A stretch of DNA of 64,000 nucleotides from an uncultured Gammaproteobacteria bacterium (GTDB taxonomy: Bacteria > Pseudomonadota > Gammaproteobacteria > UBA6429 > Thiohalophilaceae), in contig CAJYAN010000007.1 of assembly GCA_913064945.1 (NCBI GenBank), positions 62,001-126,000 on the forward strand, written 5' to 3'. Under the pieces are notes generated by a model. That model did not search any database, was not told the origin of the DNA, and saw only the letters and a program-made list of their open reading frames with translations. The translations under genes and the position numbers were made by a program. Position 1 is the first letter of the stretch. Each line of letters opens with the position of its first letter. Below, in pieces: positions 1-64,000 of the stretch.

Positions 1-1
1 G

Positions 2-1396
2 ATTGCGCCTCTGGCTGAGGGCATGGGGTCCGAGCTGCTCAATGCCAGCATTCTGTCGGCGGCTGTGGTCATGTTGAGCTGGCACCTGGTCTGGATGAAA
101 AAGCATTCTTACGCCATCAACCAGCACATCAGGCAACTGGGCTCGAAAATCGAGAGTGGCGAGCAATCGATCTCAGTGATCGCCTTTATTATTGGTTTGG
201 CGATTCTGCGGGAAGGTAGCGAGGCCGTCCTGTTTCTCTACGGCCTGTCGGCAGGTGGTGCCAGTAGCATGAGTCTCTTTACAGGGGCGCTGCTAGGCCT
301 GCTTGCGGGCGTTCTGGCGGGTGTGGTCGTTTACCTTGGGTTGGCGCGGGTGCCGCTGGGAAGTCTGTTTCGTGTCTCTGGCTGGCTGATTATGTTATTG
401 ACCGCCGGCCTTGCCGCGCAGGCCAGCAACTTTCTGGTACAGGCCGACCTGCTCCCCGCACTGGGCAATCGTCTCTGGGATACCTCGTCAATCCTGTCGG
501 AGCAGAGTCTCCTGGGACAGTTCCTGCATATCCTGATTGGGTATGTGGCGCAGCCCATGGGAATCCAGGTACTGACGTATGTCGGCACGATTGTGCTGAT
601 TTCACTCCTGATGTACTTCGTCGCCAATCCACCTTCGCCACGTGCCGTTGGCGGTGCTGTCGCGAGTCTTCTGCTGGGGGTTATTTTTATGAGTGCGAGT
701 GACCCCGCTCACGCCAGCCATAAAATCTATTCTCCCTATGTGGATAAGGGGGAGGTTGAGCTGGAAATGCGTAGCCACACCACGTTTGATCGTGACGCCA
801 GCAAGAATAGTAATGAAAAAATGAAATTCGAAGCAGGTTATGGCGTCACGGATAGGTGGTTTACCTCGGTGGGTGGCGAAGTGGCGGATAACGCCAATCA
901 CCAGCACGCGTATCAGGCCACTTATTGGGAAAACATTTTTCAGTTGACCGAGCAGGGGCAGTACTGGCTTGATGTTGGTGCCTATCTTGAGTATGAAGTC
1001 GGACACGGAGCAGGTAGTAGTGACCAGATAGAGGGCAAACTACTGCTGGAAAAGGCGACGGGTAAATACGTCAATACCGCCAATCTGGTGATGGTTCGTG
1101 AGGTGGGCGGTAATGCCGCCACTGCCACTAACTTTGAATATGCCTGGCGTAGCAAATATCTCTTCAGTAAAGCTATCGAGTTGGGTGTCGAGGTTTATGG
1201 CGAGATGGGCGAGCTGGGTGCCTTTCTTCCCTCGGCGCAACAGGATCACCGTATTGGGCCTGTACTAAGCGGCGTCTTGCCGCTGAGTAGCGGCAAGGGC
1301 AAGTGGTCATACGAAGTGGGTTACCTGTTTGGTGTCAGCGACGCAGCACCTGATGGTACGCTGAAGTTTAATATCGAGTATGAGTTTCGTCTTTAA
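2..1396 (+). CDS. FTR1-family iron permease fused to a C-terminal envelope (barrel-like) domain; 5' partial
   Basis: The reading frame is already open at base 2, before the first in-frame ATG at 23, so the gene begins upstream of the window. Residues 1-220 (counted from ATG 23) are hydrophobic membrane segments. REGSE at 63-67 matches the REGxE iron-binding motif of FTR1 permeases, which take up iron together with an oxidase or periplasmic partner; it is probably the second of the two family motifs. After a last hydrophobic stretch ending in an Ala-His-Ala signal-peptidase-like site near 229-231, about 225 residues of alternating polar and aromatic sequence follow, ending in YEFRL, like an outer-membrane barrel or periplasmic beta protein. 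The family is normally permease only, so this is a fusion, or two genes joined by loss of a stop. Permease assignment is good; the role of the tail is unknown. Confidence 0.8.
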   Translation: MAPLAEGMGSELLNASILSAAVVMLSWHLVWMKKHSYAINQHIRQLGSKIESGEQSISVIAFIIGLAILREGSEAVLFLYGLSAGGASSMSLFTGALLGLLAGVLAGVVVYLGLARVPLGSLFRVSGWLIMLLTAGLAAQASNFLVQADLLPALGNRLWDTSSILSEQSLLGQFLHILIGYVAQPMGIQVLTYVGTIVLISLLMYFVANPPSPRAVGGAVASLLLGVIFMSASDPAHASHKIYSPYVDKGEVELEMRSHTTFDRDASKNSNEKMKFEAGYGVTDRWFTSVGGEVADNANHQHAYQATYWENIFQLTEQGQYWLDVGAYLEYEVGHGAGSSDQIEGKLLLEKATGKYVNTANLVMVREVGGNAATATNFEYAWRSKYLFSKAIELGVEVYGEMGELGAFLPSAQQDHRIGPVLSGVLPLSSGKGKWSYEVGYLFGVSDAAPDGTLKFNIEYEFRL

Positions 1397-1912
1397 TCAT
1401 ATCGTCTGAGTGTCATTGACGGACAGGGAAGTTCGTCACCATTCCCAACGAATCCGTTTATTTTTCTGCCGTAGCTTATCAGTCAGGACATGAGCGTATC
1501 GTCATTTTCAATTAATCTTTACCGATGCCTCTTATCGTAGCCAGGGTATGGCAGATGACGGGGAGTGTAATTGAAACTCGAGGTAATGATTGAGACCCGA
1601 TACGGCGAGTATTTTATCGGCGACAGGCATTTTCAGTAAAAGTATGGTTTACAGGTGATGGTAATACTACCATAATAATTTTGCGCCCATATCGACGGAA
1701 CGATGATCACCAATTTCAATCTGAAATGACCTCATCGTTTTTGAAAGGCATCTCAATATGGTTGTAGCCACTCAGTGGGGAGTATTATCATGCTGACAAT
1801 ACGTGTTACGGCTGTTACAACAGGTATTGGCTGAGTGATGGACGGCTATCTAACACAGAATGGTCAGGCTATGATAATGACAACTTTAATGATGTTTTGA
1901 CACTGAGATGCT
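1397..1912. other. Intergenic stretch, no gene recognised
   Basis: Stop codons are frequent in all frames and no ORF with a plausible ribosome-binding site was found. No clear terminator follows the permease gene. The stretch presumably carries the promoter of the GNAT-nitrilase gene, but no convincing -35/-10 pair was identified. Confidence 0.4.
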
Positions 1913-3490
1913 ATGAGCAAAAAGACTGATTTACCAAAGCTACAGATTCGTAATGCCCGTGTTGCCGATGTCGGCGCAATTCGTGACCTGGTGACACGAG
2001 TCTACGCCGGCAGTGGCAACCCCACGTATGATGAAAGTATGTTACGTGGTCAGATTAATCAGTTCCCGGAAGGTCAGTTTGTTGCCGAGTTTGATAATAA
2101 AATAGTCGGATACTGCGCCACGTTTATCATTGAAGGGCGCCATGCCAAAAAACCACATAGCTGGAGCGAGATAACGGGTGGTGGCTTTGCCTCGCGCCAT
2201 GACCCCGAGGGCGACTATTTATATGGTATGGAAATGTGTGTTGACACGCAGCAGCGTGGTTTACGCATTGGCCAGCGGTTTTATAATGAACGCAAAAAAC
2301 TTTGTATAGAGTATGGCCTCAAGGGAATTATTTTTGGTGGACGACTGCCGCTGTTACACAAACGCATCAAAAAATATGTCACCGTCGAGGACTATGTCGA
2401 GGCAGTACAAAATAATGAAATCCGCGACCCTGTGTTGTCGGTGCAAATTTATAATGGCTTTAACATCCTGGGTGTGCTGGAAGACTATATTCCCGAGGAT
2501 CATGAATCCCTAGGTTATGCCGCGCACCTTTTATGGCAGAACCCTCAACAACCGGTAGAGGCGGAAGCCGCCCGCATTAAAAAATTTGGTGGGCGTCTGT
2601 CTGAAACCATTCGCATCGCCACTGTGCAGTACATGCAGCGCAAGGTGACATCTTTCGACGAGTTTCTTAGTTATATTCAGTACTTTGTCAAAGTCGTCTC
2701 AGACTATCGTGCCGATTTTGTCGTTTTCCCGGAGTTATTTACCCTGCAACTATTGTCAATTGAGGACCAGGATTTAAAACCGGCGGCGGCGATTGAGGGG
2801 CTAACCAAGTACCGCGATCAATTGCAAACCGCCCTGCGTGAAATGGCTATTCGCTTTAACGTGAATATTATTGGCGGTTCTACGCCGACCATGATGGATA
2901 ATCGAAGGGTGGAAAACATTTGTTCCATTTATCTGCGCGATGGCACTATCCATGAACAGGCCAAAATACATCCGACACCATCAGAAAGTTACTGGTGGAA
3001 TATTGAGGGTGGAGATGAGTTGAGTGCCATCGACACCGACTGTGGCCCCGTCGGCGTATTGATCTGTTATGACTCGGAATTCCCTGAACTGGCCCGACAT
3101 CTGGTCGACCAGGGGGTCAATATTATTTTCGTACCTTTTTGTACTGATGAAAGACAAAGCTATTTGCGTGTGCGCTATTGTTGTCAGGCGCGGGCGGTTG
3201 AAAATCAATGTTATGTTGTTATGTCGGGTAATGTCGGTAATTTGCCCGGGGTGCCGAATATGGATATACAGTATGCACAAAGCTGTATATTAACACCCTG
3301 TGATTTCCCCTTCTCGCGTGATGGCATTGCCGCCGATACCACGCCGAATGTGGAGACCGTCGCATTTGCTGACATACGCCTCGATGCCTTACGCACTGCT
3401 CGCCATGCCGGCACAGTACAAAATCTGAAAGACCGTCGCCATGACCTGTATCATGTCACCTGGCGTAAGAAAACCAAAAGACCTCGCTAA
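1913..3490 (+). CDS. Bifunctional GNAT acetyltransferase / carbon-nitrogen hydrolase
   Basis: A 525-residue two-domain protein. Residues about 10-200 form a GNAT acetyltransferase domain, with an acetyl-CoA-loop-like segment QQRGLRIGQ near 113-121. Residues about 232-510 form a nitrilase-superfamily amidohydrolase with the complete Glu-Lys-Cys triad: E274 in FPE, K351 in AKIHP and C385 in LICYD. This domain order is a known family in proteobacteria, usually annotated as a GNAT/carbon-nitrogen hydrolase fusion; the physiological substrate is not established. No signal peptide is seen, so it is cytoplasmic. The ATG at 1913 is the first Met of the frame that fits the GNAT fold, although the ribosome-binding site is weak (GAG six bases upstream). 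It is monocistronic as far as can be seen. Confidence 0.88.
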   Translation: MSKKTDLPKLQIRNARVADVGAIRDLVTRVYAGSGNPTYDESMLRGQINQFPEGQFVAEFDNKIVGYCATFIIEGRHAKKPHSWSEITGGGFASRHDPEGDYLYGMEMCVDTQQRGLRIGQRFYNERKKLCIEYGLKGIIFGGRLPLLHKRIKKYVTVEDYVEAVQNNEIRDPVLSVQIYNGFNILGVLEDYIPEDHESLGYAAHLLWQNPQQPVEAEAARIKKFGGRLSETIRIATVQYMQRKVTSFDEFLSYIQYFVKVVSDYRADFVVFPELFTLQLLSIEDQDLKPAAAIEGLTKYRDQLQTALREMAIRFNVNIIGGSTPTMMDNRRVENICSIYLRDGTIHEQAKIHPTPSESYWWNIEGGDELSAIDTDCGPVGVLICYDSEFPELARHLVDQGVNIIFVPFCTDERQSYLRVRYCCQARAVENQCYVVMSGNVGNLPGVPNMDIQYAQSCILTPCDFPFSRDGIAADTTPNVETVAFADIRLDALRTARHAGTVQNLKDRRHDLYHVTWRKKTKRPR

Positions 3491-3613
3491 GGACAGGAAG
3501 AGCGTTGTTCCGGTGCAAATTTGATTCGAAGTTGCAAGGCAGCTATCTGGTCAATATTGAGTTATTTGGGCTGAAAAAAATCATGCGATAAGTATGGCCA
3601 GGCGCTATTCTGA

Positions 3614-3637
3614 AATAGTATAGATTAGGATACTATT
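3614..3637. promoter_or_regulatory. Perfect 8-8-8 inverted repeat upstream of a small secreted-protein gene
   Basis: AATAGTAT and ATACTATT form perfect 8-base arms around an 8-base spacer, 44 bases before the start at 3682. No T-run follows, so it is not a typical terminator. The geometry suits a dimeric regulator's operator, but the regulator is unknown. Inference only. Confidence 0.35.
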
Positions 3638-3681
3638 GAAAAAATGCGACCCGTTATGTCATGTCACCAGGGGATGGAGTG

Positions 3682-4071
3682 ATGAAATATGGACTAACCA
3701 ACTTATTTATCGCCGTTGCGCTTCTGTTAGCGTTAGGGACGGTGATGGCGGAAGAAGTGCAGGAAATAAATCCTGTCGAAGAAGAACATGGTCCGATCAA
3801 TCCTTATCGCGAATCCGGCGTTGCCATTAATCAGCAGCAGGCGAATTCGATGGCCAGCAAAATACGCGATGCCATGGTGCAACGCGGGGATCTGGCGCGA
3901 AGCTGGTTACCTATCAAGGTCGCTGTCGTCAGGCAGAGGATTTACCAGCATGAACGCGAGTGGATGGTAGTATTTAATAATCCGGCAGAAGCAAACCCGA
4001 AGCATAAAAATTTATACATATCCCTGGACCTCTATGGTGATGTCGTTGATGTCAATTTTACGGGTAGGTGA
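3682..4071 (+). CDS. Small secreted protein, DUF6488-like
   Basis: A 129-residue protein with a clear signal peptide (MKYG, hydrophobic core, cleavage near VMA-EE at about 23). The start at 3682 is preferred over the in-frame ATG at 3661 because GGGGATGGAG lies directly upstream and the protein then begins with the signal peptide. The C-terminal half contains a WMVVFNNP segment and ends in VNFTGR, resembling the small periplasmic DUF6488 family, whose function is unknown. The family name is from memory and moderately certain. The gene stands alone between the nitrilase fusion and a GFA gene. Confidence 0.7.
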   Translation: MKYGLTNLFIAVALLLALGTVMAEEVQEINPVEEEHGPINPYRESGVAINQQQANSMASKIRDAMVQRGDLARSWLPIKVAVVRQRIYQHEREWMVVFNNPAEANPKHKNLYISLDLYGDVVDVNFTGR

Positions 4072-4129
4072 GTGCGTTCTAATGTTTATTGTATCCACTG
4101 GAAAAATATAAACACTGATGGAGATGTCG

Positions 4130-4540
4130 ATGGAAAAAATGAACTTTAAAGGTAGTTGCCTGTGCGGTTCGATTCAATACGAACTGAGCGGTGAACCGGT
4201 CCGTTTCTATCATTGTCACTGCCAGCGCTGTCGCAAGGCGACGGGTACAGGGCATGCAAGTAATATCATGATCAAGCCCGATAGCTTTAAGTGGCTGGCC
4301 GGTGAGTCGCTACTAAAACGCTATAAGGTCCCTGAAGCCGAGCGCTTTTTTACTCATTTTTGCTCAGAGTGTGGCAGTGCCATGCCCCGTGATGTACCGG
4401 AAATTGGCGCGATAGTGATACCGGCCGGTTCGCTGGATCACGATATCTCGCTGCGGCCGGAAGCGCGTATTTTCTGGGATTCTCACACTGAATGGTCGTG
4501 TAGCGGGGATGGGATTAAGACTTTTGCGGAATATCCGTAG
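4130..4540 (+). CDS. GFA family protein (glutathione-dependent formaldehyde-activating enzyme/CENP-V fold)
   Basis: About 136 residues with the zinc-binding pattern of the family: CLCG near the N-terminus, then CHCQRC, then CSECGS. The fold was named after the formaldehyde-glutathione adduct enzyme Gfa, but most members have no proven reaction, so the substrate is unknown. Four in-frame ATGs lie close together (4118, 4124, 4130, 4139); GGAG at 4120-4123 sits six bases before 4130, which makes that the best start. A second, clearly different GFA protein is encoded at 34774. The gene converges on the lipoprotein gene downstream. Confidence 0.85.
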   Translation: MEKMNFKGSCLCGSIQYELSGEPVRFYHCHCQRCRKATGTGHASNIMIKPDSFKWLAGESLLKRYKVPEAERFFTHFCSECGSAMPRDVPEIGAIVIPAGSLDHDISLRPEARIFWDSHTEWSCSGDGIKTFAEYP

Positions 4541-4607
4541 CAGAAATCACGGCTGCTTTCATATAATGGGAGCAGCAGGATTTAAGTTAGACACATCCAA
4601 TGTCTCT

Positions 4608-4621
4608 GTCAGATATCTGAC
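4608..4621. repeat. 14-base perfect palindrome between convergent genes
   Basis: GTCAGATATCTGAC reads the same on both strands and lies 18 bases past the end of the lipoprotein gene. It has no loop and no T-run, so it is not a normal terminator hairpin. No function is proposed. Confidence 0.4.
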
Positions 4622-4638
4622 TGGATTGAGACTTACTA

Positions 4639-5352
4639 TTAAAGCCCTTTCAGCGTACGAATGACACCGCTTTTGTTAGTAAATTCAGATGCCACATTTT
4701 TAATGTTGCCCGCATGGTCAATGATGTAGCTATCGATTTCCGTTGAATCCAGGTTGCCAGCAACATAACTCTTCTGAGTCACAACAAATTTTGCCACATC
4801 ATTTGTATCGCCAGCATCTAAACGCCAGGTGATATTAATTGATGTGTTCGTCGGAACTTTGTATTTGTCTGCACAGGTCAGTACGGCAAGACTCTGATGA
4901 TCGTTTACCTTTGCACTGTCGGGCGGTGCCTGATAGCTCGTCGGGGTACACGTTATATTTTTATCATCATCCACTATGAAGCTTAACGCATAGTCAGAGG
5001 TATAGTAACTGGAACCATTCGATGTCGTAGTGACATCAGGATCAGCCGTTGTATTGACCAGTGTCACGCTCGACAATACACGGGTAAGTGCTTTTCCATT
5101 GACACTACCCACGTTGGGTGTGTTGGTGATTGTTAGTGAAGCCGTATACTGAATTCCAGTGTCGTCACTGCCCGCCAGATTATATGTTGTGGTACCTGCC
5201 GCTAATGATTTTAAGGAAATCAATGAAAAAGCATTCGGGTCAGCCGGAGGCTGATTCGCGGCGACAGGTGAGCCGCCACTACCGCCACCACCACAGGCAC
5301 TCAGGGCGAGGGAGGAGACACATAATAAGATATATAATTTGATACGATTCAT
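4639..5352 (-). CDS. Putative lipoprotein of unknown function
   Basis: A 237-residue protein starting MNRIKLYILL with a hydrophobic core and the lipobox LSAC (Cys at about 20), followed by a glycine-serine linker GGGGSGG. This is the classic pattern of a lipid-anchored envelope protein. The mature part is rich in Thr, Ser, Asn and Asp, suggesting a beta-rich extracytoplasmic domain, and contains one conserved-looking pair of cysteines (CTPTS and LTCAD). No family was recognised. It is 80 bases downstream of the PEP-CTERM gene on the same strand, so the two could be co-transcribed. Confidence 0.75.
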   Translation of the reverse strand: MNRIKLYILLCVSSLALSACGGGGSGGSPVAANQPPADPNAFSLISLKSLAAGTTTYNLAGSDDTGIQYTASLTITNTPNVGSVNGKALTRVLSSVTLVNTTADPDVTTTSNGSSYYTSDYALSFIVDDDKNITCTPTSYQAPPDSAKVNDHQSLAVLTCADKYKVPTNTSINITWRLDAGDTNDVAKFVVTQKSYVAGNLDSTEIDSYIIDHAGNIKNVASEFTNKSGVIRTLKGL

Positions 5353-5432
5353 GGCACTAGATTCCAGGGGGTGCTTGCAGGTTCTTTTGTTATCGCGGGA
5401 TAAGCACTTCCCTGTGCGTTAATGTGGCAAGC

Positions 5433-5867
5433 TTAACGCTTTCTGCGGGAAGCAGAGCCCAGTAAAGTCAGGCCGATTCCAAGCAGGGCGAGTGTGGCCG
5501 GTTCGGGTATTGACTGGCTGTATTGGAAGGCGCTTTGCTCCTGACCTGAGTAAAAAGTCCCTGTCTGGTCGGTCGGATCAAACGATAACGAAAAGTCTGA
5601 TGAAGAGAGTCCCAACCCAGAAGAATCCACGTTCACATCACCGGCATTATATTGGTTGCTGCCAATAGAAAGGTCGACAAAAGTCAGGCTGTCGATGGCA
5701 TGGGTGCTGCTATCTGCATCATATTTGATGACAGCGTTCACATCACCGGCTGAGAAGCCATTGATACTAAAGGACATTGTCAGTGGAATTGCCTGGGCAT
5801 TCATCACAGTCAGTCCAAGCAGGGATAAACTTATAAAACCCTGAAGAATCCTGCTTTTTATATTCAT
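5433..5867 (-). CDS. PEP-CTERM sorting domain protein
   Basis: A 144-residue secreted protein. Residues 1-26 are a signal peptide ending AQA. The last 25 residues hold PEP (IPEPATL), a hydrophobic helix and a basic tail SRRKR, the tripartite signal recognised by exosortase (EpsH/XrtA) in bacteria that make exopolysaccharide. The mature region is rich in Ser, Asp and Gly with no enzyme motif, typical of these surface proteins. GAGGTAAG lies just upstream of the ATG. No exosortase or EPS gene is in the window, so the sorting machinery must lie elsewhere. Confidence 0.9.
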   Translation of the reverse strand: MNIKSRILQGFISLSLLGLTVMNAQAIPLTMSFSINGFSAGDVNAVIKYDADSSTHAIDSLTFVDLSIGSNQYNAGDVNVDSSGLGLSSSDFSLSFDPTDQTGTFYSGQEQSAFQYSQSIPEPATLALLGIGLTLLGSASRRKR

Positions 5868-6406
5868 TTCGGCTTACCTCGGTGTATCGGCTAAAAAATT
5901 TATTATCTGTATGTTAGATAAAGCAAGTAACATGCCATTATATAAAATATAATACTATCAATATTTTAGATTAATAAATGTTCATATCATTTGTGATTAT
6001 GTAAATTTTTCCGACAGTAATACCGGGTTTCACTCTGAAAAGGTGTTAAGTATTTCGTCAAGCACAAAAGGCCTGTCATTTTTTGGTCAGGATGAGCAGA
6101 TTGTGAGCGGTTTTTTTAGGGCTCTGAATGCCTTCAGTTATATATAAGTATTAATCTGTCGCTGGAACCAAAAGGCTTCCTCGTTCTTGCGTATCAGTAA
6201 AAGGTCTCATTTTCGATGCGTTTGTAGAGTCGATGCCAAAATCGTAACCATTGTCATGAGGTCTTAACCTCAACAATGCATATACTGAAATAATGGTACA
6301 GGGTCGTTAGAGTGATTATCTGTTTATTTACCGGCACTACGGCATGGTGAATAGTCGCCGATTCCTGTCCAGCCGAAGCCTTCCTTACCTATAAGTGAGT
6401 AATACC
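5868..6406. other. Divergent intergenic region between PEP-CTERM and phosphorylase genes
   Basis: About 540 bases, AT-rich next to the PEP-CTERM start (5900-6010), with no credible ORF. It must hold both divergent promoters. One imperfect inverted repeat (6251-6278) is listed separately. Confidence 0.4.
6251..6278. promoter_or_regulatory. Imperfect inverted repeat in a divergent promoter region
   Basis: GAGGT and ACCTC arms around CTTA extend outward to TTGT and ACAA with a two-base bulge. It could be an operator or a small RNA hairpin; there is no T-run. Low certainty. Confidence 0.25.
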
Positions 6407-8107
6407 ATGCAACCTGTTGAACCGTTTCTCCACACCCCCCGAATTGCCTATTTTACCATGGAGATTGCGCTACGCAGTGAAATCCCTACCTATGCGGGTG
6501 GTCTTGGCGTACTGGCAGGCGACACCATGCGAACGGCAGCCGACATGGACATGCCCATGGTAGCCGTCAGTCTGGTAAGCCGCGCCGGTTACTTCCAGCA
6601 AAGTATCGATAACGAGGGACAACAGCTTGAGTCCCCACAAGCCTGGGATCCTGCACAGTGGGCCACAAAGGTGGAAGCTATGATCGCGGTCGACCTGGGA
6701 AGTCGAGTCGTCTGGGTTGGCGGCTGGCTGTATATCATGCAGAGTCAGACCGGTGGACGCCAGCCGGTGATTCTGCTGGATACGGATCTCAGTGAAAACA
6801 GCGCCGAAGACCGTACGATTACCCATTACCTCTATGGTGGCGATGAACGTTATCGATTTAAGCAGGAGGCGATACTGGGGATTGGCGGGCTGCGCATGTT
6901 ACAGGCGCTGGGTTTTGAGATTCGCCAATACCATCTCAATGAAGGTCACTCCGCGCTTTTAGGGATAGAGTTATTGCGGCGTTATGCCTTTCCTGCGGAA
7001 GATTTGCGAGCAGGTGAGTCAGCCTACGATATTCCTCGAGTTCGCGAGGTCTGTAATTTTACCACGCATACACCGATCGAAGCTGGACATGATAAATTTT
7101 CCTATGAACTGGTCGAGGAAGTTATCGACGACATTATCGATAAGCCGGTATTACACCGTCTCGGTGGCGAGGATCGACTCAATATGACGTTGTTGGCCCT
7201 GAACCTGAGTGAGTATGTCAACGGTGTAGCGAAACGCCATGCCGAGGTTTCATCCAAAATGTTTCCCGGTTACCGCGTGCGCTCGGTAACGAATGGCGTG
7301 CATCCGGCCACCTGGACGCATGAAAGTTTTGCCAAACTCTATGATACCCATTTGGCCGGTTGGTGCCATGAGCCGGAGATCCTGGTAAGGGCCGACCATG
7401 CTATTTCGCATGATGCACTCTGGCAGGCACACCTGGATGCCAAACAAACGTTAATCGATTACCTTAGTCAACATAGCAACCAGCAATTCGACCCGACAGT
7501 AGCAACGTTGGGTTTTGCGCGGCGGATGACGGCGTATAAACGTCCCGATTTATTGTTTACCGATCTCGACCGCCTGAAGGCTATGACAAAAGCGTTTCCT
7601 CTACAGCTAGTCATCGCCGGCAAGGCTCACCCGCGTGATGAGGTGGGCAAGGCATTGATTAAGGAAATTCATAACGTTGCCAAAAATTTGAATGACGACA
7701 TCAGGATGGTGTTTCTGCCTGATTACAATATGGATCTGGCCAAGTTACTGATCGCGGGTGTTGATGTCTGGTTAAATACGCCACTACGCCCACTGGAGGC
7801 CTCTGGCACCAGCGGTATGAAGGCGACCTTTAATGGCGTGCCGAATCTTAGTATTCTCGATGGCTGGTGGGTGGAAGGATGTGTCGAGGGAATCACCGGC
7901 TGGGCAATTGGTGATGGACCCGAAGGTTCCAATATCGGTGATGCCTTAGCACTATATGACAAACTGGAGCAGGTTGTTCTACCACTGTATTATCAGGATC
8001 GCAGTGGCTGGATTGATGTCATGAAAGGCGCTATTGCCAAGAATGCCTCGTATTTCAACAGCCACCGCATGATGCGTCGATACGCAGCCGAGGCCTACAT
8101 AAGATAG
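6407..8107 (+). CDS. glgP: Alpha-glucan phosphorylase (short GlgP type)
   Basis: Phosphorolyses terminal alpha-1,4-glucose units of glycogen or maltodextrin to glucose-1-phosphate with PLP as cofactor. The N-terminus has the pattern AYFTMEIALRSEIPTYAGGLGVLAGD of the archaeal/bacterial short phosphorylases; NEGHSALL and the PLP-lysine region GTSGMKATFNG with LDGWW follow. At about 566 residues it is shorter than the 800-residue animal/E. coli type, as is usual for this subfamily. The start at 6407 is preferred over the GTG at 6395, because AGTGAG lies seven bases before it and nothing resembles an SD before the GTG. No other glycogen genes are next to it. Confidence 0.88.
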   Translation: MQPVEPFLHTPRIAYFTMEIALRSEIPTYAGGLGVLAGDTMRTAADMDMPMVAVSLVSRAGYFQQSIDNEGQQLESPQAWDPAQWATKVEAMIAVDLGSRVVWVGGWLYIMQSQTGGRQPVILLDTDLSENSAEDRTITHYLYGGDERYRFKQEAILGIGGLRMLQALGFEIRQYHLNEGHSALLGIELLRRYAFPAEDLRAGESAYDIPRVREVCNFTTHTPIEAGHDKFSYELVEEVIDDIIDKPVLHRLGGEDRLNMTLLALNLSEYVNGVAKRHAEVSSKMFPGYRVRSVTNGVHPATWTHESFAKLYDTHLAGWCHEPEILVRADHAISHDALWQAHLDAKQTLIDYLSQHSNQQFDPTVATLGFARRMTAYKRPDLLFTDLDRLKAMTKAFPLQLVIAGKAHPRDEVGKALIKEIHNVAKNLNDDIRMVFLPDYNMDLAKLLIAGVDVWLNTPLRPLEASGTSGMKATFNGVPNLSILDGWWVEGCVEGITGWAIGDGPEGSNIGDALALYDKLEQVVLPLYYQDRSGWIDVMKGAIAKNASYFNSHRMMRRYAAEAYIR

Positions 8108-8194
8108 AGGTAATCTCTGTGATCAATATCAATGATGATATTTTATACTTGTTGAGTCATTAATTGGCAGGGTTAGCGGAGCAATTTACTGAGT

Positions 8195-9319
8195 ATGAAC
8201 TTTCTGATTTTTGTCACGGTATTCCTTCTCGTCATGGCACTGATGAATATCTATGTCTGGCGTCGATTTTTACGTGTCCTGAGCAAGAGTATTGCTTATT
8301 ATCTACTTATCATTCCGGTTACGCTAATGCTCGGAGATATCTTTTTTGTCATCGATGCAATATATGCGGTCATCCCCGATTCGCCCGTCCTGTATATGGT
8401 GACCAGTGCCTTTGTCGGCTTTACCTTTATGTTGTTTGTCGTCGCTGTGTTTTATGATCTGTCCGTGACTATCTCAAAGCGTGTCCCTTTTGATCAGTCA
8501 CGACGACGTAGCCTGAAACTTATTTTCGACGTGACGGTGCTGATTATGGCGTTTTCCTATTTACTTCGGGGATTGAGCCAGGGTTTAAAGTACCCCGCCG
8601 TCAATCGTGTTGAGGTAAAGGTAAAAGGGTTTCCACAGGATCAATTTTCGATTGTGCAGCTTACTGATGTGCACGTAGGTCGCACCATCAAGCGAGACTT
8701 TATTGAGTATCTGGTTGAGAAAACCAATCGACTGCAACCGGATCTGGTTGTCATTACCGGTGACCTGATCGATCTACCTGTGAGCCGCATCGAATATGAC
8801 CTGTATCCATTAAAGAACTTGAAGGCTCCTGTCTACTTCATTCTCGGCAATCACGAATACTTTCATGGCCCGGGTGAAGCCATTGCCTATCTTCGTGAGC
8901 TGGGTATTACACCATTGTTAAATGAAGCCGTTGTGATTGGTGACGGCGAGCAGCAGTTTAATCTGGTGGGTTTAAATGACCTGACCGGTCTGCGTAGCGG
9001 ACTCTTTCCTCCCGATGCAAGCTCCGCCTTTCAGTCGGTTGACCAGACGCTTGCCTGTATCGTGCTGGCCCATCAACCCAAAATGATTGAATCAATGGAC
9101 GATTATCGTTGTGACCTGATGCTCAGTGGCCATACCCATGGGGGGCAGATATTCCCGTTTGGCCTGCTGGTGATGATGGCCCAGCCCTATATCGCCGGGC
9201 TGCATCAACACAAAGAAAATCGGCAAATCTTTGTCAGTCGCGGTGCGGGTTACTGGGGGCCACCACTACGGGTCCTGGCGCCCAGTGAGATCAGTCATAT
9301 CAAGATTCGAAGTGCCTGA
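8195..9319 (+). CDS. Membrane-anchored calcineurin-like metallophosphoesterase
   Basis: A 374-residue protein with four N-terminal hydrophobic segments (about 1-20, 34-58, 66-88, 108-125) followed by a metallophosphoesterase domain. The metal-binding motifs are all present: LTDVHVG (D158, H160), GDLID near 189, GNHEY near 218 and GHTHGGQ near 312. It resembles the YkuE/YaeI group of membrane-linked phosphodiesterases; the substrate is unknown. It lies 87 bases after the phosphorylase on the same strand and converges on the BNR-repeat gene. Confidence 0.87.
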   Translation: MNFLIFVTVFLLVMALMNIYVWRRFLRVLSKSIAYYLLIIPVTLMLGDIFFVIDAIYAVIPDSPVLYMVTSAFVGFTFMLFVVAVFYDLSVTISKRVPFDQSRRRSLKLIFDVTVLIMAFSYLLRGLSQGLKYPAVNRVEVKVKGFPQDQFSIVQLTDVHVGRTIKRDFIEYLVEKTNRLQPDLVVITGDLIDLPVSRIEYDLYPLKNLKAPVYFILGNHEYFHGPGEAIAYLRELGITPLLNEAVVIGDGEQQFNLVGLNDLTGLRSGLFPPDASSAFQSVDQTLACIVLAHQPKMIESMDDYRCDLMLSGHTHGGQIFPFGLLVMMAQPYIAGLHQHKENRQIFVSRGAGYWGPPLRVLAPSEISHIKIRSA

Positions 9320-9334
9320 ATCAGCGAAACAGGC

Positions 9335-10507
9335 TCACGGCTGTGAATAGAGAATTGCACTTTTACCCTCATGTTGGCTTAACCATGCGGCATGCAGCGT
9401 CTCCCCTTCATAAATCAATACTGGTTGCGTCTGCGCGCCTGCACCGTTGCCGCCAGGCCAGACATCGTCACCCTGCCATTGTTGCTGTTGACGATGGCTG
9501 AACCAGATATCCGGTGTACCATCACGACTATCATCCCAGGCGGCGGCAATGCGTCCCTTTGCGCTCATGGCGATGGTAGGATGCCATTGCGGTAAATTAT
9601 CACCCAGGGGATCCTGAACCTTTTCGTCTTTAGCAAACGTACGTCCACCATCATGACTAAATGCGGCATACACATCATAGCCCTGCACAAAGTCACGCTT
9701 GTCGAGCCAGATGGCCATGACATTGCGCTTGTGATCACTACTGAGGACGACACGCATGGCACCGGTACCATTGCCGTATTTGCGTATTACGGAATAACGA
9801 AATTGATTGAGTACCCGATACGGTTCAAAGGCCTTGCCAGCAGGGGCAAAGGCGGTAAAGATTCGTGTCGCTCCCTGCCGACGATCTTCCCAGGCAACGG
9901 CGGTACCGAGTTCGGTTACGGTAAGTGTCGGATAAAACTCACCATTGCGATCAGTCGATGTATCGACGGCACGCCTATGTTCGATGCGTAGGCTGCGTGC
10001 CAGTGGGATTAGTTCAGCCGTGTGGATTGAGTAGTTTTTGCCGTCATGCTCCCCCCAGGCGGCGGCCAAGGTCTGTTGCGGTGTTGCTACGAGTGTCAAT
10101 TGATGTGCCGCTGCCTTGCTGAGGGCAATGACCGGGCCCTGTTGGTGTGGGCTGACGCTACGAAGCCAGAGATGATCGCTGGCCTCCCAGCCAATAATAA
10201 AATGACCTTTGTTGGCGGCAATCGCCGGTTCATAGGCCGGACCATTTTTACTGACCTGTATAGGTGCTGTGAATACTGTAGCGGTCCTGTCTTTAAAGGC
10301 GACATAGATCTGTGGCTGTCCACTTCGATTGTCCTCCCAGACAATGCCGACCGTACCCTGGCTGACCGCCATCATGGTTCGACCACTGGCTTCAAAGTGT
10401 TGAAATACGCCATGCGGTACGGCCGCGACGGTTATGGGTTGTCGCAGGTCCTGCGCGCTGACTGCAGAGCAGAAGAAAAATAATAAGCAACTAAGTTGAA
10501 GTTTCAT
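9335..10507 (-). CDS. Secreted BNR/sialidase-like beta-propeller protein
   Basis: About 390 residues with a signal peptide (MKLQLSC, hydrophobic run, cleavage near VSA-QD). The mature protein carries repeated W-[ED]-D-x-R-x-G blades (WEDNRSGQ, WEDRRQGA, WDDSRDGT, with the variant WLDKRD) and an Asp-box SHDGGRTF, the signature of BNR/sialidase propellers. The catalytic Arg triad and Tyr of true sialidases were not identified, so this is more likely a binding or structural propeller. The frame is open further upstream to 10762, but that part overlaps the thioredoxin gene and lacks a signal sequence, so 10507 is used. It follows the thioredoxin-like gene by seven bases and is probably co-transcribed. 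Confidence 0.75.
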   Translation of the reverse strand: MKLQLSCLLFFFCSAVSAQDLRQPITVAAVPHGVFQHFEASGRTMMAVSQGTVGIVWEDNRSGQPQIYVAFKDRTATVFTAPIQVSKNGPAYEPAIAANKGHFIIGWEASDHLWLRSVSPHQQGPVIALSKAAAHQLTLVATPQQTLAAAWGEHDGKNYSIHTAELIPLARSLRIEHRRAVDTSTDRNGEFYPTLTVTELGTAVAWEDRRQGATRIFTAFAPAGKAFEPYRVLNQFRYSVIRKYGNGTGAMRVVLSSDHKRNVMAIWLDKRDFVQGYDVYAAFSHDGGRTFAKDEKVQDPLGDNLPQWHPTIAMSAKGRIAAAWDDSRDGTPDIWFSHRQQQQWQGDDVWPGGNGAGAQTQPVLIYEGETLHAAWLSQHEGKSAILYSQP

Positions 10508-10514
10508 GGTTAAT

Positions 10515-11006
10515 TTAGGGATGTTGTTTGAGAAATTCGTTGATTGACAGTTTATGATACAGGTTGGACTGAACATAACGATCCATGTCCATAAAATCCT
10601 TGACGGTCTTGAATCCGGGCGCACGTAGAATGACCTTGCCATCGGGCTCCATATAAAAAAACAATGGCGTGCCAACGACATTGAGTCGTGCCCCCAGCTC
10701 CATTTCGGAAATACGCTCTCCCGAAGGCAGGTTGATCCGATGGCCGCTTTCGGTATCAACATAGATCAGGACATAGTGTTCGGGATATATTTTATGCAGC
10801 GTGGCATCTGAAAAACTTTCAATATTGGTTTTGCCACAATAGCCGCAACCATAGCGACCAAAATAGAGAAAGATTTTTTTATGCTGTTGTGAGGCCAGGC
10901 GCATACCTTCATCGTAGCCCAAAAAAGGATAGCCTTTGGGCGGCTCGGCATGCCCCAGTAGTGTAACGCTGAAAAAGACAATAATGGTGAGTAGGCACTT
11001 ACGCAT
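10515..11006 (-). CDS. Secreted thioredoxin-fold protein
   Basis: A 163-residue protein with a signal peptide (MRKCLL to GHA at about 20) and a thioredoxin-like domain with the redox motif CGYC in GRYGCGYCGKT. The following segment VGTPLFFYMEPDGKV contains the cis-proline of the fold. It resembles the SoxW/DsbD-gamma-like periplasmic thioredoxins, which reduce or isomerise disulfides of exported proteins. Immediately upstream of, and likely co-transcribed with, the BNR propeller gene, which could be its client. Confidence 0.8.
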   Translation of the reverse strand: MRKCLLTIIVFFSVTLLGHAEPPKGYPFLGYDEGMRLASQQHKKIFLYFGRYGCGYCGKTNIESFSDATLHKIYPEHYVLIYVDTESGHRINLPSGERISEMELGARLNVVGTPLFFYMEPDGKVILRAPGFKTVKDFMDMDRYVQSNLYHKLSINEFLKQHP

Positions 11007-11141
11007 GACATGACCCGTTTGTTTTAGTAGGTTAGTAAAATATTGTACGTCACTGGAGTAATACTGTAGCAGATTTACCCAACGCTTACAGAAGTGAATT
11101 GCTGCTTGACCTCGGGTGATACCTGCTAATCTTAATGCCGT

Positions 11142-11891
11142 CTACCTTAAATGATGGAGAAAAACCTTTATTTCATTGAGCATGGCATTTTCCTGGCCGG
11201 TGTAAAAATGATCCGCATTGGCGATCATTACTTGTCTGGATGCGTGATTAAGGAATGAGAGCCGACGTTGGTGAGTTGATGCCAGGACATGATCAAGGTC
11301 ATTTTGTCCATAGAGGTCAAGTATAGGTGCCTTGATGCCGGCAAAGGTATCCCCGCGTGTCAGGCTAAGTGCTACCCAGGCGTTGACATCATGAGGGTTC
11401 GTGGCCATATAAACGCGTGACATACGCGAACCATTACTATGCGAGACGATAACGATTTTTCGATAACCCTGCGCCTTTAGGAAGGCCACGGCGAGTTGCA
11501 GTCGTTCTGCCGCCTCCGGAAATAATGCCTGGTAGGCGGTATAACGGGCATCTGCAGCAAGTACCGGCATTTGTATGGAGAGTGTGGTGTAGCCTGCATC
11601 ATAAAGATTTCGGCGCAGGTTACCGATCATACCCCAATCAGGGTGGAGGCCCATGCCATGGACAATGAGCAAGGCCATGTTGGCATTATCTGCCGCCGCG
11701 TAGAGGCCGAGAAACCGATGCTGGTTTCGTTGCGTTAGATAGATCGGCTCACCAATCATAATTCCTGGCAGAATTTCATTTGCCCAACGCTGTTCACGGC
11801 TATAGTCCGCACCGGCAATGGCCTGAGCGCTGGTCAACAGCAGGTACAGCAGGATCGCGAGGCTGGCGCTTAAGTATTTTTTTATTAGCAT
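11142..11891 (-). CDS. Secreted alpha/beta hydrolase, DUF3530-like
   Basis: About 249 residues starting MLIKKYLSAS with a signal peptide to about residue 26 (QAIAGA). The start at 11891 is chosen because a perfect GGAGG (11897-11901) precedes it; longer in-frame starts at 11903 and 11921 would read through the SD. LLIVHGMG supplies the oxyanion-hole region and IVSHSNGSR the nucleophile elbow (S in S-H-S-N-G); DLYGQNDLD and ADHFYTG are the likely acid and histidine regions. The pattern fits DUF3530 alpha/beta hydrolases; substrate unknown. Divergent from the APH/ATPase gene. Confidence 0.78.
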   Translation of the reverse strand: MLIKKYLSASLAILLYLLLTSAQAIAGADYSREQRWANEILPGIMIGEPIYLTQRNQHRFLGLYAAADNANMALLIVHGMGLHPDWGMIGNLRRNLYDAGYTTLSIQMPVLAADARYTAYQALFPEAAERLQLAVAFLKAQGYRKIVIVSHSNGSRMSRVYMATNPHDVNAWVALSLTRGDTFAGIKAPILDLYGQNDLDHVLASTHQRRLSFLNHASRQVMIANADHFYTGQENAMLNEIKVFLHHLR

Positions 11892-12627
11892 GCTATCCTC
11901 CATTGATATGTTCGCTGACACTACTTTGCATGGCAGTTTGGTCTGGAAAAAGCCTGCAAACCACAGCAGAGATTGTGCCTTTGCACAGTCAAAATTAATG
12001 AGCGATTATTACAGATTAGTGCCGTAGTTTTGTCTCGTGTCAATTTTGTGTGCGGTATGACAAAAGTCGGTCTCGTTGCTGGCCCATGCCGCTTTAGCAC
12101 CTGCGGGTAGCTCTGGCGATCTTGCCGCGCGCAGGTGCTACCGCCGCTTGCCCGGATGTTGCGTCTTGAATGCCGAGCAACGGGAGGCAATCATTGTTGT
12201 ACGATAAGCGGTGGACGGTCAGTCAATGCAGGGCCACCCTGATATTCGCTATCGTGACTACATTGGCCGGAACAGACTCGAAAATGAACGCCGGTCTGCC
12301 CCTGGTGATTCGGATAGGCAGACAGGCCTGTGTCCATGCTGGGAGACAGTCCACCGGAGGTGACGATGGATGGTATACGACGGTATAGGGCGGACGCAAT
12401 TCCTGAAATCGTTGAAATAACACGGCTGATCTACCCTGGCGAGTCGTGTCTATAATTATGATTGCGTAGTCCTTCGTTTAGCCGGGCTTGTGGTCGCGTG
12501 ACTTGCCCTGTCAGGGCAGTTTGCTTTAATAAAGCTGGATCTGGGCATAGAACAGCGTCAGTCGTCCGAAGCTCGTTAATGGATATGGCGTGATAGAGTG
12601 AGAGCACTATCTACAAAGGCAAAAACG
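11892..12627. other. Long divergent intergenic region
   Basis: More than 700 bases without a credible gene. It holds one strong inverted repeat (12095-12140) and a perfect TATAAT at 12451-12456 with no good -35 partner. A local ORF at 12170-12388 lacks an SD and protein-like composition. Confidence 0.4.
12095..12140. repeat. 11-base perfect inverted repeat, REP-like
   Basis: TAGCACCTGCG (12095-12105) and CGCAGGTGCTA (12130-12140) are exact reverse complements around a 24-base GC-rich loop. No T-run follows, so not a simple terminator. It may be a REP-type element; no second copy was noticed in the window. Confidence 0.5.
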
Positions 12628-14184
12628 ATGTCACTATCCGTACAGCAGCAGGCCAGCTTTATTTCGGCATTATTCAACACCGATTCGTTTTCTCATCCTG
12701 TCGATCAACTGGAGTTAATAGAAACGCATATCTCCTGGGTGATCCTGACGGGCCCCTATGCCTATAAGATTAAGAAACCAGTCAACCTGGGCTTTCTGGA
12801 CTTTTCCACTCTGGCACGGCGTAAACACTTTTGTGAAGAAGAGTTACGCCTCAACCAGCGTACGGCAGCGGCAATTTACCTGGAGGTCGTGCCGATCAGT
12901 GGCACGCCTGAGTCTCCCTCGTGGGGAGAAGGTAATGCGATCATTGAATACGCAGTCAAGATGGTGCAGTTTCCCCAGGCGGCACAGCTTGATCGTCTTC
13001 TGGCAAGCGAAGGGCTGACGTCAAATCAGATCGATGCCTTTGCCCTTCTGGCCGCGGCATTCCACGCAAACATCGGCAGGGCGGATCTTCCCTTGAGGTA
13101 TGGTGATCCCGAGCATGTCCTGCAGCCTATGACAGAAAATTTTTCCCATATACGCGAATGTACGGATCAGTCCGCGTATGGAACGGTGCTGGATGAGCTT
13201 GAGCAATGGAGTCTGACGCAATATCAACAATTGACACCACTCCTGGTACAACGCAAGCAACAGGGTTTTATCCGCGAATGCCATGGCGACCTGCACTTGC
13301 GTAACCTGGCCTGGGTCGATGATAAGCCGGTGGCCTTTGACTGTATTGAATTTAATCCGAATCTACGCTGGATCGACGTCATTAGCGATATCGCCTTTCT
13401 GGTGATGGACCTGGATGCCCGGCAACAGGTAGCGCTGGCGCAACGTTTTTTAAACCGCTATCTGGAAATCAATGGCGACTATCACGGCATAAAATTACTA
13501 CGTTTTTATCTCGTATATCGTGCCCTGGTCCGTGCCAAGGTGGATGCAATTCGTCTGGTGCAGGCGGGCATGGACAAACAGGAGCGGGATGATATCGCAT
13601 CAGAACTATCAGGCTATCTGAGCCTGGCGCGGGGTTATACTGAATCGGCGGGCAGGCGGCTCATCATCACCCATGGTTTGTCGGGTTCTGGCAAAACGAC
13701 TCTGACGCAGGGCCTGCTGGAAAAACTATCGGTGGTCCGTATTCGCTCTGACGTGGAACGCAAACGTCTGGCGGGTTTGCAGGCGATGCAAAGTGGTCAG
13801 GCCGAAGCGGGTCAGGGAATCTATAACAAAGCCTTCACTGACAGGACGTATGATTATCTGTTCGAACAGGTGGCGGACATCCTCGATGCCGGTTTCAGTG
13901 TGATCGTCGATGCGACCTTTTTGCAGCAACGGCAACGCGACCAGTTTTGGCAACTGGCAATGGCAAAAGGCGTAGCGTTTTTTATTCTGGATTTTGTTGC
14001 CCCTGCAGAAATATTACGTCAGCGTATCAGGCAGCGCAGCGGTGATGCCTCTGATGCCGATGTGAAGGTGCTCGAACGACAGCTGGCCACATGCGAGCCT
14101 TTTAGCGAAAGTGAACAGCCATTTGTTATCAGCATCGATACCGTTAAGGAATCTGAAATTGATAGTACATTACTGCACTTATAA
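12628..14184 (+). CDS. APH-like kinase fused to P-loop AAA-type ATPase
   Basis: About 518 residues. The first 330 look like an aminoglycoside phosphotransferase/choline-kinase fold: ECHGDLHLRNL (catalytic HGDxxxxN) and AFDCIEFNPNLRWIDV (metal-binding D). The C-terminal 165 residues form a P-loop kinase-like domain with Walker A GLSGSGKTT near 352. This two-domain family is widespread in proteobacteria and annotated as bifunctional APH/ATP-binding protein; its substrate is unproven and it should not be read as antibiotic resistance. The ATG at 12628 has AAAGG eight bases upstream and matches family N-termini, so it is preferred to the GTG at 12598. Confidence 0.85.
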   Translation: MSLSVQQQASFISALFNTDSFSHPVDQLELIETHISWVILTGPYAYKIKKPVNLGFLDFSTLARRKHFCEEELRLNQRTAAAIYLEVVPISGTPESPSWGEGNAIIEYAVKMVQFPQAAQLDRLLASEGLTSNQIDAFALLAAAFHANIGRADLPLRYGDPEHVLQPMTENFSHIRECTDQSAYGTVLDELEQWSLTQYQQLTPLLVQRKQQGFIRECHGDLHLRNLAWVDDKPVAFDCIEFNPNLRWIDVISDIAFLVMDLDARQQVALAQRFLNRYLEINGDYHGIKLLRFYLVYRALVRAKVDAIRLVQAGMDKQERDDIASELSGYLSLARGYTESAGRRLIITHGLSGSGKTTLTQGLLEKLSVVRIRSDVERKRLAGLQAMQSGQAEAGQGIYNKAFTDRTYDYLFEQVADILDAGFSVIVDATFLQQRQRDQFWQLAMAKGVAFFILDFVAPAEILRQRIRQRSGDASDADVKVLERQLATCEPFSESEQPFVISIDTVKESEIDSTLLHL

Positions 14185-14325
14185 CCCAGTAAATTACTCA
14201 TATACACTTATCGCGGTATAGAAACTCTCAAATACCAATGCCCAGGTAAATCAGTATACTTTTGGTTGAATTTTACAGGGCTTAAAAAGCCATGATTTCA
14301 ATCAGTTATAGATGAGGGTATTGAT

Positions 14326-14433
14326 ATGAGTCAGCAGGATTCCGTAGTCGTCCGTAATATGTACATCATTGCCGCCGGCCTGGTCGTGTTTTTAGTCGCT
14401 GCAATTAGCCTGGCGCGTATGCTGGTCTATTGA
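14326..14433 (+). CDS. 35-residue single-span membrane protein
   Basis: A short ORF between the kinase/ATPase gene and arfB. It encodes MSQQDSVVVRNMYI followed by about 20 hydrophobic residues and ends LARMLVY. A strong SD, GAGGG at 14314-14318, lies seven bases before the ATG, and a rho-independent terminator follows 25 bases after the stop, so this is a complete small transcription unit. The layout (short polar N-terminus, one helix) suits an inner-membrane small protein that assists a larger complex. No named family was recognised. Confidence 0.65.
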   Translation: MSQQDSVVVRNMYIIAAGLVVFLVAAISLARMLVY

Positions 14434-14458
14434 ACACAGTTCAGAGCAGAATATGTAG

Positions 14459-14484
14459 AAAGGGGCCTGAATGGCCCCTTTTTC
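14459..14484. terminator. Bidirectional rho-independent terminator
   Basis: AAAGGGGCC and GGCCCCTTT form a nine-base stem with a five-base loop, followed by T's on the plus strand and, in the other direction, by the T-run complementary to the leading A's. It serves the small membrane protein gene and probably also arfB, which ends at 14486 on the other strand. Confidence 0.85.
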
Positions 14485-14485
14485 A

Positions 14486-14902
14486 TTATTCGCTAATGAC
14501 CTTTTTACGCAGGGTCTTAATCTTGCCTCGCTGGGTTTTATGTTCCAGACGTTTTTTTTGTACCCCGCGGGGAATTTTCGTCGGCACACGCCTTTTCTGG
14601 GTCACCGCGACGCTGCTCACCAGTGTCTGTAGCCTGGCCAGCGCCGCCAGACGGTTTTTGTCCTGACTGCGAAACTGCTGTGCCTTGATAATGATGACCC
14701 CCTCTTTGGTGATACGATGGTCCTTGAGTTTGAGCAGGCGTTGTTTGTAAAACGCGGGCAGAGACGAGGCATTAATATCAAAGCGTAAATGGATTGCACT
14801 GGCGACCTTATTGACGTTTTGTCCGCCTGCGCCCTGAGCGCGTATGGCCTGGAGTTCGATCTCATCATCCGGGATGCTGGTATTATTTGATATGACTAAC
14901 AT
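14486..14902 (-). CDS. arfB: Alternative ribosome-rescue factor ArfB (YaeJ/ICT1 type)
   Basis: Hydrolyses peptidyl-tRNA on ribosomes stalled at the end of non-stop mRNAs. The 138-residue protein starts MLVISNNTSIPDDE, closely like E. coli YaeJ, has the catalytic GGQ at 26-28 within AQGAGGQNVNK, and ends in a basic tail (QKKRLEHKTQRGKIKTLRKK in part) that inserts into the empty mRNA channel. The frame extends 23 codons further upstream, but homology and length support 14902. Divergent from pdxH with only 84 bases between the chosen starts. Confidence 0.92.
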   Translation of the reverse strand: MLVISNNTSIPDDEIELQAIRAQGAGGQNVNKVASAIHLRFDINASSLPAFYKQRLLKLKDHRITKEGVIIIKAQQFRSQDKNRLAALARLQTLVSSVAVTQKRRVPTKIPRGVQKKRLEHKTQRGKIKTLRKKVISE

Positions 14903-14986
14903 GTGACATTTTTGAGTACTTATACTGTGGAGACGAATTTTTTTCGGCGACGGTTTTATTTTAGCAGACAATCAGGTAGAGAAATA

Positions 14987-15631
14987 TTGGCAATATCGAC
15001 AAATGAATTACGCCAGCAGTATATGCGGCAGGGACTACAGCGCAATACGCTATCGGCAAACCCCTTTCAGATGTTTGAGATCTGGAACGCCCAGGCCATT
15101 GACAGTGGTATGCCTGAGCCATCGGCCATGAGCCTGGCAACGGTAGATGCCACTGGCCAACCCTGGCAACGTATGGTGTTGTTGAAGTTGTTTAATGAAA
15201 AGGGTTTTGTCTTTTTTACCAATTACACCAGCCGCAAGGCGGAACACATGGCAAACAATAGCAACGTGAGTTTACTCTTTCCCTGGCAGGCACTGGGTCG
15301 GCAGGTCAAAATCACTGGTCAGGTTGAAAAAATTACAACGGCAGAATCGTTAAAATATTTTTTGACGCGACCACGGGGTAGCCAGATTGGCGCCTGGGCC
15401 TCGCCACAAAGTCAGGTCATCACCACGCGCGCGATGCTGGATGCCAAAGTGGATGAAATGAGACAGAAATTCAAACAGGGTGATATTCCTTTACCATCAT
15501 TCTGGGGCGGGTATCGCGTTCGTGCAAAGACGCTGGAGTTTTGGCAGGCCAGAGATGATCGGTTACATGATCGCTTTCTGTATCAGCGCAATCAATCTCA
15601 GGTATGGCAGGTAGAACGCCTTGCCCCATGA
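14987..15631 (+). CDS. pdxH: Pyridoxamine/pyridoxine 5'-phosphate oxidase
   Basis: FMN enzyme that makes pyridoxal 5'-phosphate in vitamin B6 synthesis and salvage. The sequence follows E. coli PdxH along its length: RMVLLK, TNYTSRKA, LLFPW, SRPRGSQIGAW-like segment, PLPSFWGGYRV and the C-terminal HDRFLYQR...RLAP. The TTG at 14987 gives 214 residues (E. coli 218) and has AGGTAGAGA upstream; the GTG at 14903 would add 28 residues without similarity. Use of a TTG start is inferred, not certain. Confidence 0.9.
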   Translation: MAISTNELRQQYMRQGLQRNTLSANPFQMFEIWNAQAIDSGMPEPSAMSLATVDATGQPWQRMVLLKLFNEKGFVFFTNYTSRKAEHMANNSNVSLLFPWQALGRQVKITGQVEKITTAESLKYFLTRPRGSQIGAWASPQSQVITTRAMLDAKVDEMRQKFKQGDIPLPSFWGGYRVRAKTLEFWQARDDRLHDRFLYQRNQSQVWQVERLAP

Positions 15632-15765
15632 GGAGCTTCTTTCGCTACCGCCGTTTATGGCGAAGGTCAGTACAGAGGGAAGCTTGTAATCTATCGGATT
15701 GACATCTATAACAAACCGGATAGCCGTTAAAGTGATGACAACTTACAAACAGGGAGCTGGTTGAG

Positions 15766-16254
15766 ATGAATATTAAGGCGCTAATAATTGTACTATTATT
15801 TTCTTTACTCGGTGTTACGCAGGCGGCGGTGCCCAACGTCAATATCGAGGATACGGTAGTGAAAATGCCACTCGCCGATGGCATCAGTATAGACGATGCG
15901 GTTGCCTCCATGAAACTGCGTGCCAACGCTCTCAATATGAAGCTGGTCGCCGAATTACCACTCTCCAAACAGGTTCAGGCAATGGGAAAATCTGCGCGCT
16001 ATATGGCGATTTTTCAGTTCTGCGATCCACTCGTGGCGCAACGTATGGTTGAAGCGAATATCAACTTTGCGGCTTACTTACCCTGCCGTATCGCCCTGCT
16101 TAAAGACAAGAACGATAAAGCCTGGCTGGTCATGATGAACCTCGACATGATGTTACAGGGTGCGACGCTGACGAAAGAACTCAAGCTTAAGGCAACCAAG
16201 GTCCGTGATGTCTTAATGGATATTATGCGCGCGGGGGCTAACGGCGAGTTGTGA
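15766..16254 (+). CDS. Secreted DUF302 domain protein
   Basis: A 162-residue protein with a signal peptide (MNIKAL to TQAA, about 21) and a DUF302-like domain: SIDDAVASMKLRANALNMKLVAELPLS and FQFCDPLVAQRMVEANINFAAYLPCRIAL. DUF302 proteins bind small ligands or sit in the envelope; function unknown. Two cysteines (FCD and LPC) are in positions often kept in the family. GGGAG precedes the ATG. Alone between pdxH and a radical SAM gene. Confidence 0.8.
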   Translation: MNIKALIIVLLFSLLGVTQAAVPNVNIEDTVVKMPLADGISIDDAVASMKLRANALNMKLVAELPLSKQVQAMGKSARYMAIFQFCDPLVAQRMVEANINFAAYLPCRIALLKDKNDKAWLVMMNLDMMLQGATLTKELKLKATKVRDVLMDIMRAGANGEL

Positions 16255-16553
16255 TTATTTGAAAGGAAGCTATCTTTGTTGATCAGCGGTCCAGTTACTG
16301 ACGCAGGCATTGCTCCGTGTGCGGCTGGCAGAGGTGTGGAAAATTTTACTGTGAGATAAGGTGGATATTTATTGCTGTGGCAGATTGCATATTTAATGGC
16401 GAAAAGTTCGGTAAGGCAGCGATGTTTCTAATATAATAGTGTGAATATGCACGCCAGTATCCCTGTGAATAATAAGTTATAGCAACTTGTTATTAAACAG
16501 AATGCCAAAACTACCCATGGTCGAAATACATTTAGCCTAGAATTTAATTGATT

Positions 16554-18323
16554 ATGTCAGCAAATCCGATAATTGAGAAAAATGGTGTCCACGGTATTGC
16601 CGTTGTTAGCGGCGGTGCGAGGGCGGCTAATTCGGCGGATCAAACGGCGTTGTTAAAAGTCTATCTGACGAACATGCGACAACGATTTAAGAACGAGATC
16701 AACCGCCTTACCAGTGGCGGCATGCAGGCGATGCTACCCGAACATCCCGATAACGCTGCACTGGCCTTTCCCATGAGCTATCTCTATGCCTTTCACTGGT
16801 TGCAGCACAATGTCCATGTGAACTATCGCGAAAAATTACTGGAAACTTTTCGCGGTAAGAAATTTGGATTTTTAATGGACCTGTTACTAGTCGAGACAGC
16901 CGAGCAGTTTGTCCGTGGTTATGTTCAGCACTGGTTAGCGCATAGTGCCACGGGTATGAAGCAGGAGCTGGAATTTCAGCAGCTCCTGGCCATATACCAG
17001 CATAATCCAGATAATTTGTGCGCCGAGATCCTGTCAATATGGCAATCGTTAAATTTGTTTGAGCAGACCTATATGCTGCAGTTCAAACAGGTCGGCCGTG
17101 AGGAACGGGATCGTTACGAAGGGATGTTGGGTGAGGAAGACCTGCAGCGCCTGGCGCTAGTTGATCGCCTGCCGGATCCCGGTTCTTCCGCTAAGGCACC
17201 ACGCTATAGCAAATTGGGCATTATCCCGGCCATGGGCTGCCCGCAGACCTGTCGTCACTGCATGTTCACCTGGCGGCCACCAAAACCGAAACACGAAGAC
17301 CCGGACCTGGTGTTTACGATGGTCGATGAACATACCGATAGCGTCCTGTTTACCGGTGGTGACCTCACCAGGCAGATAGATTATTTCTACGCGGCCATTG
17401 GCAAAATGCCACATGTCAAAAATTTTGCCATTCTGTTAAATGGTGACTTCGCCGATAGTGCCGAGGTCGCCGATGATATTCTTGGCAACATGGCCCACGC
17501 GATAAAATCGCGACCAGCGCACTGGGCGCCGGCAAAAGTACTCTTACAGATCAGCTTTGATGAGTTTCATCAGGAGGTCTATGTCGATAAACACGGTATG
17601 CTGGCCGAACGTATTCCCGTGGCCAAGATCGCCAATATTGTCGCCTGTTATCCAAAGTACGCGGCACAGATTCAGTTGGCGCTGTTACATAAACAGACGG
17701 GTTTGAATTTTAGTCAGGATGTACTGCAACAGGGTGTGTTTGCCCGCCTGGCACAGGAGCTGGCAAACCGTGGACAGCAGATACAGGTATTGGATATCAA
17801 GGCCTCGCCACGATTAAAACAAAACCCGAAGTCGCCGGAAAACTTGTTGCCGGTACTCAAGGACGCCACTTTTATTCTTGAGAAGCACCCCGAAAGTCCC
17901 GTGTTATTAACCAGCTCCACCATTGATGGTTATGGTCGCGCGGCGTTGCTGGAAGAGTGGGAGACCATTAAGGAAAAGGTACTTTTACAGCAGGTCCTTG
18001 AGCAGGGACCGCCGCCGGGTGAGAGTTTTGATATCGACATGATGCTCTGGTTTAACGGTTGGGTGACGTTGTTCAACGCGGTGCATATTTGTCTGGGGGA
18101 TTTATATAAAGACGGGATTGATACGATTTTTGCACGCCAGCGCAAGGACCCGCTGTGTCAGGCGCTGCAACGTTTTGATCGTCGGCTCCTGGATCTGTAT
18201 GCCGAGGTGCGCGATGACCTGGCAGATAAAATTACCGCTGCCACCGGACCGCATCATTTGTTCCATGCCATCACCGAGGCCGCAGATGTCAGGCTGCATA
18301 TGACCCAGCGCCTGCTTCAATAA
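16554..18323 (+). CDS. Radical SAM protein of unknown function
   Basis: About 589 residues. The cluster-binding motif CPQTCRHC (C-x3-C-x2-C) is at C229, C233 and C236, preceded by LGIIPAMG, and VLFTGGDL is the GGE-like SAM-binding segment. A 200-residue N-terminal helical extension and a long C-terminal region surround the barrel; no extra Cys-rich SPASM cluster was seen. SFDEFHQEVY in the barrel is distinctive. The reaction cannot be inferred. Translation may start at TTG 16548 or ATG 16554; no good SD is visible for either. Confidence 0.8.
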   Translation: MSANPIIEKNGVHGIAVVSGGARAANSADQTALLKVYLTNMRQRFKNEINRLTSGGMQAMLPEHPDNAALAFPMSYLYAFHWLQHNVHVNYREKLLETFRGKKFGFLMDLLLVETAEQFVRGYVQHWLAHSATGMKQELEFQQLLAIYQHNPDNLCAEILSIWQSLNLFEQTYMLQFKQVGREERDRYEGMLGEEDLQRLALVDRLPDPGSSAKAPRYSKLGIIPAMGCPQTCRHCMFTWRPPKPKHEDPDLVFTMVDEHTDSVLFTGGDLTRQIDYFYAAIGKMPHVKNFAILLNGDFADSAEVADDILGNMAHAIKSRPAHWAPAKVLLQISFDEFHQEVYVDKHGMLAERIPVAKIANIVACYPKYAAQIQLALLHKQTGLNFSQDVLQQGVFARLAQELANRGQQIQVLDIKASPRLKQNPKSPENLLPVLKDATFILEKHPESPVLLTSSTIDGYGRAALLEEWETIKEKVLLQQVLEQGPPPGESFDIDMMLWFNGWVTLFNAVHICLGDLYKDGIDTIFARQRKDPLCQALQRFDRRLLDLYAEVRDDLADKITAATGPHHLFHAITEAADVRLHMTQRLLQ

Positions 18324-18384
18324 CACTTTCGGACCAATACCCTCGTCAACGCACTGCGGCCACAGGCTTGACGCACTTTGCCCT

Positions 18385-19053
18385 ATGAATCAACTGATAG
18401 ATAACCACGGTGCCCCTGACAAACCGGAGATAGCAGTCCTTTATGCGGATGAGGCCCTGCTGGTCCTCAACAAACCGGCTGGCCTGTTGTCGGTACCGGG
18501 CAGGGGACCGGATAAGCAGGACTGTCTGACCAGTCGGGTCCAGGCCGCCTTCCCCGGGGCGCTGACGGTACATCGACTGGACATGTCGACGTCCGGCCTG
18601 ATGCTCATGGTGCGGGGACTGTCGGTGCAGCGTGACCTGCAACGACAGTTTGAACGGCGCGAGGTCAACAAGACCTATATCGCCCTGGTTGATGGGCGCA
18701 TACCGCCACCGCGTGGTGAGATCGACCTGCCGCTGATTAATGACTGGCCTAATCGGCCCCGGCAGAAAGTGGACCATGCGCAGGGTAAGCCTTCACTGAC
18801 TCGCTATCAGGTTCTGGAGTATGACCCGCAAGCGAAGATTTCCCGGCTGGAGTTGCAACCGGTGACGGGTCGTTCACACCAGTTACGCGTGCATCTGCAG
18901 GCAGTGGGACACGCCATATTGGGCGACCCGCTCTATGCCTCGGCACCAGTCCAGCGTAAGGCACCGCGGCTTTTGCTGCACGCCGAGTCGATTGGCCTGC
19001 GACACCCTATAAGCAATGAGTTTGTGGTATACCATTGCCCGACGCCATTTTAA
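18385..19053 (+). CDS. rluA: Dual-specificity rRNA/tRNA pseudouridine synthase RluA
   Basis: Makes pseudouridine in 23S rRNA (U746) and certain tRNAs (U32) in E. coli. The protein matches E. coli RluA closely: NKPAGLLSVPGR, the catalytic HRLDMSTSG (D66), LPLINDWPNRPRQKV, TGRSHQLRVH and APRLLLHAE. At 222 residues it has the family length with no S4 domain, which distinguishes RluA from RluC/D. It follows the radical SAM gene by 61 bases and may share its transcript. Confidence 0.92.
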   Translation: MNQLIDNHGAPDKPEIAVLYADEALLVLNKPAGLLSVPGRGPDKQDCLTSRVQAAFPGALTVHRLDMSTSGLMLMVRGLSVQRDLQRQFERREVNKTYIALVDGRIPPPRGEIDLPLINDWPNRPRQKVDHAQGKPSLTRYQVLEYDPQAKISRLELQPVTGRSHQLRVHLQAVGHAILGDPLYASAPVQRKAPRLLLHAESIGLRHPISNEFVVYHCPTPF

Positions 19054-19385
19054 TCGTCAGCGGTCTATTGTAGAGCCGTTATTTTGTGTCGTCGCTGACG
19101 CAGTTTGGGCGATTTTGAGTTATTTTCAGGTAACATTTCCCGTCAGAAGCAGGGATTTGACCTGAGATACGGGGGATCGCCACAATTAAAGCCATATCGG
19201 CGCTTCTGGCGACTGTCACGACTTCGATAAAATCCTCGCCAGATGCACTATTGTTATGCCCTTTTCGCGTCAGTTTGGGTATAATGCGCCGCTATTTTTT
19301 AGATGAATGCCTTCCCCAGGATATTGCAAACCGTGGTCGGGGCCAGCACTCGTTCACTATTTAACTTTTATAGAGTAGTAAGCAC
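19054..19385. other. Leader region upstream of EF-G2
   Basis: About 330 bases without a gene, holding the probable EF-G2 promoter (listed separately) and then a leader of about 90 bases. No riboswitch class was recognised. Confidence 0.4.
19280..19285 (+). promoter_or_regulatory. Probable -10 box of the EF-G2 gene
   Basis: A perfect TATAAT in the context GGGTATAATGCGCCGC, a pattern common before highly expressed proteobacterial genes. No good -35 hexamer lies 16-18 bases upstream, so the position is tentative. Confidence 0.45.
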
Positions 19386-21473
19386 ATGACTGATTTATCA
19401 AATTACAGAAACATAGGTATTTTCGCTCACGTGGATGCCGGTAAGACAACGACCACTGAACGTATCCTGAAATTGACCGGTAAAGTTCACAAGACCGGTG
19501 AAGTACATGATGGTGAAGCCACCACTGACTTCATGGACCAGGAACGTGAGCGCGGTATCACCATTCAGTCCGCTGCTACCTCTTGTCAATGGAACGGCCA
19601 CCGCCTGAACATTATTGACACCCCTGGACACGTTGACTTCACAATCGAAGTCTATCGTTCCCTGAAGGTGCTGGATGGTGGCGTGGGTGTCTTTTGTGGT
19701 TCCGGTGGCGTTGAACCCCAGTCGGAAACCAACTGGCGTTATGCCAATGACTCCGAAGTCGCCCGTGTTATTTTCGTCAACAAGCTCGACCGCATGGGTG
19801 CCGATTTTTATCGTGTCGTGGGTCAGGTTAAGAATATTCTGGCCGCTAACCCGCTGGTCATGGTGCTGCCGATTGGTATCGAAGAAGACTTCAAGGGTGT
19901 GGTTGACCTGCTGAGCCGCAAGGCCTACCTCTGGGATGACTCCGGTCTGCCGGAAAATTTCGAAGTGGTCGAGCCACCAGCCGATATGGCCGACAAGATT
20001 GAAGAGTGGCGTGAAAAACTCATCGAGACTGCCGTGGAGCAGGACGATGCGCTGATGGAAAAATATCTGGACGGTGAAGAGCCGTCCATCGACGATATCA
20101 AGCGTTGTATCCGCAAGGGTACCATCGCGCTGGATTTCTTCCCCACTTACTGTGGTTCCGCCTTCAAGAACAAAGGGATTCAGCTGGTGCTGGATGCCGT
20201 AGTGGACTTTCTGCCGAACCCTACCGAGGTCAAGCCACAGCCGCTGACCGACGAAGAGGGTAACGAAACCGGCAAGTTCGCCATTGTGAATGCCAGTGAA
20301 CCCTTCCGTGCCCTGGCGTTCAAGATTATGGATGACCGCTTTGGCGCCCTGACCTTCGTCCGTGTCTACTCGGGTAAGCTGAATAAAGGGGACACCGTAC
20401 TGAACACCTTTACCGGCAAAAACGAGCGCATTGGTCGCATCGTGGAAATGCACGCCAATGACCGTATTGAGCTGGATGGCTGTAGCGCCGGTGACATCGT
20501 CGCCTTTATCGGCCTGAAAAACGTGCAGACGGGTCATACCCTGTGTGATCCGAAACACCCTGCGACACTGGAACCGATGATTTTCCCGGATCCGGTCATT
20601 TCCATTGCGGTAGCGCCCAAAGACAAAGCCGCCTCGGAAAAACTTGGCATCGCGATTGGCAAAATGGTGGCGGAAGATCCTTCTTTCCGGGTCGAGACCG
20701 ATGAAGACAGCGGCGAGACCATCCTCAAGGGTATGGGCGAACTGCACCTGGACATCAAGGTCGACATCCTCAAGCGTACCCATGGCGTCGAAGTTATTGT
20801 CGGTAAGCCGCAGGTTGCCTATCGTGAAACCATCACGCAGCGTGTTGAAGATAGCTACACCCACAAGAAACAGTCGGGTGGTTCCGGTCAGTACGCCAAG
20901 ATCGATTATATTATCGAGCCGGGTGAGCCGGGCAGTGGCTACGTGTTTGAATCCAAGGTAACGGGTGGTAACGTCCCACGCGAATTCTGGCCGGCCATTG
21001 AGAAGGGCTTTAAGCTGAGTATGGACCGTGGTGTGCTGGCGGGTTTCCCCTGTCTGGACTTCAAGGTGGTCTTGATGGATGGTGCCTTTCATGCCGTCGA
21101 TTCCTCGGCCATTGCCTATGAAATTGCCGCCAAGGCCGCATATCGTCAGACCATGCCCAAGGCCGGTCCGCAGATGATGGAGCCGATCATGAAGGTGGAC
21201 GTCTTCTCCCCCGAAGATAATGTCGGTGATGTTATCGGTGACCTGAATCGTCGTCGCGGTATGATCCAGGGACAGGAACCCGGTCCTACTGGTGTGCGTA
21301 TCAAGGCACAATGTCCGCTGTCCGAGATGTTTGGTTACATCGGTGACCTGCGTACCATGACCTCCGGTCGTGGTCAGTTCTCCATGGAATTTGACCACTA
21401 CTCACAGTGTCCAAAGAATGTTGCCGATGCGGTTATCAAGGAAACTCAGGAGCGCGAGGCGGCCAAGAAATAG
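19386..21473 (+). CDS. fusA2: Elongation factor G, EF-G2 type
   Basis: A 695-residue translational GTPase: G1 [11 protein letters not shown]2/G3 RGITIQSAA and DTPGHVDF, G4 NKLDRMGA, then the domain II-V sequence typical of EF-G. The sequence closely follows the second EF-G of Vibrio/Shewanella ([43 protein letters not shown]). It is not flanked by rpsL, rpsG or tuf, so it is a paralogue rather than the str-operon fusA. Whether it does translocation, recycling or a stress role is not shown here. Strong, G/C-ending codon use suggests good expression. A long reverse-strand frame in this gene is an artefact. Confidence 0.92.
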
Positions 21474-21497
21474 GCTGCAGCATCTGTTCCTCAGGTT

Positions 21498-21531
21498 AAA
21501 AAAAGATCGGTTAATCCCGGTCTTTTTTTTT
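21498..21531 (+). terminator. Rho-independent terminator of EF-G2 gene
   Basis: An A-rich stem ending GATCGG pairs (one G-U) with CCGGTC around a short TTAATC-type loop and is followed by nine T's. Lies 24 bases after the EF-G2 stop. Confidence 0.85.
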
Positions 21532-21675
21532 GCTGGAAAAAGCCGGTCCCTCAGGTCACACAGTGCCTGGTGGGGTATAACGGTGGGTAATCCTGACCTG
21601 GAAATGCGCCATACTTGTAACAGAAAATTGCAGGTGGCACTTCTCCTCGTGTCCGCAATCCTTATTAGGTGTTGA

Positions 21676-22902
21676 ATGACTGACCTCACACGCTTGCTGA
21701 AATTGAATGACTTTAAAGACCTGGATGACATGGCCCTGATCGAAGTTGCCGAGCACGCACGACTGCAAAAGCTGCAAGTCGGCGACCGTGTAGTCGCTGA
21801 GAAAATGACAAATGATGTCCTTTACTTATTAAGCGGCATTCTTGAGGTACAGACCACGGGCGGAGTGCATCAGACGCTGGAGGCGACATCTGAGCGGGCA
21901 CAAAACCCGGTATTTTTTACGAATACACCCGGTCACTATGCTCGCAGCATAAAAGCGGCAACGTTATTGCTGGTTGAAAAGACCATGATCGACAAGTTTG
22001 GCATTCAACATCGGCGTAGTAGTGGTGAACTGGACTATGCTGACTTTGATACGCTTCCCGCCGGCGATTCCAGTCTCACGCTGATGAATGAGATCACCAA
22101 ACTCTTCCAGAGCAAATCCATTACGCTACCCAGCCTGCCGGAAGTGGCGATTTATATCAATTCAGTGTTGGCAAGGGATGATGTCAACGGCAAACAACTG
22201 GCCAAAGTCATACAGATGGACCCGATTATGACGGCACGAGTGATTCAGGTCGCCAATAACTTAAATACTCAGGTGCCATGTACCTCGATACAACAAGCCA
22301 TTAAACGCATTGGTCTAAAAGGCCTGCGGACGATTGTTAACGCCGTGGTGTTACGTGACCTGTTTATGCCAGGTACGGAACTCATTGTGAAGCGTTTTAA
22401 CCAGTATTATGAACACAGTATTCGAGTCGGCGTGATTTGTTATGAGCTGGCAAAGCACCTGCCGGGGTTTGATAAACAGCATGCCTTTCTGAGCGGCGTT
22501 CTACACGATATCGGTGTGGTGCCCATTCTGGTTGTCGCCGACAAGCACACCGAACTGGCTTATAAAGCCAGTAATCTTGAAGCCGTGTTACGCCAGCTTA
22601 AAAGTTATATTGGTGGTGTTGTCCTGCAGCAGTGGGAATTTGATAAAGAGTATATCGAGATCGCCAAACATGCCTATGACTGGAATCGACAAACCACCAG
22701 AGCAGATTACTGCGACCTGGTGCAGGTCGCCCTCATGCATACTCATCTGATCGGCGGTAACAAAATTGAAGGCCCGGCCTTGTTTGACCTGCCCGCTTTT
22801 AAACGTCTGGGCATGGATAAACTGAAGCCGGTCGATAATCTTCAGCGGCTTAAAGAAATGAGACTACGAGTACAGGAACTGGTGAAAAAGATTTGTCAGT
22901 AA
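21676..22902 (+). CDS. HDOD-domain signalling protein with cyclic-nucleotide-binding-like N-terminus
   Basis: A 408-residue cytoplasmic protein. Residues 1-115 resemble a degenerate cNMP-binding/CRP-like barrel (LQKLQVGDRVVAEKMTNDVLYLLSG). Residues about 145-345 form an HDOD domain (LPSLPEVAIYINSVL, QMDPIMTARVIQVANN, SIQQAIKRIGLKGLRTIV, LSGVLHDIGVVP). HDOD is a phosphohydrolase-like scaffold without full HD-GYP catalytic residues, used in regulation of motility, cell cycle or c-di-GMP signalling. No regulator gene is next to it, so its pathway is unknown. Confidence 0.87.
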   Translation: MTDLTRLLKLNDFKDLDDMALIEVAEHARLQKLQVGDRVVAEKMTNDVLYLLSGILEVQTTGGVHQTLEATSERAQNPVFFTNTPGHYARSIKAATLLLVEKTMIDKFGIQHRRSSGELDYADFDTLPAGDSSLTLMNEITKLFQSKSITLPSLPEVAIYINSVLARDDVNGKQLAKVIQMDPIMTARVIQVANNLNTQVPCTSIQQAIKRIGLKGLRTIVNAVVLRDLFMPGTELIVKRFNQYYEHSIRVGVICYELAKHLPGFDKQHAFLSGVLHDIGVVPILVVADKHTELAYKASNLEAVLRQLKSYIGGVVLQQWEFDKEYIEIAKHAYDWNRQTTRADYCDLVQVALMHTHLIGGNKIEGPALFDLPAFKRLGMDKLKPVDNLQRLKEMRLRVQELVKKICQ

Positions 22903-22916
22903 TAAAAATCGCTGTC

Positions 22917-24329
22917 TCAGGTTAACGGTGGCCTCGTATCGTGCGAGGGGGTGATTCCTGAGCGAATAAGCTTTTTGCGGTTACCGACGACATCAAAGAT
23001 TAATCCGGTTAATGGATTGAATCTGGCAACCCTGAAGATCAGGCGGCGGATAGTGGTGGCCTTGACCCGCCGAGTCTCGTGTAGTTGTGGCAGAAAATAT
23101 ATCGCCGTCAGCCCACGCAGCAGGAACGAGCCAATAAAAAGATAATACAGGCTGCTTGGCCAGTGATGTTGCCAACCAAACAGACTCAGGTCTGCTGGCA
23201 AGTAACTGCCCAGCAAGCCGCCTAATAGCGCACCGAGGAAAATCCCGATACTGGCGATAACATTGTGGATGGCCATAAAGGTGGACCGCTTACCAGACGG
23301 TATCAGGTCAAACAGATAATTACCGGCACTCAGGGTAAATCCCGCCCAGATAATTCCACTAAAGGCCTGGGTACAGAGCAGATAATAAAAACTGGTTGAG
23401 AACAGCCACAAAAAAGGCACGAAGGGAATCAGACTGCCACAGGCCAGCAGGATAATACGATTCCCAAAGATGTCGGATATCCTGCCCCAGTAGGTCAGGG
23501 TCAGAAATTGCATCAGGACCGCTGCCGCCGAGCAACACATAAACTCGATATAGCTGAACTTTAGGTCGCGCAACAGGTATACGGAAAAAAACGGTGAAGC
23601 CAGCGCGACGGAAAATTGCATCAGACAAAAAAAGCCGACGAAACGGCTAAAGGGGGTGTGGCGTAATTGCCGCCAGCCGGTTTTGTCCAGCATGACTTCC
23701 AGGGCCGCAACGTGTCCTGGCGGGTCATACATCTGTTTTAGATGATAGACCGAGATAAGTCGAGATAAAAAGGCAAAGGCAAAGATCAGTAAAAAGCCGA
23801 TCTGGGTCGTGCCTGATTTTGAAAACAGGTTAAGTACGATGCCGGCGCTGACCAGGGCCAGAAACGACATCATGGAGGAGATACGTGTCCTCCGGGCAAA
23901 GTAACGGCCGCGTTTTTTTTCCGCGACTAATTCCCCCATCAGGCTGGACCATTGCGGGGCGACAAGATTACCGAAGGCATAAAATAAAATGACACAGCAA
24001 ATAAAGACTTCGACGGCATGCGCAGGGAAAACGAATGGTAAGACCGCCATGGGTACCCAGATCATGGCCTGCAAGAGGGCGCCACCGAGGATAATACTTT
24101 TGCGCTGGCCGGTCTTGTGGCCAAGCCAGGCCGAGAACAGTTGCGCAAACGAGGCTATCAGCGGTGGCACAGAGGCCAGAAAACTAATCTGTACTGTCGT
24201 CGCCTGCAAAAAAATCGCAAAGGCAGAGAAGTAACTCTCGCCACTGCCCGCCATGAGTGAATAGGCGGCACCATCCCGCACCGAGTGGCGCAGTGAGCTG
24301 TCTATTTTGGGGTCAGGAGAATAACGCAT
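22917..24329 (-). CDS. MFS transporter
   Basis: A 470-residue membrane protein with 11-12 hydrophobic segments. The loop LGHKTGQRKSIILGGA between the second and third helices is the MFS signature (G-x3-D/G-R/K-x-G-R-R/K). The centre carries a cytoplasmic loop near 205-230. The basic C-terminal tail of about 60 residues is unusual for a simple sugar carrier. It is 84 bases after the PLP decarboxylase gene on the same strand, which is downstream of a SET-domain gene; the three look like an operon, so a role in exporting the product of those enzymes is plausible. Substrate not known. Confidence 0.85.
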   Translation of the reverse strand: MRYSPDPKIDSSLRHSVRDGAAYSLMAGSGESYFSAFAIFLQATTVQISFLASVPPLIASFAQLFSAWLGHKTGQRKSIILGGALLQAMIWVPMAVLPFVFPAHAVEVFICCVILFYAFGNLVAPQWSSLMGELVAEKKRGRYFARRTRISSMMSFLALVSAGIVLNLFSKSGTTQIGFLLIFAFAFLSRLISVYHLKQMYDPPGHVAALEVMLDKTGWRQLRHTPFSRFVGFFCLMQFSVALASPFFSVYLLRDLKFSYIEFMCCSAAAVLMQFLTLTYWGRISDIFGNRIILLACGSLIPFVPFLWLFSTSFYYLLCTQAFSGIIWAGFTLSAGNYLFDLIPSGKRSTFMAIHNVIASIGIFLGALLGGLLGSYLPADLSLFGWQHHWPSSLYYLFIGSFLLRGLTAIYFLPQLHETRRVKATTIRRLIFRVARFNPLTGLIFDVVGNRKKLIRSGITPSHDTRPPLT

Positions 24330-24413
24330 GACGTTGAAGCGTTACATAGATAGCCGGGGTTGTCACTTGCTTAGCGCATATCGCGGTATTTCAGCTTGAA
24401 CGCTGGGCCAGAA

Positions 24414-25628
24414 CTAACTGAAGAGAAGAAATTCTTTAAATTCGCCACGCATACAATGGTTGGACGCCATTGATGATGAATAGGCACCGGCGTTCATCAG
24501 CACCAGGCCATCATCCTCTGCCAGCGGTGGCAGGTCGATGTCGTGATAGAAGATATCCAGTGCCTCATTGATATGGCCCGCGATGCTGACCCGTTGTGTT
24601 GCACCCGGTCTGGGCCGGGCTGGTAGCGGCAAAAAGGGTAGTCCATAGACAGCAGGTTCCAGGGCAATATTAAAGCCGGCATTAACGCCAACGAAGCATT
24701 TATCGCGCTTGGTCTCGATACTGTTGACTGTCAGTAACAGGATGCCGCTGTCCTTGACAAGATAGTCGCCGGGCTCGATTTCGAGTGTGACGGGTCGTGG
24801 CGCAAAATGCCGGGTCAGGATCTGAGCCCATTTTGGTAAATCCAGCGGCTTGTCCGTCGCCACATGTGGTACCCCCAGACCTCCGCCGACATTGACAATC
24901 TTAACGGTCTCGATCTGGTCAACAAACCAGAGGCACTCCTGGATGATGCCTTCCCAACAATCGAGTTCGGGGGTCAGGTAACCACAACCGGTGTGAAAGT
25001 GAATCTTGGTAATGTTCAGGTCATATTGCCGAGCGAGGGCAATGGCCTCGTGAAACTGTTCTTTATAGATACCGAACTTGGTGGTATTGGCGCCACTATA
25101 GTGCAGCTTGTCATTGTCTGCTCGACCAATGCCGATCCCTGGATTGACCCGGATACCAATGTCGCGGCCACGGCCCAGTTCACCCCATTTACGAATCGCG
25201 TGTAAGGAGTCGCAGTTCATGGACAGACCATCCAGGCGAGTCAGGCGTTGCAGGTCATTATTCGACAGGCTGGTATTGGTAAAAGAGATCTCGTCAGGTT
25301 GAAAGCCACAACTGATGGCGTGTTCGACCTCGTTAGGGGAACAGGCATCAATGCCGACCTTGCCCGTAGCCTTGAGATAGGTGAGCAGGGGGGCAAATCG
25401 ATTGGCCTTCATGGCATAGAGCAGTCGACTGCGGTCTTCGAGACCAGCAGCGGCGAGGGCCGCGTGCAGGCGATCAATATTCGCCGTCAGTCGACTGGCG
25501 CTATAAAAGAAGGCTGGCGTACCATGCCGGTCAGCCAGGCGAGAAACATCATGTCCAGCAAACATCAGACGACCCTCCCGGTAGCAAAGGTCCGTTCTTT
25601 GCCACCAGGAAGGGGTGGGGTCTGTCAT
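24414..25628 (-). CDS. Fold-III PLP decarboxylase, diaminopimelate/ornithine decarboxylase-like
   Basis: A 404-residue alanine-racemase-fold PLP enzyme. K74 in YAMKANRF is the Schiff-base lysine, HFHTGCGY and NVGGGLGVPH bind the cofactor phosphate, and MNAGAYSSSMASNHCMRGEF is the C-terminal active-site segment. Lysine DapDC usually has CESGD in the substrate-binding segment; here the corresponding region reads EIEPGDYLV, so the substrate may differ from meso-diaminopimelate. The start overlaps the stop of the upstream SET gene in ATGA, showing translational coupling. It could decarboxylate an amino acid or act as a racemase-like enzyme; the reaction is not settled. Confidence 0.85.
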   Translation of the reverse strand: MTDPTPSWWQRTDLCYREGRLMFAGHDVSRLADRHGTPAFFYSASRLTANIDRLHAALAAAGLEDRSRLLYAMKANRFAPLLTYLKATGKVGIDACSPNEVEHAISCGFQPDEISFTNTSLSNNDLQRLTRLDGLSMNCDSLHAIRKWGELGRGRDIGIRVNPGIGIGRADNDKLHYSGANTTKFGIYKEQFHEAIALARQYDLNITKIHFHTGCGYLTPELDCWEGIIQECLWFVDQIETVKIVNVGGGLGVPHVATDKPLDLPKWAQILTRHFAPRPVTLEIEPGDYLVKDSGILLLTVNSIETKRDKCFVGVNAGFNIALEPAVYGLPFLPLPARPRPGATQRVSIAGHINEALDIFYHDIDLPPLAEDDGLVLMNAGAYSSSMASNHCMRGEFKEFLLFS

Positions 25629-26098
25629 ACCGCGACGACCTTGTTAAGCATAAATTCCTGATATTGGGAATCGGTTTCATCGATGGCCTGTTTTTTACCG
25701 GTAATCCAGCCACGACAACGTTTGGAACCACAGGAACAGGGAAACTGTTTGTACAGCACATCTTCGGTCTGGGCATAATCCATTAACAAATAATCGCCGG
25801 CCTTGATCTTGCGGGTTGCGAATACCAGCATGCGCTTCATATCGAGGCGAATATTGGGTGCACAGGAATGCAGGAAGTAGCCAGAGAAATGGATATCGTA
25901 CAAATGCACCCCCGGTTTGATTTGCAGGGAGTGCTGGCGGATATCGTGAATGATCTCGCCATGAATTGCCGCGACAAGGTCACCCCGGGAAAAATCCTTA
26001 TGGGTGATAACACCAAATCCGGTTTTATCATCCTGTACAATTTCAAAGTCTTCTTGCTTCGGGTAAAGCGAGTTATCGGTGTACGTCTCTGGGTACAT
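25625..26098 (-). CDS. Small SET-domain methyltransferase
   Basis: A 157-residue protein built almost entirely of a SET domain: KTGFGV (25-30) for SAM binding, YFLHSCAPN (74-82) in place of the NHS motif, GDYLLMDYA (101-109) with the catalytic-type Tyr, and a post-SET-like zinc cluster CSCGSKRC (C121, C123, C128). Eukaryotic SET enzymes methylate protein lysines; bacterial members are few and mostly uncharacterised. AAGGAAG precedes the ATG. It is the first gene of an apparent SET-decarboxylase-MFS operon, so a small-molecule or a partner-enzyme lysine could be the substrate. Confidence 0.82.
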   Translation of the reverse strand: MYPETYTDNSLYPKQEDFEIVQDDKTGFGVITHKDFSRGDLVAAIHGEIIHDIRQHSLQIKPGVHLYDIHFSGYFLHSCAPNIRLDMKRMLVFATRKIKAGDYLLMDYAQTEDVLYKQFPCSCGSKRCRGWITGKKQAIDETDSQYQEFMLNKVVAV

Positions 26099-26632
26099 TG
26101 TTCACGGCTTCCTTTTGGGTTGGTAGATAAAAGGCAGGGTGATTGGCCATGCCGGGTAAATTTTGTGACTTATACAATCGATACGAGCATGCAGCAACAA
26201 TTAATTTTTTGGGAACAAATACAATGGTTTGCCAGCATGCGGGGAGGTGAGCCACGGCAAAATGATGTAAAAACCGATGTAATTGCTTTTACTGACTAAT
26301 TAAAAATAACGATTGTGATTAGCAAAATTATTGCATGTCATAAAACATAGCAGAGTGAGTAGAAGATTCCAGTGAGGCAGGTCTTAGAAGACAGACCGCT
26401 CAGGGTTAATGAATCGTTGCTCATTATACCCTTGTTACAGCCTGCAAATAAAAAATACCAGGCCAGGGATGGCGTGTGATTTTTCACCCGGTGTTGGGCT
26501 GAAATGGCAGTCAATTTAATAAAACGATTGTGTTGAGTTAAATTATTAATCGACTGCCGATTGACAGTCCTCTGGTGATTGCTGGAGGATGCGTTACGCC
26601 AAATTGCCTGCCCCTCATCGAGAAGTATCAAC
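26099..26632. other. Divergent intergenic region between SET and 2OG-oxygenase genes
   Basis: About 530 bases with no credible ORF, containing the promoters of both divergent units. One inverted repeat is listed separately. Confidence 0.4.
26506..26558. promoter_or_regulatory. Inverted repeat in the SET/2OG-oxygenase divergent region
   Basis: GGCAGTC (26506-26512) and GACTGCC (26552-26558) are exact reverse complements, and the inner A/T bases also pair. It lies about 75 bases before the oxygenase start. It might be an operator shared by both units or an RNA hairpin; inference only. Confidence 0.35.
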
Positions 26633-27277
26633 ATGACAGCAACGCTGCCTCCAATCATTGTGCCTAATGAGATCGACCCGTTCATTATCGCCAGTGTGCA
26701 TACGGCAGGCTGGTGTGTTGTAACAGATTATATCCCTGCTTTCGTGATTTCGACACTACGTGAGGAGTTACTTGAGCAATGGCATCAGGGTGATTTCAAG
26801 GCGGCGGGGATCGGTCGTGGCAGTGGCCAGGTTGTGGAAGCATCCATCCGTAGCGATCAGTTAAAATGGTTGAGTAGCGAAGACTTAACCCCGGCACAGA
26901 GTTATTACTGGCAGGCGATGAATGGTTTGCGCCAGCAACTAAATCAGCAATTATATTTGGGGTTGGTTGAATTCGAAGCCCATCTTTCCGTATATGCCTC
27001 GGGTTCATTCTATCAGCGACACTGTGATCAGTTTCGCGGCGTTGGCCTTCGTGAAGTAACAGTGATTTTGTATCTGAATGATGCATGGCAGGAAGAAGAT
27101 GGTGGCCAACTGCTACTCTATAAAGATATGGACACGCCTCAGATATTGGATCGGATATCCCCCTGTGCTGGTCAATTAGTAGTATTTTTGAGTGCCGAAT
27201 TTCCGCACGAGGTCCTGCCCGCCAGACGGCAGCGTTTGAGCCTTACCGGCTGGTTTAAAAAGCGCGCTATCGACTAA
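26633..27277 (+). CDS. 2-oxoglutarate/Fe(II)-dependent oxygenase
   Basis: A 214-residue prolyl-4-hydroxylase-type dioxygenase. The iron site is the H-x-D of RHCDQFRG and the distal His of FPHEVLP; R in RRQRLSLTGWF is the 2OG-carboxylate ligand. SVYASGSFYQRH and LYLNDAWQEEDGGQL are typical of the family. GAGAAG lies seven bases before ATG 26633; the frame opens at a TTG further upstream without an SD. Substrate unknown; it is divergent from the SET-decarboxylase-MFS operon and could belong to the same pathway. Confidence 0.88.
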   Translation: MTATLPPIIVPNEIDPFIIASVHTAGWCVVTDYIPAFVISTLREELLEQWHQGDFKAAGIGRGSGQVVEASIRSDQLKWLSSEDLTPAQSYYWQAMNGLRQQLNQQLYLGLVEFEAHLSVYASGSFYQRHCDQFRGVGLREVTVILYLNDAWQEEDGGQLLLYKDMDTPQILDRISPCAGQLVVFLSAEFPHEVLPARRQRLSLTGWFKKRAID

Positions 27278-27473
27278 AACAACAAAATACATGTGCGCTA
27301 GTGATTGCTGGCTGATGTGTACCAATAACTGTAGAGCGGAGAATGCTTGCCGTGTAAATCCCGTGAATTGCCTACGATGGTCATCTCGGCAATCGTGACG
27401 TTACGATACGGAATTTTTGAAAATGTTACCTGGAGATGGCGGTGAGGACATTCCTGCGATTTGACGTAGGATG

Positions 27474-27503
27474 AAAAAAAGCCATGCAATGATTGCATGG
27501 CTT
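27474..27503 (-). terminator. Rho-independent terminator of the PsiF-like gene
   Basis: AAGCCATGCA and TGCATGGCTT are perfect arms; on the minus strand the stem is followed by seven T's (the A-run at 27474-27480). It ends the transcript of the gene at 27536-27751. Confidence 0.85.
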
Positions 27504-27535
27504 CTTCTATCGGTATACCTGTGGGTAATCTGATA

Positions 27536-27751
27536 TTACTTCTTCTTGGCATGTGCCTTTTTGGCAGCGGCCTTACACTCTTTGACGAAAGCTCTGATTT
27601 CTTTCTTGTCTTTCAGACCTTTTGTCTTTGCCTGGTGTTTACAGCTAACTGGTTTCGTTGCCTTGGCTTCATTTGCCATCGCATTGGTTTGCAGACCGGC
27701 ACCAAGTAAAATCATGCTGGACAATACAGCAGTAATGATTGTCTTTTTCAT
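27536..27751 (-). CDS. PsiF-repeat-like small secreted protein
   Basis: A 71-residue protein with a signal peptide (MKKTIITAV to MANEA) and one Cys-x-n-Cys unit, SCKHQAKTKGLKDKKE...KECKAAAKK, similar to the PsiF repeat (C-x5-A-x2-L-K-G-x-F-x3-C). The tail is very lysine- and alanine-rich. The start is ATG 27751, with AGGAG and AAAGG upstream; the longer frame begins before the SD. Function is unknown; E. coli PsiF is phosphate-starvation inducible. Confidence 0.72.
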   Translation of the reverse strand: MKKTIITAVLSSMILLGAGLQTNAMANEAKATKPVSCKHQAKTKGLKDKKEIRAFVKECKAAAKKAHAKKK

Positions 27752-27859
27752 ACCTTTAAAATCTCCTCTAAAAAAGGTGCGCTGTGACAAGGATTGTCAA
27801 AACGTGCGAAATTATCAACACAATTGTCAGGGTGTGAAAATGAATAATATTAATGGTCT

Positions 27860-27878
27860 CGATTCAAGTTTTGAATCG
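27860..27878. repeat. Perfect 8-base hairpin near gene end
   Basis: CGATTCAA and TTGAATCG pair around a GTT loop, 12 bases past the end of the Cache-like gene on its strand. No T-run, so it could be an mRNA-protecting stem or a regulatory hairpin. Confidence 0.4.
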
Positions 27879-27889
27879 TATAACTCTGC

Positions 27890-28837
27890 CTATCCGGTGA
27901 CGCCAATCCAGAAACCGATATTCTTGTCAATAAATTCTTCATACGACATATAGTGAGATCCGTCACAGGAAAAGGTTAAGCTGATCATGCCATTAAAAAT
28001 GTTAATTGATGCCGAGCGCAGATAAATCGTTTCATCTGTAAAACGAAGTTGCTTCAGATTCTTCAAGATGGGGCGGATGGCATTTTTGGGGATTTGGGCA
28101 TCAGTGGGATAAGGGCGAACAGGATACGCCAGACAGATATCGGGGTCAGAAAGTTCCTCGTGCTGGAGCAGTCGATATCGATATGGGTCATCCATTAACC
28201 AGATGGTGGCACGACTGCTGGAAAAATGCAGGACACACTGGAACATGCCGTGGGCCTGTATCAGCTCACGGAGTATGGACATGGCCTGATCAATATCCTT
28301 GTCCAGGAGGCTATCGACGCGGGTCTGCTGAAACAGGGTGCCACGAATAGCGGCATCGCCCTTTATCTGCAACCACTTTTTTGGCTCGTCATATAATTCA
28401 GCCGTGACCGGCAGATTGCGTAAGTCAAAATCGGCACCGACAAAGCCCAGTACGGCATCATAATGTTTGACCAGCTGCAAGGCGGTGAGAGAAGGGCGTT
28501 GTACGCGCAGACTGATATAAGCCTCAGACAACAGAAAGCCACTGGCGGGTACGGCCTCTTTCATATAGGGCCGTTGTGAACGATCACGACCAAAGTGCTC
28601 AGGTAACAGACCTGAGTGCGTAATATTATCGGTAATCTGCATACCCTGGGTGGTGAGTGCATAGAGAAAGGTGCAGTTGGGCACATCGTTGATGTGCTGC
28701 ATCAGGATATCGTCCAGGGCTTCACGGTCGGGCCAGTGTGGCGCGCAGGCTTCAGCGAGCATCGCCAGAGGTTCACTGAGTGTTGATTCGAGGGCATTGC
28801 GTTGTTTTTGAACAATTTGTTTTAAAGTTAATTTCAT
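27890..28837 (-). CDS. Cache/PDC-like sensor protein of unknown function
   Basis: A 315-residue protein without a signal peptide or transmembrane segment. Residues about 55-165 resemble a PDC/Cache ligand-sensing fold (FLYALTTQGMQITDNI, GRDRSQRPYMKEA, ALQLVKHYDAVLGFVGADFDLRNLP). Cache domains are normally extracytoplasmic, so a soluble version is unusual. The C-terminal region (about 253-310), with LKNLKQLR and FSCDGSHYMSYEEF, matches by eye the tail of the protein at 35264. No partner kinase or receptor is adjacent. Confidence 0.7.
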   Translation of the reverse strand: MKLTLKQIVQKQRNALESTLSEPLAMLAEACAPHWPDREALDDILMQHINDVPNCTFLYALTTQGMQITDNITHSGLLPEHFGRDRSQRPYMKEAVPASGFLLSEAYISLRVQRPSLTALQLVKHYDAVLGFVGADFDLRNLPVTAELYDEPKKWLQIKGDAAIRGTLFQQTRVDSLLDKDIDQAMSILRELIQAHGMFQCVLHFSSSRATIWLMDDPYRYRLLQHEELSDPDICLAYPVRPYPTDAQIPKNAIRPILKNLKQLRFTDETIYLRSASINIFNGMISLTFSCDGSHYMSYEEFIDKNIGFWIGVTG

Positions 28838-29032
28838 TCAGTCGTTCCAGCACAAATATGACGTAAGGATACTAGATAACACACCTATATGACCAAAAGA
28901 ATAACTGTGGATCAGCACACATCATGGTCATTTTGTCTACATTCGCGGTTGTTGGGCGTTGAAGTCAATATTCGTTATAATCTCCCGGTAGATAAAATTT
29001 CAATGACAGCGAAGCTGAATAGGAGTCAAAAA

Positions 29033-29314
29033 ATGGCAAAAGCAAGTGCGAGACATATCCTGGTTGAGACCAGGGACCAGTGTGAAGATTTAAAGACCAG
29101 AATCGAAGCTGGGGCTGATTTTGGTGAACTGGCCAAAGAATTTTCCAGCTGCCCCTCAGGCAAACAGGGTGGTGACCTGGGTGAATTTGGTCCCGGTCAG
29201 ATGGTGCGTGAATTTGATGAGGTGGTCTTTTCAGCCGAACCGCATACCGTTCAGGGCCCGGTGCAGACTCAGTTTGGCTATCACCTCATCGAAGTGACGA
29301 ACCGTACAGAGTAA
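29033..29314 (+). CDS. ppiC: Parvulin-type peptidyl-prolyl isomerase
   Basis: Cytoplasmic cis-trans isomerase of Xaa-Pro bonds. The 93-residue protein equals E. coli PpiC in length and pattern: ARHILVE, GADFGELAKEFSSCPSGKQGGDLGEFGPGQMV, FDEVVFS and QTQFGYHLIEV. AGGAG at 29021-29025 sits seven bases before the ATG; the longer upstream frame has no SD. A terminator follows directly. Confidence 0.93.
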   Translation: MAKASARHILVETRDQCEDLKTRIEAGADFGELAKEFSSCPSGKQGGDLGEFGPGQMVREFDEVVFSAEPHTVQGPVQTQFGYHLIEVTNRTE

Positions 29315-29342
29315 GCCTCCGTCGACCGGCGGATACGCCTCG

Positions 29343-29377
29343 GCCCTGTCGTCAGCCTGTGACGGTGGGGCTTTTTT
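29343..29377 (+). terminator. Rho-independent terminator of ppiC
   Basis: A 12-pair stem (GCCCTGTCGTCA with TGACGGTGGGGC, three wobble pairs) with a GCCTG loop, followed by six T's. Confidence 0.85.
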
Positions 29378-29458
29378 ATGAATTTCGCAAAAGTTTTATC
29401 GAGTGGTGGATGCTAGGCTATGCTTAAGTGAATAGGGAATCACGGACAGGATATTGCC

Positions 29459-29884
29459 ATGTCGAATAACGATCTGAAAATTATCTCCGCCGCACAGGCC
29501 GCGGAATTACTCCAGCAGGATATGCAGGCGGTATTTATTGATGTTCGCTCCCATATGGAGTACCTGTTTATCGGTCATCCCGCAGGTGCGGTCAATATTC
29601 CCTGGATCGATGAACCTGACTGGGTGGTGAATCCTGATTTCGTTCGTGAGCTGCGGCAGCTGTTATTGGGTGGCCTGCGACATGGCAATGGTCATAGCGT
29701 GGCGGTGATCCTGATCTGTCGTAGTGGTAAGCGCTCGGTTGAGGCCGGTAATCTACTCCTTAGTGAGGGCTTCGAAAATGTCTATAGTATCGATGAGGGC
29801 TTTGAGGGTGAGTTGAATGACGATCATCATCGAAGTTCATTAGGTGGTTGGCGTTTTGCAGGCCTTCCCTGGGAACAGTGTTGA
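29459..29884 (+). CDS. Rhodanese-like sulfurtransferase domain protein
   Basis: A 141-residue single rhodanese domain: FIDVRSHMEYLFIGHPAGAVNIPW, the active-site loop CRSGKRS (persulfide Cys), and SIDEGFEGELN. Rhodaneses move sulfane sulfur between small thiols and proteins; the partner is unknown. The loop length of six residues is the usual one for single-domain rhodaneses, not for Cdc25-type phosphatases. No signal peptide. Alone on its strand before a convergent gene. Confidence 0.87.
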   Translation: MSNNDLKIISAAQAAELLQQDMQAVFIDVRSHMEYLFIGHPAGAVNIPWIDEPDWVVNPDFVRELRQLLLGGLRHGNGHSVAVILICRSGKRSVEAGNLLLSEGFENVYSIDEGFEGELNDDHHRSSLGGWRFAGLPWEQC

Positions 29885-30140
29885 ACATTTGGATATTGAA
29901 AATTATAAATCGGCAGTAAAGTTTAAGGCGGGGGACAGTTGACGGTTGCAAGTCAGCTGCTCTGTATGCGATGCAGGTATGCCAACACGGAGGTTAGAAC
30001 CACGCTTTATGATTGTCTCCAGCGGGCTACAACCACCGCGCCGAGTGTTGATTAGCGATGCACTACCAATGTCAAAACATCAAACGCGGAAGCCCTCATT
30101 CGCCGATGCTGCTGAACTAAAACTGCCAACAACCCGGGCT

Positions 30141-30171
30141 AAAAAAAAGGCTCCATCCTGGAGCCCTTTTT
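30141..30171. terminator. Bidirectional terminator between rhodanese and Rossmann-domain genes
   Basis: GGCTCCA and TGGAGCC pair around TCC; T's follow on the plus strand and eight T's (the A-run 30141-30148) on the minus strand. Position suits the end of the minus-strand gene at 30192. Confidence 0.85.
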
Positions 30172-30191
30172 AGACCGGGTTTTTAAGCATG

Positions 30192-30584
30192 TTAATAACC
30201 GCCATTGGCGGCGGCTAAAAGCGTGTTGTCGGCAGAGAAGAAACACCACAAGAGCTTGGCGAAGGTCTCGGGTGCAATCACGCTATGGCGATTACCGGAT
30301 TTTTGCAGGCGTTCGCGCAGACTCTGCCGAAGCTCGGCGCTGCCGGTCAGGTCAAAAATAATATCGACTGATTCACCCAGCTCGGTGATCTGCAGGGCAT
30401 CCTCGAATACGGGCACACCACTTTGCTGAAAGCCCAGCACGACAGGGGTATCCAGGTGGCGGTGAGCGACGCCGACGATCTCGATAGGCATGCCGCCTTC
30501 CTGAATACGTTCCAGGAGGTGCTCGGCGAATTCCTGGCCTACATTACCTAAACCTAATATAGCTACTTTGATTTTATTACTCAT
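30192..30584 (-). CDS. Stand-alone Rossmann NAD(P)-binding protein (homoserine-dehydrogenase-like N-terminal domain)
   Basis: Only 130 residues: VAILGLGNVGQEFAEHLLERI is the dinucleotide-binding turn, followed by a short alpha/beta fold with DIIFDLTGS. It resembles the NAD-binding domain of homoserine dehydrogenases, but no catalytic domain follows; the stop is followed by the terminator, and AGGAG lies seven bases before the ATG, so the gene is complete, not cut. It may be a redox-state or nucleotide sensor, or a subunit; function unknown. Confidence 0.7.
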   Translation of the reverse strand: MSNKIKVAILGLGNVGQEFAEHLLERIQEGGMPIEIVGVAHRHLDTPVVLGFQQSGVPVFEDALQITELGESVDIIFDLTGSAELRQSLRERLQKSGNRHSVIAPETFAKLLWCFFSADNTLLAAANGGY

Positions 30585-30912
30585 TTCCAGACTCCTAACC
30601 TGTTTTTTTGTATGTATATGTGAAGTAGGGTATCGGCAGACCGGCCAAGGGCTTTAGAGTTTGCCGTTGTTTAGACCCCTTCGCCGGGCAAGAAATCATC
30701 AAAATTGAGTGTGATAAAACCAGCCAGGTCAGTCTTTCATGATTGTGCGCCTGATGGGTCAGGGATGCCACAGGGAGTCCCTGAGTTGCTGGCGCTGTCG
30801 CGAGTAGCCGATACCGGTCGGGGGCGCACTATGGCCAATTTTGCACAACGCACCTCTATATGAAATAGTGTTCTGTTTTGTCAAACTAAGCCTGGCTAAA
30901 GAGGGGTGTCTC
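30585..30912. other. Intergenic stretch
   Basis: About 330 bases between divergent genes; no ORF with an SD and no clear structural element seen. Confidence 0.35.
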
Positions 30913-31812
30913 ATGACAAAGCAAATTCATATTATGGTTCTGCGCCATGCGGCGTTTTACAGTCCTTTATTGGCAACCCTGGGTGGCGATTTTCTGAAGG
31001 CCGAGGGTTATGACTATCGCTATAGTCTTGCCAGTCCTGATAACACGGTAGAGGCGGGCATTCGCGCTGGCAGTGTCCAGGTGGCGCAGTCGGCAGTAGC
31101 GACCAGTTTTGCCCCGTTGGCGGCGGGGACGCCAGCCCCTTTTGTTCATTTTGCACAGATCAATGATCGCGATGGTTTTTTTCTGGTTGGGCGTGACCAG
31201 GGGCATGATTTTCAATGGACGGATCTGATCGACCAGGAAGTACTGATCGATCACTTTTTTCAACCTCTGGCCATGTTCCGTTATGCGCTACATAAGCTCG
31301 GCATTGCTGAGAGTATGATTAACGTGATCGATGCCGGTGATGTTGGTGCTATCGAACAGGCCTTTCGCCAGGGCCAGGGTGCCTATGCCCATATGCAGGG
31401 GCCGGTACCGCAGCAACTGGAAAAGGAAGGCCTTGGTCGTGTCGTGGCATCGGTCGGTGAGGTGATTGGCCCGGTGGCCTTTAGCAGTTTATGTGCTGCA
31501 CCGACATGGTTGCAGACGGATGAGGCACAGGCCTTTATGCGCGCCTATCGGCGGGGACAGCGATTTGTCCTGGAGCAATCCCCCGCCGATGTCGCGGTCG
31601 CGGTCGCGGCATTTTTCCCCGATATTGATCGCGATGTCCTGGTGGCAACGATTGGCGCGTATCAACAATTGGGTTGCTGGCAGCCTGAGGCACGGATTAG
31701 TCACGATAGCTACGAGCGCCTGCTGGATGTCTTTGAATATAGCGGTCAACTCCCGCGCCGTTTTGATTATGATGAAGTGATCGTACCTCCACCGGACGAA
31801 ACGAATAGCTGA
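30913..31812 (+). CDS. NMT1/THI5-like substrate-binding protein, cytoplasmic form
   Basis: A 299-residue periplasmic-binding-protein fold: MVLRHAAFYSPLLATLGGDFLKAEGYDYRYS, NTVEAGIRAGSVQVAQSAVATSF, and QPLAMFRYALHKLGI. Such proteins bind pyrimidine precursors, taurine-like or nitrate-like ligands for ABC importers, but this one has no signal peptide when started at ATG 30913 (GAGGGG just upstream), and no ABC permease or ATPase is adjacent. It could act as a soluble ligand sensor or enzyme. Followed closely by a gamma-glutamylcyclotransferase gene. Confidence 0.72.
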   Translation: MTKQIHIMVLRHAAFYSPLLATLGGDFLKAEGYDYRYSLASPDNTVEAGIRAGSVQVAQSAVATSFAPLAAGTPAPFVHFAQINDRDGFFLVGRDQGHDFQWTDLIDQEVLIDHFFQPLAMFRYALHKLGIAESMINVIDAGDVGAIEQAFRQGQGAYAHMQGPVPQQLEKEGLGRVVASVGEVIGPVAFSSLCAAPTWLQTDEAQAFMRAYRRGQRFVLEQSPADVAVAVAAFFPDIDRDVLVATIGAYQQLGCWQPEARISHDSYERLLDVFEYSGQLPRRFDYDEVIVPPPDETNS

Positions 31813-31825
31813 GAGCGAGCACCCA

Positions 31826-32251
31826 ATGAAATACAGCGGTGAGCATCTGTTTGTTTATGGCACGTTACTGGTGCCACAGGTCTTGCGGCAAGTATGTGGA
31901 AAGGTCAGTTCTGCCGAGTCGGCCATACTGCATGATTTTGCACGTTTCGGTATCCGTGGCAAACCCTATCCCGGTATTGTGCCTATGGACGGTGCCTGTG
32001 TTACTGGAATGCTCTACTGGAATCTTCGACCGGCCGCCTGGCAGAGGCTGGATGCTTACGAAGACTATTTTTATCAGCGCCAGTGCCTACAGGTTGAGTG
32101 CGCCACGGGAGAATATCGGCTTGCCTGGAGTTATGTCATCCCGGCGCAAAAACGTCACAAACTCACGGCACATGAATGGTCGTTAGGGCAATTTCGTCAA
32201 CGTCATTTACAGGGTTTTTTACAGCGCATACGGTCACGACGCAAGTATTAG
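31826..32251 (+). CDS. Gamma-glutamylcyclotransferase (AIG2/GGACT-like) family protein
   Basis: A 141-residue protein with LFVYGTLLVP at the N-terminus, the substrate-binding loop of the GGCT fold, and AYEDYFYQR, the conserved Tyr-Glu region. Family members turn gamma-glutamyl amines or peptides into pyroglutamate; the exact substrate here is not known. The C-terminal tail is basic. It is 13 bases after the binding-protein gene and probably co-transcribed. Confidence 0.84.
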   Translation: MKYSGEHLFVYGTLLVPQVLRQVCGKVSSAESAILHDFARFGIRGKPYPGIVPMDGACVTGMLYWNLRPAAWQRLDAYEDYFYQRQCLQVECATGEYRLAWSYVIPAQKRHKLTAHEWSLGQFRQRHLQGFLQRIRSRRKY

Positions 32252-32336
32252 TCTGAGGGCAATGGCGCAGAAGCGAAGGTAGACGTGATATAATACTGGT
32301 CTATATCCCCGCACTAAGTCAGGTCTTTCACCAGCC

Positions 32337-34472
32337 ATGCAGTCCGCCAAGCACATTTTCTCCTATCGCCAATACTGGGCCGCACGCTTTGGTACGGCTC
32401 CGCTATTGCCGATGAGCCGCGATGAAATGGATGACCTCGGCTGGGATAGTTGTGACATTATTCTGGTGACCGGTGATGCCTATGTCGACCACCCCAGCTT
32501 TGGTATGGCGGTGATTGGCCGCGTGCTGGAGGCACAGGGTTTTCGTGTCGGTATTATCGCGCAGCCGGACTGGACCTCTGCTACTGACTTTCAGCGCCTT
32601 GGCAAGCCGAATCTGTTTTTCGGTGTTACCGCCGGTAATATGGACTCCATGATCAATCGCTATACCGCCGACCACAAGGTGCGGCGTAATGATGCCTACA
32701 CGCCAAACGGTGAGGGCGGCAAGCGCCCGGACCGTTCGGTGCTGGTCTACGCACAACGTTGTCGTGAGGCCTATAAAGAAGTGCCCCTGATCATCGGTGG
32801 TATTGAGGCCAGTCTGCGGCGTATCGCGCATTATGATTACTGGTCGGATAAAGTGCGGCGCTCTATTCTTGTCGATGCCAAGGCGGACCTGCTGGTCTAC
32901 GGCAATGCCGAGCGCCAGGTGGTCGAAATTGCCCATCGCCTGGCCGCCGGCGAGTCGATCAAGGACATGCAGGACATTCGTGGTACGGCCTTTATGCGCG
33001 AGCATTTGCCTGAGCAAGGTTATGAACTGGACTCCACCAGTATCGAAACCATCCCTGACCGTATGGTCAAGGAAAATCCCTATCAGGAGGCGCCTGCCTG
33101 TGAACAACAGACTGCCAGCAGTGGCGTGCAGGTGGTCAAGTTTGCGCGCCAGATCCCGGCGGCGGAACGTCAGGCCAATACGTATATAAGGCTGCCTGAC
33201 TATGAGATCGTTAAGGCCGACAATCTTTTATATGCCCATGCCTCGCGGGTGATGCACCTGGAAACAAATCCCGGCAATGCCCGGCCATTGGTGCAGCGTC
33301 ATGGCCAGCGTGAGGTCTGGATCAATCCACCGCCGATCCCATTGACTACCGAAGAGATGGACAAGGTCTTCGAGTTGCCTTATACACGAGTGCCGCATGC
33401 CGCCTATGGCGAGGCCAATATACCCGCCTACGAGATGATTCGTTTTTCGATCAATATCATGCGAGGCTGTTTTGGCGGCTGTACATTTTGCTCCATTACT
33501 GAACACGAAGGTCGCATTATTCAGAGTCGTTCCGAAGAATCGATTGTTAGAGAGATCGAGACCATGCGCGACAATGTACCGGGCTTTACCGGCGTCATTT
33601 CGGACCTGGGTGGGCCCACCGCTAACATGTATCGTCTGGCCTGCAAGGATGAGAAGATCGAAGAGAGCTGTCGTCGGCTTTCCTGTGTCTATCCCGGCAT
33701 CTGTAAAAATTTAAATACTAATCATCATTCGCTGATTAAACTCTATCGTCGTATTCGTGGTCTCAAAGGGATAAAAAAAGTCGTCATCGCCTCGGGCCTG
33801 CGCTATGACCTGGCGGTCGAAGACCCGGAATATATAAAAGAGCTGGTCACGCATCATGTCGGTGGTTATCTCAAGATTGCTCCAGAGCATACCGAAGGCG
33901 GACCGCTTTCTAAAATGATGAAGCCGGGTATGGGCAGTTATGACCGCTTTAAGGAATTGTTTGAACGCTACTCAAAGGCCGCCGGTAAGGAACAATACCT
34001 CATCCCGTATTTTATCGCGGCCCATCCAGGCACGACGGATGAAGACATGATGAACCTGGCCTTGTGGCTAAAACAAAATGGTTTTCGTGCTGACCAGGTA
34101 CAGACTTTTCTACCCTCACCGATGGCGTTGGCCACGACGATGTATCACAGTGCCAAGGACCCCTTGCACAAACTCAGCGATCACAGTGAAGCAGTGAGTA
34201 TCCCCAAGGGCTTGCGGCAACGACGCCTTCACAAGGCCTTTCTACGTTATCACGATGCGGAGAACTGGCCACTATTACGCAAGGCCCTCAGAGAAATGGG
34301 ACGTGCGGATCTAATTGGCAATGGTAAGCGTCACTTGATCCCGTCCTTTCAACCGGCCGGTACCGGTGGCCAGGAAGCAGGTCGACGGATGGGCAAGTCG
34401 CAGCCCTTCAAGACCCAGCACACAGGCTTGCCGACTACTCCCAAAGTGGCCAGACGACCGCGCCGCAAATAA
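32337..34472 (+). CDS. ygiQ: YgiQ-family radical SAM protein
   Basis: A 711-residue B12-independent-looking radical SAM enzyme with an N-terminal domain ([29 protein letters not shown]) typical of YgiQ/UPF0313. The cluster motif is C378-x3-C382-x2-C385 in [32 protein letters not shown] and [21 protein letters not shown]-type segments also match YgiQ. The reaction is unknown. The C-terminal 50 residues are basic and low-complexity. Confidence 0.9.
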
Positions 34473-34773
34473 TCATTCTTACCTGCGCTGGTCGACTGAA
34501 TTCAGTCCAGGTCTATTAACAGACAGAGGGTGCCAGACTTGAGCAGACACCTGTTTGTGGCGATAATCTCAATTCTAAAGCACGTGAAAAATCCGGGCAA
34601 GATTAAATTGCCAATCCGAAAAGTGCACTTAGCGGGAATATCAGACCTATCGTATACGGGTTAGTTACAGCACCTCACGAGCTAACCAATTAATGTAGGC
34701 TACAGGGGGTGCGGCGTTTGATAATATTGTGCAGTGTGCAAAAGCAGTAACATAATCCGTTGAGGGAAAGTCA
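34473..34773. other. Intergenic stretch
   Basis: About 300 bases without a gene; no terminator or operator was recognised. Confidence 0.35.
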
Positions 34774-35181
34774 GTGTATATAGGTGGATGTCTATGTGGT
34801 GCAATACGATTCGAGATTACAGGTCCTATTCGTAATATTGTGTATTGCCACTGCTCACAGTGCCGGAAGGTACAGGGCAGTGCCTATGCGACCAATGGAA
34901 TTGTTAATGCGGCTGATTTCCAGATAACGCAAGGCGAAGATTCGCTGAGTTACTATGGTGAGACAGCAGAACAGGGAAAATATTTTTGCTGCCGTTGTGC
35001 CTCGCCGATAATGAGCAAGAATGCGGCCTTCGCCGATCAGGTACGGGTACGCCTGGGAACGATCGAATCGATGATAAGCGAAAGACCCTCCGCCCATATC
35101 TTTGTTAGCTCAAAGGCCGCATGGGATGAAATACCGGATGATGGCCTGCCCCGCTATGACGAACATGAGCCTGGGCGGTAG
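34774..35181 (+). CDS. Second GFA-family protein
   Basis: A 135-residue protein with the zinc ligands of the GFA fold: GGCLCGAIRFEITG, YCHCSQCRK and FCCRCASPIM. It starts at GTG 34774 with GAGGG seven bases upstream. It is only distantly like the GFA protein at 4130. The partial SCHxC pattern suggests zinc binding; the substrate is unknown, and a glutathione-formaldehyde role should not be assumed. Confidence 0.85.
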   Translation: MYIGGCLCGAIRFEITGPIRNIVYCHCSQCRKVQGSAYATNGIVNAADFQITQGEDSLSYYGETAEQGKYFCCRCASPIMSKNAAFADQVRVRLGTIESMISERPSAHIFVSSKAAWDEIPDDGLPRYDEHEPGR

Positions 35182-35263
35182 ATTTGTGACACATTTTTTA
35201 TTTCAGTGTTGAGACTTAAATTTGCACAAATTTTGCAAAGAGATGTGCCTGTCTTCTCACTAA

Positions 35264-35968
35264 ATGTCACTGAATATGAAAAAAGTACGACCGATACCCG
35301 AATCACCTCAGAATCAGGAAGAATTTGAACAGCTCGTCCTTCACGAAAGTATTCTCAGTGCAACGGGGCTTAATGCCGATAGTCTGCAAATAGGTATCCG
35401 CGGCGACCCTTCCTTGCGCGAGACGACGAGTCTGCGGTTGCGTTATAAAAGTGATGTCGATAGTCGGTTAGGCGAATTAAGCCCAAATTTTGCGGATTTA
35501 TTACTAAGACGTAGTACCTACCGCCTGTTTGTGGGTTTTAATAATGGTGAGATACGTACACATTCCGTCTTCGATCCGCTGACACAGGAAATTCATACTG
35601 CTGAAAGGTTGGTCAACCCCGGCTATATTGCCCGTCAGTTTCCGATGATAAGTTATGCGGATAAAGTGCAAATTATACGCGACCTCTACAAGGCACTCCG
35701 CGGTTTGCCTGGCTATCAACAAATGCCAGCCTATTGGCGCAATATACTGGTGCGTCGCAGTCGAGAATGGTCACCGATGGCGCAGGAAGAAATTGAGAGT
35801 ATTATTTCTCACCTGCAAATGCTACGTGACCTGCCGGTTTATTTTATGCGTAACATCACGATTTGCATGGTACAACGAATCATCCGCATTCAGTTTAATT
35901 GTGATGGCACCCAAATCCTGAGGGCTGAGGATTTTAAGGAATTTCTTGAGCAGAATATACCGGGCTAA
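35264..35968 (+). CDS. Conserved-looking protein sharing its C-terminus with the Cache-like protein
   Basis: A 234-residue soluble protein with no recognised family. Its last 60 residues (EIESIISHLQMLRDLP, IRIQFNCDGTQILRAEDFKEFLEQNI) align by eye with the tail of the protein at 27890-28837, including the core F-x-C-D-G, suggesting a shared module of about 60 residues. The N-terminal 170 residues are unrelated to the Cache region. No SD is obvious at ATG 35264; an alternative ATG lies at 35276. Function unknown. Confidence 0.6.
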   Translation: MSLNMKKVRPIPESPQNQEEFEQLVLHESILSATGLNADSLQIGIRGDPSLRETTSLRLRYKSDVDSRLGELSPNFADLLLRRSTYRLFVGFNNGEIRTHSVFDPLTQEIHTAERLVNPGYIARQFPMISYADKVQIIRDLYKALRGLPGYQQMPAYWRNILVRRSREWSPMAQEEIESIISHLQMLRDLPVYFMRNITICMVQRIIRIQFNCDGTQILRAEDFKEFLEQNIPG

Positions 35969-36103
35969 GGGCGTGGTGCGTGTTGTGACTTTACGACAGC
36001 AGAGGCTTTTTTGAAACGGGTCAAGTGTTATTGAAGCTATTGTAAGTGTTAAATACCGTGGCAGGCATTGATTTTTATTTGATTCATTTACTCGTAGTAG
36101 TCT

Positions 36104-36721
36104 TTACAACACATAAACGACCACGGCCACATAGTGGCTAATGCTTCCGGCCAGAACAAATAAATGCCAGACGGCATGAAAGTGTCGGACCTTGTGGTCA
36201 AGGGCATAAAAGACGATTCCTAAAGTATAAAAGCAGCCACCGGCCAGCAACCACATGAGACCGTTGAATGATAATGAGGCCAATAGCGGTTTGATGGCGA
36301 CCAGGCCGACCCAGCCCATGAAGACATAGATTACAATCGGCAGAATGCGATGACCCTTGTGAGGCAGTGTCTCCAGAAAAATGCCAACGACGGCGAGCCC
36401 CCAGACTACACCGAAAACCGACCAGCCCCAGGGACCCTGCAACGAGACCAGGGCAAAGGGGGTATAGGTTCCGGCAATCAGCAAATAGATCGCAGCATGA
36501 TCGAGTTTGCGAAAGACAGCTTTCGCCTTACCACTAAGGCTGTGGTAAAAGGTCGAAGATAAGTAGACGAGTAAAAGACTCAGGCCATAGACACTGAAGC
36601 TGACAATCTTCCAGGGATTACCCTGCAGGGAGGCAAACACAACGAGCACGACCATGCCGGCCAGTGCGGCGGCGGCACCGATCATATGGGTAATGCTATT
36701 TAGGCGTTCTTCGTCTTGCAT
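36104..36721 (-). CDS. trhA: Hemolysin III / PAQR family membrane protein
   Basis: A 205-residue integral membrane protein with seven hydrophobic segments. SSTFYHSL, KLDHAAIYLLIAGTYTPFAL and the C-terminal HAVWHLFVLAGSISHYVAV carry the Ser/His/Asp/His residues of the HlyIII/PAQR fold, which can bind a metal. Bacterial TrhA-type members affect membrane energetics and fatty acid balance rather than cause hemolysis. Single gene; no SD problem noted. Confidence 0.9.
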   Translation of the reverse strand: MQDEERLNSITHMIGAAAALAGMVVLVVFASLQGNPWKIVSFSVYGLSLLLVYLSSTFYHSLSGKAKAVFRKLDHAAIYLLIAGTYTPFALVSLQGPWGWSVFGVVWGLAVVGIFLETLPHKGHRILPIVIYVFMGWVGLVAIKPLLASLSFNGLMWLLAGGCFYTLGIVFYALDHKVRHFHAVWHLFVLAGSISHYVAVVVYVL

Positions 36722-37057
36722 ATGAATAACTCAGGGATTGTGACTTACCTTTAGTGTCTAACAAAATAGTACTGAGAGATAGCGTTATCTCGCAGGTTCG
36801 ATCAGCTATGATAGCGAGATGATACACGTCGTTGTGTCACTCTATACCTGCTCAGGAGTATATGGTATTGAGCAAACATTTTTGCTCACGACGTCAATGT
36901 TATGACTGCTTAGCATGGCTCCGACTTTGTACGAGTGATGACGATTACAAGACCTATAGGTATAGAGTAGAGCGCCGGACCCGCTACAGAATATTTTACT
37001 AAGCTGATTGATTTCAGCCTACCCTAAAGCAGGTGTCGGTGATGAATTACTATCGCA
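36722..37057. other. Intergenic stretch
   Basis: About 336 bases with no gene or clear signal; presumably holds the promoter of the HlyIII-type gene. Confidence 0.35.
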
Positions 37058-37390
37058 TCAGTCCATTTCGAAAAAATGTGTCACGGCCGTGCTTTTGTCT
37101 ATCGAGACACGTAGCTCAGAATAGGCATTGATAGGCATCGGGTCGACTCCGCAACCGCAGTTGATAACGACCTCGGTGAAAAAGACGCCAATGCTACCAT
37201 CAAGTGACAGCGCAGATTCTTTGAAGCGATTGATCGTTACTGTAATATCTTCCTTGCCGATATAACCGCCGTGTGAAGTGGCCTTTTCCAGCGGTAACCG
37301 GGCTGGGCCTTGTGACTCAAGTTCACGTTTTATGGTGACACCAAAATCACTGGTATTCCAGGCAGCGAGACTTTGTGTCAGAAGAAACAT
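37058..37390 (-). CDS. Hypothetical protein translationally coupled to nnrS
   Basis: A 110-residue protein of unknown family with NCGCGVDPMP, a small Cys-rich motif, in the second half and no membrane segment. Its ATG follows the nnrS stop directly (TAAATG), so the two are probably translated together. The Cys-Gly-Cys and Asp/Pro context might bind metal or redox groups. Unrecognised; the coupling to nnrS suggests a role in the nitric-oxide response. Confidence 0.6.
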   Translation of the reverse strand: MFLLTQSLAAWNTSDFGVTIKRELESQGPARLPLEKATSHGGYIGKEDITVTINRFKESALSLDGSIGVFFTEVVINCGCGVDPMPINAYSELRVSIDKSTAVTHFFEMD

Positions 37391-38584
37391 TTATCCGGAC
37401 CTGCCATCAATACGGGGTCGACATAAAATAGGAAAAAAGAGTACAAAAAACATCGTGAAGGCCATTATCCATAACACCTGAGAAAAACCAATCCATAGAA
37501 GATATTGACCAGGTATGAACATGGGTAGCAGTACCCGAACAATTGCCGCAAAAAACAGCAGAATGAAAAGAGTCCCAAGAATGGGAGGTGGTGTAAACAC
37601 ATTCCTGCCCGTATGGCCAAGGGCAACTCGGGCCATCATACCAAGCGTCATCATGGCGATACCACCAACAGCAAAGGCATGCAGAGCGTATACCGGTGGA
37701 ATGAGAAATTGCGAGGCGGCGGCTTTGAGGGCGAAGCCAAAGGTAAGCGAGGCATAGGCGAGATAAATAGACCAGAGCAGGGGTCTTTGCCAAAGTCCCC
37801 GACTATGCCAGCCGACTAACCGAATGGTGTGTAGAAAGAAAAGACTGAGGGCAAGTGCGCTGATCAGATCTGGTGTGTTACTAAACAGATCCGCGTACCA
37901 GAATACTAGAAAGACAATAGGGCTAAGGATATCGAGCCATTTGAAATTTTTGAGCTTGACCTCCTCATCGACACCCTTCTCGATAAAAAAGGGAATAACT
38001 CTACGACCCATCAGGAAAATCAGCCCCATTACCAGATAGAGACCTGAGTAGAGACTAATAGTAATAACATTATTACTCATGTGTAACAGGCCATAGTAGA
38101 AATAGGTATTGCTTGCCAACAGGAGTAATAAAATGGCGAGAATCATCCCATGTTGCCATTGGCGCGCTCTGATGATGGGGTAAGCGAGTGCAAGAAAAAG
38201 CACAAGGATAAATAGATTATCCACCACGGCGAGTAGATCAACATTGGGGGCCTGGCTGAAAAAGGGCAAGACCCGGCCGGCGAGCCAGAGTAATAACAAA
38301 AGACTCAGTGGCAGGCCATGAAGTGTCTGTGTATTGGTCCAATTTTTTATCGCGGTAAGTAAAAATCCGGCGATGACGGCCAGACTATAACCAAAAATCA
38401 TTTCATGAGCATGCCAGATACGCACAGACCCGAATGGCTGTATTGTCCAGCCAAAAACAAGCATTCCCATCCAGATCGCCATGGCAACGACGGCAAAGCC
38501 AGCCGCGGAAAGAAAAAAAGGGCGAAAGCCAAGATTAAACAAGGCGAAGGGGCTGGCAGGGGTATTGGTTTCAATGTTGAGCAT
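37391..38584 (-). CDS. nnrS: NnrS family heme-copper membrane protein
   Basis: A 397-residue membrane protein with about 12 hydrophobic segments. NLGFRPFFL at the N-terminus and IWHAHEMIFGYSLAVIAGFLLTAIKNWT are highly typical of NnrS; RVALGHTGR and HAFAVGGIAMMTLGMM are further family markers, with the His residues as heme/copper ligands. NnrS proteins protect cells from nitric oxide and often co-occur with denitrification. The next gene starts directly at the stop codon. No FNR-type box was noted in front of it. Confidence 0.93.
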   Translation of the reverse strand: MLNIETNTPASPFALFNLGFRPFFLSAAGFAVVAMAIWMGMLVFGWTIQPFGSVRIWHAHEMIFGYSLAVIAGFLLTAIKNWTNTQTLHGLPLSLLLLLWLAGRVLPFFSQAPNVDLLAVVDNLFILVLFLALAYPIIRARQWQHGMILAILLLLLASNTYFYYGLLHMSNNVITISLYSGLYLVMGLIFLMGRRVIPFFIEKGVDEEVKLKNFKWLDILSPIVFLVFWYADLFSNTPDLISALALSLFFLHTIRLVGWHSRGLWQRPLLWSIYLAYASLTFGFALKAAASQFLIPPVYALHAFAVGGIAMMTLGMMARVALGHTGRNVFTPPPILGTLFILLFFAAIVRVLLPMFIPGQYLLWIGFSQVLWIMAFTMFFVLFFPILCRPRIDGRSG

Positions 38585-38600
38585 GGTCTACAACCGCAGA

Positions 38601-38768
38601 ATGAATATAAAGAATCTTCGAGCCATTGCTGGCGCAGCTGATGCAAAACGACATCCAGACATCAGGCATTATCTTAGGGTAGCACTTGAGGAAAAATATT
38701 GGAATAAAAAATCAGTAAAAACGACAACAGATGGCAAAGACATAATATATTATTTACCCTCACAGTGA
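38601..38768 (+). CDS. Small uncertain ORF, 55 residues
   Basis: A short frame MNIKNLRAIAGAADAKRHPD ending in YYLPSQ, divergent from nnrS, with no SD. Its basic and charged composition is protein-like, but no family was recognised and the frame is open upstream within nnrS. Listed because it may be a small gene in the nnrS promoter region; it could be chance. Confidence 0.25.
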   Translation: MNIKNLRAIAGAADAKRHPDIRHYLRVALEEKYWNKKSVKTTTDGKDIIYYLPSQ

Positions 38769-38910
38769 GTGAAATTCTGTCTATATCCCATGTATAAAAA
38801 AGCAGCGCTAACCCGGTTCAGAGAGACGATTTCGGTGCAGTATCTTTAGTTCGTAAGCTCTTTCTATGTGGACAGAGTGTTTCATACAAAGTCAAAATTA
38901 TGACGACCGA

Positions 38911-39813
38911 CTAGAGACACTCTGGCCGGTCTAAAGTACAGTTGACTTCATTATTGTTATTTTCAAGCTGGATCGTGGCATGTTCAATGTCATAGGTGTC
39001 ATGCAGATATACCTGTACCTGACGTAAAAAAGCATTATCGATTAAATCATTTGTTGTGACTAAATGAACTGTCAAGGCAGTTTCAGACGTGCTAAGTGCC
39101 CAAATATGCAGATCATGTATGCTGGAGACGGAGTCTAATCCAGTCAAATATTCTTTTATAGCGGCGATATCGATACCAGGGGGGACGACATCAACGGAAA
39201 GCTTGATCGAGTCTTTGAACAAACGCCAGGCACCGATGAGGATAACCAGGACAATGAGTAAGCTGATGAGAGGGTCAAGCCAGAGCCAACCCGTCAACAG
39301 AATTGCTACCCCTGCGATAACAACACCCAGAGAAATGCCCGCATCCGCCGCCATATGCAGGTAGGCACTCCTGATATTAATGTCGTGTTTCTGGCCAGCG
39401 GCAAAAAGTAATGCCGTGAGGGTATTGATAACGACGCCAATAGCGGCAACCACGATAATGACTTTTCCAACAACCGGTTGTGGAGTAAATAGGCGACCGA
39501 TGGCTTCCCAGGCAATGCCACCCAGGGCGACGAGCAGCAGTGCCGCACTAAGTAAGGAAGCCAGTACCGTTGCTTTGCGTAAACCGTACGTTTGGTTTTC
39601 AGTGGGACGTTTTGTCGCCAGATAGCTTGCACCCCAGGCAAGTAATAAGGTAATCACATCACTCAGGTTGTGTCCGGCATCAGCAATTAAAGCGAGTGAC
39701 TGAGCGGCAAAACCATAACTTGCCTCGATGATGACAAATAAGGTATTAAGTGCTACGCCAATCGCAAAGGAACGGTTGTGATTACTAACGACATGGTGGT
39801 GATGATGTGGCAT
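38911..39813 (-). CDS. Cation diffusion facilitator (Zn/Cd/Co efflux)
   Basis: A 300-residue CDF transporter exporting divalent metals against protons. Six hydrophobic segments are seen; the metal sites are AGHNLSD in helix 2 and HMAADAGIS in helix 5, both H-x3-D. A His-rich start (MPHHHHHVV) is typical of zinc members, as is the cytoplasmic C-terminal domain with HDLHIWALS. It resembles CzcD/ZitB, but the metal is not fixed by sequence. Single gene. Confidence 0.9.
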   Translation of the reverse strand: MPHHHHHVVSNHNRSFAIGVALNTLFVIIEASYGFAAQSLALIADAGHNLSDVITLLLAWGASYLATKRPTENQTYGLRKATVLASLLSAALLLVALGGIAWEAIGRLFTPQPVVGKVIIVVAAIGVVINTLTALLFAAGQKHDINIRSAYLHMAADAGISLGVVIAGVAILLTGWLWLDPLISLLIVLVILIGAWRLFKDSIKLSVDVVPPGIDIAAIKEYLTGLDSVSSIHDLHIWALSTSETALTVHLVTTNDLIDNAFLRQVQVYLHDTYDIEHATIQLENNNNEVNCTLDRPECL

Positions 39814-39892
39814 TTATATCTTCCTGCTCAGCGAGCCTGCCGTCTATTCACATGAGAGTGAGGTTGAAATAATATATGATAAATAGAGAATA

Positions 39893-40120
39893 TCATTTGC
39901 CAGAGGCGGTGGAAAGTAATGCAAGAGAGCAGATTCTGTAGTCGCAGGCTACTTTATTATATAGTGACTGGATATCAATACTGTATCGAGTATGAAACGC
40001 TATACGCCGCTTTTCTGCTAAAGGCGCTCCCAGCGTAATATTAATCAGAAAATCCCCGAAATTGGCATGGTAATACGAACTTTGATGGCGCCCGGCGGCC
40101 AGCTCGACTCGAGAAAACAT
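39893..40120 (-). CDS. Uncertain ORF, 75 residues
   Basis: A frame starting MFSRVELAAGRHQSSYY with no SD and no recognised family. Between the CDF gene and a conserved hypothetical. May be a decayed gene fragment or chance; kept at low confidence because it fills an otherwise empty gap. Confidence 0.2.
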   Translation of the reverse strand: MFSRVELAAGRHQSSYYHANFGDFLINITLGAPLAEKRRIAFHTRYSIDIQSLYNKVACDYRICSLALLSTASGK

Positions 40121-40233
40121 TATCGTTGTGCATATGTCACCCGAAGCATGTGCGTGCTTGCGAGTTGATATGAACGGTCCCGCACAGAATACAATAGGAC
40201 TTGTCTAGACTGTAGGCTTCGAAAACGTGTTTG

Positions 40234-40551
40234 TCACTCTGCTGCAGGAGAGACGTCAGGAAACAAAACTGACCAGGCTAATGTCGACCCGACGAGCAGA
40301 CTTAGACTATCAGCCGAGGGTTTGTTGCATGCTATGGCATCAATGGCTGTGGCAAGTGAATATGTTGCGGGTGAGAAGTAAACGATGACATCGCAGTGAA
40401 GACGTCCCTCTGATTCATGACGAATGAATATGGCAACATCGTCAGGGTAGTCGGGTGAGGCAAACGCGGATGAAAAGCGAGACTTAATCGACTCAAGTGC
40501 TTCATCAGCCAAGAGGGCATCGCCAAGATTTTTTGAAAACCAGTTACTCAT
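40234..40551 (-). CDS. Conserved hypothetical protein, 105 residues
   Basis: Begins MSNWFSKNLGDALLADEALESI and contains FIRHESEGRLHCDVIVYFSPATYSLATAI; the second segment reads like a family I have seen in gammaproteobacteria, though no name is known. It has one cysteine, no membrane segment and acidic termini. Function unknown. Confidence 0.65.
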   Translation of the reverse strand: MSNWFSKNLGDALLADEALESIKSRFSSAFASPDYPDDVAIFIRHESEGRLHCDVIVYFSPATYSLATAIDAIACNKPSADSLSLLVGSTLAWSVLFPDVSPAAE

Positions 40552-40740
40552 TAGTAATGATATGTAGCATAAATAATATCATGATTCAATGAGTCTTCTT
40601 CAGTGAGGCATGTGCTATTTCCCTGCAGTGTATGAAGAGGTTAAATGCTGACGTGGAGATATAGTATACATTTTATCGTTATCTGTCTGCGACGTGAGTA
40701 TGTCAAAGCAGGTAAATCAGATTCCACGATGCGCTGTATT

Positions 40741-40785
40741 CATGAGCCCGATACCTGATTATTCCGCAGCGTCTTTCGGCTCATG
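40741..40785. repeat. Inverted repeat, 8-base perfect arms
   Basis: CATGAGCC and GGCTCATG, with extra pairing beyond one bulge, around a spacer of about 29 bases. No T-run. Possibly an operator or an RNA hairpin. Confidence 0.35.
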
Positions 40786-41101
40786 ACTAAACGCCCTGTC
40801 GTGATATGCGAAGTTGTTCCCGTGGCAGGTTAGTGAAGATGTTAGTAATAAATACATCGCTAACATTACGCGTGGCTCAGCCAAAGTCCGTATGAAGACC
40901 GCCTGAGTCTGTGATTGACAGATAGTCATTGCCGGAACATAGCGTTCTATCGCGCATGTACGGATTTGTCATGATTTAAGTGTTGTGTGTTTAACTTCCC
41001 TGAGACGGCTGGAACTTTTTCATAAGCTATATGCCCATGCACCCCATTTTTAGGGGGTCGATAGAACAGGTTATCGGGCGTTTGTTTTATGAGGGTCTTC
41101 A

Positions 41102-41115
41102 TTGACATAGATCAA
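41102..41115 (+). promoter_or_regulatory. FNR/Anr-like binding site
   Basis: TTGACATAGATCAA matches the FNR consensus TTGAT-N4-ATCAA at nine of ten bases. Its centre is about 62 bases before the transcription start predicted from TATACT at 41159-41164, the class I FNR distance. Suggests oxygen-responsive control of the cytochrome-porin gene. Inference from pattern and spacing. Confidence 0.6.
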
Positions 41116-41158
41116 CTAGAGTTAACTAGTTTGTGCGTTGTTCGAGGTATGACTTTGC

Positions 41159-41164
41159 TATACT
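41159..41164 (+). promoter_or_regulatory. Predicted -10 box of the cytochrome-porin gene
   Basis: TATACT, with a start predicted near 41171 and a leader of about 45 bases. The -35 region is poor (TTGTTC at a short spacing), consistent with an activator-dependent promoter. Confidence 0.5.
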
Positions 41165-41215
41165 TTACGCGAAGAAAATTCATATTAGACCACAAAGCAA
41201 GAAGGAGACTCTCGC

Positions 41216-42436
41216 ATGAAAAAGAATAGATTGTATTCAGGTCTCTTGGTGGGCACGCTTGCCACCATATTAATGGTTGGTCAGGCCGCGGCCGTACCCA
41301 GTTTCGCGCGCCAGACGGGAATGGCCTGTGCGGCCTGCCATACGGTATTCCCAGAACTAAATTCATTCGGACGAACATTCAAACTGAATGGTTACACGAT
41401 GACCGGTATCGCACAGGTCGAGGCCAAAAATAGCGAGGCGGCGAGTGGCTTGCAGTTCAACCAGATACCTCCCTTGTCGGCAATGCTGCAGGTAACGGCG
41501 GTCACTGACAAGAAAAGTGACCCGAGAACGAAAATCAGCCTGCCAGATCAACTGAGTTTTTTCTTTGCGGGTGAGATTTCACCACATATGGGTTCCTTTA
41601 TTCAGATGACCATGGGCAGTACAGGTGGTTTCGCGATCGATAATACCGATATTCGCTATGCTAACCACGCCGGTAATGTCACTTATGGTGTGACCCTGAA
41701 TAATAACCCGACAGTACAGGATTTGTGGAATTCCACCCCGGCCTGGGGCTTTCCCTTTACCGGTGGGGTGAGTCCGACGACCAGCCCTCTGGTTGCTGAT
41801 GGTCTGGGGCAAAACGTGGCAGGACTGGGCGGTTACGCGGACTGGGGTAATGGAGTCTATACCGAGTTGACCCTGTATCGTGACATGGGCAATGCCTTTG
41901 ATGCGTCCGCAACCACGAGTGCGAAAATCAGTGGCGCAGCACCTTACTATCGACTGGCCTGGAACAAGACCTTTGATAGTGGTGACTATCTAATGGTCGG
42001 TACCTATGGCATGCAAACCAAGCTTGTGAATGGTACGACCTATGCTGGACCGGAAGACAAGTATAATGATGCCGCCATTGACCTGCAGTATGAGCATCCT
42101 CTGGCCAATAGTAATATGGTTAGCGTGCATAGCAGTTACACCAATGAGAAGCAGACACTGAATTATTCAGGTGGTGGTACACCTACGCTGAAAAGTATGA
42201 GAGTCAACGCCATCTATCATTGGGGCTATCATGCAACAGCATCATTAGGCTATCTGAATAATAGCGGTAATAGCGGGGCGTATGATGATACGGCTTATAC
42301 CGTACAGTACAGCTATCTGCCCTGGCAGAATACCAAGTTCACGGCGCAGTATGTGTCGTATGCCAAGAAAGGCGGCAGCACAGCAAATGCATCGGATAAT
42401 AACACCATGACGCTACAAGCCTGGTTAATGTGGTAA
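41216..42436 (+). CDS. Fused monoheme cytochrome c - outer-membrane porin (Cyc2-like)
   Basis: A 406-residue exported protein. After a signal peptide (about 1-26) comes PSFARQTGMACAACHTVFPELNSFGRTFKLNGYT, with one CxxCH heme site (CAACH), followed by about 330 residues of alternating beta sequence ending LQAWLMW, a barrel with a terminal aromatic. This layout is that of Cyc2-type and related fused cytochrome-porins, which pass electrons across the outer membrane; Cyc2 itself oxidises ferrous iron. The overall similarity to Cyc2 was not measured, so the electron donor is unknown. AAGGAG precedes the ATG. Likely under FNR-type control. Confidence 0.82.
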   Translation: MKKNRLYSGLLVGTLATILMVGQAAAVPSFARQTGMACAACHTVFPELNSFGRTFKLNGYTMTGIAQVEAKNSEAASGLQFNQIPPLSAMLQVTAVTDKKSDPRTKISLPDQLSFFFAGEISPHMGSFIQMTMGSTGGFAIDNTDIRYANHAGNVTYGVTLNNNPTVQDLWNSTPAWGFPFTGGVSPTTSPLVADGLGQNVAGLGGYADWGNGVYTELTLYRDMGNAFDASATTSAKISGAAPYYRLAWNKTFDSGDYLMVGTYGMQTKLVNGTTYAGPEDKYNDAAIDLQYEHPLANSNMVSVHSSYTNEKQTLNYSGGGTPTLKSMRVNAIYHWGYHATASLGYLNNSGNSGAYDDTAYTVQYSYLPWQNTKFTAQYVSYAKKGGSTANASDNNTMTLQAWLMW

Positions 42437-42483
42437 GTATGTGTGGTTAAGAAGGTATTCTGTAGTTTATCTGTAACAGAAAT

Positions 42484-42518
42484 GGTCGATGGCACCGTGT
42501 CATCGACCTTTTTTTATT
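42484..42518 (+). terminator. Rho-independent terminator of the cytochrome-porin gene
   Basis: GGTCGATG and CATCGACC are perfect arms around a nine-base loop, followed by seven T's. Confidence 0.9.
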
Positions 42519-42786
42519 TTCGAATGACTTATCGAAGTAAATGATGAAATAGTATAGTAGTAATTAGAGTGCCGTAGTTCCTGATTTTATCAACAGGGTA
42601 ACTGCTACAAAATCACCTGGAATGATCAATGTAGTGGATAATCTCAGTAACGTAATAGCTGAACAGTTAAGAAAAATCGAATCAGACTATGTGAAACGTT
42701 ATTTCAGCATCAGAGCCAGGGCGATCCTCATAAATTCCGATAAAAATAGTGAGTTGTATATAGCAATATACATACAATGAAAAAGC
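42519..42786. other. Intergenic stretch
   Basis: No gene or signal recognised between the terminator and the dispersed repeat copy. Confidence 0.3.
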
Positions 42787-42903
42787 CTGTCATTGCGAAG
42801 GAGTGAAATGTTTAAAGCAATTTTGTGAAGCAGTGATTATTCTCGTGATTGCAGCGTCTACACTGAAAAGTGTTCATTTTTCAGTCATTCCTCACTATGA
42901 CGG
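42787..42903. repeat. Dispersed repeat with terminal inverted ends, copy 1
   Basis: About 117 bases. The left end (CTGTCATTGCGAAGGA) and right end (TCCTCACTATGACGG) are imperfect inverted repeats. It shares the same ends and the inner CTGAAAA...TCATT...TTCAG with the copy at 45041. The ends resemble a small repeat family (TCATTGCGA... TCGCAATGAC) seen in several bacterial genomes; family name not certain. A short frame at 42803 lies inside and is not a gene. Confidence 0.6.
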
Positions 42904-43000
42904 TTTTAAAACTTCGTGTGCGTCACTCGGCGTCAGAGCCATAAATTTATATGGAGTTGTTATGCATCGAGGAGTAGCGAGATGATAACAGAAGGTAATG

Positions 43001-43468
43001 TCATCTCTGTGAGGCGCGATATTTAACCTGCATGCCATTGAGAAAATTTCGCAGGATCTGGTCATTGCAGCCGCGGTAGTTTTTATGCCCTGGTTTTCGA
43101 AAAAAGGCGCTAAGTTCGTGTTTGCTGATTTCGGTCTCTGCCAGGGCCAGGATCGACAACACATCTTCGGCCTTTAGATCCAGGGCGATTTTGAGTTTTC
43201 GAAAAACAATATTGTTGTTGATACGCGAGACCGGTTTGGCTGGTTCGCCATCCTGACGGCCACGTCGTTCAATAATCAGGCCGTCAAGAAAAGCCGAAAG
43301 TGCCGTATCGCTACATTCCCGGAAGCCAGGTTCATCCTCCTTTTTTAGCCAGTCAATGATGTGTTCTTTAGTGGCTTTGTGATTGGTCAAGCCGAGTATC
43401 GCCTGCATTTTTTGATTGCTGAAATCGAAGGTATAGCGAAGGCGGCGGAGAATATCGTTATTGGTCAC
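43001..43468 (-). CDS. yehS: DUF1456 protein YehS
   Basis: A 155-residue protein built of two copies of a DUF1456 repeat: NDILRRLRYTFDFSNQKMQAIL...FRECSDTALSAFLDGLII and NNIVFRKLKIALDLKAEDVLSIL...YRGCNDQILRNFLNGM. This duplication is the hallmark of YehS. Translation begins at a GTG with AGGAA seven bases upstream. Function unknown. Confidence 0.9.
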   Translation of the reverse strand: MTNNDILRRLRYTFDFSNQKMQAILGLTNHKATKEHIIDWLKKEDEPGFRECSDTALSAFLDGLIIERRGRQDGEPAKPVSRINNNIVFRKLKIALDLKAEDVLSILALAETEISKHELSAFFRKPGHKNYRGCNDQILRNFLNGMQVKYRASQR

Positions 43469-43561
43469 CTGATGTTCCTGTTTTAGAGGGTGGGGGCATA
43501 TTATTGCATAGGTAATGCACCAGCGTGTAGCACAAAGACAGGGGTGAGGCGCATCTTGTAT

Positions 43562-44029
43562 TTATGCCAGGATGTCTAGGTAGCCGTTGTTTTTTAAATC
43601 ATCCGCATAACAACGCCCATCCGGAACCCGTTGAACACCCTCTATAATTTGAATAGGGCGCCCCAGCCTGTGAGTGAGCTCCTGTAGTGAGTGCTGGCAT
43701 ATCGAAAAGACAACGCCTCTCCTCATCAAGGACTGGATTTCATGTTGATTGGCGCTGTCATAGTCACTGAGCAGCAGGTCGATCCCCTTACCAACCGCGA
43801 CAACCTCAATGTGCTTACCTGGTAAAGTCACGCATAGTTTTTTTGCCCGTGAAATCACAAGCTGTTGATTTCCTTGAAGACTATCGGAAATTTCAAGTAC
43901 CGATTTGGTGGTAATTAAGGGGTCTTTGCTGAAAAAGGGAATAGCAGGCATGACTATTAAAAAAGCCACTGAAAACATTACCCCCACCATTATGACCTGC
44001 AATACAATTGTGAAAGCATGACTATGCAT
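43562..44029 (-). CDS. Membrane-anchored DsrE-like protein
   Basis: A 155-residue protein: a single N-terminal hydrophobic segment (about 8-32), then a DsrE/DsrF-like fold with HIEVVAVGKGIDLLL, LMRRGVVFSICQHSLQEL and EGVQRVPDG. The Cys of FSICQ is at the position of the sulfur-carrying Cys in DsrE/TusD-like proteins. Such proteins carry sulfane sulfur in sulfur oxidation or tRNA thiolation, but many small members are uncharacterised. No dsr or tus genes adjoin it. Confidence 0.72.
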   Translation of the reverse strand: MHSHAFTIVLQVIMVGVMFSVAFLIVMPAIPFFSKDPLITTKSVLEISDSLQGNQQLVISRAKKLCVTLPGKHIEVVAVGKGIDLLLSDYDSANQHEIQSLMRRGVVFSICQHSLQELTHRLGRPIQIIEGVQRVPDGRCYADDLKNNGYLDILA

Positions 44030-45316
44030 ATATGTTTCCGTGGTTATTGTAATGGAGGTTAGATTAGGAATAAATCATGAAGTTTACGCTGCGTAAAAAA
44101 TATTTATTTTAGGACGAAGGGAACTCTTTTTATATTTATAGTCCACCAGACTAGTCGATCTCAGAAAACCTCTTTATAGAAAAAAGTTTGTTCTGGTCTT
44201 GCAATTCTAAAAATGGCGCTGAGGGCGGTCTGTGATAGAAATATTTACAGCACCAGGGTCGTCCGCTCTTTTGGCCAAGATGCGCCGCAGAAAAACGCCA
44301 GTTAATTAATAGCATCGCCATCGGCGACTCAGCAGGACCTGGAAGAACTGGGGCTACAGACTGCTTGCAAAATATAAATTTTTTTATTTTCAGAAGATTT
44401 ATTTATGCTCTGTATGTAATCATATGCAAACCCTGTTTACAACGCTAGAGCTTGTTGTTGAGAGTGTTGACATTGGAATTGTCCATGACTGATACTGCGT
44501 GACGATTGTCTTTGTCTAATAGTTTGGCTAGTTCCTTACTCTTGGCGGCGGCGGAGCTTTGTCTTGCACGACGGTGATGCCATTGCTGGGTTTAGACTTT
44601 GGCGGTAATCAGGCAAGTAAATGATGGCCGCTGTGTCAAAAGTCGTAGGCCTGTTGTAACAGGACCTTGTGGCCTGACTTCCGATGCCGCTGAGGATTAG
44701 CAGGTCATCAACCTGTACTTCTGCCTGCAAAATATGCTGGCTATAGCCTCGACAGGGAACAAACTGGCTCTGGATTTTATAGCGGTTCGTGAGCCGGGAT
44801 AGTTCCTGTTGCGAACGAGTAGCAATCCGCCGCAAGCCGCGTACCATGCTCGACATATAGCTCGCTTGTATTCTGTTTGCAGTAAAACTTATTCACGGTC
44901 TATTGGTATCTGGACAAAGTTTAGCAGGTCACTGTCATCAATAAACAGAACACACAGAGGTCTGATTCTGACTTATCTCCACAAAATTGCGATCAAAAAC
45001 AATGAGCAACTTAAATATCATTGTATACACAAGAAAATAGCCCGTCATTGCGAAGCAATAAAGCAGCCTAAAGGATAGCCTCCGGTAACTGACGCCATCT
45101 CGTGATGCACAGCATATTCTTGAGATGGCCACCTCAACTCTGAAAATAGTCATTATTCAGTGTCTCCTCGCGATGACCCGTGGCTAAAGATTTTGTGGGG
45201 ATCCCTCAGGTTCTGATTGTAATCTGGCTGCAATCTCTGTCGCATGTTTCAAACGGCAGCAACGGGGCGCTGGGCGTTGAGAAGAATCAGGATGCGTTTA
45301 ATAACGGGAGACATCA
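44030..45316. other. 1.3 kb stretch with little coding content
   Basis: No frame has both an SD and a protein-like composition; the longest (44536-44856, minus) gives a basic, Ser/Arg-rich product without a family. AT-rich runs at 44385-44410 and a degenerate dispersed repeat (copy 2, listed separately) mark it as decayed or regulatory DNA. It separates the DsrE-like gene from the Lon-type protease gene. Confidence 0.5.
45041..45180. repeat. Dispersed repeat with terminal inverted ends, copy 2
   Basis: About 140 bases from CCCGTCATTGCGAAGCA to TCCTCGCGATGACCCG; the ends are imperfect inverted repeats of each other and match copy 1 at 42787. The inner CTGAAAATAGTCATTATTCAG is also shared in degenerate form. 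Likely a non-autonomous, MITE-like or structural repeat. Confidence 0.6.
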
Positions 45317-47737
45317 TTATTCGCTATCAGTGTCTTCTGGATCTTTGTCTTTATGCGCCCTGGCCTGTTCTTTCAAGGTTTCCATTTCAATCAGGCGGTC
45401 TTCCACCCGTCGGTTAATACTGCCTGCCGGGTATTGCCCGTCTTCACCACGCACACCTGCGGGCAGGCCGGTAAGCAGGCTCATCGCTTCATCGACATTG
45501 TGATAGCCATAAACATTGAATTTCTCTTTGCTAGATGCCGCGGTGACATCTTGTCGTAACATCAGGTGCGGGGTGTTATTGGCAGGGATGAGCACCCCTT
45601 GTGCGCCGTTGAGGCCAGAGGTATGACAGACATCATAAAATCCTTCGATCTTTTCATTGACGCCTCCTATCACTTGCGACTCGCCGTGTTGATTCACGGA
45701 ACCGGTAATGGCCAGGGATTGTTTAATTGGTACATTTGCCAGTGCCGATATCAGGGCGCAGAGTTCCGCCATTGAGGCACTATCGCCATCGATCATGCCG
45801 TAACTCTGTTCAAAGACAAGACTGGCCGAGAGCGATAGTGGTTGGTCCTTGGCATAGCGTGCGCCTAAAAAGGCCGAGAGTATGAATACTCCCTTGGAGT
45901 GCAGGGCTCCACCGAGTTCGACTTCACGTTCGATATCGACGACGTCACCATCGCCGAGACGGGCGGTGGCTGTGATGCGTGAAGGCATAGCAAAAGTGAA
46001 ACCGCCCATTTCAATCACGGCTAAACCGTTAACCTGGGCAACGCGACTACCATCGGTATCAATCAGGATTGAATTACGCTTAATCTCCTCATACAGGCGT
46101 TGGCGATAACGCTCGGCACGATAGACTTTTTGATCAAGGGCATATTGTACATCCTCGCGTCGAATAAGATTTTGCTGCTGTTGCGTAGCCCAGTAGTCCG
46201 CTTCACGTAGCAGATCAGAAATTTCGGCAAGCCCGGTGCTGAGTTTTTCCGCATCTTCAACCAGACGTGCGGCATACTCGATGACGCGGCCGACAGCAGC
46301 CCGTTCCAGTGGTTTTAGGTTGTTGCTTCGAGCCAGTGTGGCAACCAGGTGTGCATAGTGCACATCATTTTCAGCATGCCTTTCGATCTCATCTTCAAAA
46401 TCGGCCTCGACTTTAAACAACTCGGCAAACTCCGGGTCAAGTTCATAAAGCAGATAGTACAGCCGCCGATCACCGACGAGTACAATTTTGGTATTGAGAG
46501 GGATCGGTTCTGGTTCCAGTGACTGAGTGCTGACTACGCTGTGCAGTTGTCCGAGAGACTGAATACTAATTTTTTTTGCAGCCAATGCCTGTTTCAGACC
46601 TTCCCAGGCAAATGGTTGCATGAGGACTTTATCCGCATCGAGAACCAGAAAGCCACCATTGGCGCGATGCAGGGCGCCGGGTTTAATGAGGGTAAAGTCT
46701 GTCAGTAGGGTTCCCATTTTGGTGATGTGCTCTACCCGACCGATGAGATTGGGATACAAAGGACTGTCTTCGTAGACGACGGGTGCGCCTTTGGTCTCGC
46801 TATTATTGATAATGACATTGACGAGGTAACGATGAGAAGAAGGACTGTTATCCATCTCCAGTAATAAACTGGATGAGTCCTCTTCACTGGGGAGAAAATC
46901 GTTAACGTGTTCAATTATATCTTCACCAACGGCATGGAGGTAGGTGAGTACCTCAGGTAAATCACTGTAGATGTCCTTGATCTCATCCAGCAGATGGCCG
47001 ATGGCAAAACTGGCGACCTCACGATTCAGGGCCTTGATCTGTTCACGCCCCTGGCGTTGCCATTGTGGTTGCTGGCGTAGAATGACTTGCAGATTTTCCT
47101 CCAGAACGGCAATGATCTGATCAAGGCGGTCTTTTTCCTTTTCCGGTAACCTGGCAAATTCTTCCGGACTAATGACCTTATCGTCCCTGGCCGGGGCAAA
47201 GGCAAAGCCGTGTGGTGTACGCAGCAGGTTGATATGATGTTCATCTGCCTGCTTGGCCAGTTCGTTAAATTGTGTCTCCGCCTGTTCCTTGAGGGCGTCC
47301 TGTATTTCTTGCAGTCGGGCATGATATTCCTCTGCCTCAAAGGCCACCGGGATGACGGTGTGCAGGTCTTCGATAAGGTGTTGCATGTCCTGCCGCAGTT
47401 GAGTACCACGACCGGCGGGTAGCACAAGGCAATAAGGCTTATGTGCTTGGGCAAAGTTGTTGACATAACACCAGTCCGGTGGGACCGGCTGTGTCGCGGC
47501 GATAGTCTGCAAATAGGCTTTGACCGTGGTATGTTTACCCATACCGCGACGGCCGAGGACATACAGGTTATAACCAGGTTGCTGGATGCCTACACCAAAC
47601 TGGATGGCTTGTAGTGCACGTTGCTGGCCGAGTGGCTCTTCAATATCCGCGAGCGTTTCGGTGGTGTCAAAATCAAATACCGACAGGTCGCAATGACGAT
47701 AGAGCTGTGCCGGAGTGAGTCGCAGAGGGTTTTTCAT
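45317..47737 (-). CDS. Lon-type AAA+ protease (LonB/LonC-like)
   Basis: About 806 residues. Walker A GRRGMGKHT is near the N-terminus; a split AAA+ domain with a long insertion follows, and the C-terminus is a Lon protease domain with the Ser of GDSASMAEL and the Lys of VNEKIEGF (catalytic Ser-Lys dyad). This is the LonB-like family without the large N-terminal substrate domain of LonA, thought to degrade or regulate selected proteins. The first in-frame ATG (47737) is used; a TTG five codons upstream gives a longer product. Divergent from the CarS-like gene, 90 bases away. Confidence 0.88.
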   Translation of the reverse strand: MKNPLRLTPAQLYRHCDLSVFDFDTTETLADIEEPLGQQRALQAIQFGVGIQQPGYNLYVLGRRGMGKHTTVKAYLQTIAATQPVPPDWCYVNNFAQAHKPYCLVLPAGRGTQLRQDMQHLIEDLHTVIPVAFEAEEYHARLQEIQDALKEQAETQFNELAKQADEHHINLLRTPHGFAFAPARDDKVISPEEFARLPEKEKDRLDQIIAVLEENLQVILRQQPQWQRQGREQIKALNREVASFAIGHLLDEIKDIYSDLPEVLTYLHAVGEDIIEHVNDFLPSEEDSSSLLLEMDNSPSSHRYLVNVIINNSETKGAPVVYEDSPLYPNLIGRVEHITKMGTLLTDFTLIKPGALHRANGGFLVLDADKVLMQPFAWEGLKQALAAKKISIQSLGQLHSVVSTQSLEPEPIPLNTKIVLVGDRRLYYLLYELDPEFAELFKVEADFEDEIERHAENDVHYAHLVATLARSNNLKPLERAAVGRVIEYAARLVEDAEKLSTGLAEISDLLREADYWATQQQQNLIRREDVQYALDQKVYRAERYRQRLYEEIKRNSILIDTDGSRVAQVNGLAVIEMGGFTFAMPSRITATARLGDGDVVDIEREVELGGALHSKGVFILSAFLGARYAKDQPLSLSASLVFEQSYGMIDGDSASMAELCALISALANVPIKQSLAITGSVNQHGESQVIGGVNEKIEGFYDVCHTSGLNGAQGVLIPANNTPHLMLRQDVTAASSKEKFNVYGYHNVDEAMSLLTGLPAGVRGEDGQYPAGSINRRVEDRLIEMETLKEQARAHKDKDPEDTDSE

Positions 47738-47827
47738 CGTTTGCTTTGGCAAGGGTTGTCATCTTCAGGGTAGCGATAGTGGATCTCGAGCTTAACACGC
47801 GATAGAAATAGGAAAAAGATTGCATCA

Positions 47828-48316
47828 ATGAATATCGATTTTATTCGCGATGTGTTGATCATACTAGGGCTCGCCAATGGTGCTCCCATTCTGGCGGCCA
47901 GGGTATTTTCTAATCGATTTGTCCAGCCCATTGATGGTGGCAGGATAGCATTTGATGGCCATCCCTGGCTGGGATCAAGTAAAACCTGGCGCGGCCTTCT
48001 CTGCGCTTATGTCCTCGCGTTACCCGTGGCGCTGTGGCTGGGGTTCTCCGCGATGATGTCATTCAACATGATTAGTTTATCCATGTGTGGCGACCTGGGG
48101 AGTAGCTTTATTAAACGCCGTCTGGGTATGGCTTCAAGTAGTCGGGCATTTGCTCTGGACCAGATACCCGAAGCCGGTCTGCCGCTGGTCTATTTATGGT
48201 GGATCGCCAGCCTGTCCATACTGGAAGGTATTTTAATCGTGACATTATTTATATTTGTCGAGATAGTGCTATCAAAGATCCTTTTCCACCTGCATATTCG
48301 TAAACGGCCTTATTAG
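47828..48316 (+). CDS. CDP-archaeol synthase (CarS)-like membrane protein
   Basis: A 162-residue membrane protein with segments NGAPILAARV, PIDGGRIAFDGHPWLGSSKTWRG, CGDLGSSFIKRRLG and LDQIPEAGLPLV, matching the PF01864 pattern of CarS. In archaea CarS activates unsaturated archaeol with CTP; in bacteria the substrate of homologues is unknown and may be a polyprenol- or diacylglycerol-like lipid. Five hydrophobic segments. Divergent from the Lon-like gene. Confidence 0.72.
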   Translation: MNIDFIRDVLIILGLANGAPILAARVFSNRFVQPIDGGRIAFDGHPWLGSSKTWRGLLCAYVLALPVALWLGFSAMMSFNMISLSMCGDLGSSFIKRRLGMASSSRAFALDQIPEAGLPLVYLWWIASLSILEGILIVTLFIFVEIVLSKILFHLHIRKRPY

Positions 48317-48331
48317 CGCATTCCTGCCGAG

Positions 48332-49366
48332 TTAAATAACGGGTCGGTCACTGACTTCCTCGTCGTAATCATCATTAAATTCATCTATCATTTCCGCGAC
48401 GTCTGCTATCTCACGAAATCGTGCCAGATGAAACAGGGCATCACCTTCATTGACTAGCGGCAGATTATTGGTGCCAATGATAATCCCTTCATGGTTGGCA
48501 ATGACATCATGCTCGGTCTCACCAAAGGGGTCAGAGATGACGCCCAGTAGTTTACCCTTTTGCACGTGTGCACCCAGCGGCGCCAGGGTGCGAAAGACGC
48601 CACTAATAGAAGCACGAATCCAGTTACTTGACCTTGCTACAAAGGGTTCGTTTGGTTTTTTCTGACGCAGGCTGGAAGATAACATGTCAAGGTCATGCAG
48701 GACATTTTTTATACCACGCACCCCGGCCCGGATGGCCACTTCGTCAAAGCGCAAGGCTTCACCGGCTTCATAGAGTAGCATGGGCAGGCCGAGCTCGGCA
48801 CTGGCTTCACGCAGCGAACCGTCACGAATATTGGCATTTAAGATGACCGGGACACCAAAGACTCTGGCGAGATGGGCGGTCGCCTCATCATCCAGATTTG
48901 CGCGGATTTGCGGAAGATTACTACGATGAATGGCACCGGTATGCAGGTCGATACCATGAGTGCATTGTTTGACAATCTGTTCGACAAAAATATGCGCCAC
49001 GCGTGCGGCCAGCGAACCCTGGTCGCTACCGGGAAAACTTCGATTCAGGTCGCGGCGATCCGGCAAATAACGTGAGTGATGCAACAGGCCGTGGACATTC
49101 ACCACGGGTATGGCGATCAGGACTCCGCGTAATTTTTTAAGTGATTTTGCCTTGAGGAGGCGACGAATAATTTCCACGCCATTGAGTTCGTCACCATGAA
49201 TGGCAGCACTGACAAATAATCTTGGCCCTGGACGTTTACCACAGACCACGTGGACCGGCATGGACAGCGGGGCATGGGTATATAACTTGCCTAATGGAAG
49301 ATCCAGCGTGACTCGCTGGCCTGCGTTTATGGTGGTGCCATTGATGGTGATACTATTTACAGTCAT
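48332..49366 (-). CDS. Succinylglutamate desuccinylase/aspartoacylase family protein
   Basis: A 344-residue M14-type zinc hydrolase: AAIHGDELNGVE (H57, E60) and GIDLHTG (H142) bind zinc; the beta-rich C-terminal part includes an RFDEVAIRAGVRG segment. Family members deacylate N-acyl amino acids. It lies 19 bases from rimK on the same strand, a conserved pairing with the glutamate ligase RimK in many proteobacteria, where it may remove or trim glutamyl modifications. That role is inferred. Confidence 0.85.
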   Translation of the reverse strand: MTVNSITINGTTINAGQRVTLDLPLGKLYTHAPLSMPVHVVCGKRPGPRLFVSAAIHGDELNGVEIIRRLLKAKSLKKLRGVLIAIPVVNVHGLLHHSRYLPDRRDLNRSFPGSDQGSLAARVAHIFVEQIVKQCTHGIDLHTGAIHRSNLPQIRANLDDEATAHLARVFGVPVILNANIRDGSLREASAELGLPMLLYEAGEALRFDEVAIRAGVRGIKNVLHDLDMLSSSLRQKKPNEPFVARSSNWIRASISGVFRTLAPLGAHVQKGKLLGVISDPFGETEHDVIANHEGIIIGTNNLPLVNEGDALFHLARFREIADVAEMIDEFNDDYDEEVSDRPVI

Positions 49367-49385
49367 ACCTGTCTACTTCAGCAGA

Positions 49386-50291
49386 TTAACCCTTGCCTTT
49401 GGTGCGGGTCTTGTTGGGTCTGGCATTCTTTTCAATAAAGTCGATCACCATTCCCGCCACATCCTTCCCGGTCGCCTTTTCAATGCCTTCCAGACCGGGA
49501 GATGAGTTTACTTCCATGACGACCGGTCCACGATTAGCGCGTAGAATATCAACGCCGGCCATATTGAGCCCCATAATTCTGGCGGCCTGTACGGCGGTGG
49601 CGCGCTCGTCTTTTGTTAGCTTAACAATTTTGGCTTCTCCGCCGCGATGCAGATTGGAACGGAACTCACCTTCCCTGGCGGTACGCATCATGGCTGCCAC
49701 GACCTTGTCACCAATGACGAAACATCGAATGTCGGAGCCGCCAGACTCTTTAATAAACTCCTGCACAATAAAATTGGCGTCCAGTTCATGAAAGGCATCA
49801 ATGACCGATTCGGCGGCTTTTTTGGTCTCTGTTAGTACTACGCCACGCCCCTGGGTGCCTTCGATCAGCTTAATAACCAGCGGCGCTCCACCGACCAGGT
49901 TAATGATCTCTTCCGTATTATCTACCGAATGGGCAAATCCGGTGATTGGCAGGCCAACACCTTTACGCGAGAGTAGTTGCAGACTGCGTAATTTATCGCG
50001 TGAACGGGAAATGGCCACTGATTCATTAATCGGGTAAATCCCCATCATCTCAAACTGGCGTAGCACGGCTGTGCCGAATCGGGTGACGGAGGCACCGATG
50101 CGGGGTATCACTGCATCGCAGTCGTTGAGTTTTTCACCCTTATAAAAGATAGTTGGTTTATCGGAGGTGATATCCATGTAGCATTTTAATACATCGACGA
50201 CTTTTACCGAGTGGCCGCGTAGTTCAGCGGCTTCAACCAGGCGGCTAGTGGAATATAGTCGCGCATTGCGTGACAGGATAATAATGTTCAC
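49386..50291 (-). CDS. rimK: RimK: S6 poly-glutamate ligase, ATP-grasp
   Basis: A 301-residue ATP-grasp enzyme adding glutamate residues to the C-terminus of ribosomal protein S6. [20 protein letters not shown] and [21 protein letters not shown] are typical; [21 protein letters not shown] is the metal/ATP signature. Matches E. coli RimK closely. The upstream partner in many genomes, an ATP-dependent zinc protease, is absent here. Precedes the aspartoacylase-like gene on the same strand. Confidence 0.93.
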
Positions 50292-50527
50292 GTTGAATCT
50301 CTCCTTGTCATCATTTTGTCAGGGTTGTGTTGCATGATCGATGATGTTACGGACTTGCTGGTCATTAATTGTCAGCGAAAACGCCTGTAACAATAACACC
50401 TCAACCTTTGTAAAGAACACACTAATCCCATTTATCAGGCTTTACCAGCAGAAGGCCTTATTTTCGCAGGACTGGTTTGGCTACTAACTATATACGGTTG
50501 AGCACGGTGATGTCCGAGGGGTGAAGA

Positions 50528-51490
50528 TTAATTTTGCCTGAAGGACTGGCGGCCAATAAGTGTATTGGCAATAAAGCCGACGACGACGGCAAACCAGAGT
50601 GTCGATAAACGGCTAATTAACGGTGCCGTCACGGCCAGGCTGGTGTTGGCACCGCTGGCTGCAAGCAACAGCCCCATTACAACCTCGGTACCACCAACGC
50701 CGCCGGGTACAAAGGTGGCGGCACCGGCAAGTAAACTGATAGCGTAAATCCCCATCGCCGCGGGCAGATGGAGATTCAGACCGAGTTGTTGCAGGATGTA
50801 ATAAAAGGCAAAACCCTGAATGGCCCAGGCGACAATGCCGAGTATTAGTCCCATGGATAGTCGTTTGAAGTCCAGGAGTTGTTGCGAATACTGTAGTAAA
50901 TCCAATAGGTGGGTAACCAGTCTTTGCAGACGACTAACGCGAAGTCTGTGGTGCAGAAAATTCAGCAGAAAGGCAAATAACGGCGTTTTAACCAGTAATA
51001 ACAAGCTGGCAATCATCGCTGTAGCTATGATGACAAACTGGCCATAGTCACCAAACTGAAAGACCGTTAGTGTTGCTAGACAGGCAACGACCAGTACATC
51101 GAGAAAGCGCTCGGTGAAAAACATGGCAATACTTTCAGGATAACTCAGGCCGTGCTGTTTTAGATAGACTGAGCGTAATAACTCACCAGCCTTACCGGGC
51201 GTGGTTGTCAGCACGAAGCCTGCCAGGTAATAGAGAAAATGCCGCCATTTGGGCAGGCTGCAACCAAGATGGCGGGCATAGAAATGCCAACGAGTAAAGC
51301 GTAACAGGTAATTACCCATTGAACAGAGCAGTAGTAATGTCCAGTCAAAGAGGGAAAGTTTTTGCATGGTCCGCAGGATGTCATCCTGTCCCACCCAGAC
51401 AACGACCACAAAATAGAACCCCGCCGCGAGGATGAGTGACAGGGCAAGCAGTTGTTTTTGTCGTCGGCTGGCGAGATTGAGCATCATCAT
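50528..51490 (-). CDS. UPF0104/lysylphosphatidylglycerol-synthase-TM-like membrane protein
   Basis: A 320-residue protein with about eight hydrophobic segments. KAGELLRSVYLKQHG and VPGGVGGTEVVMG are the hallmarks of the family (AglD/LPG-synthase transmembrane region), flippase-like proteins acting on lipid-linked substrates. Whether it flips a phospholipid or polyprenyl-linked sugar is unknown. Single gene near a PilZ gene on the other strand. Confidence 0.83.
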   Translation of the reverse strand: MMMLNLASRRQKQLLALSLILAAGFYFVVVVWVGQDDILRTMQKLSLFDWTLLLLCSMGNYLLRFTRWHFYARHLGCSLPKWRHFLYYLAGFVLTTTPGKAGELLRSVYLKQHGLSYPESIAMFFTERFLDVLVVACLATLTVFQFGDYGQFVIIATAMIASLLLLVKTPLFAFLLNFLHHRLRVSRLQRLVTHLLDLLQYSQQLLDFKRLSMGLILGIVAWAIQGFAFYYILQQLGLNLHLPAAMGIYAISLLAGAATFVPGGVGGTEVVMGLLLAASGANTSLAVTAPLISRLSTLWFAVVVGFIANTLIGRQSFRQN

Positions 51491-51566
51491 GAATCTTTGG
51501 GCGGTAACGGCCTGAATTATGCATTAAACTGCTTGATAGAACTACTGTGAGAGGTGATTTCGTACC

Positions 51567-51983
51567 GTGGAATCAAGACGCTACATACGACATCCGAGTG
51601 ATATTCCGATTGAGTATACCCTGAGTGAAGGGTGCAGAATGCGGTCGCCGCGGCTCGCGGATGTTGGCTTTGGAGGTTTATCCTTTCATGTAACCGAACC
51701 CCTGGCGACGGGACAATATCTGGCGTTATGCATTCCCTCCATACGACCGGATCTGAAAATTGAGTCGCTAGTGACCTGGTGTGAAAAGAGCCAGTACGGG
51801 TATCAGGTTGGTATTGCCTTTTTGCATGATCAGGATCGCTTTACCGTTCGTATGGTAGAACAGATTTGCCACATCGAGTCCTATCGACAGCGGATCCTTG
51901 AGGAGGAGGGGCGAGAACTCTCGGCGACTGAGGCCGCACAGGAATGGATTGATCATTATGCCAAGGATTTCCCGGCCGCCTGA
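51567..51983 (+). CDS. PilZ-domain protein, c-di-GMP receptor type
   Basis: A 138-residue protein with RRYIRHP at the N-terminus as the c-di-GMP-binding R-x3-R motif, and DVGFGGLSFHV in place of the usual D/N-x-S-x2-G; the Ser is lost but the Gly pattern kept, so binding may be altered. The C-terminal 50 residues are helical and charged. Starts at GTG with AGAGGTGA upstream. Divergent from the flippase-like gene. Confidence 0.83.
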   Translation: MESRRYIRHPSDIPIEYTLSEGCRMRSPRLADVGFGGLSFHVTEPLATGQYLALCIPSIRPDLKIESLVTWCEKSQYGYQVGIAFLHDQDRFTVRMVEQICHIESYRQRILEEEGRELSATEAAQEWIDHYAKDFPAA

Positions 51984-52054
51984 TATGCGCCACATTGCCT
52001 GTATCAGGTAGATTGAGTATGCTACGGAAAATTAATACCTAATGAGAGATAGAC

Positions 52055-52357
52055 ATGGCGAGCACTGTAGACGAACTGACAATGGAATATACGGAAGATG
52101 GCACGCTGCTGGTAAAAGAACTGGATAAGGCGGTCCTGACCAAGGGGGCCTGGTCAACCGTCGTTTACAAGTATCAGGACTGGAGTAAGCCAAAGCAGGA
52201 ATTTGGCCCGGTCAAATACTCGATTCGACGTTACCAGAAACGTGATGGCGAGTATCGTCCAAAGTCCAAGTTTAATATCTCCAGCACGGACCAGGCCAAA
52301 AAACTCATCGATATCCTGCAAAACTGGGTGAGTGAGGACGATAAGGCCGAGGCATAA
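52055..52357 (+). CDS. PC4/p15-like transcriptional coactivator-domain protein
   Basis: A 100-residue protein with the single-stranded DNA-binding PC4 pattern: KGAWSTVVYKYQDW and EFGPVKYSIRRYQKRDGEYRPKSKFNISS. Bacterial PC4 homologues have a ssDNA-binding fold and unknown roles in DNA or RNA metabolism. Followed by a possible 22-residue hydrophobic peptide in a TAATG overlap. Confidence 0.85.
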   Translation: MASTVDELTMEYTEDGTLLVKELDKAVLTKGAWSTVVYKYQDWSKPKQEFGPVKYSIRRYQKRDGEYRPKSKFNISSTDQAKKLIDILQNWVSEDDKAEA

Positions 52358-52425
52358 TGACTCCCTATACCCTGCTACTGGGATTGCAGGGCGCGGTGCT
52401 GGTGACGCTTATTGTCACGCGATAG
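52357..52425 (+). CDS. 22-residue hydrophobic peptide, TAATG-coupled
   Basis: ATG overlaps the stop of the PC4-like gene (TAATG), and encodes MTPYTLLLGLQGAVLVTLIVTR, a single hydrophobic helix. The sequence contains a small inverted repeat (GTGAC/GTCAC). It may be a tiny membrane protein or chance; no SD is needed if coupled. Weak candidate. Confidence 0.3.
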   Translation: MTPYTLLLGLQGAVLVTLIVTR

Positions 52426-52525
52426 AGGCAAAGGTTTGAGCAGCTGTCTCACCCCCGGCATTGCAGGCTGGTACCATCCTACAGGTTAGACACATTCCTT
52501 GCGTGATTCACCGATGCTATATGAA

Positions 52526-54007
52526 TTATTGCTGATTGAGATGTAACCGCTCATCTTCAATCCCGGCGGCTTTTAGCGCCGCCATTATCGAAGCCCGCTT
52601 ATCAGGGGTGGCATCAATATAATAGAGGGCACTCTCGTCTGCTGGATGTCGTTGCATGATCTCATTGATAGCCACGGTGACGCTTTCGGATCGCTGTGTA
52701 TCGTAGGTCAGGACATGATAGTGGAATTGTTCAAAGGCGTCGGCCCATGAGCGGCAGACGTTGTCCATATAGTGATCAGCTGGGGTAGCGGTTAACCAGT
52801 AGAGCTGAATATACTCAGCCAACTCCAAACTGACCGCATGTTCGATAAGACTCTTGATGGCGGCAAATTGATCATCCAGGGCAATCATTATCAGTGGCCG
52901 GGAATCATGATAGTCCAGGACAAAGTCACCATCAGGACCTTTGAGTTCGACTTTATCGGCATTGCGAATTTTCTGTAATTGTTGATGGAAGTTAGCCGTG
53001 ATGTCCGTCGGTATATGAAATTCAATATTCATATCATCACAGGGACAACTGGCAATGCTGAATGATGCCTCTGCCCCATCCGGCAGCGTGATACGGGCAC
53101 TTTGTCCGGCGAGAAAGCGTAGACGTTGTGTCCGTGGTGTCCTGAGTTTAAGCCGCTGCATGTGTTCATTAATGGATTCGAGCTTCTTTACCTGTGCGGT
53201 AATGGATTGTTGCGGAATATCAGAAGATTGGCCGGCGATTTCGGTCTCGATAATGATATCGGTTTTCGCTGTATGACAGCAGCCGAGAAAAACCTGATTG
53301 CTTTTTTCTTCGTTAGTTAGTATGTAGTCGTGCGGTCGGGTCTGATGGATCTCACCAGAAATCAACTTTGCCTTACATTTACCACAATTGCCGTTACTGC
53401 AACCATAGTTGATTGGCAAGCCTGCACTCAGGGCCGATTCCAGGATAGAAGTATCACCTTCGATATAAAATTCTTCACCACTGGGTTGAATATGTACCTG
53501 TGCCATCATTAGCCTCAATAGTGTGTCTGTGGTAAATAGATTTTCTTCGCTGTCAGAATGTATGTGGGCAGCGGGCTTAATAAGTAGACGATGCTGCAAC
53601 GCATTCAATGCGGTTTGCGTAACCTCTGGTGAATCCAGGGGTATAGTTTGTATCTGTTTACTAAGGCGTTCGAAGGCATCCTGATAAAGGGTTGCCGTAT
53701 GCTGGAGTGAGATTATCTCACGACTCAGTGAGCGGACGCGTGCAACTAAAGTCTCAGGGGTCGGCAGTGTCAGGTCAGATAGCTTTTTATAGCGTGCCCG
53801 CTGTAAGGCGCTTTCTATAAACTGCTCCATTTTCTCCAGCATAGAGGTGTCTTCCAGCTGGGTGTCAGGGAAGAGTTTGGCAAGTTCATCCAGGCTGATA
53901 TCACCTTCAAAACTTTGCAGGTCTCCCTGACGGATACGCTTTTGCAGGGCACCGCGGGTGATACCGACCAGACGGGCGGCGCGGGAAACGGAGAGTAAAC
54001 GACTCAT
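52526..54007 (-). CDS. HTH - 2Fe-2S ferredoxin - ferredoxin-reductase-like fusion
   Basis: A 493-residue protein. Residues 1-30 (LSVSRAARLVGITRGALQKRI) resemble a MerR/HTH DNA-binding turn and 51-130 a coiled linker. Residues 170-260 are a plant-type ferredoxin domain with C203-x4-C208-x2-C211 and C243 (CSNGNCGKC ... GCC). Residues 262-493 follow the FNR/reductase fold, but the FAD motif R-x-Y/F-S is ASFSIAS with the Arg lost, and the nucleotide-binding GGTG is replaced by ALDDQFAAIKS. So it may sense redox state and regulate genes rather than catalyse. Inference. Confidence 0.8.
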   Translation of the reverse strand: MSRLLSVSRAARLVGITRGALQKRIRQGDLQSFEGDISLDELAKLFPDTQLEDTSMLEKMEQFIESALQRARYKKLSDLTLPTPETLVARVRSLSREIISLQHTATLYQDAFERLSKQIQTIPLDSPEVTQTALNALQHRLLIKPAAHIHSDSEENLFTTDTLLRLMMAQVHIQPSGEEFYIEGDTSILESALSAGLPINYGCSNGNCGKCKAKLISGEIHQTRPHDYILTNEEKSNQVFLGCCHTAKTDIIIETEIAGQSSDIPQQSITAQVKKLESINEHMQRLKLRTPRTQRLRFLAGQSARITLPDGAEASFSIASCPCDDMNIEFHIPTDITANFHQQLQKIRNADKVELKGPDGDFVLDYHDSRPLIMIALDDQFAAIKSLIEHAVSLELAEYIQLYWLTATPADHYMDNVCRSWADAFEQFHYHVLTYDTQRSESVTVAINEIMQRHPADESALYYIDATPDKRASIMAALKAAGIEDERLHLNQQ

Positions 54008-54177
54008 TTTATGTCAGCCACAGGTCGTATACTTGTCATGATGGCGAGTATCACAGTTTAAATAAAGATGGGTTAGTCATAATGGATACGCTATATTTGA
54101 TTATAGATTAAAATCAGTATTTGGAAGCGTCGCTTACATTTGCTACAGTTATCCCTACATATGTCATGAGTATTGTC

Positions 54178-55551
54178 ATGCTTAAACGGCTCATCCAGTC
54201 AGTATTAGTGCTATGCCTGTTCGAGGGTATTATGATACCTGTCCTGGCACTGCCATTCCAGCAATTGGATTTTAGCCTGCATAAACTCGGACAGGATGAA
54301 GCTCAACCGACTCTCCTGATCGTCGGTGGCATTCAGGGAGATGAGCCGGGTGGTTTCAATGCTGCATCCTTGCTGGTGACGGATTATCACATCCAGCATG
54401 GCAATGTCTGGGTCGTCCCCAACCTGAATTTCAAGAGTATTATCCAGCGTTCCCGTGGTATCTATGGCGATATGAACCGCAAGTTTTTACGTCTGACGAG
54501 TCATGACCCGGATTATGCGGCCATTGAAAAAATAAAAACCATCATTCTTGACCCCCGCGTCACGATGGTTCTTAATCTGCACGATGGCAGTGGTTTTTAC
54601 AACCCGGTATATAAGGACAGCAATCACAACCCTCATCGTTGGGGGCAGAGTATTATCATTGACCAGGCCAACCTGGGTGGCGAAGGGGAGTACACTGGCC
54701 TGGAAAAAATGGCGCAGTATTTCGCCGCACAGGCCAATCAGCGGCTGGATAATGAAGAACATTTCTTTCATGTCAGAAATACATACACCAGCAACGGTGA
54801 TCAAGAAATGGAAAAGACACTGACCTATTTTGCCGCACGGCATTTAAAGCCTGCCTTTGGCGTTGAGGCAAGCAAATCGTTCCTGACCCATGAGCGAGTC
54901 TTTTTTCATTTACAGGTGATCGAGGCTGCGATGAGATTTCTTGGTATTAAATATCAGCGTGAATTTAACTTAACCCGACATGACTTAAAAGACAGAATAA
55001 ATAATAACGTACAGGTCTCTATCTTCGGCAACAAGATATTTTTTGATATGCATAATGCCCGGCGCAGGATCGGCTATGTACCATTAAAAAAGAATACCCC
55101 CTTGCGTGCTAACAGCAATAACCCATTGGTTGCTGTTATAGATGAGCCGCATAATTATCGCGTACAATATGGCAATCGTAATGTGACACGCCTATCGCCT
55201 GAGTATTTTGAGTATGATGACAGCATCAAGGGGATTGATATGATGATTGATGGCAAATCACGTTTTGTGCCCTTTGGTAGTCAAATAAAAGTACAGGATC
55301 ATTTTCGGGTAAAGCGCATGTCTGATTACCGCGTCAATGTCATTGGTTATCGGAGCAAAAAAGGCCGTGACGAAGATGGCGAGTTAATTGGTTATCAGGA
55401 TATTCATAAGCGATATTCTATTGATACGACGGCCAGACGTTTTCGGGTTGAAGTCTATACAGCTCATCGTTATTGCGGTATGGTCATTGTGGATTTTCAC
55501 GATAAACCAGTTGCCAGCAAAATTAGAAAAAACAGCGATAGTAATACCTAA
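54178..55551 (+). CDS. Csd4/Pgp1-like peptidoglycan D,L-carboxypeptidase (peptidase M99)
   Basis: About 457 residues with a signal peptide (MLKRLIQSVL to VLA). The zinc site follows Helicobacter Csd4: Q53 and E56 in GIQGDEPGG, H135 in NLHDGSG, and the catalytic Glu E230 in GVEASKSF, with spacings like those recalled for Csd4 (Q46, E49, H128, E222). Csd4 trims tripeptide to dipeptide in peptidoglycan and is needed for helical cell shape; such a protein in a gammaproteobacterium suggests curved or helical cells. Start 54178 or 54166. The stop overlaps the next start (TAATG). Confidence 0.82.
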   Translation: MLKRLIQSVLVLCLFEGIMIPVLALPFQQLDFSLHKLGQDEAQPTLLIVGGIQGDEPGGFNAASLLVTDYHIQHGNVWVVPNLNFKSIIQRSRGIYGDMNRKFLRLTSHDPDYAAIEKIKTIILDPRVTMVLNLHDGSGFYNPVYKDSNHNPHRWGQSIIIDQANLGGEGEYTGLEKMAQYFAAQANQRLDNEEHFFHVRNTYTSNGDQEMEKTLTYFAARHLKPAFGVEASKSFLTHERVFFHLQVIEAAMRFLGIKYQREFNLTRHDLKDRINNNVQVSIFGNKIFFDMHNARRRIGYVPLKKNTPLRANSNNPLVAVIDEPHNYRVQYGNRNVTRLSPEYFEYDDSIKGIDMMIDGKSRFVPFGSQIKVQDHFRVKRMSDYRVNVIGYRSKKGRDEDGELIGYQDIHKRYSIDTTARRFRVEVYTAHRYCGMVIVDFHDKPVASKIRKNSDSNT

Positions 55552-56852
55552 TGACCAACGTTATTTATACTTATCCTGCGATGCGGGATTTTGTTTGTCT
55601 GGGTGACAAATGTGAGGACACCTGTTGTCAGTCCTGGGATATCCGTGTAGACATGCATCATTACGGTATGTTGCAGAAAAGTGTCGCCAACAATAATTCA
55701 CATCAAGTGCTGTTTGAAAAACATGTCACCCTGATTGACGAGGGTGATGATAGAAACTATGCATTGATTAATCTTGATGAGCAGGGTTACTGTCCATTTT
55801 TGGATAATCAGGGCTGGTGTGATTTACACCGACATTACGGTGTAGGACCATTGAGCAATGTCTGCGCCTTCTATCCCCGGGTTATTTCCCAATATGTCGA
55901 CCGTTATGAAATGTCAGGAGCACTGTCATGCCCTGAGGTGGCCAGACGGACGTTGCTGGGCGAGACAGGATTCAAGGTGGTTGAGATGGATGTGGCTAAA
56001 TTGCCACGGCCTGAAGATTTTCCGGTCACGCGGCGTATTAGCCACCTTGATAATGACCACTACCTCGCACACTTCCTGGAGGTACGGAAGGCCTTTCTAG
56101 AATTGGTCGCCGATGAAACCTACCCCTTTGAAAGCCGATTATTTGCGCTCTCCAGTCTGGCGAACAATCTGTCGGCTTTTTATCATGAAAACTGCAAGGC
56201 AGTGAGTAGCGAAGTGCTACAAAAAGAGTTTGACCGTTTCCTTAGTGAGCATGGCCTGGAGAATATACAAAGCTATATTGATCAGTACAATCAGGATGTA
56301 CCATTAGCAATTATCATCGTCCAGGCCATCCTGCGTCTGCGATTACAGCAATTTCCAAATGAAGGCTTGAGTGTACTGATTGCGGAGATCTTCTCCCTCT
56401 ACGAGTCCAGGCTTGATAATACCGCTGAGTTATATGGTGGTAATATTTCCCCCGAGGCACTTTGGAGTGTCTATCAGGAAAATGCCAGCTTATTAACGGA
56501 TAAATATCCGATGTTACTGGAGCAGGTATTTAGCCGATATTTGCAAAACTGTATTTATCGTGAATGGTTTGTCAGTATGCCCAGCCCGTTTGTCTATGTG
56601 CACATGCTGAGTATACGCATCGCCATGTTGAAGTTTCTGGTAATGAGTCATCCCGGAATTGTTGCCATGCTGCAGGCGGAGACGACTTCGGCGGATGAAG
56701 AAGAGAGGATTCAGCAGTACATCATTGAAGTCTTCTACAGATATTCACGCGCGATCGATCACAATATGAATTTTTTACAGGTGGTCTACAACGCCATTGC
56801 CGAGCAGGAAATGATGTACTTTGATTATGCCTTGCCGTTTATCAAATTCTGA
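55551..56852 (+). CDS. FliB-like protein (flagellin lysine-N-methylase family)
   Basis: A 433-residue protein with the Cys-rich N-terminal pattern of FliB: LGDKCEDTCCQSW (C21, C25, C26) and GYCPFLDNQGWCDLH (C81, C90) with C105. FliB methylates lysines of flagellin in Salmonella and probably holds a metal or Fe-S cluster; no flagellin gene is nearby. The start is coupled to the M99 gene by TAATG, implying co-function with the cell-shape protein, so the target may not be flagellin. Confidence 0.78.
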   Translation: MTNVIYTYPAMRDFVCLGDKCEDTCCQSWDIRVDMHHYGMLQKSVANNNSHQVLFEKHVTLIDEGDDRNYALINLDEQGYCPFLDNQGWCDLHRHYGVGPLSNVCAFYPRVISQYVDRYEMSGALSCPEVARRTLLGETGFKVVEMDVAKLPRPEDFPVTRRISHLDNDHYLAHFLEVRKAFLELVADETYPFESRLFALSSLANNLSAFYHENCKAVSSEVLQKEFDRFLSEHGLENIQSYIDQYNQDVPLAIIIVQAILRLRLQQFPNEGLSVLIAEIFSLYESRLDNTAELYGGNISPEALWSVYQENASLLTDKYPMLLEQVFSRYLQNCIYREWFVSMPSPFVYVHMLSIRIAMLKFLVMSHPGIVAMLQAETTSADEEERIQQYIIEVFYRYSRAIDHNMNFLQVVYNAIAEQEMMYFDYALPFIKF

Positions 56853-56994
56853 ATAAGATATTGGTACGTTGTCTACGGTAGTTGATCTATATACCTGAGG
56901 CTGCGCCTCTATATCCTTGTAATTAACGCGGTTTAATTTGAATCCCCTGGTCAATACCGGTAGACTCGCACCTCGTACTTTGCGGGTAATCATT

Positions 56995-57402
56995 ATGTCT
57001 GATACACAACAGGAAGATCGTCTGGACCTCACTAAAACCATTATGTCCGTGGTGGATAGCTGGGGTCTCAATGCCAGACAGACGGTTGCACTGCTGGGGC
57101 TTCCTGATGGCACCCCAACGCGCGCATTACGGCGCTACCGTGATGACACGCCCTTTCCTGACAGCGAAGACGTCAAGGCGCGACTGGAACATATCTGTGG
57201 GATTATCGATGCCTTGCGCACGACCTACCCGCATAATCCCTCGATGGGCGTGTTGTGGATGCGGCAGAAAAATCAACGCTTCGATTTACAGGCCCCGGCC
57301 CAATGGGTGGCGGATAGAGGTTTTGATGGACTGGTGGCCATGCGCGCCCACCTGGATTGCTCGTTTGACTGGTTTAATGACAAAAAAGCGTCTGACCACT
57401 AG
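56995..57402 (+). CDS. MbcA/ParS/Xre-type antitoxin domain protein, no toxin neighbour
   Basis: A 135-residue protein with an N-terminal helical region (LNARQTVALLGLPDGTPTRALRRYRDDT) and a C-terminal MbcA/ParS/Xre toxin-binding-like domain (LEHICGIIDALRTTYPHNPSMGVLWMRQKN...PAQWVADRGFDGLVAMRAHLD). Such antitoxins normally pair with RES-domain toxins; none lies beside it. It overlaps the next, convergent gene by four bases. Start taken as ATG 56995; the longer frame lacks an SD. Confidence 0.72.
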   Translation: MSDTQQEDRLDLTKTIMSVVDSWGLNARQTVALLGLPDGTPTRALRRYRDDTPFPDSEDVKARLEHICGIIDALRTTYPHNPSMGVLWMRQKNQRFDLQAPAQWVADRGFDGLVAMRAHLDCSFDWFNDKKASDH

Positions 57403-57854
57403 CTGGAGCGTCGGCGCTTTTTGACTTTGTAACTGACAATGAATCGAACGACCTCCGCATAGGGAATGCCATCCAGTGATTGAAAATGCTCGATGGTGCT
57501 GGTGATCAGCTGATGTATGTCCGTAATCGGTGTTGATGCCTCCTTGTCCTGCTCCAGCAACTGTCGAATTCCCAATAAGCCACCATTCTGGATACGCAAT
57601 TCCTTGTTGTGAGGTAACGCCGCATCGATTTTTGGGATACCGAGGGCAAAATTGGCGTTGCGCCGCAACAAGTCCTGCAGAGTGACACAGCGACGATGCC
57701 CCAGTTCCAGATTGCAGGCGACCCCTTCACGGTCGGCCAGGCAGAAACGGTGAGACTGGCTGCAGTTGCTTTGACCGGTCTGAATGGACTTTTCAAAGAC
57801 ACAACGCTGACGATTAACTTGCTGATAGGTTTGACGATACTGGGTCTCATCCAT
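57399..57854 (-). CDS. Conserved Cys-rich hypothetical protein
   Basis: A 151-residue protein. Cys at 18, 31, 38, 47 and 56 (RCVFEKSI, NCSQSHRF, CLADREGVACNLELGHRRC) suggests a metal- or Fe-S-binding N-terminal part, followed by LRRNANFALGIPKIDAALPHNKELRIQNGGLLGIRQLL. I recognise this as a conserved proteobacterial hypothetical but know no function. It ends 4 bases into the antitoxin gene and is 7 bases after the gene at 57862. Confidence 0.75.
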   Translation of the reverse strand: MDETQYRQTYQQVNRQRCVFEKSIQTGQSNCSQSHRFCLADREGVACNLELGHRRCVTLQDLLRRNANFALGIPKIDAALPHNKELRIQNGGLLGIRQLLEQDKEASTPITDIHQLITSTIEHFQSLDGIPYAEVVRFIVSYKVKKRRRSS

Positions 57855-57861
57855 TGAGGGC

Positions 57862-58101
57862 TTACTTCTCCCACTCTCTCAGGATGGGCGCATCGCGCTG
57901 CTCCTGCAGGCGTTCATCGGCCTCCAGTTCATTGTCGGCAAAAATGATTTTAATCGTGGAGGTATCCTCGGCAGATTGTGCCGCACGAGTATCCTTGGCG
58001 AAACGCTTGGCTTCTTTGTAGTCCTCGAATTCTTTGATCATGTCGAGCTGTTTGACGAGCTTGCTTGGACCGTTGGCGATACGGTAGACGTAGTAAGGCA
58101 T
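57862..58101 (-). CDS. Conserved small protein, 79 residues
   Basis: MPYYVYRIANGPSKLVKQLDMIKEFEDYKEAKRFAKDTRAAQ then IKIIFADNELEADERLQEQRDAPILREWEK. The C-terminal PILREWEK and FADN segments are conserved in a proteobacterial family of unknown function. No membrane segment or cysteine. It is 7 bases before the Cys-rich gene, so the two are likely co-transcribed. Confidence 0.75.
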   Translation of the reverse strand: MPYYVYRIANGPSKLVKQLDMIKEFEDYKEAKRFAKDTRAAQSAEDTSTIKIIFADNELEADERLQEQRDAPILREWEK

Positions 58102-58212
58102 AGTATTATCCAGCTGTTTTTGTTTAATATAATAACCACTAATTATATAGCATGCCTGCTCTTCAAGACATATCTATATCCATGTGAAGAACAGGGTATT
58201 TCCGGAGGAAAA

Positions 58213-58578
58213 ATGCAAAAAGAATTACTTGCCCTTGTTGAGTATGGGGGCTACCCCGACTTTTCAAGTCTTTATGCACAACTGGGATATACCGTTGTAC
58301 AAATGAATAACATGCGTAAGGTAATTCAGTACCTGAAAAAGCAGCAGCCTGCGGTGATTGTGGCGGAGTTTAATTTTCAATCGGATTTTCGAGACCGCAC
58401 CAGTTCACTGGAATCGCTACTGGCCATGACGCAGCGCTGGCCGGACATCCATGTCGTCATTTTTTACGATAAGGAATACCAGGCGCAATTTTCCAAATTG
58501 CAGGATCGCTTTACGATTCACCAGACGATCGCCTTTCCTGTTAGCGAAGACGCACTTAGCCAGGCACTTACGTCATAA
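58213..58578 (+). CDS. Receiver-like hypothetical protein
   Basis: A 121-residue protein with an alpha/beta pattern like a response-regulator receiver or flavodoxin-like fold (LALVEYGGYPDFSSLYAQLGYTV; QPAVIVAEFNF; IHVVIFYDKEY), but lacking a clear phosphorylation Asp/Lys set; E in VVAEFNF sits near the phospho-Asp position. GGAGG at 58204-58208 precedes the ATG; the longer frame from 57976 overlaps a minus-strand gene and is not used. Function unknown. Confidence 0.65.
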   Translation: MQKELLALVEYGGYPDFSSLYAQLGYTVVQMNNMRKVIQYLKKQQPAVIVAEFNFQSDFRDRTSSLESLLAMTQRWPDIHVVIFYDKEYQAQFSKLQDRFTIHQTIAFPVSEDALSQALTS

Positions 58579-58594
58579 AGGGGATATGAGCAAC

Positions 58595-59215
58595 TTACGA
58601 GGCGGGCACTAACTCAGCGAGCAATTCGTTGGCGACGCGCTGAACCTCGGGATGATTCCGCCTGGTGGCGGCCCTGATGTACGGGATGACAGCGGCTGAG
58701 TCGAGCATGGACAGGGAGTACAATACATCAATGCAACGACTGTCGCTGGCGGTCTCAAGTAGTTTTCCCAGCGGGGGGATCAGAGAGGATAAGTCCATAC
58801 TCGCAACCAATTGCTCAAATAATGCATCGAGACCAATTCGTACTGTCAGTTCAAGATTTTCATCGGCCAGCAGATTCGGAATGACCGAAAGGGCAGCGGG
58901 GTGTTGCTGTAGCCAGACCTGGGCTAAATCGAGTTGTCCGGATTTTAATAATTCTTCGATATAGGCCTTGTCGTGGTTTTCGGGTCCAAGCCATTGGCTA
59001 ATTTTCTGCGCCGACATCAGTCCTTCGAAGCGGTATTCATCAATGAGTAGTGTCGGTACCGACTGTATGGACGGAGTAAGCTGTATTTCAGGAGATGTTT
59101 CAAGGTTAACGGTCTTTAATTCAAAGGTGGGCGTTCGCAACTGACGGAGTATTTTTTCCTGAGCGTGACAGTTAGGGCAGTGACTCGTATGATAGAGAGT
59201 GATGGTAGAAGTCAT
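58595..59215 (-). CDS. Thioredoxin/glutaredoxin-fold protein with C-terminal HEAT-like helices
   Basis: A 206-residue protein. Residues 1-80 are a thioredoxin-like fold with CPNC in HTSHCPNCHAQE; VPTLLIDEYRFEG has the cis-Pro. Residues 85-206 are helical repeats like HEAT units (LLADENLELTVRIGLDALFEQL; LLETASDSRCIDVLYSLSML; IPYIRAATRRNHPEVQRVANELL). It lies six bases after the PilZ gene at 59222 on the same strand. Substrate unknown; fusion suggests a redox-regulated protein-binding unit. Confidence 0.75.
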   Translation of the reverse strand: MTSTITLYHTSHCPNCHAQEKILRQLRTPTFELKTVNLETSPEIQLTPSIQSVPTLLIDEYRFEGLMSAQKISQWLGPENHDKAYIEELLKSGQLDLAQVWLQQHPAALSVIPNLLADENLELTVRIGLDALFEQLVASMDLSSLIPPLGKLLETASDSRCIDVLYSLSMLDSAAVIPYIRAATRRNHPEVQRVANELLAELVPAS

Positions 59216-59221
59216 GGTTTA

Positions 59222-59500
59222 TTATAACGCTGTATACTTGAGTGCAAAACCTTGTTTTTCTATACGGACAACCGTGGTATGAACTTTCTGAGGTTCGCCA
59301 TCGCCCAGGGCCTCCGCCAGCTCGACATAGGCCTCCTGGCCCTCCCGGATGCTAAGCGGTGTTTCCCAATCGATAAACAGGCCGGTATTACTGATGTTAC
59401 GAGTTGTCAGCATAATAGGCTCGGCATTATCAAAATAGACGCGCACACTTAATTGCAGACCAAGGCGGCTTGAGCGGCTGTTCTTTTTTATGGTAGGCAT
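59222..59500 (-). CDS. Small PilZ-domain protein
   Basis: A 92-residue protein: SSRLGLQLSVRVYF and RNISNTGLFIDW, the latter matching D/N-x-S-x2-G of PilZ (NISNTG). It overlaps the stop of the upstream GGDEF-EAL gene by 13 bases, so a c-di-GMP effector is translated with the enzyme that makes and breaks the signal. The R-x3-R part is weak (SRSSR), so binding should be tested. Confidence 0.78.
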   Translation of the reverse strand: MPTIKKNSRSSRLGLQLSVRVYFDNAEPIMLTTRNISNTGLFIDWETPLSIREGQEAYVELAEALGDGEPQKVHTTVVRIEKQGFALKYTAL

Positions 59501-62067
59501 AGTGACTGTTTCTCTATCGTATTGAAGTGATTTCTAAACCAGGTGGTAATATCGCTGGCAGATGCCGGTCGCTGAATATAAAAGCCCTGAACGGCATCAC
59601 AGTTGATGATGCTGAGTAAATCCAGCGTGTCTTTATCTTCGACACCCTCTGCAATGACTCGTAGCGAAAGGTTGTGTGCCAGCTCGATAATAGAGCGAAC
59701 AATGACAGCGTCGTTGTCATTTTTGTGCATGTTCATGACAAAGCTTTTGTCAATTTTAAGCTCATGTGCCGGTAGCTGTTTCAGGTATGACAAAGATGAA
59801 AAACCGGTTCCAAAGTCGTCAATTGAAAACTGAATTCCCAGTTCACAAAAGGCGCTAATGCTGGCAATAGCATGCGCTGGATCCGACATCATCGCCGTTT
59901 CAGTTAATTCGAAAATAAGAAAATCGCCGCCTACCTGATAACGTAAAAGTAGCGATTTAATACTCGGGAAGAATTTCTTATCCTGAAGATTATAGGTGGA
60001 AATATTTACGGCAATCTTTATTGTCAGTCCATCCAGTCGCCAGGCAAGGTGCTGTTGAATGGCGGCTTCGACTACCCAGTAGGTCAGTGACTGTATTAGA
60101 CCTGTCTGTTCGGCCAGCGGGATGATCTCGGCGGGTGGCACGGCACCATGCTCAGGATGTTGCCAGCGCAACAATGCTTCAACTTCACTGGTGAGATGGT
60201 TTTGCATATCCAGTTTTGGTTGATAAAAGAGCGTGAGTTGATCGCTCTCTTCCAGAGCACCCCGCAGATCAGAATCAAGTGCCAGCCGGTTAATACTGTG
60301 TTGATCCTGTTCGATATCATAAATGGCATAGCCGTTCTTGCTGCGTTTGGCAACATACATTGCGATATCCGCACGTTTGATAAGTCCCTGTGCACTGTGA
60401 TCGTGTTCGGGGTAAAAGGCGATACCAATACTGACACCTAAATACAGGTGGAGATTATTGATGTGGTAAGTTTGTTCGAAAGCATTCAATATTTTATTGG
60501 CGACATGGATCGCCTTAGCCTGTTTGCAATCTTCGATAAGGATAGCAAACTCATCGCCACCCAGTCGTGCGACTGTATCGGTGTCACGCAGCGTCTCTGT
60601 CAATCGTAGACCGACTTCTTCCAGCAGGCGATCACCGACCTGATGGCCCATGGTGTCATTGATTTCCTTGAATCGATCCAGGTCAAGAATATAAAAGGCG
60701 AGCGATTGCTGCTGTCGGCGGGCATGTTGAATTGCCTGTTTTAGCCGATCGAACAAAAGGTGACGATTGGCGAGACCGGTAAGGGAGTCGTGCAAAGCCT
60801 GATATTCCAGGTCATCCTGCCGGTTATGAATTTGCTGCCGCATCTCTTTAAAGGCATTAATCAGTTGCAACGTTTCCTGAGAGTTCGGTGTCGGTAATAA
60901 GGTTTCCTGATCACCATGCGATTCTGCCCGTAATGCGAAAACGACTTTCCTGATAGGTAATAAGAGGAGCTTATCCAGGACAACATAGATGAGTAGGATA
61001 AAAGCAATACCCGCGGCAAACATGCCCCACAGTAATTTGGTCTGAATATTGTTGGTCTTGGCGAGGGTTGCCATATCAGTGATGGTGGTGGAGTCAATCG
61101 CCGAATCAAAAGTCTGCAGGCTCTGCCAGAGTTGCTGAAATAATGGATGAATCCGCGTTCGCAGTAAATAGGCGTCGGCGCGCCATTTATCGGAGTTCTG
61201 GATCTTGACGACCTTGTTAAAGTCCACACGCCACATTTTAAGCAGGCGATCAGTTTCCTCAATGCTGATCGAGGCCTGCAATTTCAGTTTCCCGGCGCGG
61301 TCCTGCTGGCGCAATGCAGCTACCAGTCCCTGTATATCGTTAAGGGTTACGACAATATTGTGTTGTTGAACTGACAGTTGTTTTTCATCAAACGAACCGA
61401 GCCGGTTTGCAAGGTACATGCGAAAGTTTGAAATCATCTGTGTCCACATCTGGCGTATGCGAAGAAATTTTAAATAGTTCGCATCTGCGAAAATTTCATG
61501 TTCATGAAATTCATCGATCGCCAGATTTGTGACGGTGAGTAATTCTTTGTTGTACGGCAACATACTGTCATTGGCATAGATCAAAGCCGGATACTGCTTA
61601 CGGGCATCGAGTCGTGTCTCAATCAGGTTTGCCATGGTGATATCCAGTAATTGCAGCGTGTCAGAAAACTTTGCAAGGCTGTCCTGCTGATGGAGGCTGC
61701 TGACCCAGGGTTGACGTTGCAGTTTCTGAGTTTGCATCAATGCGGTATCGATGCTCGCTCTGAGCTGACTGAGATTGCGCCGTGGATTGAGCAAGAAACG
61801 CTGCTGGCTGATTTCAATTGACCTGATGGCGGTACGTAACTGCCGCACTTGCTGTAAAAAATCCTCACGTTGCAGGATGTGCTGTGAGGTGTCCTTACGG
61901 GCGAGATTAACGAGGTGACTGGTATAGCTGGTGGCCACAAACAGAACCAGGACCAGTGCGCTGGCCGCCACAACATAGCGTGTCAGGAGGCTACTCAGCC
62001 GCAGTTTCTCGCTTAAATTTACCAAAATCCACCCTCTCGGTCTGACGGAGTCAGACAATGCAGTCAC
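59488..62067 (-). CDS. GGDEF-EAL c-di-GMP cyclase/phosphodiesterase, membrane-anchored
   Basis: An 859-residue sensor. One transmembrane helix near 32-48, a periplasmic helical domain (about 55-340), a second helix (about 345-368) and a HAMP-like segment precede GGDEF (503-507) with an I-site R-x2-D at 494-497, then EAL (EALLR 630-634, DDFGTG 750-755, EGVE 807-810). All catalytic residues of both domains are present, so it may both make and degrade c-di-GMP. The start is a GTG (62067); a TTG at 62025 with GAGGGTGG upstream is an alternative. Overlaps the PilZ gene by 13 bases. Confidence 0.88.
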   Translation of the reverse strand: MTALSDSVRPRGWILVNLSEKLRLSSLLTRYVVAASALVLVLFVATSYTSHLVNLARKDTSQHILQREDFLQQVRQLRTAIRSIEISQQRFLLNPRRNLSQLRASIDTALMQTQKLQRQPWVSSLHQQDSLAKFSDTLQLLDITMANLIETRLDARKQYPALIYANDSMLPYNKELLTVTNLAIDEFHEHEIFADANYLKFLRIRQMWTQMISNFRMYLANRLGSFDEKQLSVQQHNIVVTLNDIQGLVAALRQQDRAGKLKLQASISIEETDRLLKMWRVDFNKVVKIQNSDKWRADAYLLRTRIHPLFQQLWQSLQTFDSAIDSTTITDMATLAKTNNIQTKLLWGMFAAGIAFILLIYVVLDKLLLLPIRKVVFALRAESHGDQETLLPTPNSQETLQLINAFKEMRQQIHNRQDDLEYQALHDSLTGLANRHLLFDRLKQAIQHARRQQQSLAFYILDLDRFKEINDTMGHQVGDRLLEEVGLRLTETLRDTDTVARLGGDEFAILIEDCKQAKAIHVANKILNAFEQTYHINNLHLYLGVSIGIAFYPEHDHSAQGLIKRADIAMYVAKRSKNGYAIYDIEQDQHSINRLALDSDLRGALEESDQLTLFYQPKLDMQNHLTSEVEALLRWQHPEHGAVPPAEIIPLAEQTGLIQSLTYWVVEAAIQQHLAWRLDGLTIKIAVNISTYNLQDKKFFPSIKSLLLRYQVGGDFLIFELTETAMMSDPAHAIASISAFCELGIQFSIDDFGTGFSSLSYLKQLPAHELKIDKSFVMNMHKNDNDAVIVRSIIELAHNLSLRVIAEGVEDKDTLDLLSIINCDAVQGFYIQRPASASDITTWFRNHFNTIEKQSLCLP

Positions 62068-62181
62068 ACTATGACGGCATTTCTATCATTTTCTTTAAGA
62101 CAATAGCGAATATAGAGGCGGCGAGAACAGTAGACTTATTGTAACTAATTGAAATTGCTATAAAATGTTGCTTTTTCGGGA

Positions 62182-62469
62182 TTATTCCGGTTTTTGGGGT
62201 TTACTCAGTGAATCAATAGACACGACGACGGTGTTATTTGGCTCATCAACAAAGCGGGGGCGGTCTGACATGGCACGGCCCGCTTCCAGTGCCAGCTCCT
62301 GCTCACGTGCGCTAATCAGGCCGAGACAATCACGAATGCTTAAAATCGTCTGCTCTGACAAGGGATGCTTGAGGCCGGGCTTGGTATAGGTGTCTTTGGC
62401 GACATCCGTCAGAACGCGTTTCACCATTCGCAGGACCTGTTCTTCCTTGCTTGAAATTTTGTCACTCAT
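62182..62469 (-). CDS. Conserved small protein, 95 residues
   Basis: MSDKISSKEEQVLRMVKRVLTDVAKDTYTKPGLKHPLSEQTILSIRDCLGLISAREQEL. The conserved K-x-MVKR-x-LT and PLSEQT-x-IRDCLGLI segments belong to a proteobacterial hypothetical family. No function known. It lies about 114 bases beyond the GGDEF-EAL gene's start on the same strand and could be the first gene of that unit. Confidence 0.7.
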   Translation of the reverse strand: MSDKISSKEEQVLRMVKRVLTDVAKDTYTKPGLKHPLSEQTILSIRDCLGLISAREQELALEAGRAMSDRPRFVDEPNNTVVVSIDSLSKPQKPE

Positions 62470-62937
62470 AATATCGGGATCTCACATACGGCTGGTTGAG
62501 GAAAGTCTAAGACCTAAAGCATAAAACAAAATGTCCAAAAGGGCTAATTCAATTGGTGAGCGAGATGCCGGGGAGGGGGCTGACGGGCGGGACGTTGATG
62601 CGCGGCAGTTCTGTAGCGGGTAATCCCGTTCGAATCACTATGGGCTTGAGACCATCACCCGGGGTGCGAGGTCATCCGCGAGCCGACAGAAAGTATGTCG
62701 GGCGGAACTCATTCGCCGAATGGCCATGGGCAGATCTGACCATGATTAAATGCTCAACGACCGGCGTATTCGCGCAGGCAAACATTTGATTTCAGCCAGG
62801 GAAAATTAGCCTGATAAATCGACTCTCTCCAGCGCAACAGGCATGCTATGCTAAACACCGGTTTTTTGTGGCTTGCCTGATGTGCCGACAGCATATTGTC
62901 CTGTAAGTCTCGTTTAATTTAATGACAAAAAATACGC
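62470..62937. other. Intergenic stretch with a GC-rich patch
   Basis: About 470 bases; a GC-rich patch (62553-62750) carries a hairpin CCGACA/TGTCGG (62683-62701) and an open frame without an SD. No tRNA or known RNA class was recognised, despite a GTTCGAATC string. Confidence 0.35.
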
Positions 62938-63504
62938 ATGTCCAATATCTCAAAATTACTTTTTACCCCAACCGACCACGAACAGGACTTTCCGGCAAAT
63001 CTTCTCATCGAAGGTCTGCGTACCCTGGCCTGGCTCGGCGAGGCATTCCCTAACGGACCTGCAAACAGCTTTCTTATCGGCACGGATTTTTTCAAGTACA
63101 TTACGTTTTTGGGCTGTGCGCCGGCCATGCAACTGGAACCTCCCAGGGAAGGGGATTTAAATTTTTGTTTTATTCATATTAATACCGGGCTACCAAAACC
63201 GTTGTTTCGTGGCCATGAGGCACGTTTTGTACCACGTTGTCCGGAATGTCGTCTGGGCCTCAGTGACTGGCAGACAGAACTCGCCGATTGGCAAGCAGAT
63301 CATCAGGCCACTTTTTCCTGCCCGCACTGCGCCGCGTCCCTCACCGTCCCTCAGGTGAACTGGCGAGAAAAGGCGGCGCTGGGCCGATGTTTTATCGAGG
63401 TCTATTCAGTCTACCCACACGAGGGCATTCCCACGCCGGCCTTTCTGTCACACTTAAGCCGCATTAGCGGTGTCGAGTGGAAGTATTTCTATGAACCGGC
63501 TTGA
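62938..63504 (+). CDS. Conserved hypothetical with zinc-ribbon-like pairs
   Basis: A 188-residue soluble protein. Two CxxC pairs (CPEC and CPHC) about 35 residues apart in the second half look like a zinc ribbon; the N-terminal 100 residues are alpha/beta (LLIEGLRTLAWLGEAFPNGPANSFLIG). Family not recognised with certainty. Followed after 150 bases by a terminator and a DMT transporter. Confidence 0.68.
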   Translation: MSNISKLLFTPTDHEQDFPANLLIEGLRTLAWLGEAFPNGPANSFLIGTDFFKYITFLGCAPAMQLEPPREGDLNFCFIHINTGLPKPLFRGHEARFVPRCPECRLGLSDWQTELADWQADHQATFSCPHCAASLTVPQVNWREKAALGRCFIEVYSVYPHEGIPTPAFLSHLSRISGVEWKYFYEPA

Positions 63505-63557
63505 CAAGGCCATGCTGAGAATTGCACACTCAAACCATGCATAAACAAACCGCCATT

Positions 63558-63623
63558 ATGATGAAACGCCGTCTACTGCCATGGGCAGTGGTAGCTTATT
63601 GGCTGGAGGAAATGCGACGATAG
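63558..63623 (+). CDS. Possible 21-residue leader peptide
   Basis: ATGATGAAACGC... encodes a 21-residue basic peptide (MMKRRLLPWAVVAYWLEEMRR). It lies within a hairpin-forming stretch (CTACTGCC / GGCAGTGGTAG) and before a strong terminator, the layout of a translation-controlled attenuator of the DMT transporter gene. Two Trp codons are not adjacent, so tryptophan attenuation is not clear. Speculative. Confidence 0.3.
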   Translation: MMKRRLLPWAVVAYWLEEMRR

Positions 63624-63646
63624 CAGTATAAACAGTTTCAAAATCC

Positions 63647-63683
63647 AAAGGCCACCGATGACAACATCCGTGGCCTTTTTTAT
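63647..63683 (+). terminator. Strong rho-independent terminator before a DMT transporter gene
   Basis: AAAGGCCACCGATG pairs with CATCCGTGGCCTTT around ACAA with one mismatch, followed by T's. It ends transcription from the upstream gene or acts as an attenuator for the transporter 28 bases later. Confidence 0.85.
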
Positions 63684-63711
63684 TGCATATGACAAACAGG
63701 GAATACGTACC

Positions 63712-64000
63712 ATGTCAGTTCCGGTCGCGTTTTTAGGGGTTATCCTGATCTGGTCGACGACACCACTGGCGATTAAGTGGAGTGGTGAAGGTGCCGGTTT
63801 TATTTTTGGTGTGAGTCTGCGGATGGCGATTGGTACATTTCTGTGCCTCATGTTGTTGTTGATCCTGCGTAAGCCTTTGCCCTGGCATCGTGCCGCTCGT
63901 CACAGTTATCTCGCCGCAGCGTTTGGTATTTATGTTTCCATGACCCTCGTCTACTGGGGCGCGCTGTATATTCCGTCCGGTTTGATCTCGGTGTTGTTTG
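63712..64000 (+). CDS. DMT/EamA-family transporter, 3' partial
   Basis: The first 96 residues of a membrane protein: SVPVAFLGVILIWSTTPLAIKWSG matches the EamA/DMT start, then GVSLRMAIGTF and YVSMTLVYWGALYIPSGLISVLF. It continues past the end of the window. AGGGAA lies before the ATG. EamA carriers export amino acids, nucleobases or drugs; the substrate cannot be told. Preceded by a terminator and possible leader peptide. Confidence 0.85.
   Translation, partial: MSVPVAFLGVILIWSTTPLAIKWSGEGAGFIFGVSLRMAIGTFLCLMLLLILRKPLPWHRAARHSYLAAAFGIYVSMTLVYWGALYIPSGLISVLF

What the first reader, a model, noticed from the sequence alone, without database searches (positions are those of the whole stretch)
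22917..27277. SET-domain methyltransferase + PLP decarboxylase + MFS transporter operon, divergent from a 2OG-Fe(II) oxygenase
Seen: three minus-strand genes, with an ATGA overlap between a compact SET protein (with a CxC...C post-SET-like cluster) and a fold-III PLP decarboxylase, then an MFS transporter 84 bases on; a 2OG oxygenase is divergent across a region with an inverted repeat. Known: bacterial SET enzymes are rare and mostly lack known substrates, and diaminopimelate decarboxylases normally keep CESGD, which here reads EPGD. Inference: a small pathway making a decarboxylated, methylated, possibly hydroxylated amine or amino acid that is exported, or a SET enzyme that modifies the decarboxylase.
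Basis: partly seen in the sequence, partly recalled or inferred. Interest (0 to 1): 0.78.

Follow-up and report, generated by a model that had tools for sequence, protein, structure and literature searches.

The report
Two-gene methionine S-methylation/decarboxylation pathway
A sediment-type bacterium carries a tight pair of genes that most likely methylates the sulfur of methionine and then removes its carboxyl group, the first two steps of one route to the ocean sulfur compound DMSP, and the same pair turns up across sulfate-reducing and other bacteria not known to make such compounds.

Summary
The genes are real. The SET protein is a relative of BurB, the SET-domain methionine S-methyltransferase of Burkholderia (49% identical, PDB 9l4t), not a likely protein-lysine methyltransferase. 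The decarboxylase is not LysA, which lies elsewhere in the genome. It belongs to the BurI clade (S-methylmethionine decarboxylase), split from LysA with 100/100 support and marked by EPG[DET] and [NH]INE[AS]LD in place of EPGR and CESGD. Likely chemistry: Met to S-methylmethionine to 3-dimethylsulfoniopropylamine (DMSP-amine). In 80 loci from public genomes the decarboxylase adjoins the SET gene in 73, and a decarboxylase is fused to it in one more. Eleven loci (sulfate reducers, Thiorhodococcus) add a BurD-type transaminase, eight also a BurE-type dehydrogenase, which ties the family to DMSP synthesis. The window genome has no close homologue of those two, so it stops at DMSP-amine or uses general enzymes. 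The MFS and 2OG oxygenase genes are not conserved neighbours. A 2026 review says BurB is reported exclusively from B. thailandensis; here it is in 39 of 258 genomes of one sulfate-reducer class. The case rests on homology, gene order and phylogeny; no enzyme was assayed.

The parts
25625..26098 (-). BurB-like SET-domain methionine S-methyltransferase, 157 aa
   Evidence: Pfam SET; PDB BurB 9l4t E 6.5e-38, 49% identity; BurB site residues R70, H72, S88, H93, Y124 and V130 identical, T73 to S, R133 to K; top fold match BurB-SMM-SAM 9l4v
24414..25628 (-). BurI-like fold-III PLP decarboxylase (S-methylmethionine decarboxylase), 404 aa
   Evidence: Below the lysA equivalog cut-off (222.6 against 297.9); in a 68-row clade with a BurI-like protein, 100/100, apart from LysA; 48-49% to the BurI-like protein, 28% to its own LysA
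25625..25628 (-). ATGA stop/start overlap joining the SET and decarboxylase genes
   Evidence: Sequence; ATGA also read at the same place in relatives L027, L028 and L030
25919..25939 (-). RQHSLQI motif of the SET protein (aa 54-60), BurB-type substrate and SAM site (BurB R70, H72, T73)
   Evidence: H[ST]LQ in 79 of 80 relatives; absent from the genome's other SET protein and from five weakly similar SET loci
25715..25738 (-). Post-SET CxC....C cluster (C121, C123, C128)
   Evidence: Invariant in 22 aligned relatives and in BurB
24765..24776 (-). EPGD motif (aa 285-288), EPGR in LysA
   Evidence: EPG[DET] in 72 of 73 members read, ESGD in one; EPGR, ESGR or ELGR in all 14 other decarboxylases
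24555..24575 (-). HINEALD motif (aa 352-358), at the CESGD site of LysA
   Evidence: [NH]INE[AS][LI]D in all 71 members read; Cys-containing motif in all 14 other decarboxylases
22917..24329 (-). MFS transporter, 84 bp downstream; membership in the pathway uncertain
   Evidence: Pfam MFS_1; homologue near the pair in only 1 of 80 loci (L055, 37%)
26633..27277 (+). Divergent 2OG-Fe(II) oxygenase; probably not part of the pathway
   Evidence: Pfam 2OG-FeII_Oxy_3; homologue near the pair in 2 of 80 loci (L030, L037; 35-37%)

Best explanation
The SET protein transfers a methyl group from SAM to the sulfur of free methionine, giving S-methylmethionine (SMM). The PLP decarboxylase removes the carboxyl group of SMM, giving 3-dimethylsulfoniopropylamine (DMSP-amine). 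These are steps 1 and 2 of the methylation route to DMSP. In the full-operon relatives a class III aminotransferase and an aldehyde dehydrogenase then make DMSP. In the window organism, as in the pair-only genomes sampled, no close homologue of the aminotransferase was found, so the amine is either the product or is oxidised by general enzymes. Shown here: homology, clade membership, site conservation, conserved pairing. Inferred: the substrates and products of these particular proteins, and the end product.
For: SET: BurB is the best solved relative and best fold match; BurB makes SMM from Met with SAM (PMC7496086; PMC12542666); residue conservation. Decarboxylase: in one clade with a BurI-like protein found 18 kb from a burB-like gene in B. 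ubonensis; a burI deletion accumulates SMM (PMC7496086). Linkage: 73 of 80 adjacent plus one fusion; SET and decarboxylase distances correlate, r 0.87, best of 1000 permutations 0.12. Full operons: aminotransferase and dehydrogenase 52-58% identical to those beside the SET gene in Burkholderiaceae bur-like clusters, some with metK and HcyBio. LysA is present separately.
Against: No enzyme of the pair-only clade has been assayed. BurB R42, A44, M132 and H138 are T, F, Y and S here; some of these contacts are main-chain. Some genomes hold two SET copies, so the pair-only clade could have shifted in substrate. The own genome's nearest aminotransferase is BioA and its nearest aldehyde dehydrogenases are SSADH-like and MMSDH, so a complete DMSP route is not evident.
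Confidence: 0.82

Rival explanations
1. Same two steps, but DMSP is the end product, because non-dedicated aminotransferases or amine oxidases and aldehyde dehydrogenases finish the route. (This refines the best explanation rather than excluding it.)
For: B. thailandensis burD and burE deletions still make the DMSP-derived product, at reduced levels (PMC7496086). The window genome has a BCCT betaine-type transporter.
Against: No close BurD or BurE homologue in the window genome (best about 30%, BioA and SSADH/MMSDH types), and no close homologue of the operon aminotransferase in the 12 pair-only genomes tested (best 25-41%).
Confidence: 0.45
2. The pair acts on another sulfur or basic amino acid: the clade changed substrate after splitting from BurB/BurI.
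For: Pair-only clade is separate from the full-operon groups in the tree (97/99); some SAM/Met-contact residues differ from BurB; one genome has both types.
Against: Substrate-motif residues shared with BurB and full-operon proteins; same decarboxylase signature as the BurI-like protein.
Confidence: 0.12
3. The SET enzyme is a protein-lysine methyltransferase that modifies the decarboxylase or a ribosomal protein.
For: SET fold with post-SET cysteines resembling MLL and SETD2; overlap with the decarboxylase gene.
Against: Much closer to BurB than to any histone enzyme (6.5e-38 against 2.8e-8); neighbours in other genomes are mostly enzymes of small-molecule metabolism; Pandoraea and bur-type loci hold the SET gene with no adjacent decarboxylase.
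Confidence: 0.03
4. All four genes form one pathway: the amine is hydroxylated by the 2OG oxygenase and exported by the MFS protein.
For: MFS is 84 bp downstream on the same strand with no terminator-like site in the gap; oxygenase homologue near the pair in L030 and L037.
Against: MFS homologue in 1 and oxygenase homologue in 2 of 80 loci; oxygenase is divergently transcribed.
Confidence: 0.1

Closest known systems
BurB (Burkholderia thailandensis SET-domain methionine S-methyltransferase; PDB 9l4t, 9l4v)
   Same: Single-domain SET fold, post-SET cysteines, H[ST]LQ site, active-site Tyr and Ser, 49% identity
   Different: burB lies in an NRPS-PKS cluster making malleicyprol; here the gene is in a stand-alone pair with the decarboxylase. 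R42, A44, M132 and H138 of BurB are replaced
BurI (S-methylmethionine decarboxylase of the bur cluster)
   Same: Same decarboxylase clade and signature motifs as the BurI-like protein of B. ubonensis (48-49% identity)
   Different: In B. ubonensis the two genes are about 18 kb apart; here they overlap by four bases
LysA, diaminopimelate decarboxylase
   Same: Fold-III PLP decarboxylase, two Pfam domains, PLP lysine in YAMKAN
   Different: EPGR and CESGD both replaced, below the lysA cut-off, separate clade, true LysA present elsewhere in the genome
MmtN methionine S-methyltransferase route to DMSP
   Same: Same first reaction, Met to SMM
   Different: The BurB paper finds no significant sequence similarity between MmtN and BurB (PMC12542666)

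Membership tests
BurB-type methionine S-methyltransferase | Closer to BurB than to other SET proteins | tested here: met
   Best PDB match 6.5e-38, next 2.8e-8; top fold match
BurB-type methionine S-methyltransferase | BurB substrate and SAM site residues kept | tested here: met
   R70, H72, S88, H93, Y124, V130 identical; T73S and R133K conservative; R42, A44, M132, H138 differ. Met for most, not all, residues
BurB-type methionine S-methyltransferase | Converts Met and SAM to SMM | not testable with these tools
   Needs an enzyme assay
BurI-type SMM decarboxylase | Groups with BurI, apart from LysA | tested here: met
   100/100 branch; BurI represented by the B. ubonensis homologue only
BurI-type SMM decarboxylase | Decarboxylates SMM | not testable with these tools
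   Needs an enzyme assay
Complete DMSP methylation pathway (BurB, BurI, BurD, BurE) | Dedicated aminotransferase and aldehyde dehydrogenase present | tested here: not met
   Best own-genome matches about 30%: BioA, SSADH-like and MMSDH. Met in relatives such as L080, L089 and L079
LysA diaminopimelate decarboxylase | EPGR and CESGD motifs, score over the lysA cut-off | tested here: not met
   EPGD and HINEALD; 222.6 against 297.9 bits
Histone-type SET lysine methyltransferase | Protein lysine substrate | not testable with these tools
   Sequence, fold ranking and neighbours argue against it

The most novel reading that the evidence does not exclude
The stand-alone SET-decarboxylase pair makes DMSP-amine (3-dimethylsulfoniopropylamine) as its end product, a sulfonium amine used by many sediment bacteria, including sulfate reducers and cable bacteria, for stress protection or another purpose not yet described.
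Probability: 0.35. Interest if true: 0.82.

Novelty: new variant of a known kind. Interest (0 to 1): 0.72.

Why it matters
BurB is described in a 2026 review as reported exclusively from B. thailandensis, and burB as found only in a narrow range of taxa (PMC13360808). A 2025 study of anoxic saltmarsh sediment found dsyB as the only known DMSP synthesis gene and leaves open that novel DMSP synthesis genes exist in diverse bacteria there (PMC12596276). This family fits that gap. It is present in 39 of 258 genomes of one sulfate-reducer class, and several isolates (Desulfobacter vibrioformis, Desulfatibacillum alkenivorans, Thiorhodococcus drewsii) carry all four bur-type genes together. DMSP production by sulfate reducers becomes directly testable in culture collection strains. 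The family also helps to study how a SET domain came to methylate a free amino acid.

Tried and rejected
LysA as the identity of the decarboxylase: rejected on motifs, cut-off, tree and a separate LysA. MFS and oxygenase as conserved members: not supported. Dedicated BurD/BurE homologues elsewhere in the window genome: not found. The SET gene on contig C11 as a second copy: it is a different SET protein without H[ST]LQ. Streptomyces mobaraensis as a yardstick: not used, because papers differ on whether its methyltransferase is BurB-like or MmtN. The bur clusters of B. pseudomallei/mallei were not sought or used; B. ubonensis and Paraburkholderia loci from the general scan served instead. L106's genome is not held, so its decarboxylase could not be looked up. 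L120 gave a wrong-frame extraction and was left out of the tree. A family search failed on a wrong strand and was repeated. Paper searches for BurB in Desulfobulbus gave only unrelated hits.

Full report
Observation. The SET gene (25625-26098, minus) overlaps the decarboxylase gene (24414-25628, minus) by ATGA, and the MFS gene follows after 84 bases. The oxygenase is divergent, with an in-frame ATG at 26633. Pfam agrees with all four family names. One statement is wrong: EPGD is the counterpart of EPGR in LysA, and the CESGD site reads HINEALD. The inverted repeat is weak.

The SET protein. Its best solved relative is BurB (9l4t, E 6.5e-38), far ahead of histone enzymes (2.8e-8), at 49% identity. 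BurB methylates free methionine to S-methylmethionine with SAM and does not accept MTHB or MMPA (PMC12542666; PMC7496086). The paper's site residues map onto the window protein as R70=R54, H72=H56, T73=S57, S88=S72, H93=H77, Y124=Y108, V130=V114 and R133=K117; R42, A44, M132 and H138 are T, F, Y and S. H72, H93 and Y124 are the same in all 80 relatives read. The H[ST]LQ motif is in 79 of 80 relatives, and absent from the genome's other SET protein and from five weakly similar SET loci. A predicted structure (mean pLDDT 76) matches BurB-SMM-SAM and BurB-Met first, though with about 5 A rmsd.

The decarboxylase. It scores 222.6 bits against the lysA model, below the 297.9 cut-off, and a true LysA (542 bits) lies on another contig. 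In a tree of 82 fold-III decarboxylases it falls in a clade of 68 that holds the BurI-like protein of B. ubonensis and the full-operon proteins, separated from LysA and others by a 100/100 branch. That BurI-like gene lies 18 kb from the burB-like gene on the same contig. In this clade EPGR is replaced by EPG[DET] (72 of 73; ESGD once) and CESGD by [NH]INE[AS][LI]D (71 of 71), while all 14 other decarboxylases keep R and a Cys at these sites. Those motifs are associated with substrate binding in LysA (PMC6986272). The change from Arg to an acidic residue would suit a positively charged sulfonium side chain; that is inference.

Linkage. One scan of public genomes with the SET family found 122 encoding stretches, of which 80 were kept. 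In 73 a homologous decarboxylase is adjacent on the same strand. In one more (L098, an alphaproteobacterium) the SET domain is fused to a decarboxylase of another subfamily. The six exceptions are Pirellula (beside phosphonate-type genes), three Pandoraea (beside a Cys/Met-metabolism PLP enzyme), and B. ubonensis and Paraburkholderia (bur-like clusters). Gene order varies (SET first or decarboxylase first), yet the two stay together, and their distance matrices agree (r 0.87, best of 1000 permutations 0.12).

Full operons. Eleven loci add a class III aminotransferase, eight of these also an aldehyde dehydrogenase, and seven metK: Desulfobacter, Desulfobacula, Desulfatibacillum, Desulfosarcina, Desulfopila, Desulforhopalus, Desulfobulbus rhabdoformis, two Thiorhodococcus and two further MAGs. 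The aminotransferase and dehydrogenase are 52-58% identical to those beside the SET gene in the Burkholderiaceae bur-like clusters, whose counterparts BurD and BurE are the transaminase and dehydrogenase of the proposed DMSP route in B. thailandensis. This is the strongest link between the family and DMSP.

The window organism. Its closest aminotransferase is BioA and its closest aldehyde dehydrogenases are SSADH-like and MMSDH. Twelve pair-only genomes also lack a close homologue of the operon aminotransferase, their best matches being 25-41% against 61% or more in full-operon genomes. The pair therefore ends at DMSP-amine, or general enzymes finish the route, as burD and burE deletions in B. 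thailandensis suggest is possible. The MFS and oxygenase genes have homologues near the pair in one and two of 80 loci.

Distribution. The SET family is in 5 of 369 gammaproteobacterial genomes at 1e-20, in 7 of 37 genomes of the window's family including its own (strong matches), and in 39 of 258 genomes of the class of Desulfopila sp. IMCC35008.

Novelty. BurB and its reaction are known. What appears new, within the papers that could be searched, is the stand-alone pair, the wide distribution, and the four-gene operons in sulfate reducers and purple sulfur bacteria. Subscription papers and preprints could not be searched, so earlier reports may exist.

Noticed in passing
L098:5852-7513: Natural fusion of an ODC-type PLP decarboxylase and a BurB-like SET domain in one 553-aa ORF (alphaproteobacterium MAG); the decarboxylase half keeps EPGR and CDSND, so it is from another subfamily.
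   Followed up: partly
L044:6983-11659: Pirellula MAG with a BurB-like SET gene beside PEP mutase, a TPP enzyme and a class V aminotransferase, which looks like a phosphonate cluster; no decarboxylase of this family nearby.
   Followed up: partly
L100, L101, L105 around 6900-8660: Pandoraea: the SET gene is followed directly by a Cys/Met-metabolism PLP enzyme (PF01053, tested in L101), which could act on SMM.
   Followed up: partly
L061:3399-5102 and L077:5530-10477: Desulfobulbus rhabdoformis has both a pair-only copy, whose decarboxylase reads in two pieces, and a full-operon copy.
   Followed up: partly
L088:3978-11468: Desulfobacula full operon with metK and a homocysteine-biosynthesis gene (PF01837) upstream of SET, decarboxylase, aminotransferase and dehydrogenase.
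   Followed up: partly
window 27536-27751 (-): Small 71-aa ORF with a signal-like N terminus and a Lys-rich tail, between the oxygenase and the 315-aa ORF; not identified.
   Followed up: no
window 27890-28837 (-): 315-aa ORF with no Pfam or NCBIfam match at 1e-3.
   Followed up: no
L145:8016-10860: In the window genome a BCCT betaine-type transporter gene is convergent with bioA.
   Followed up: partly
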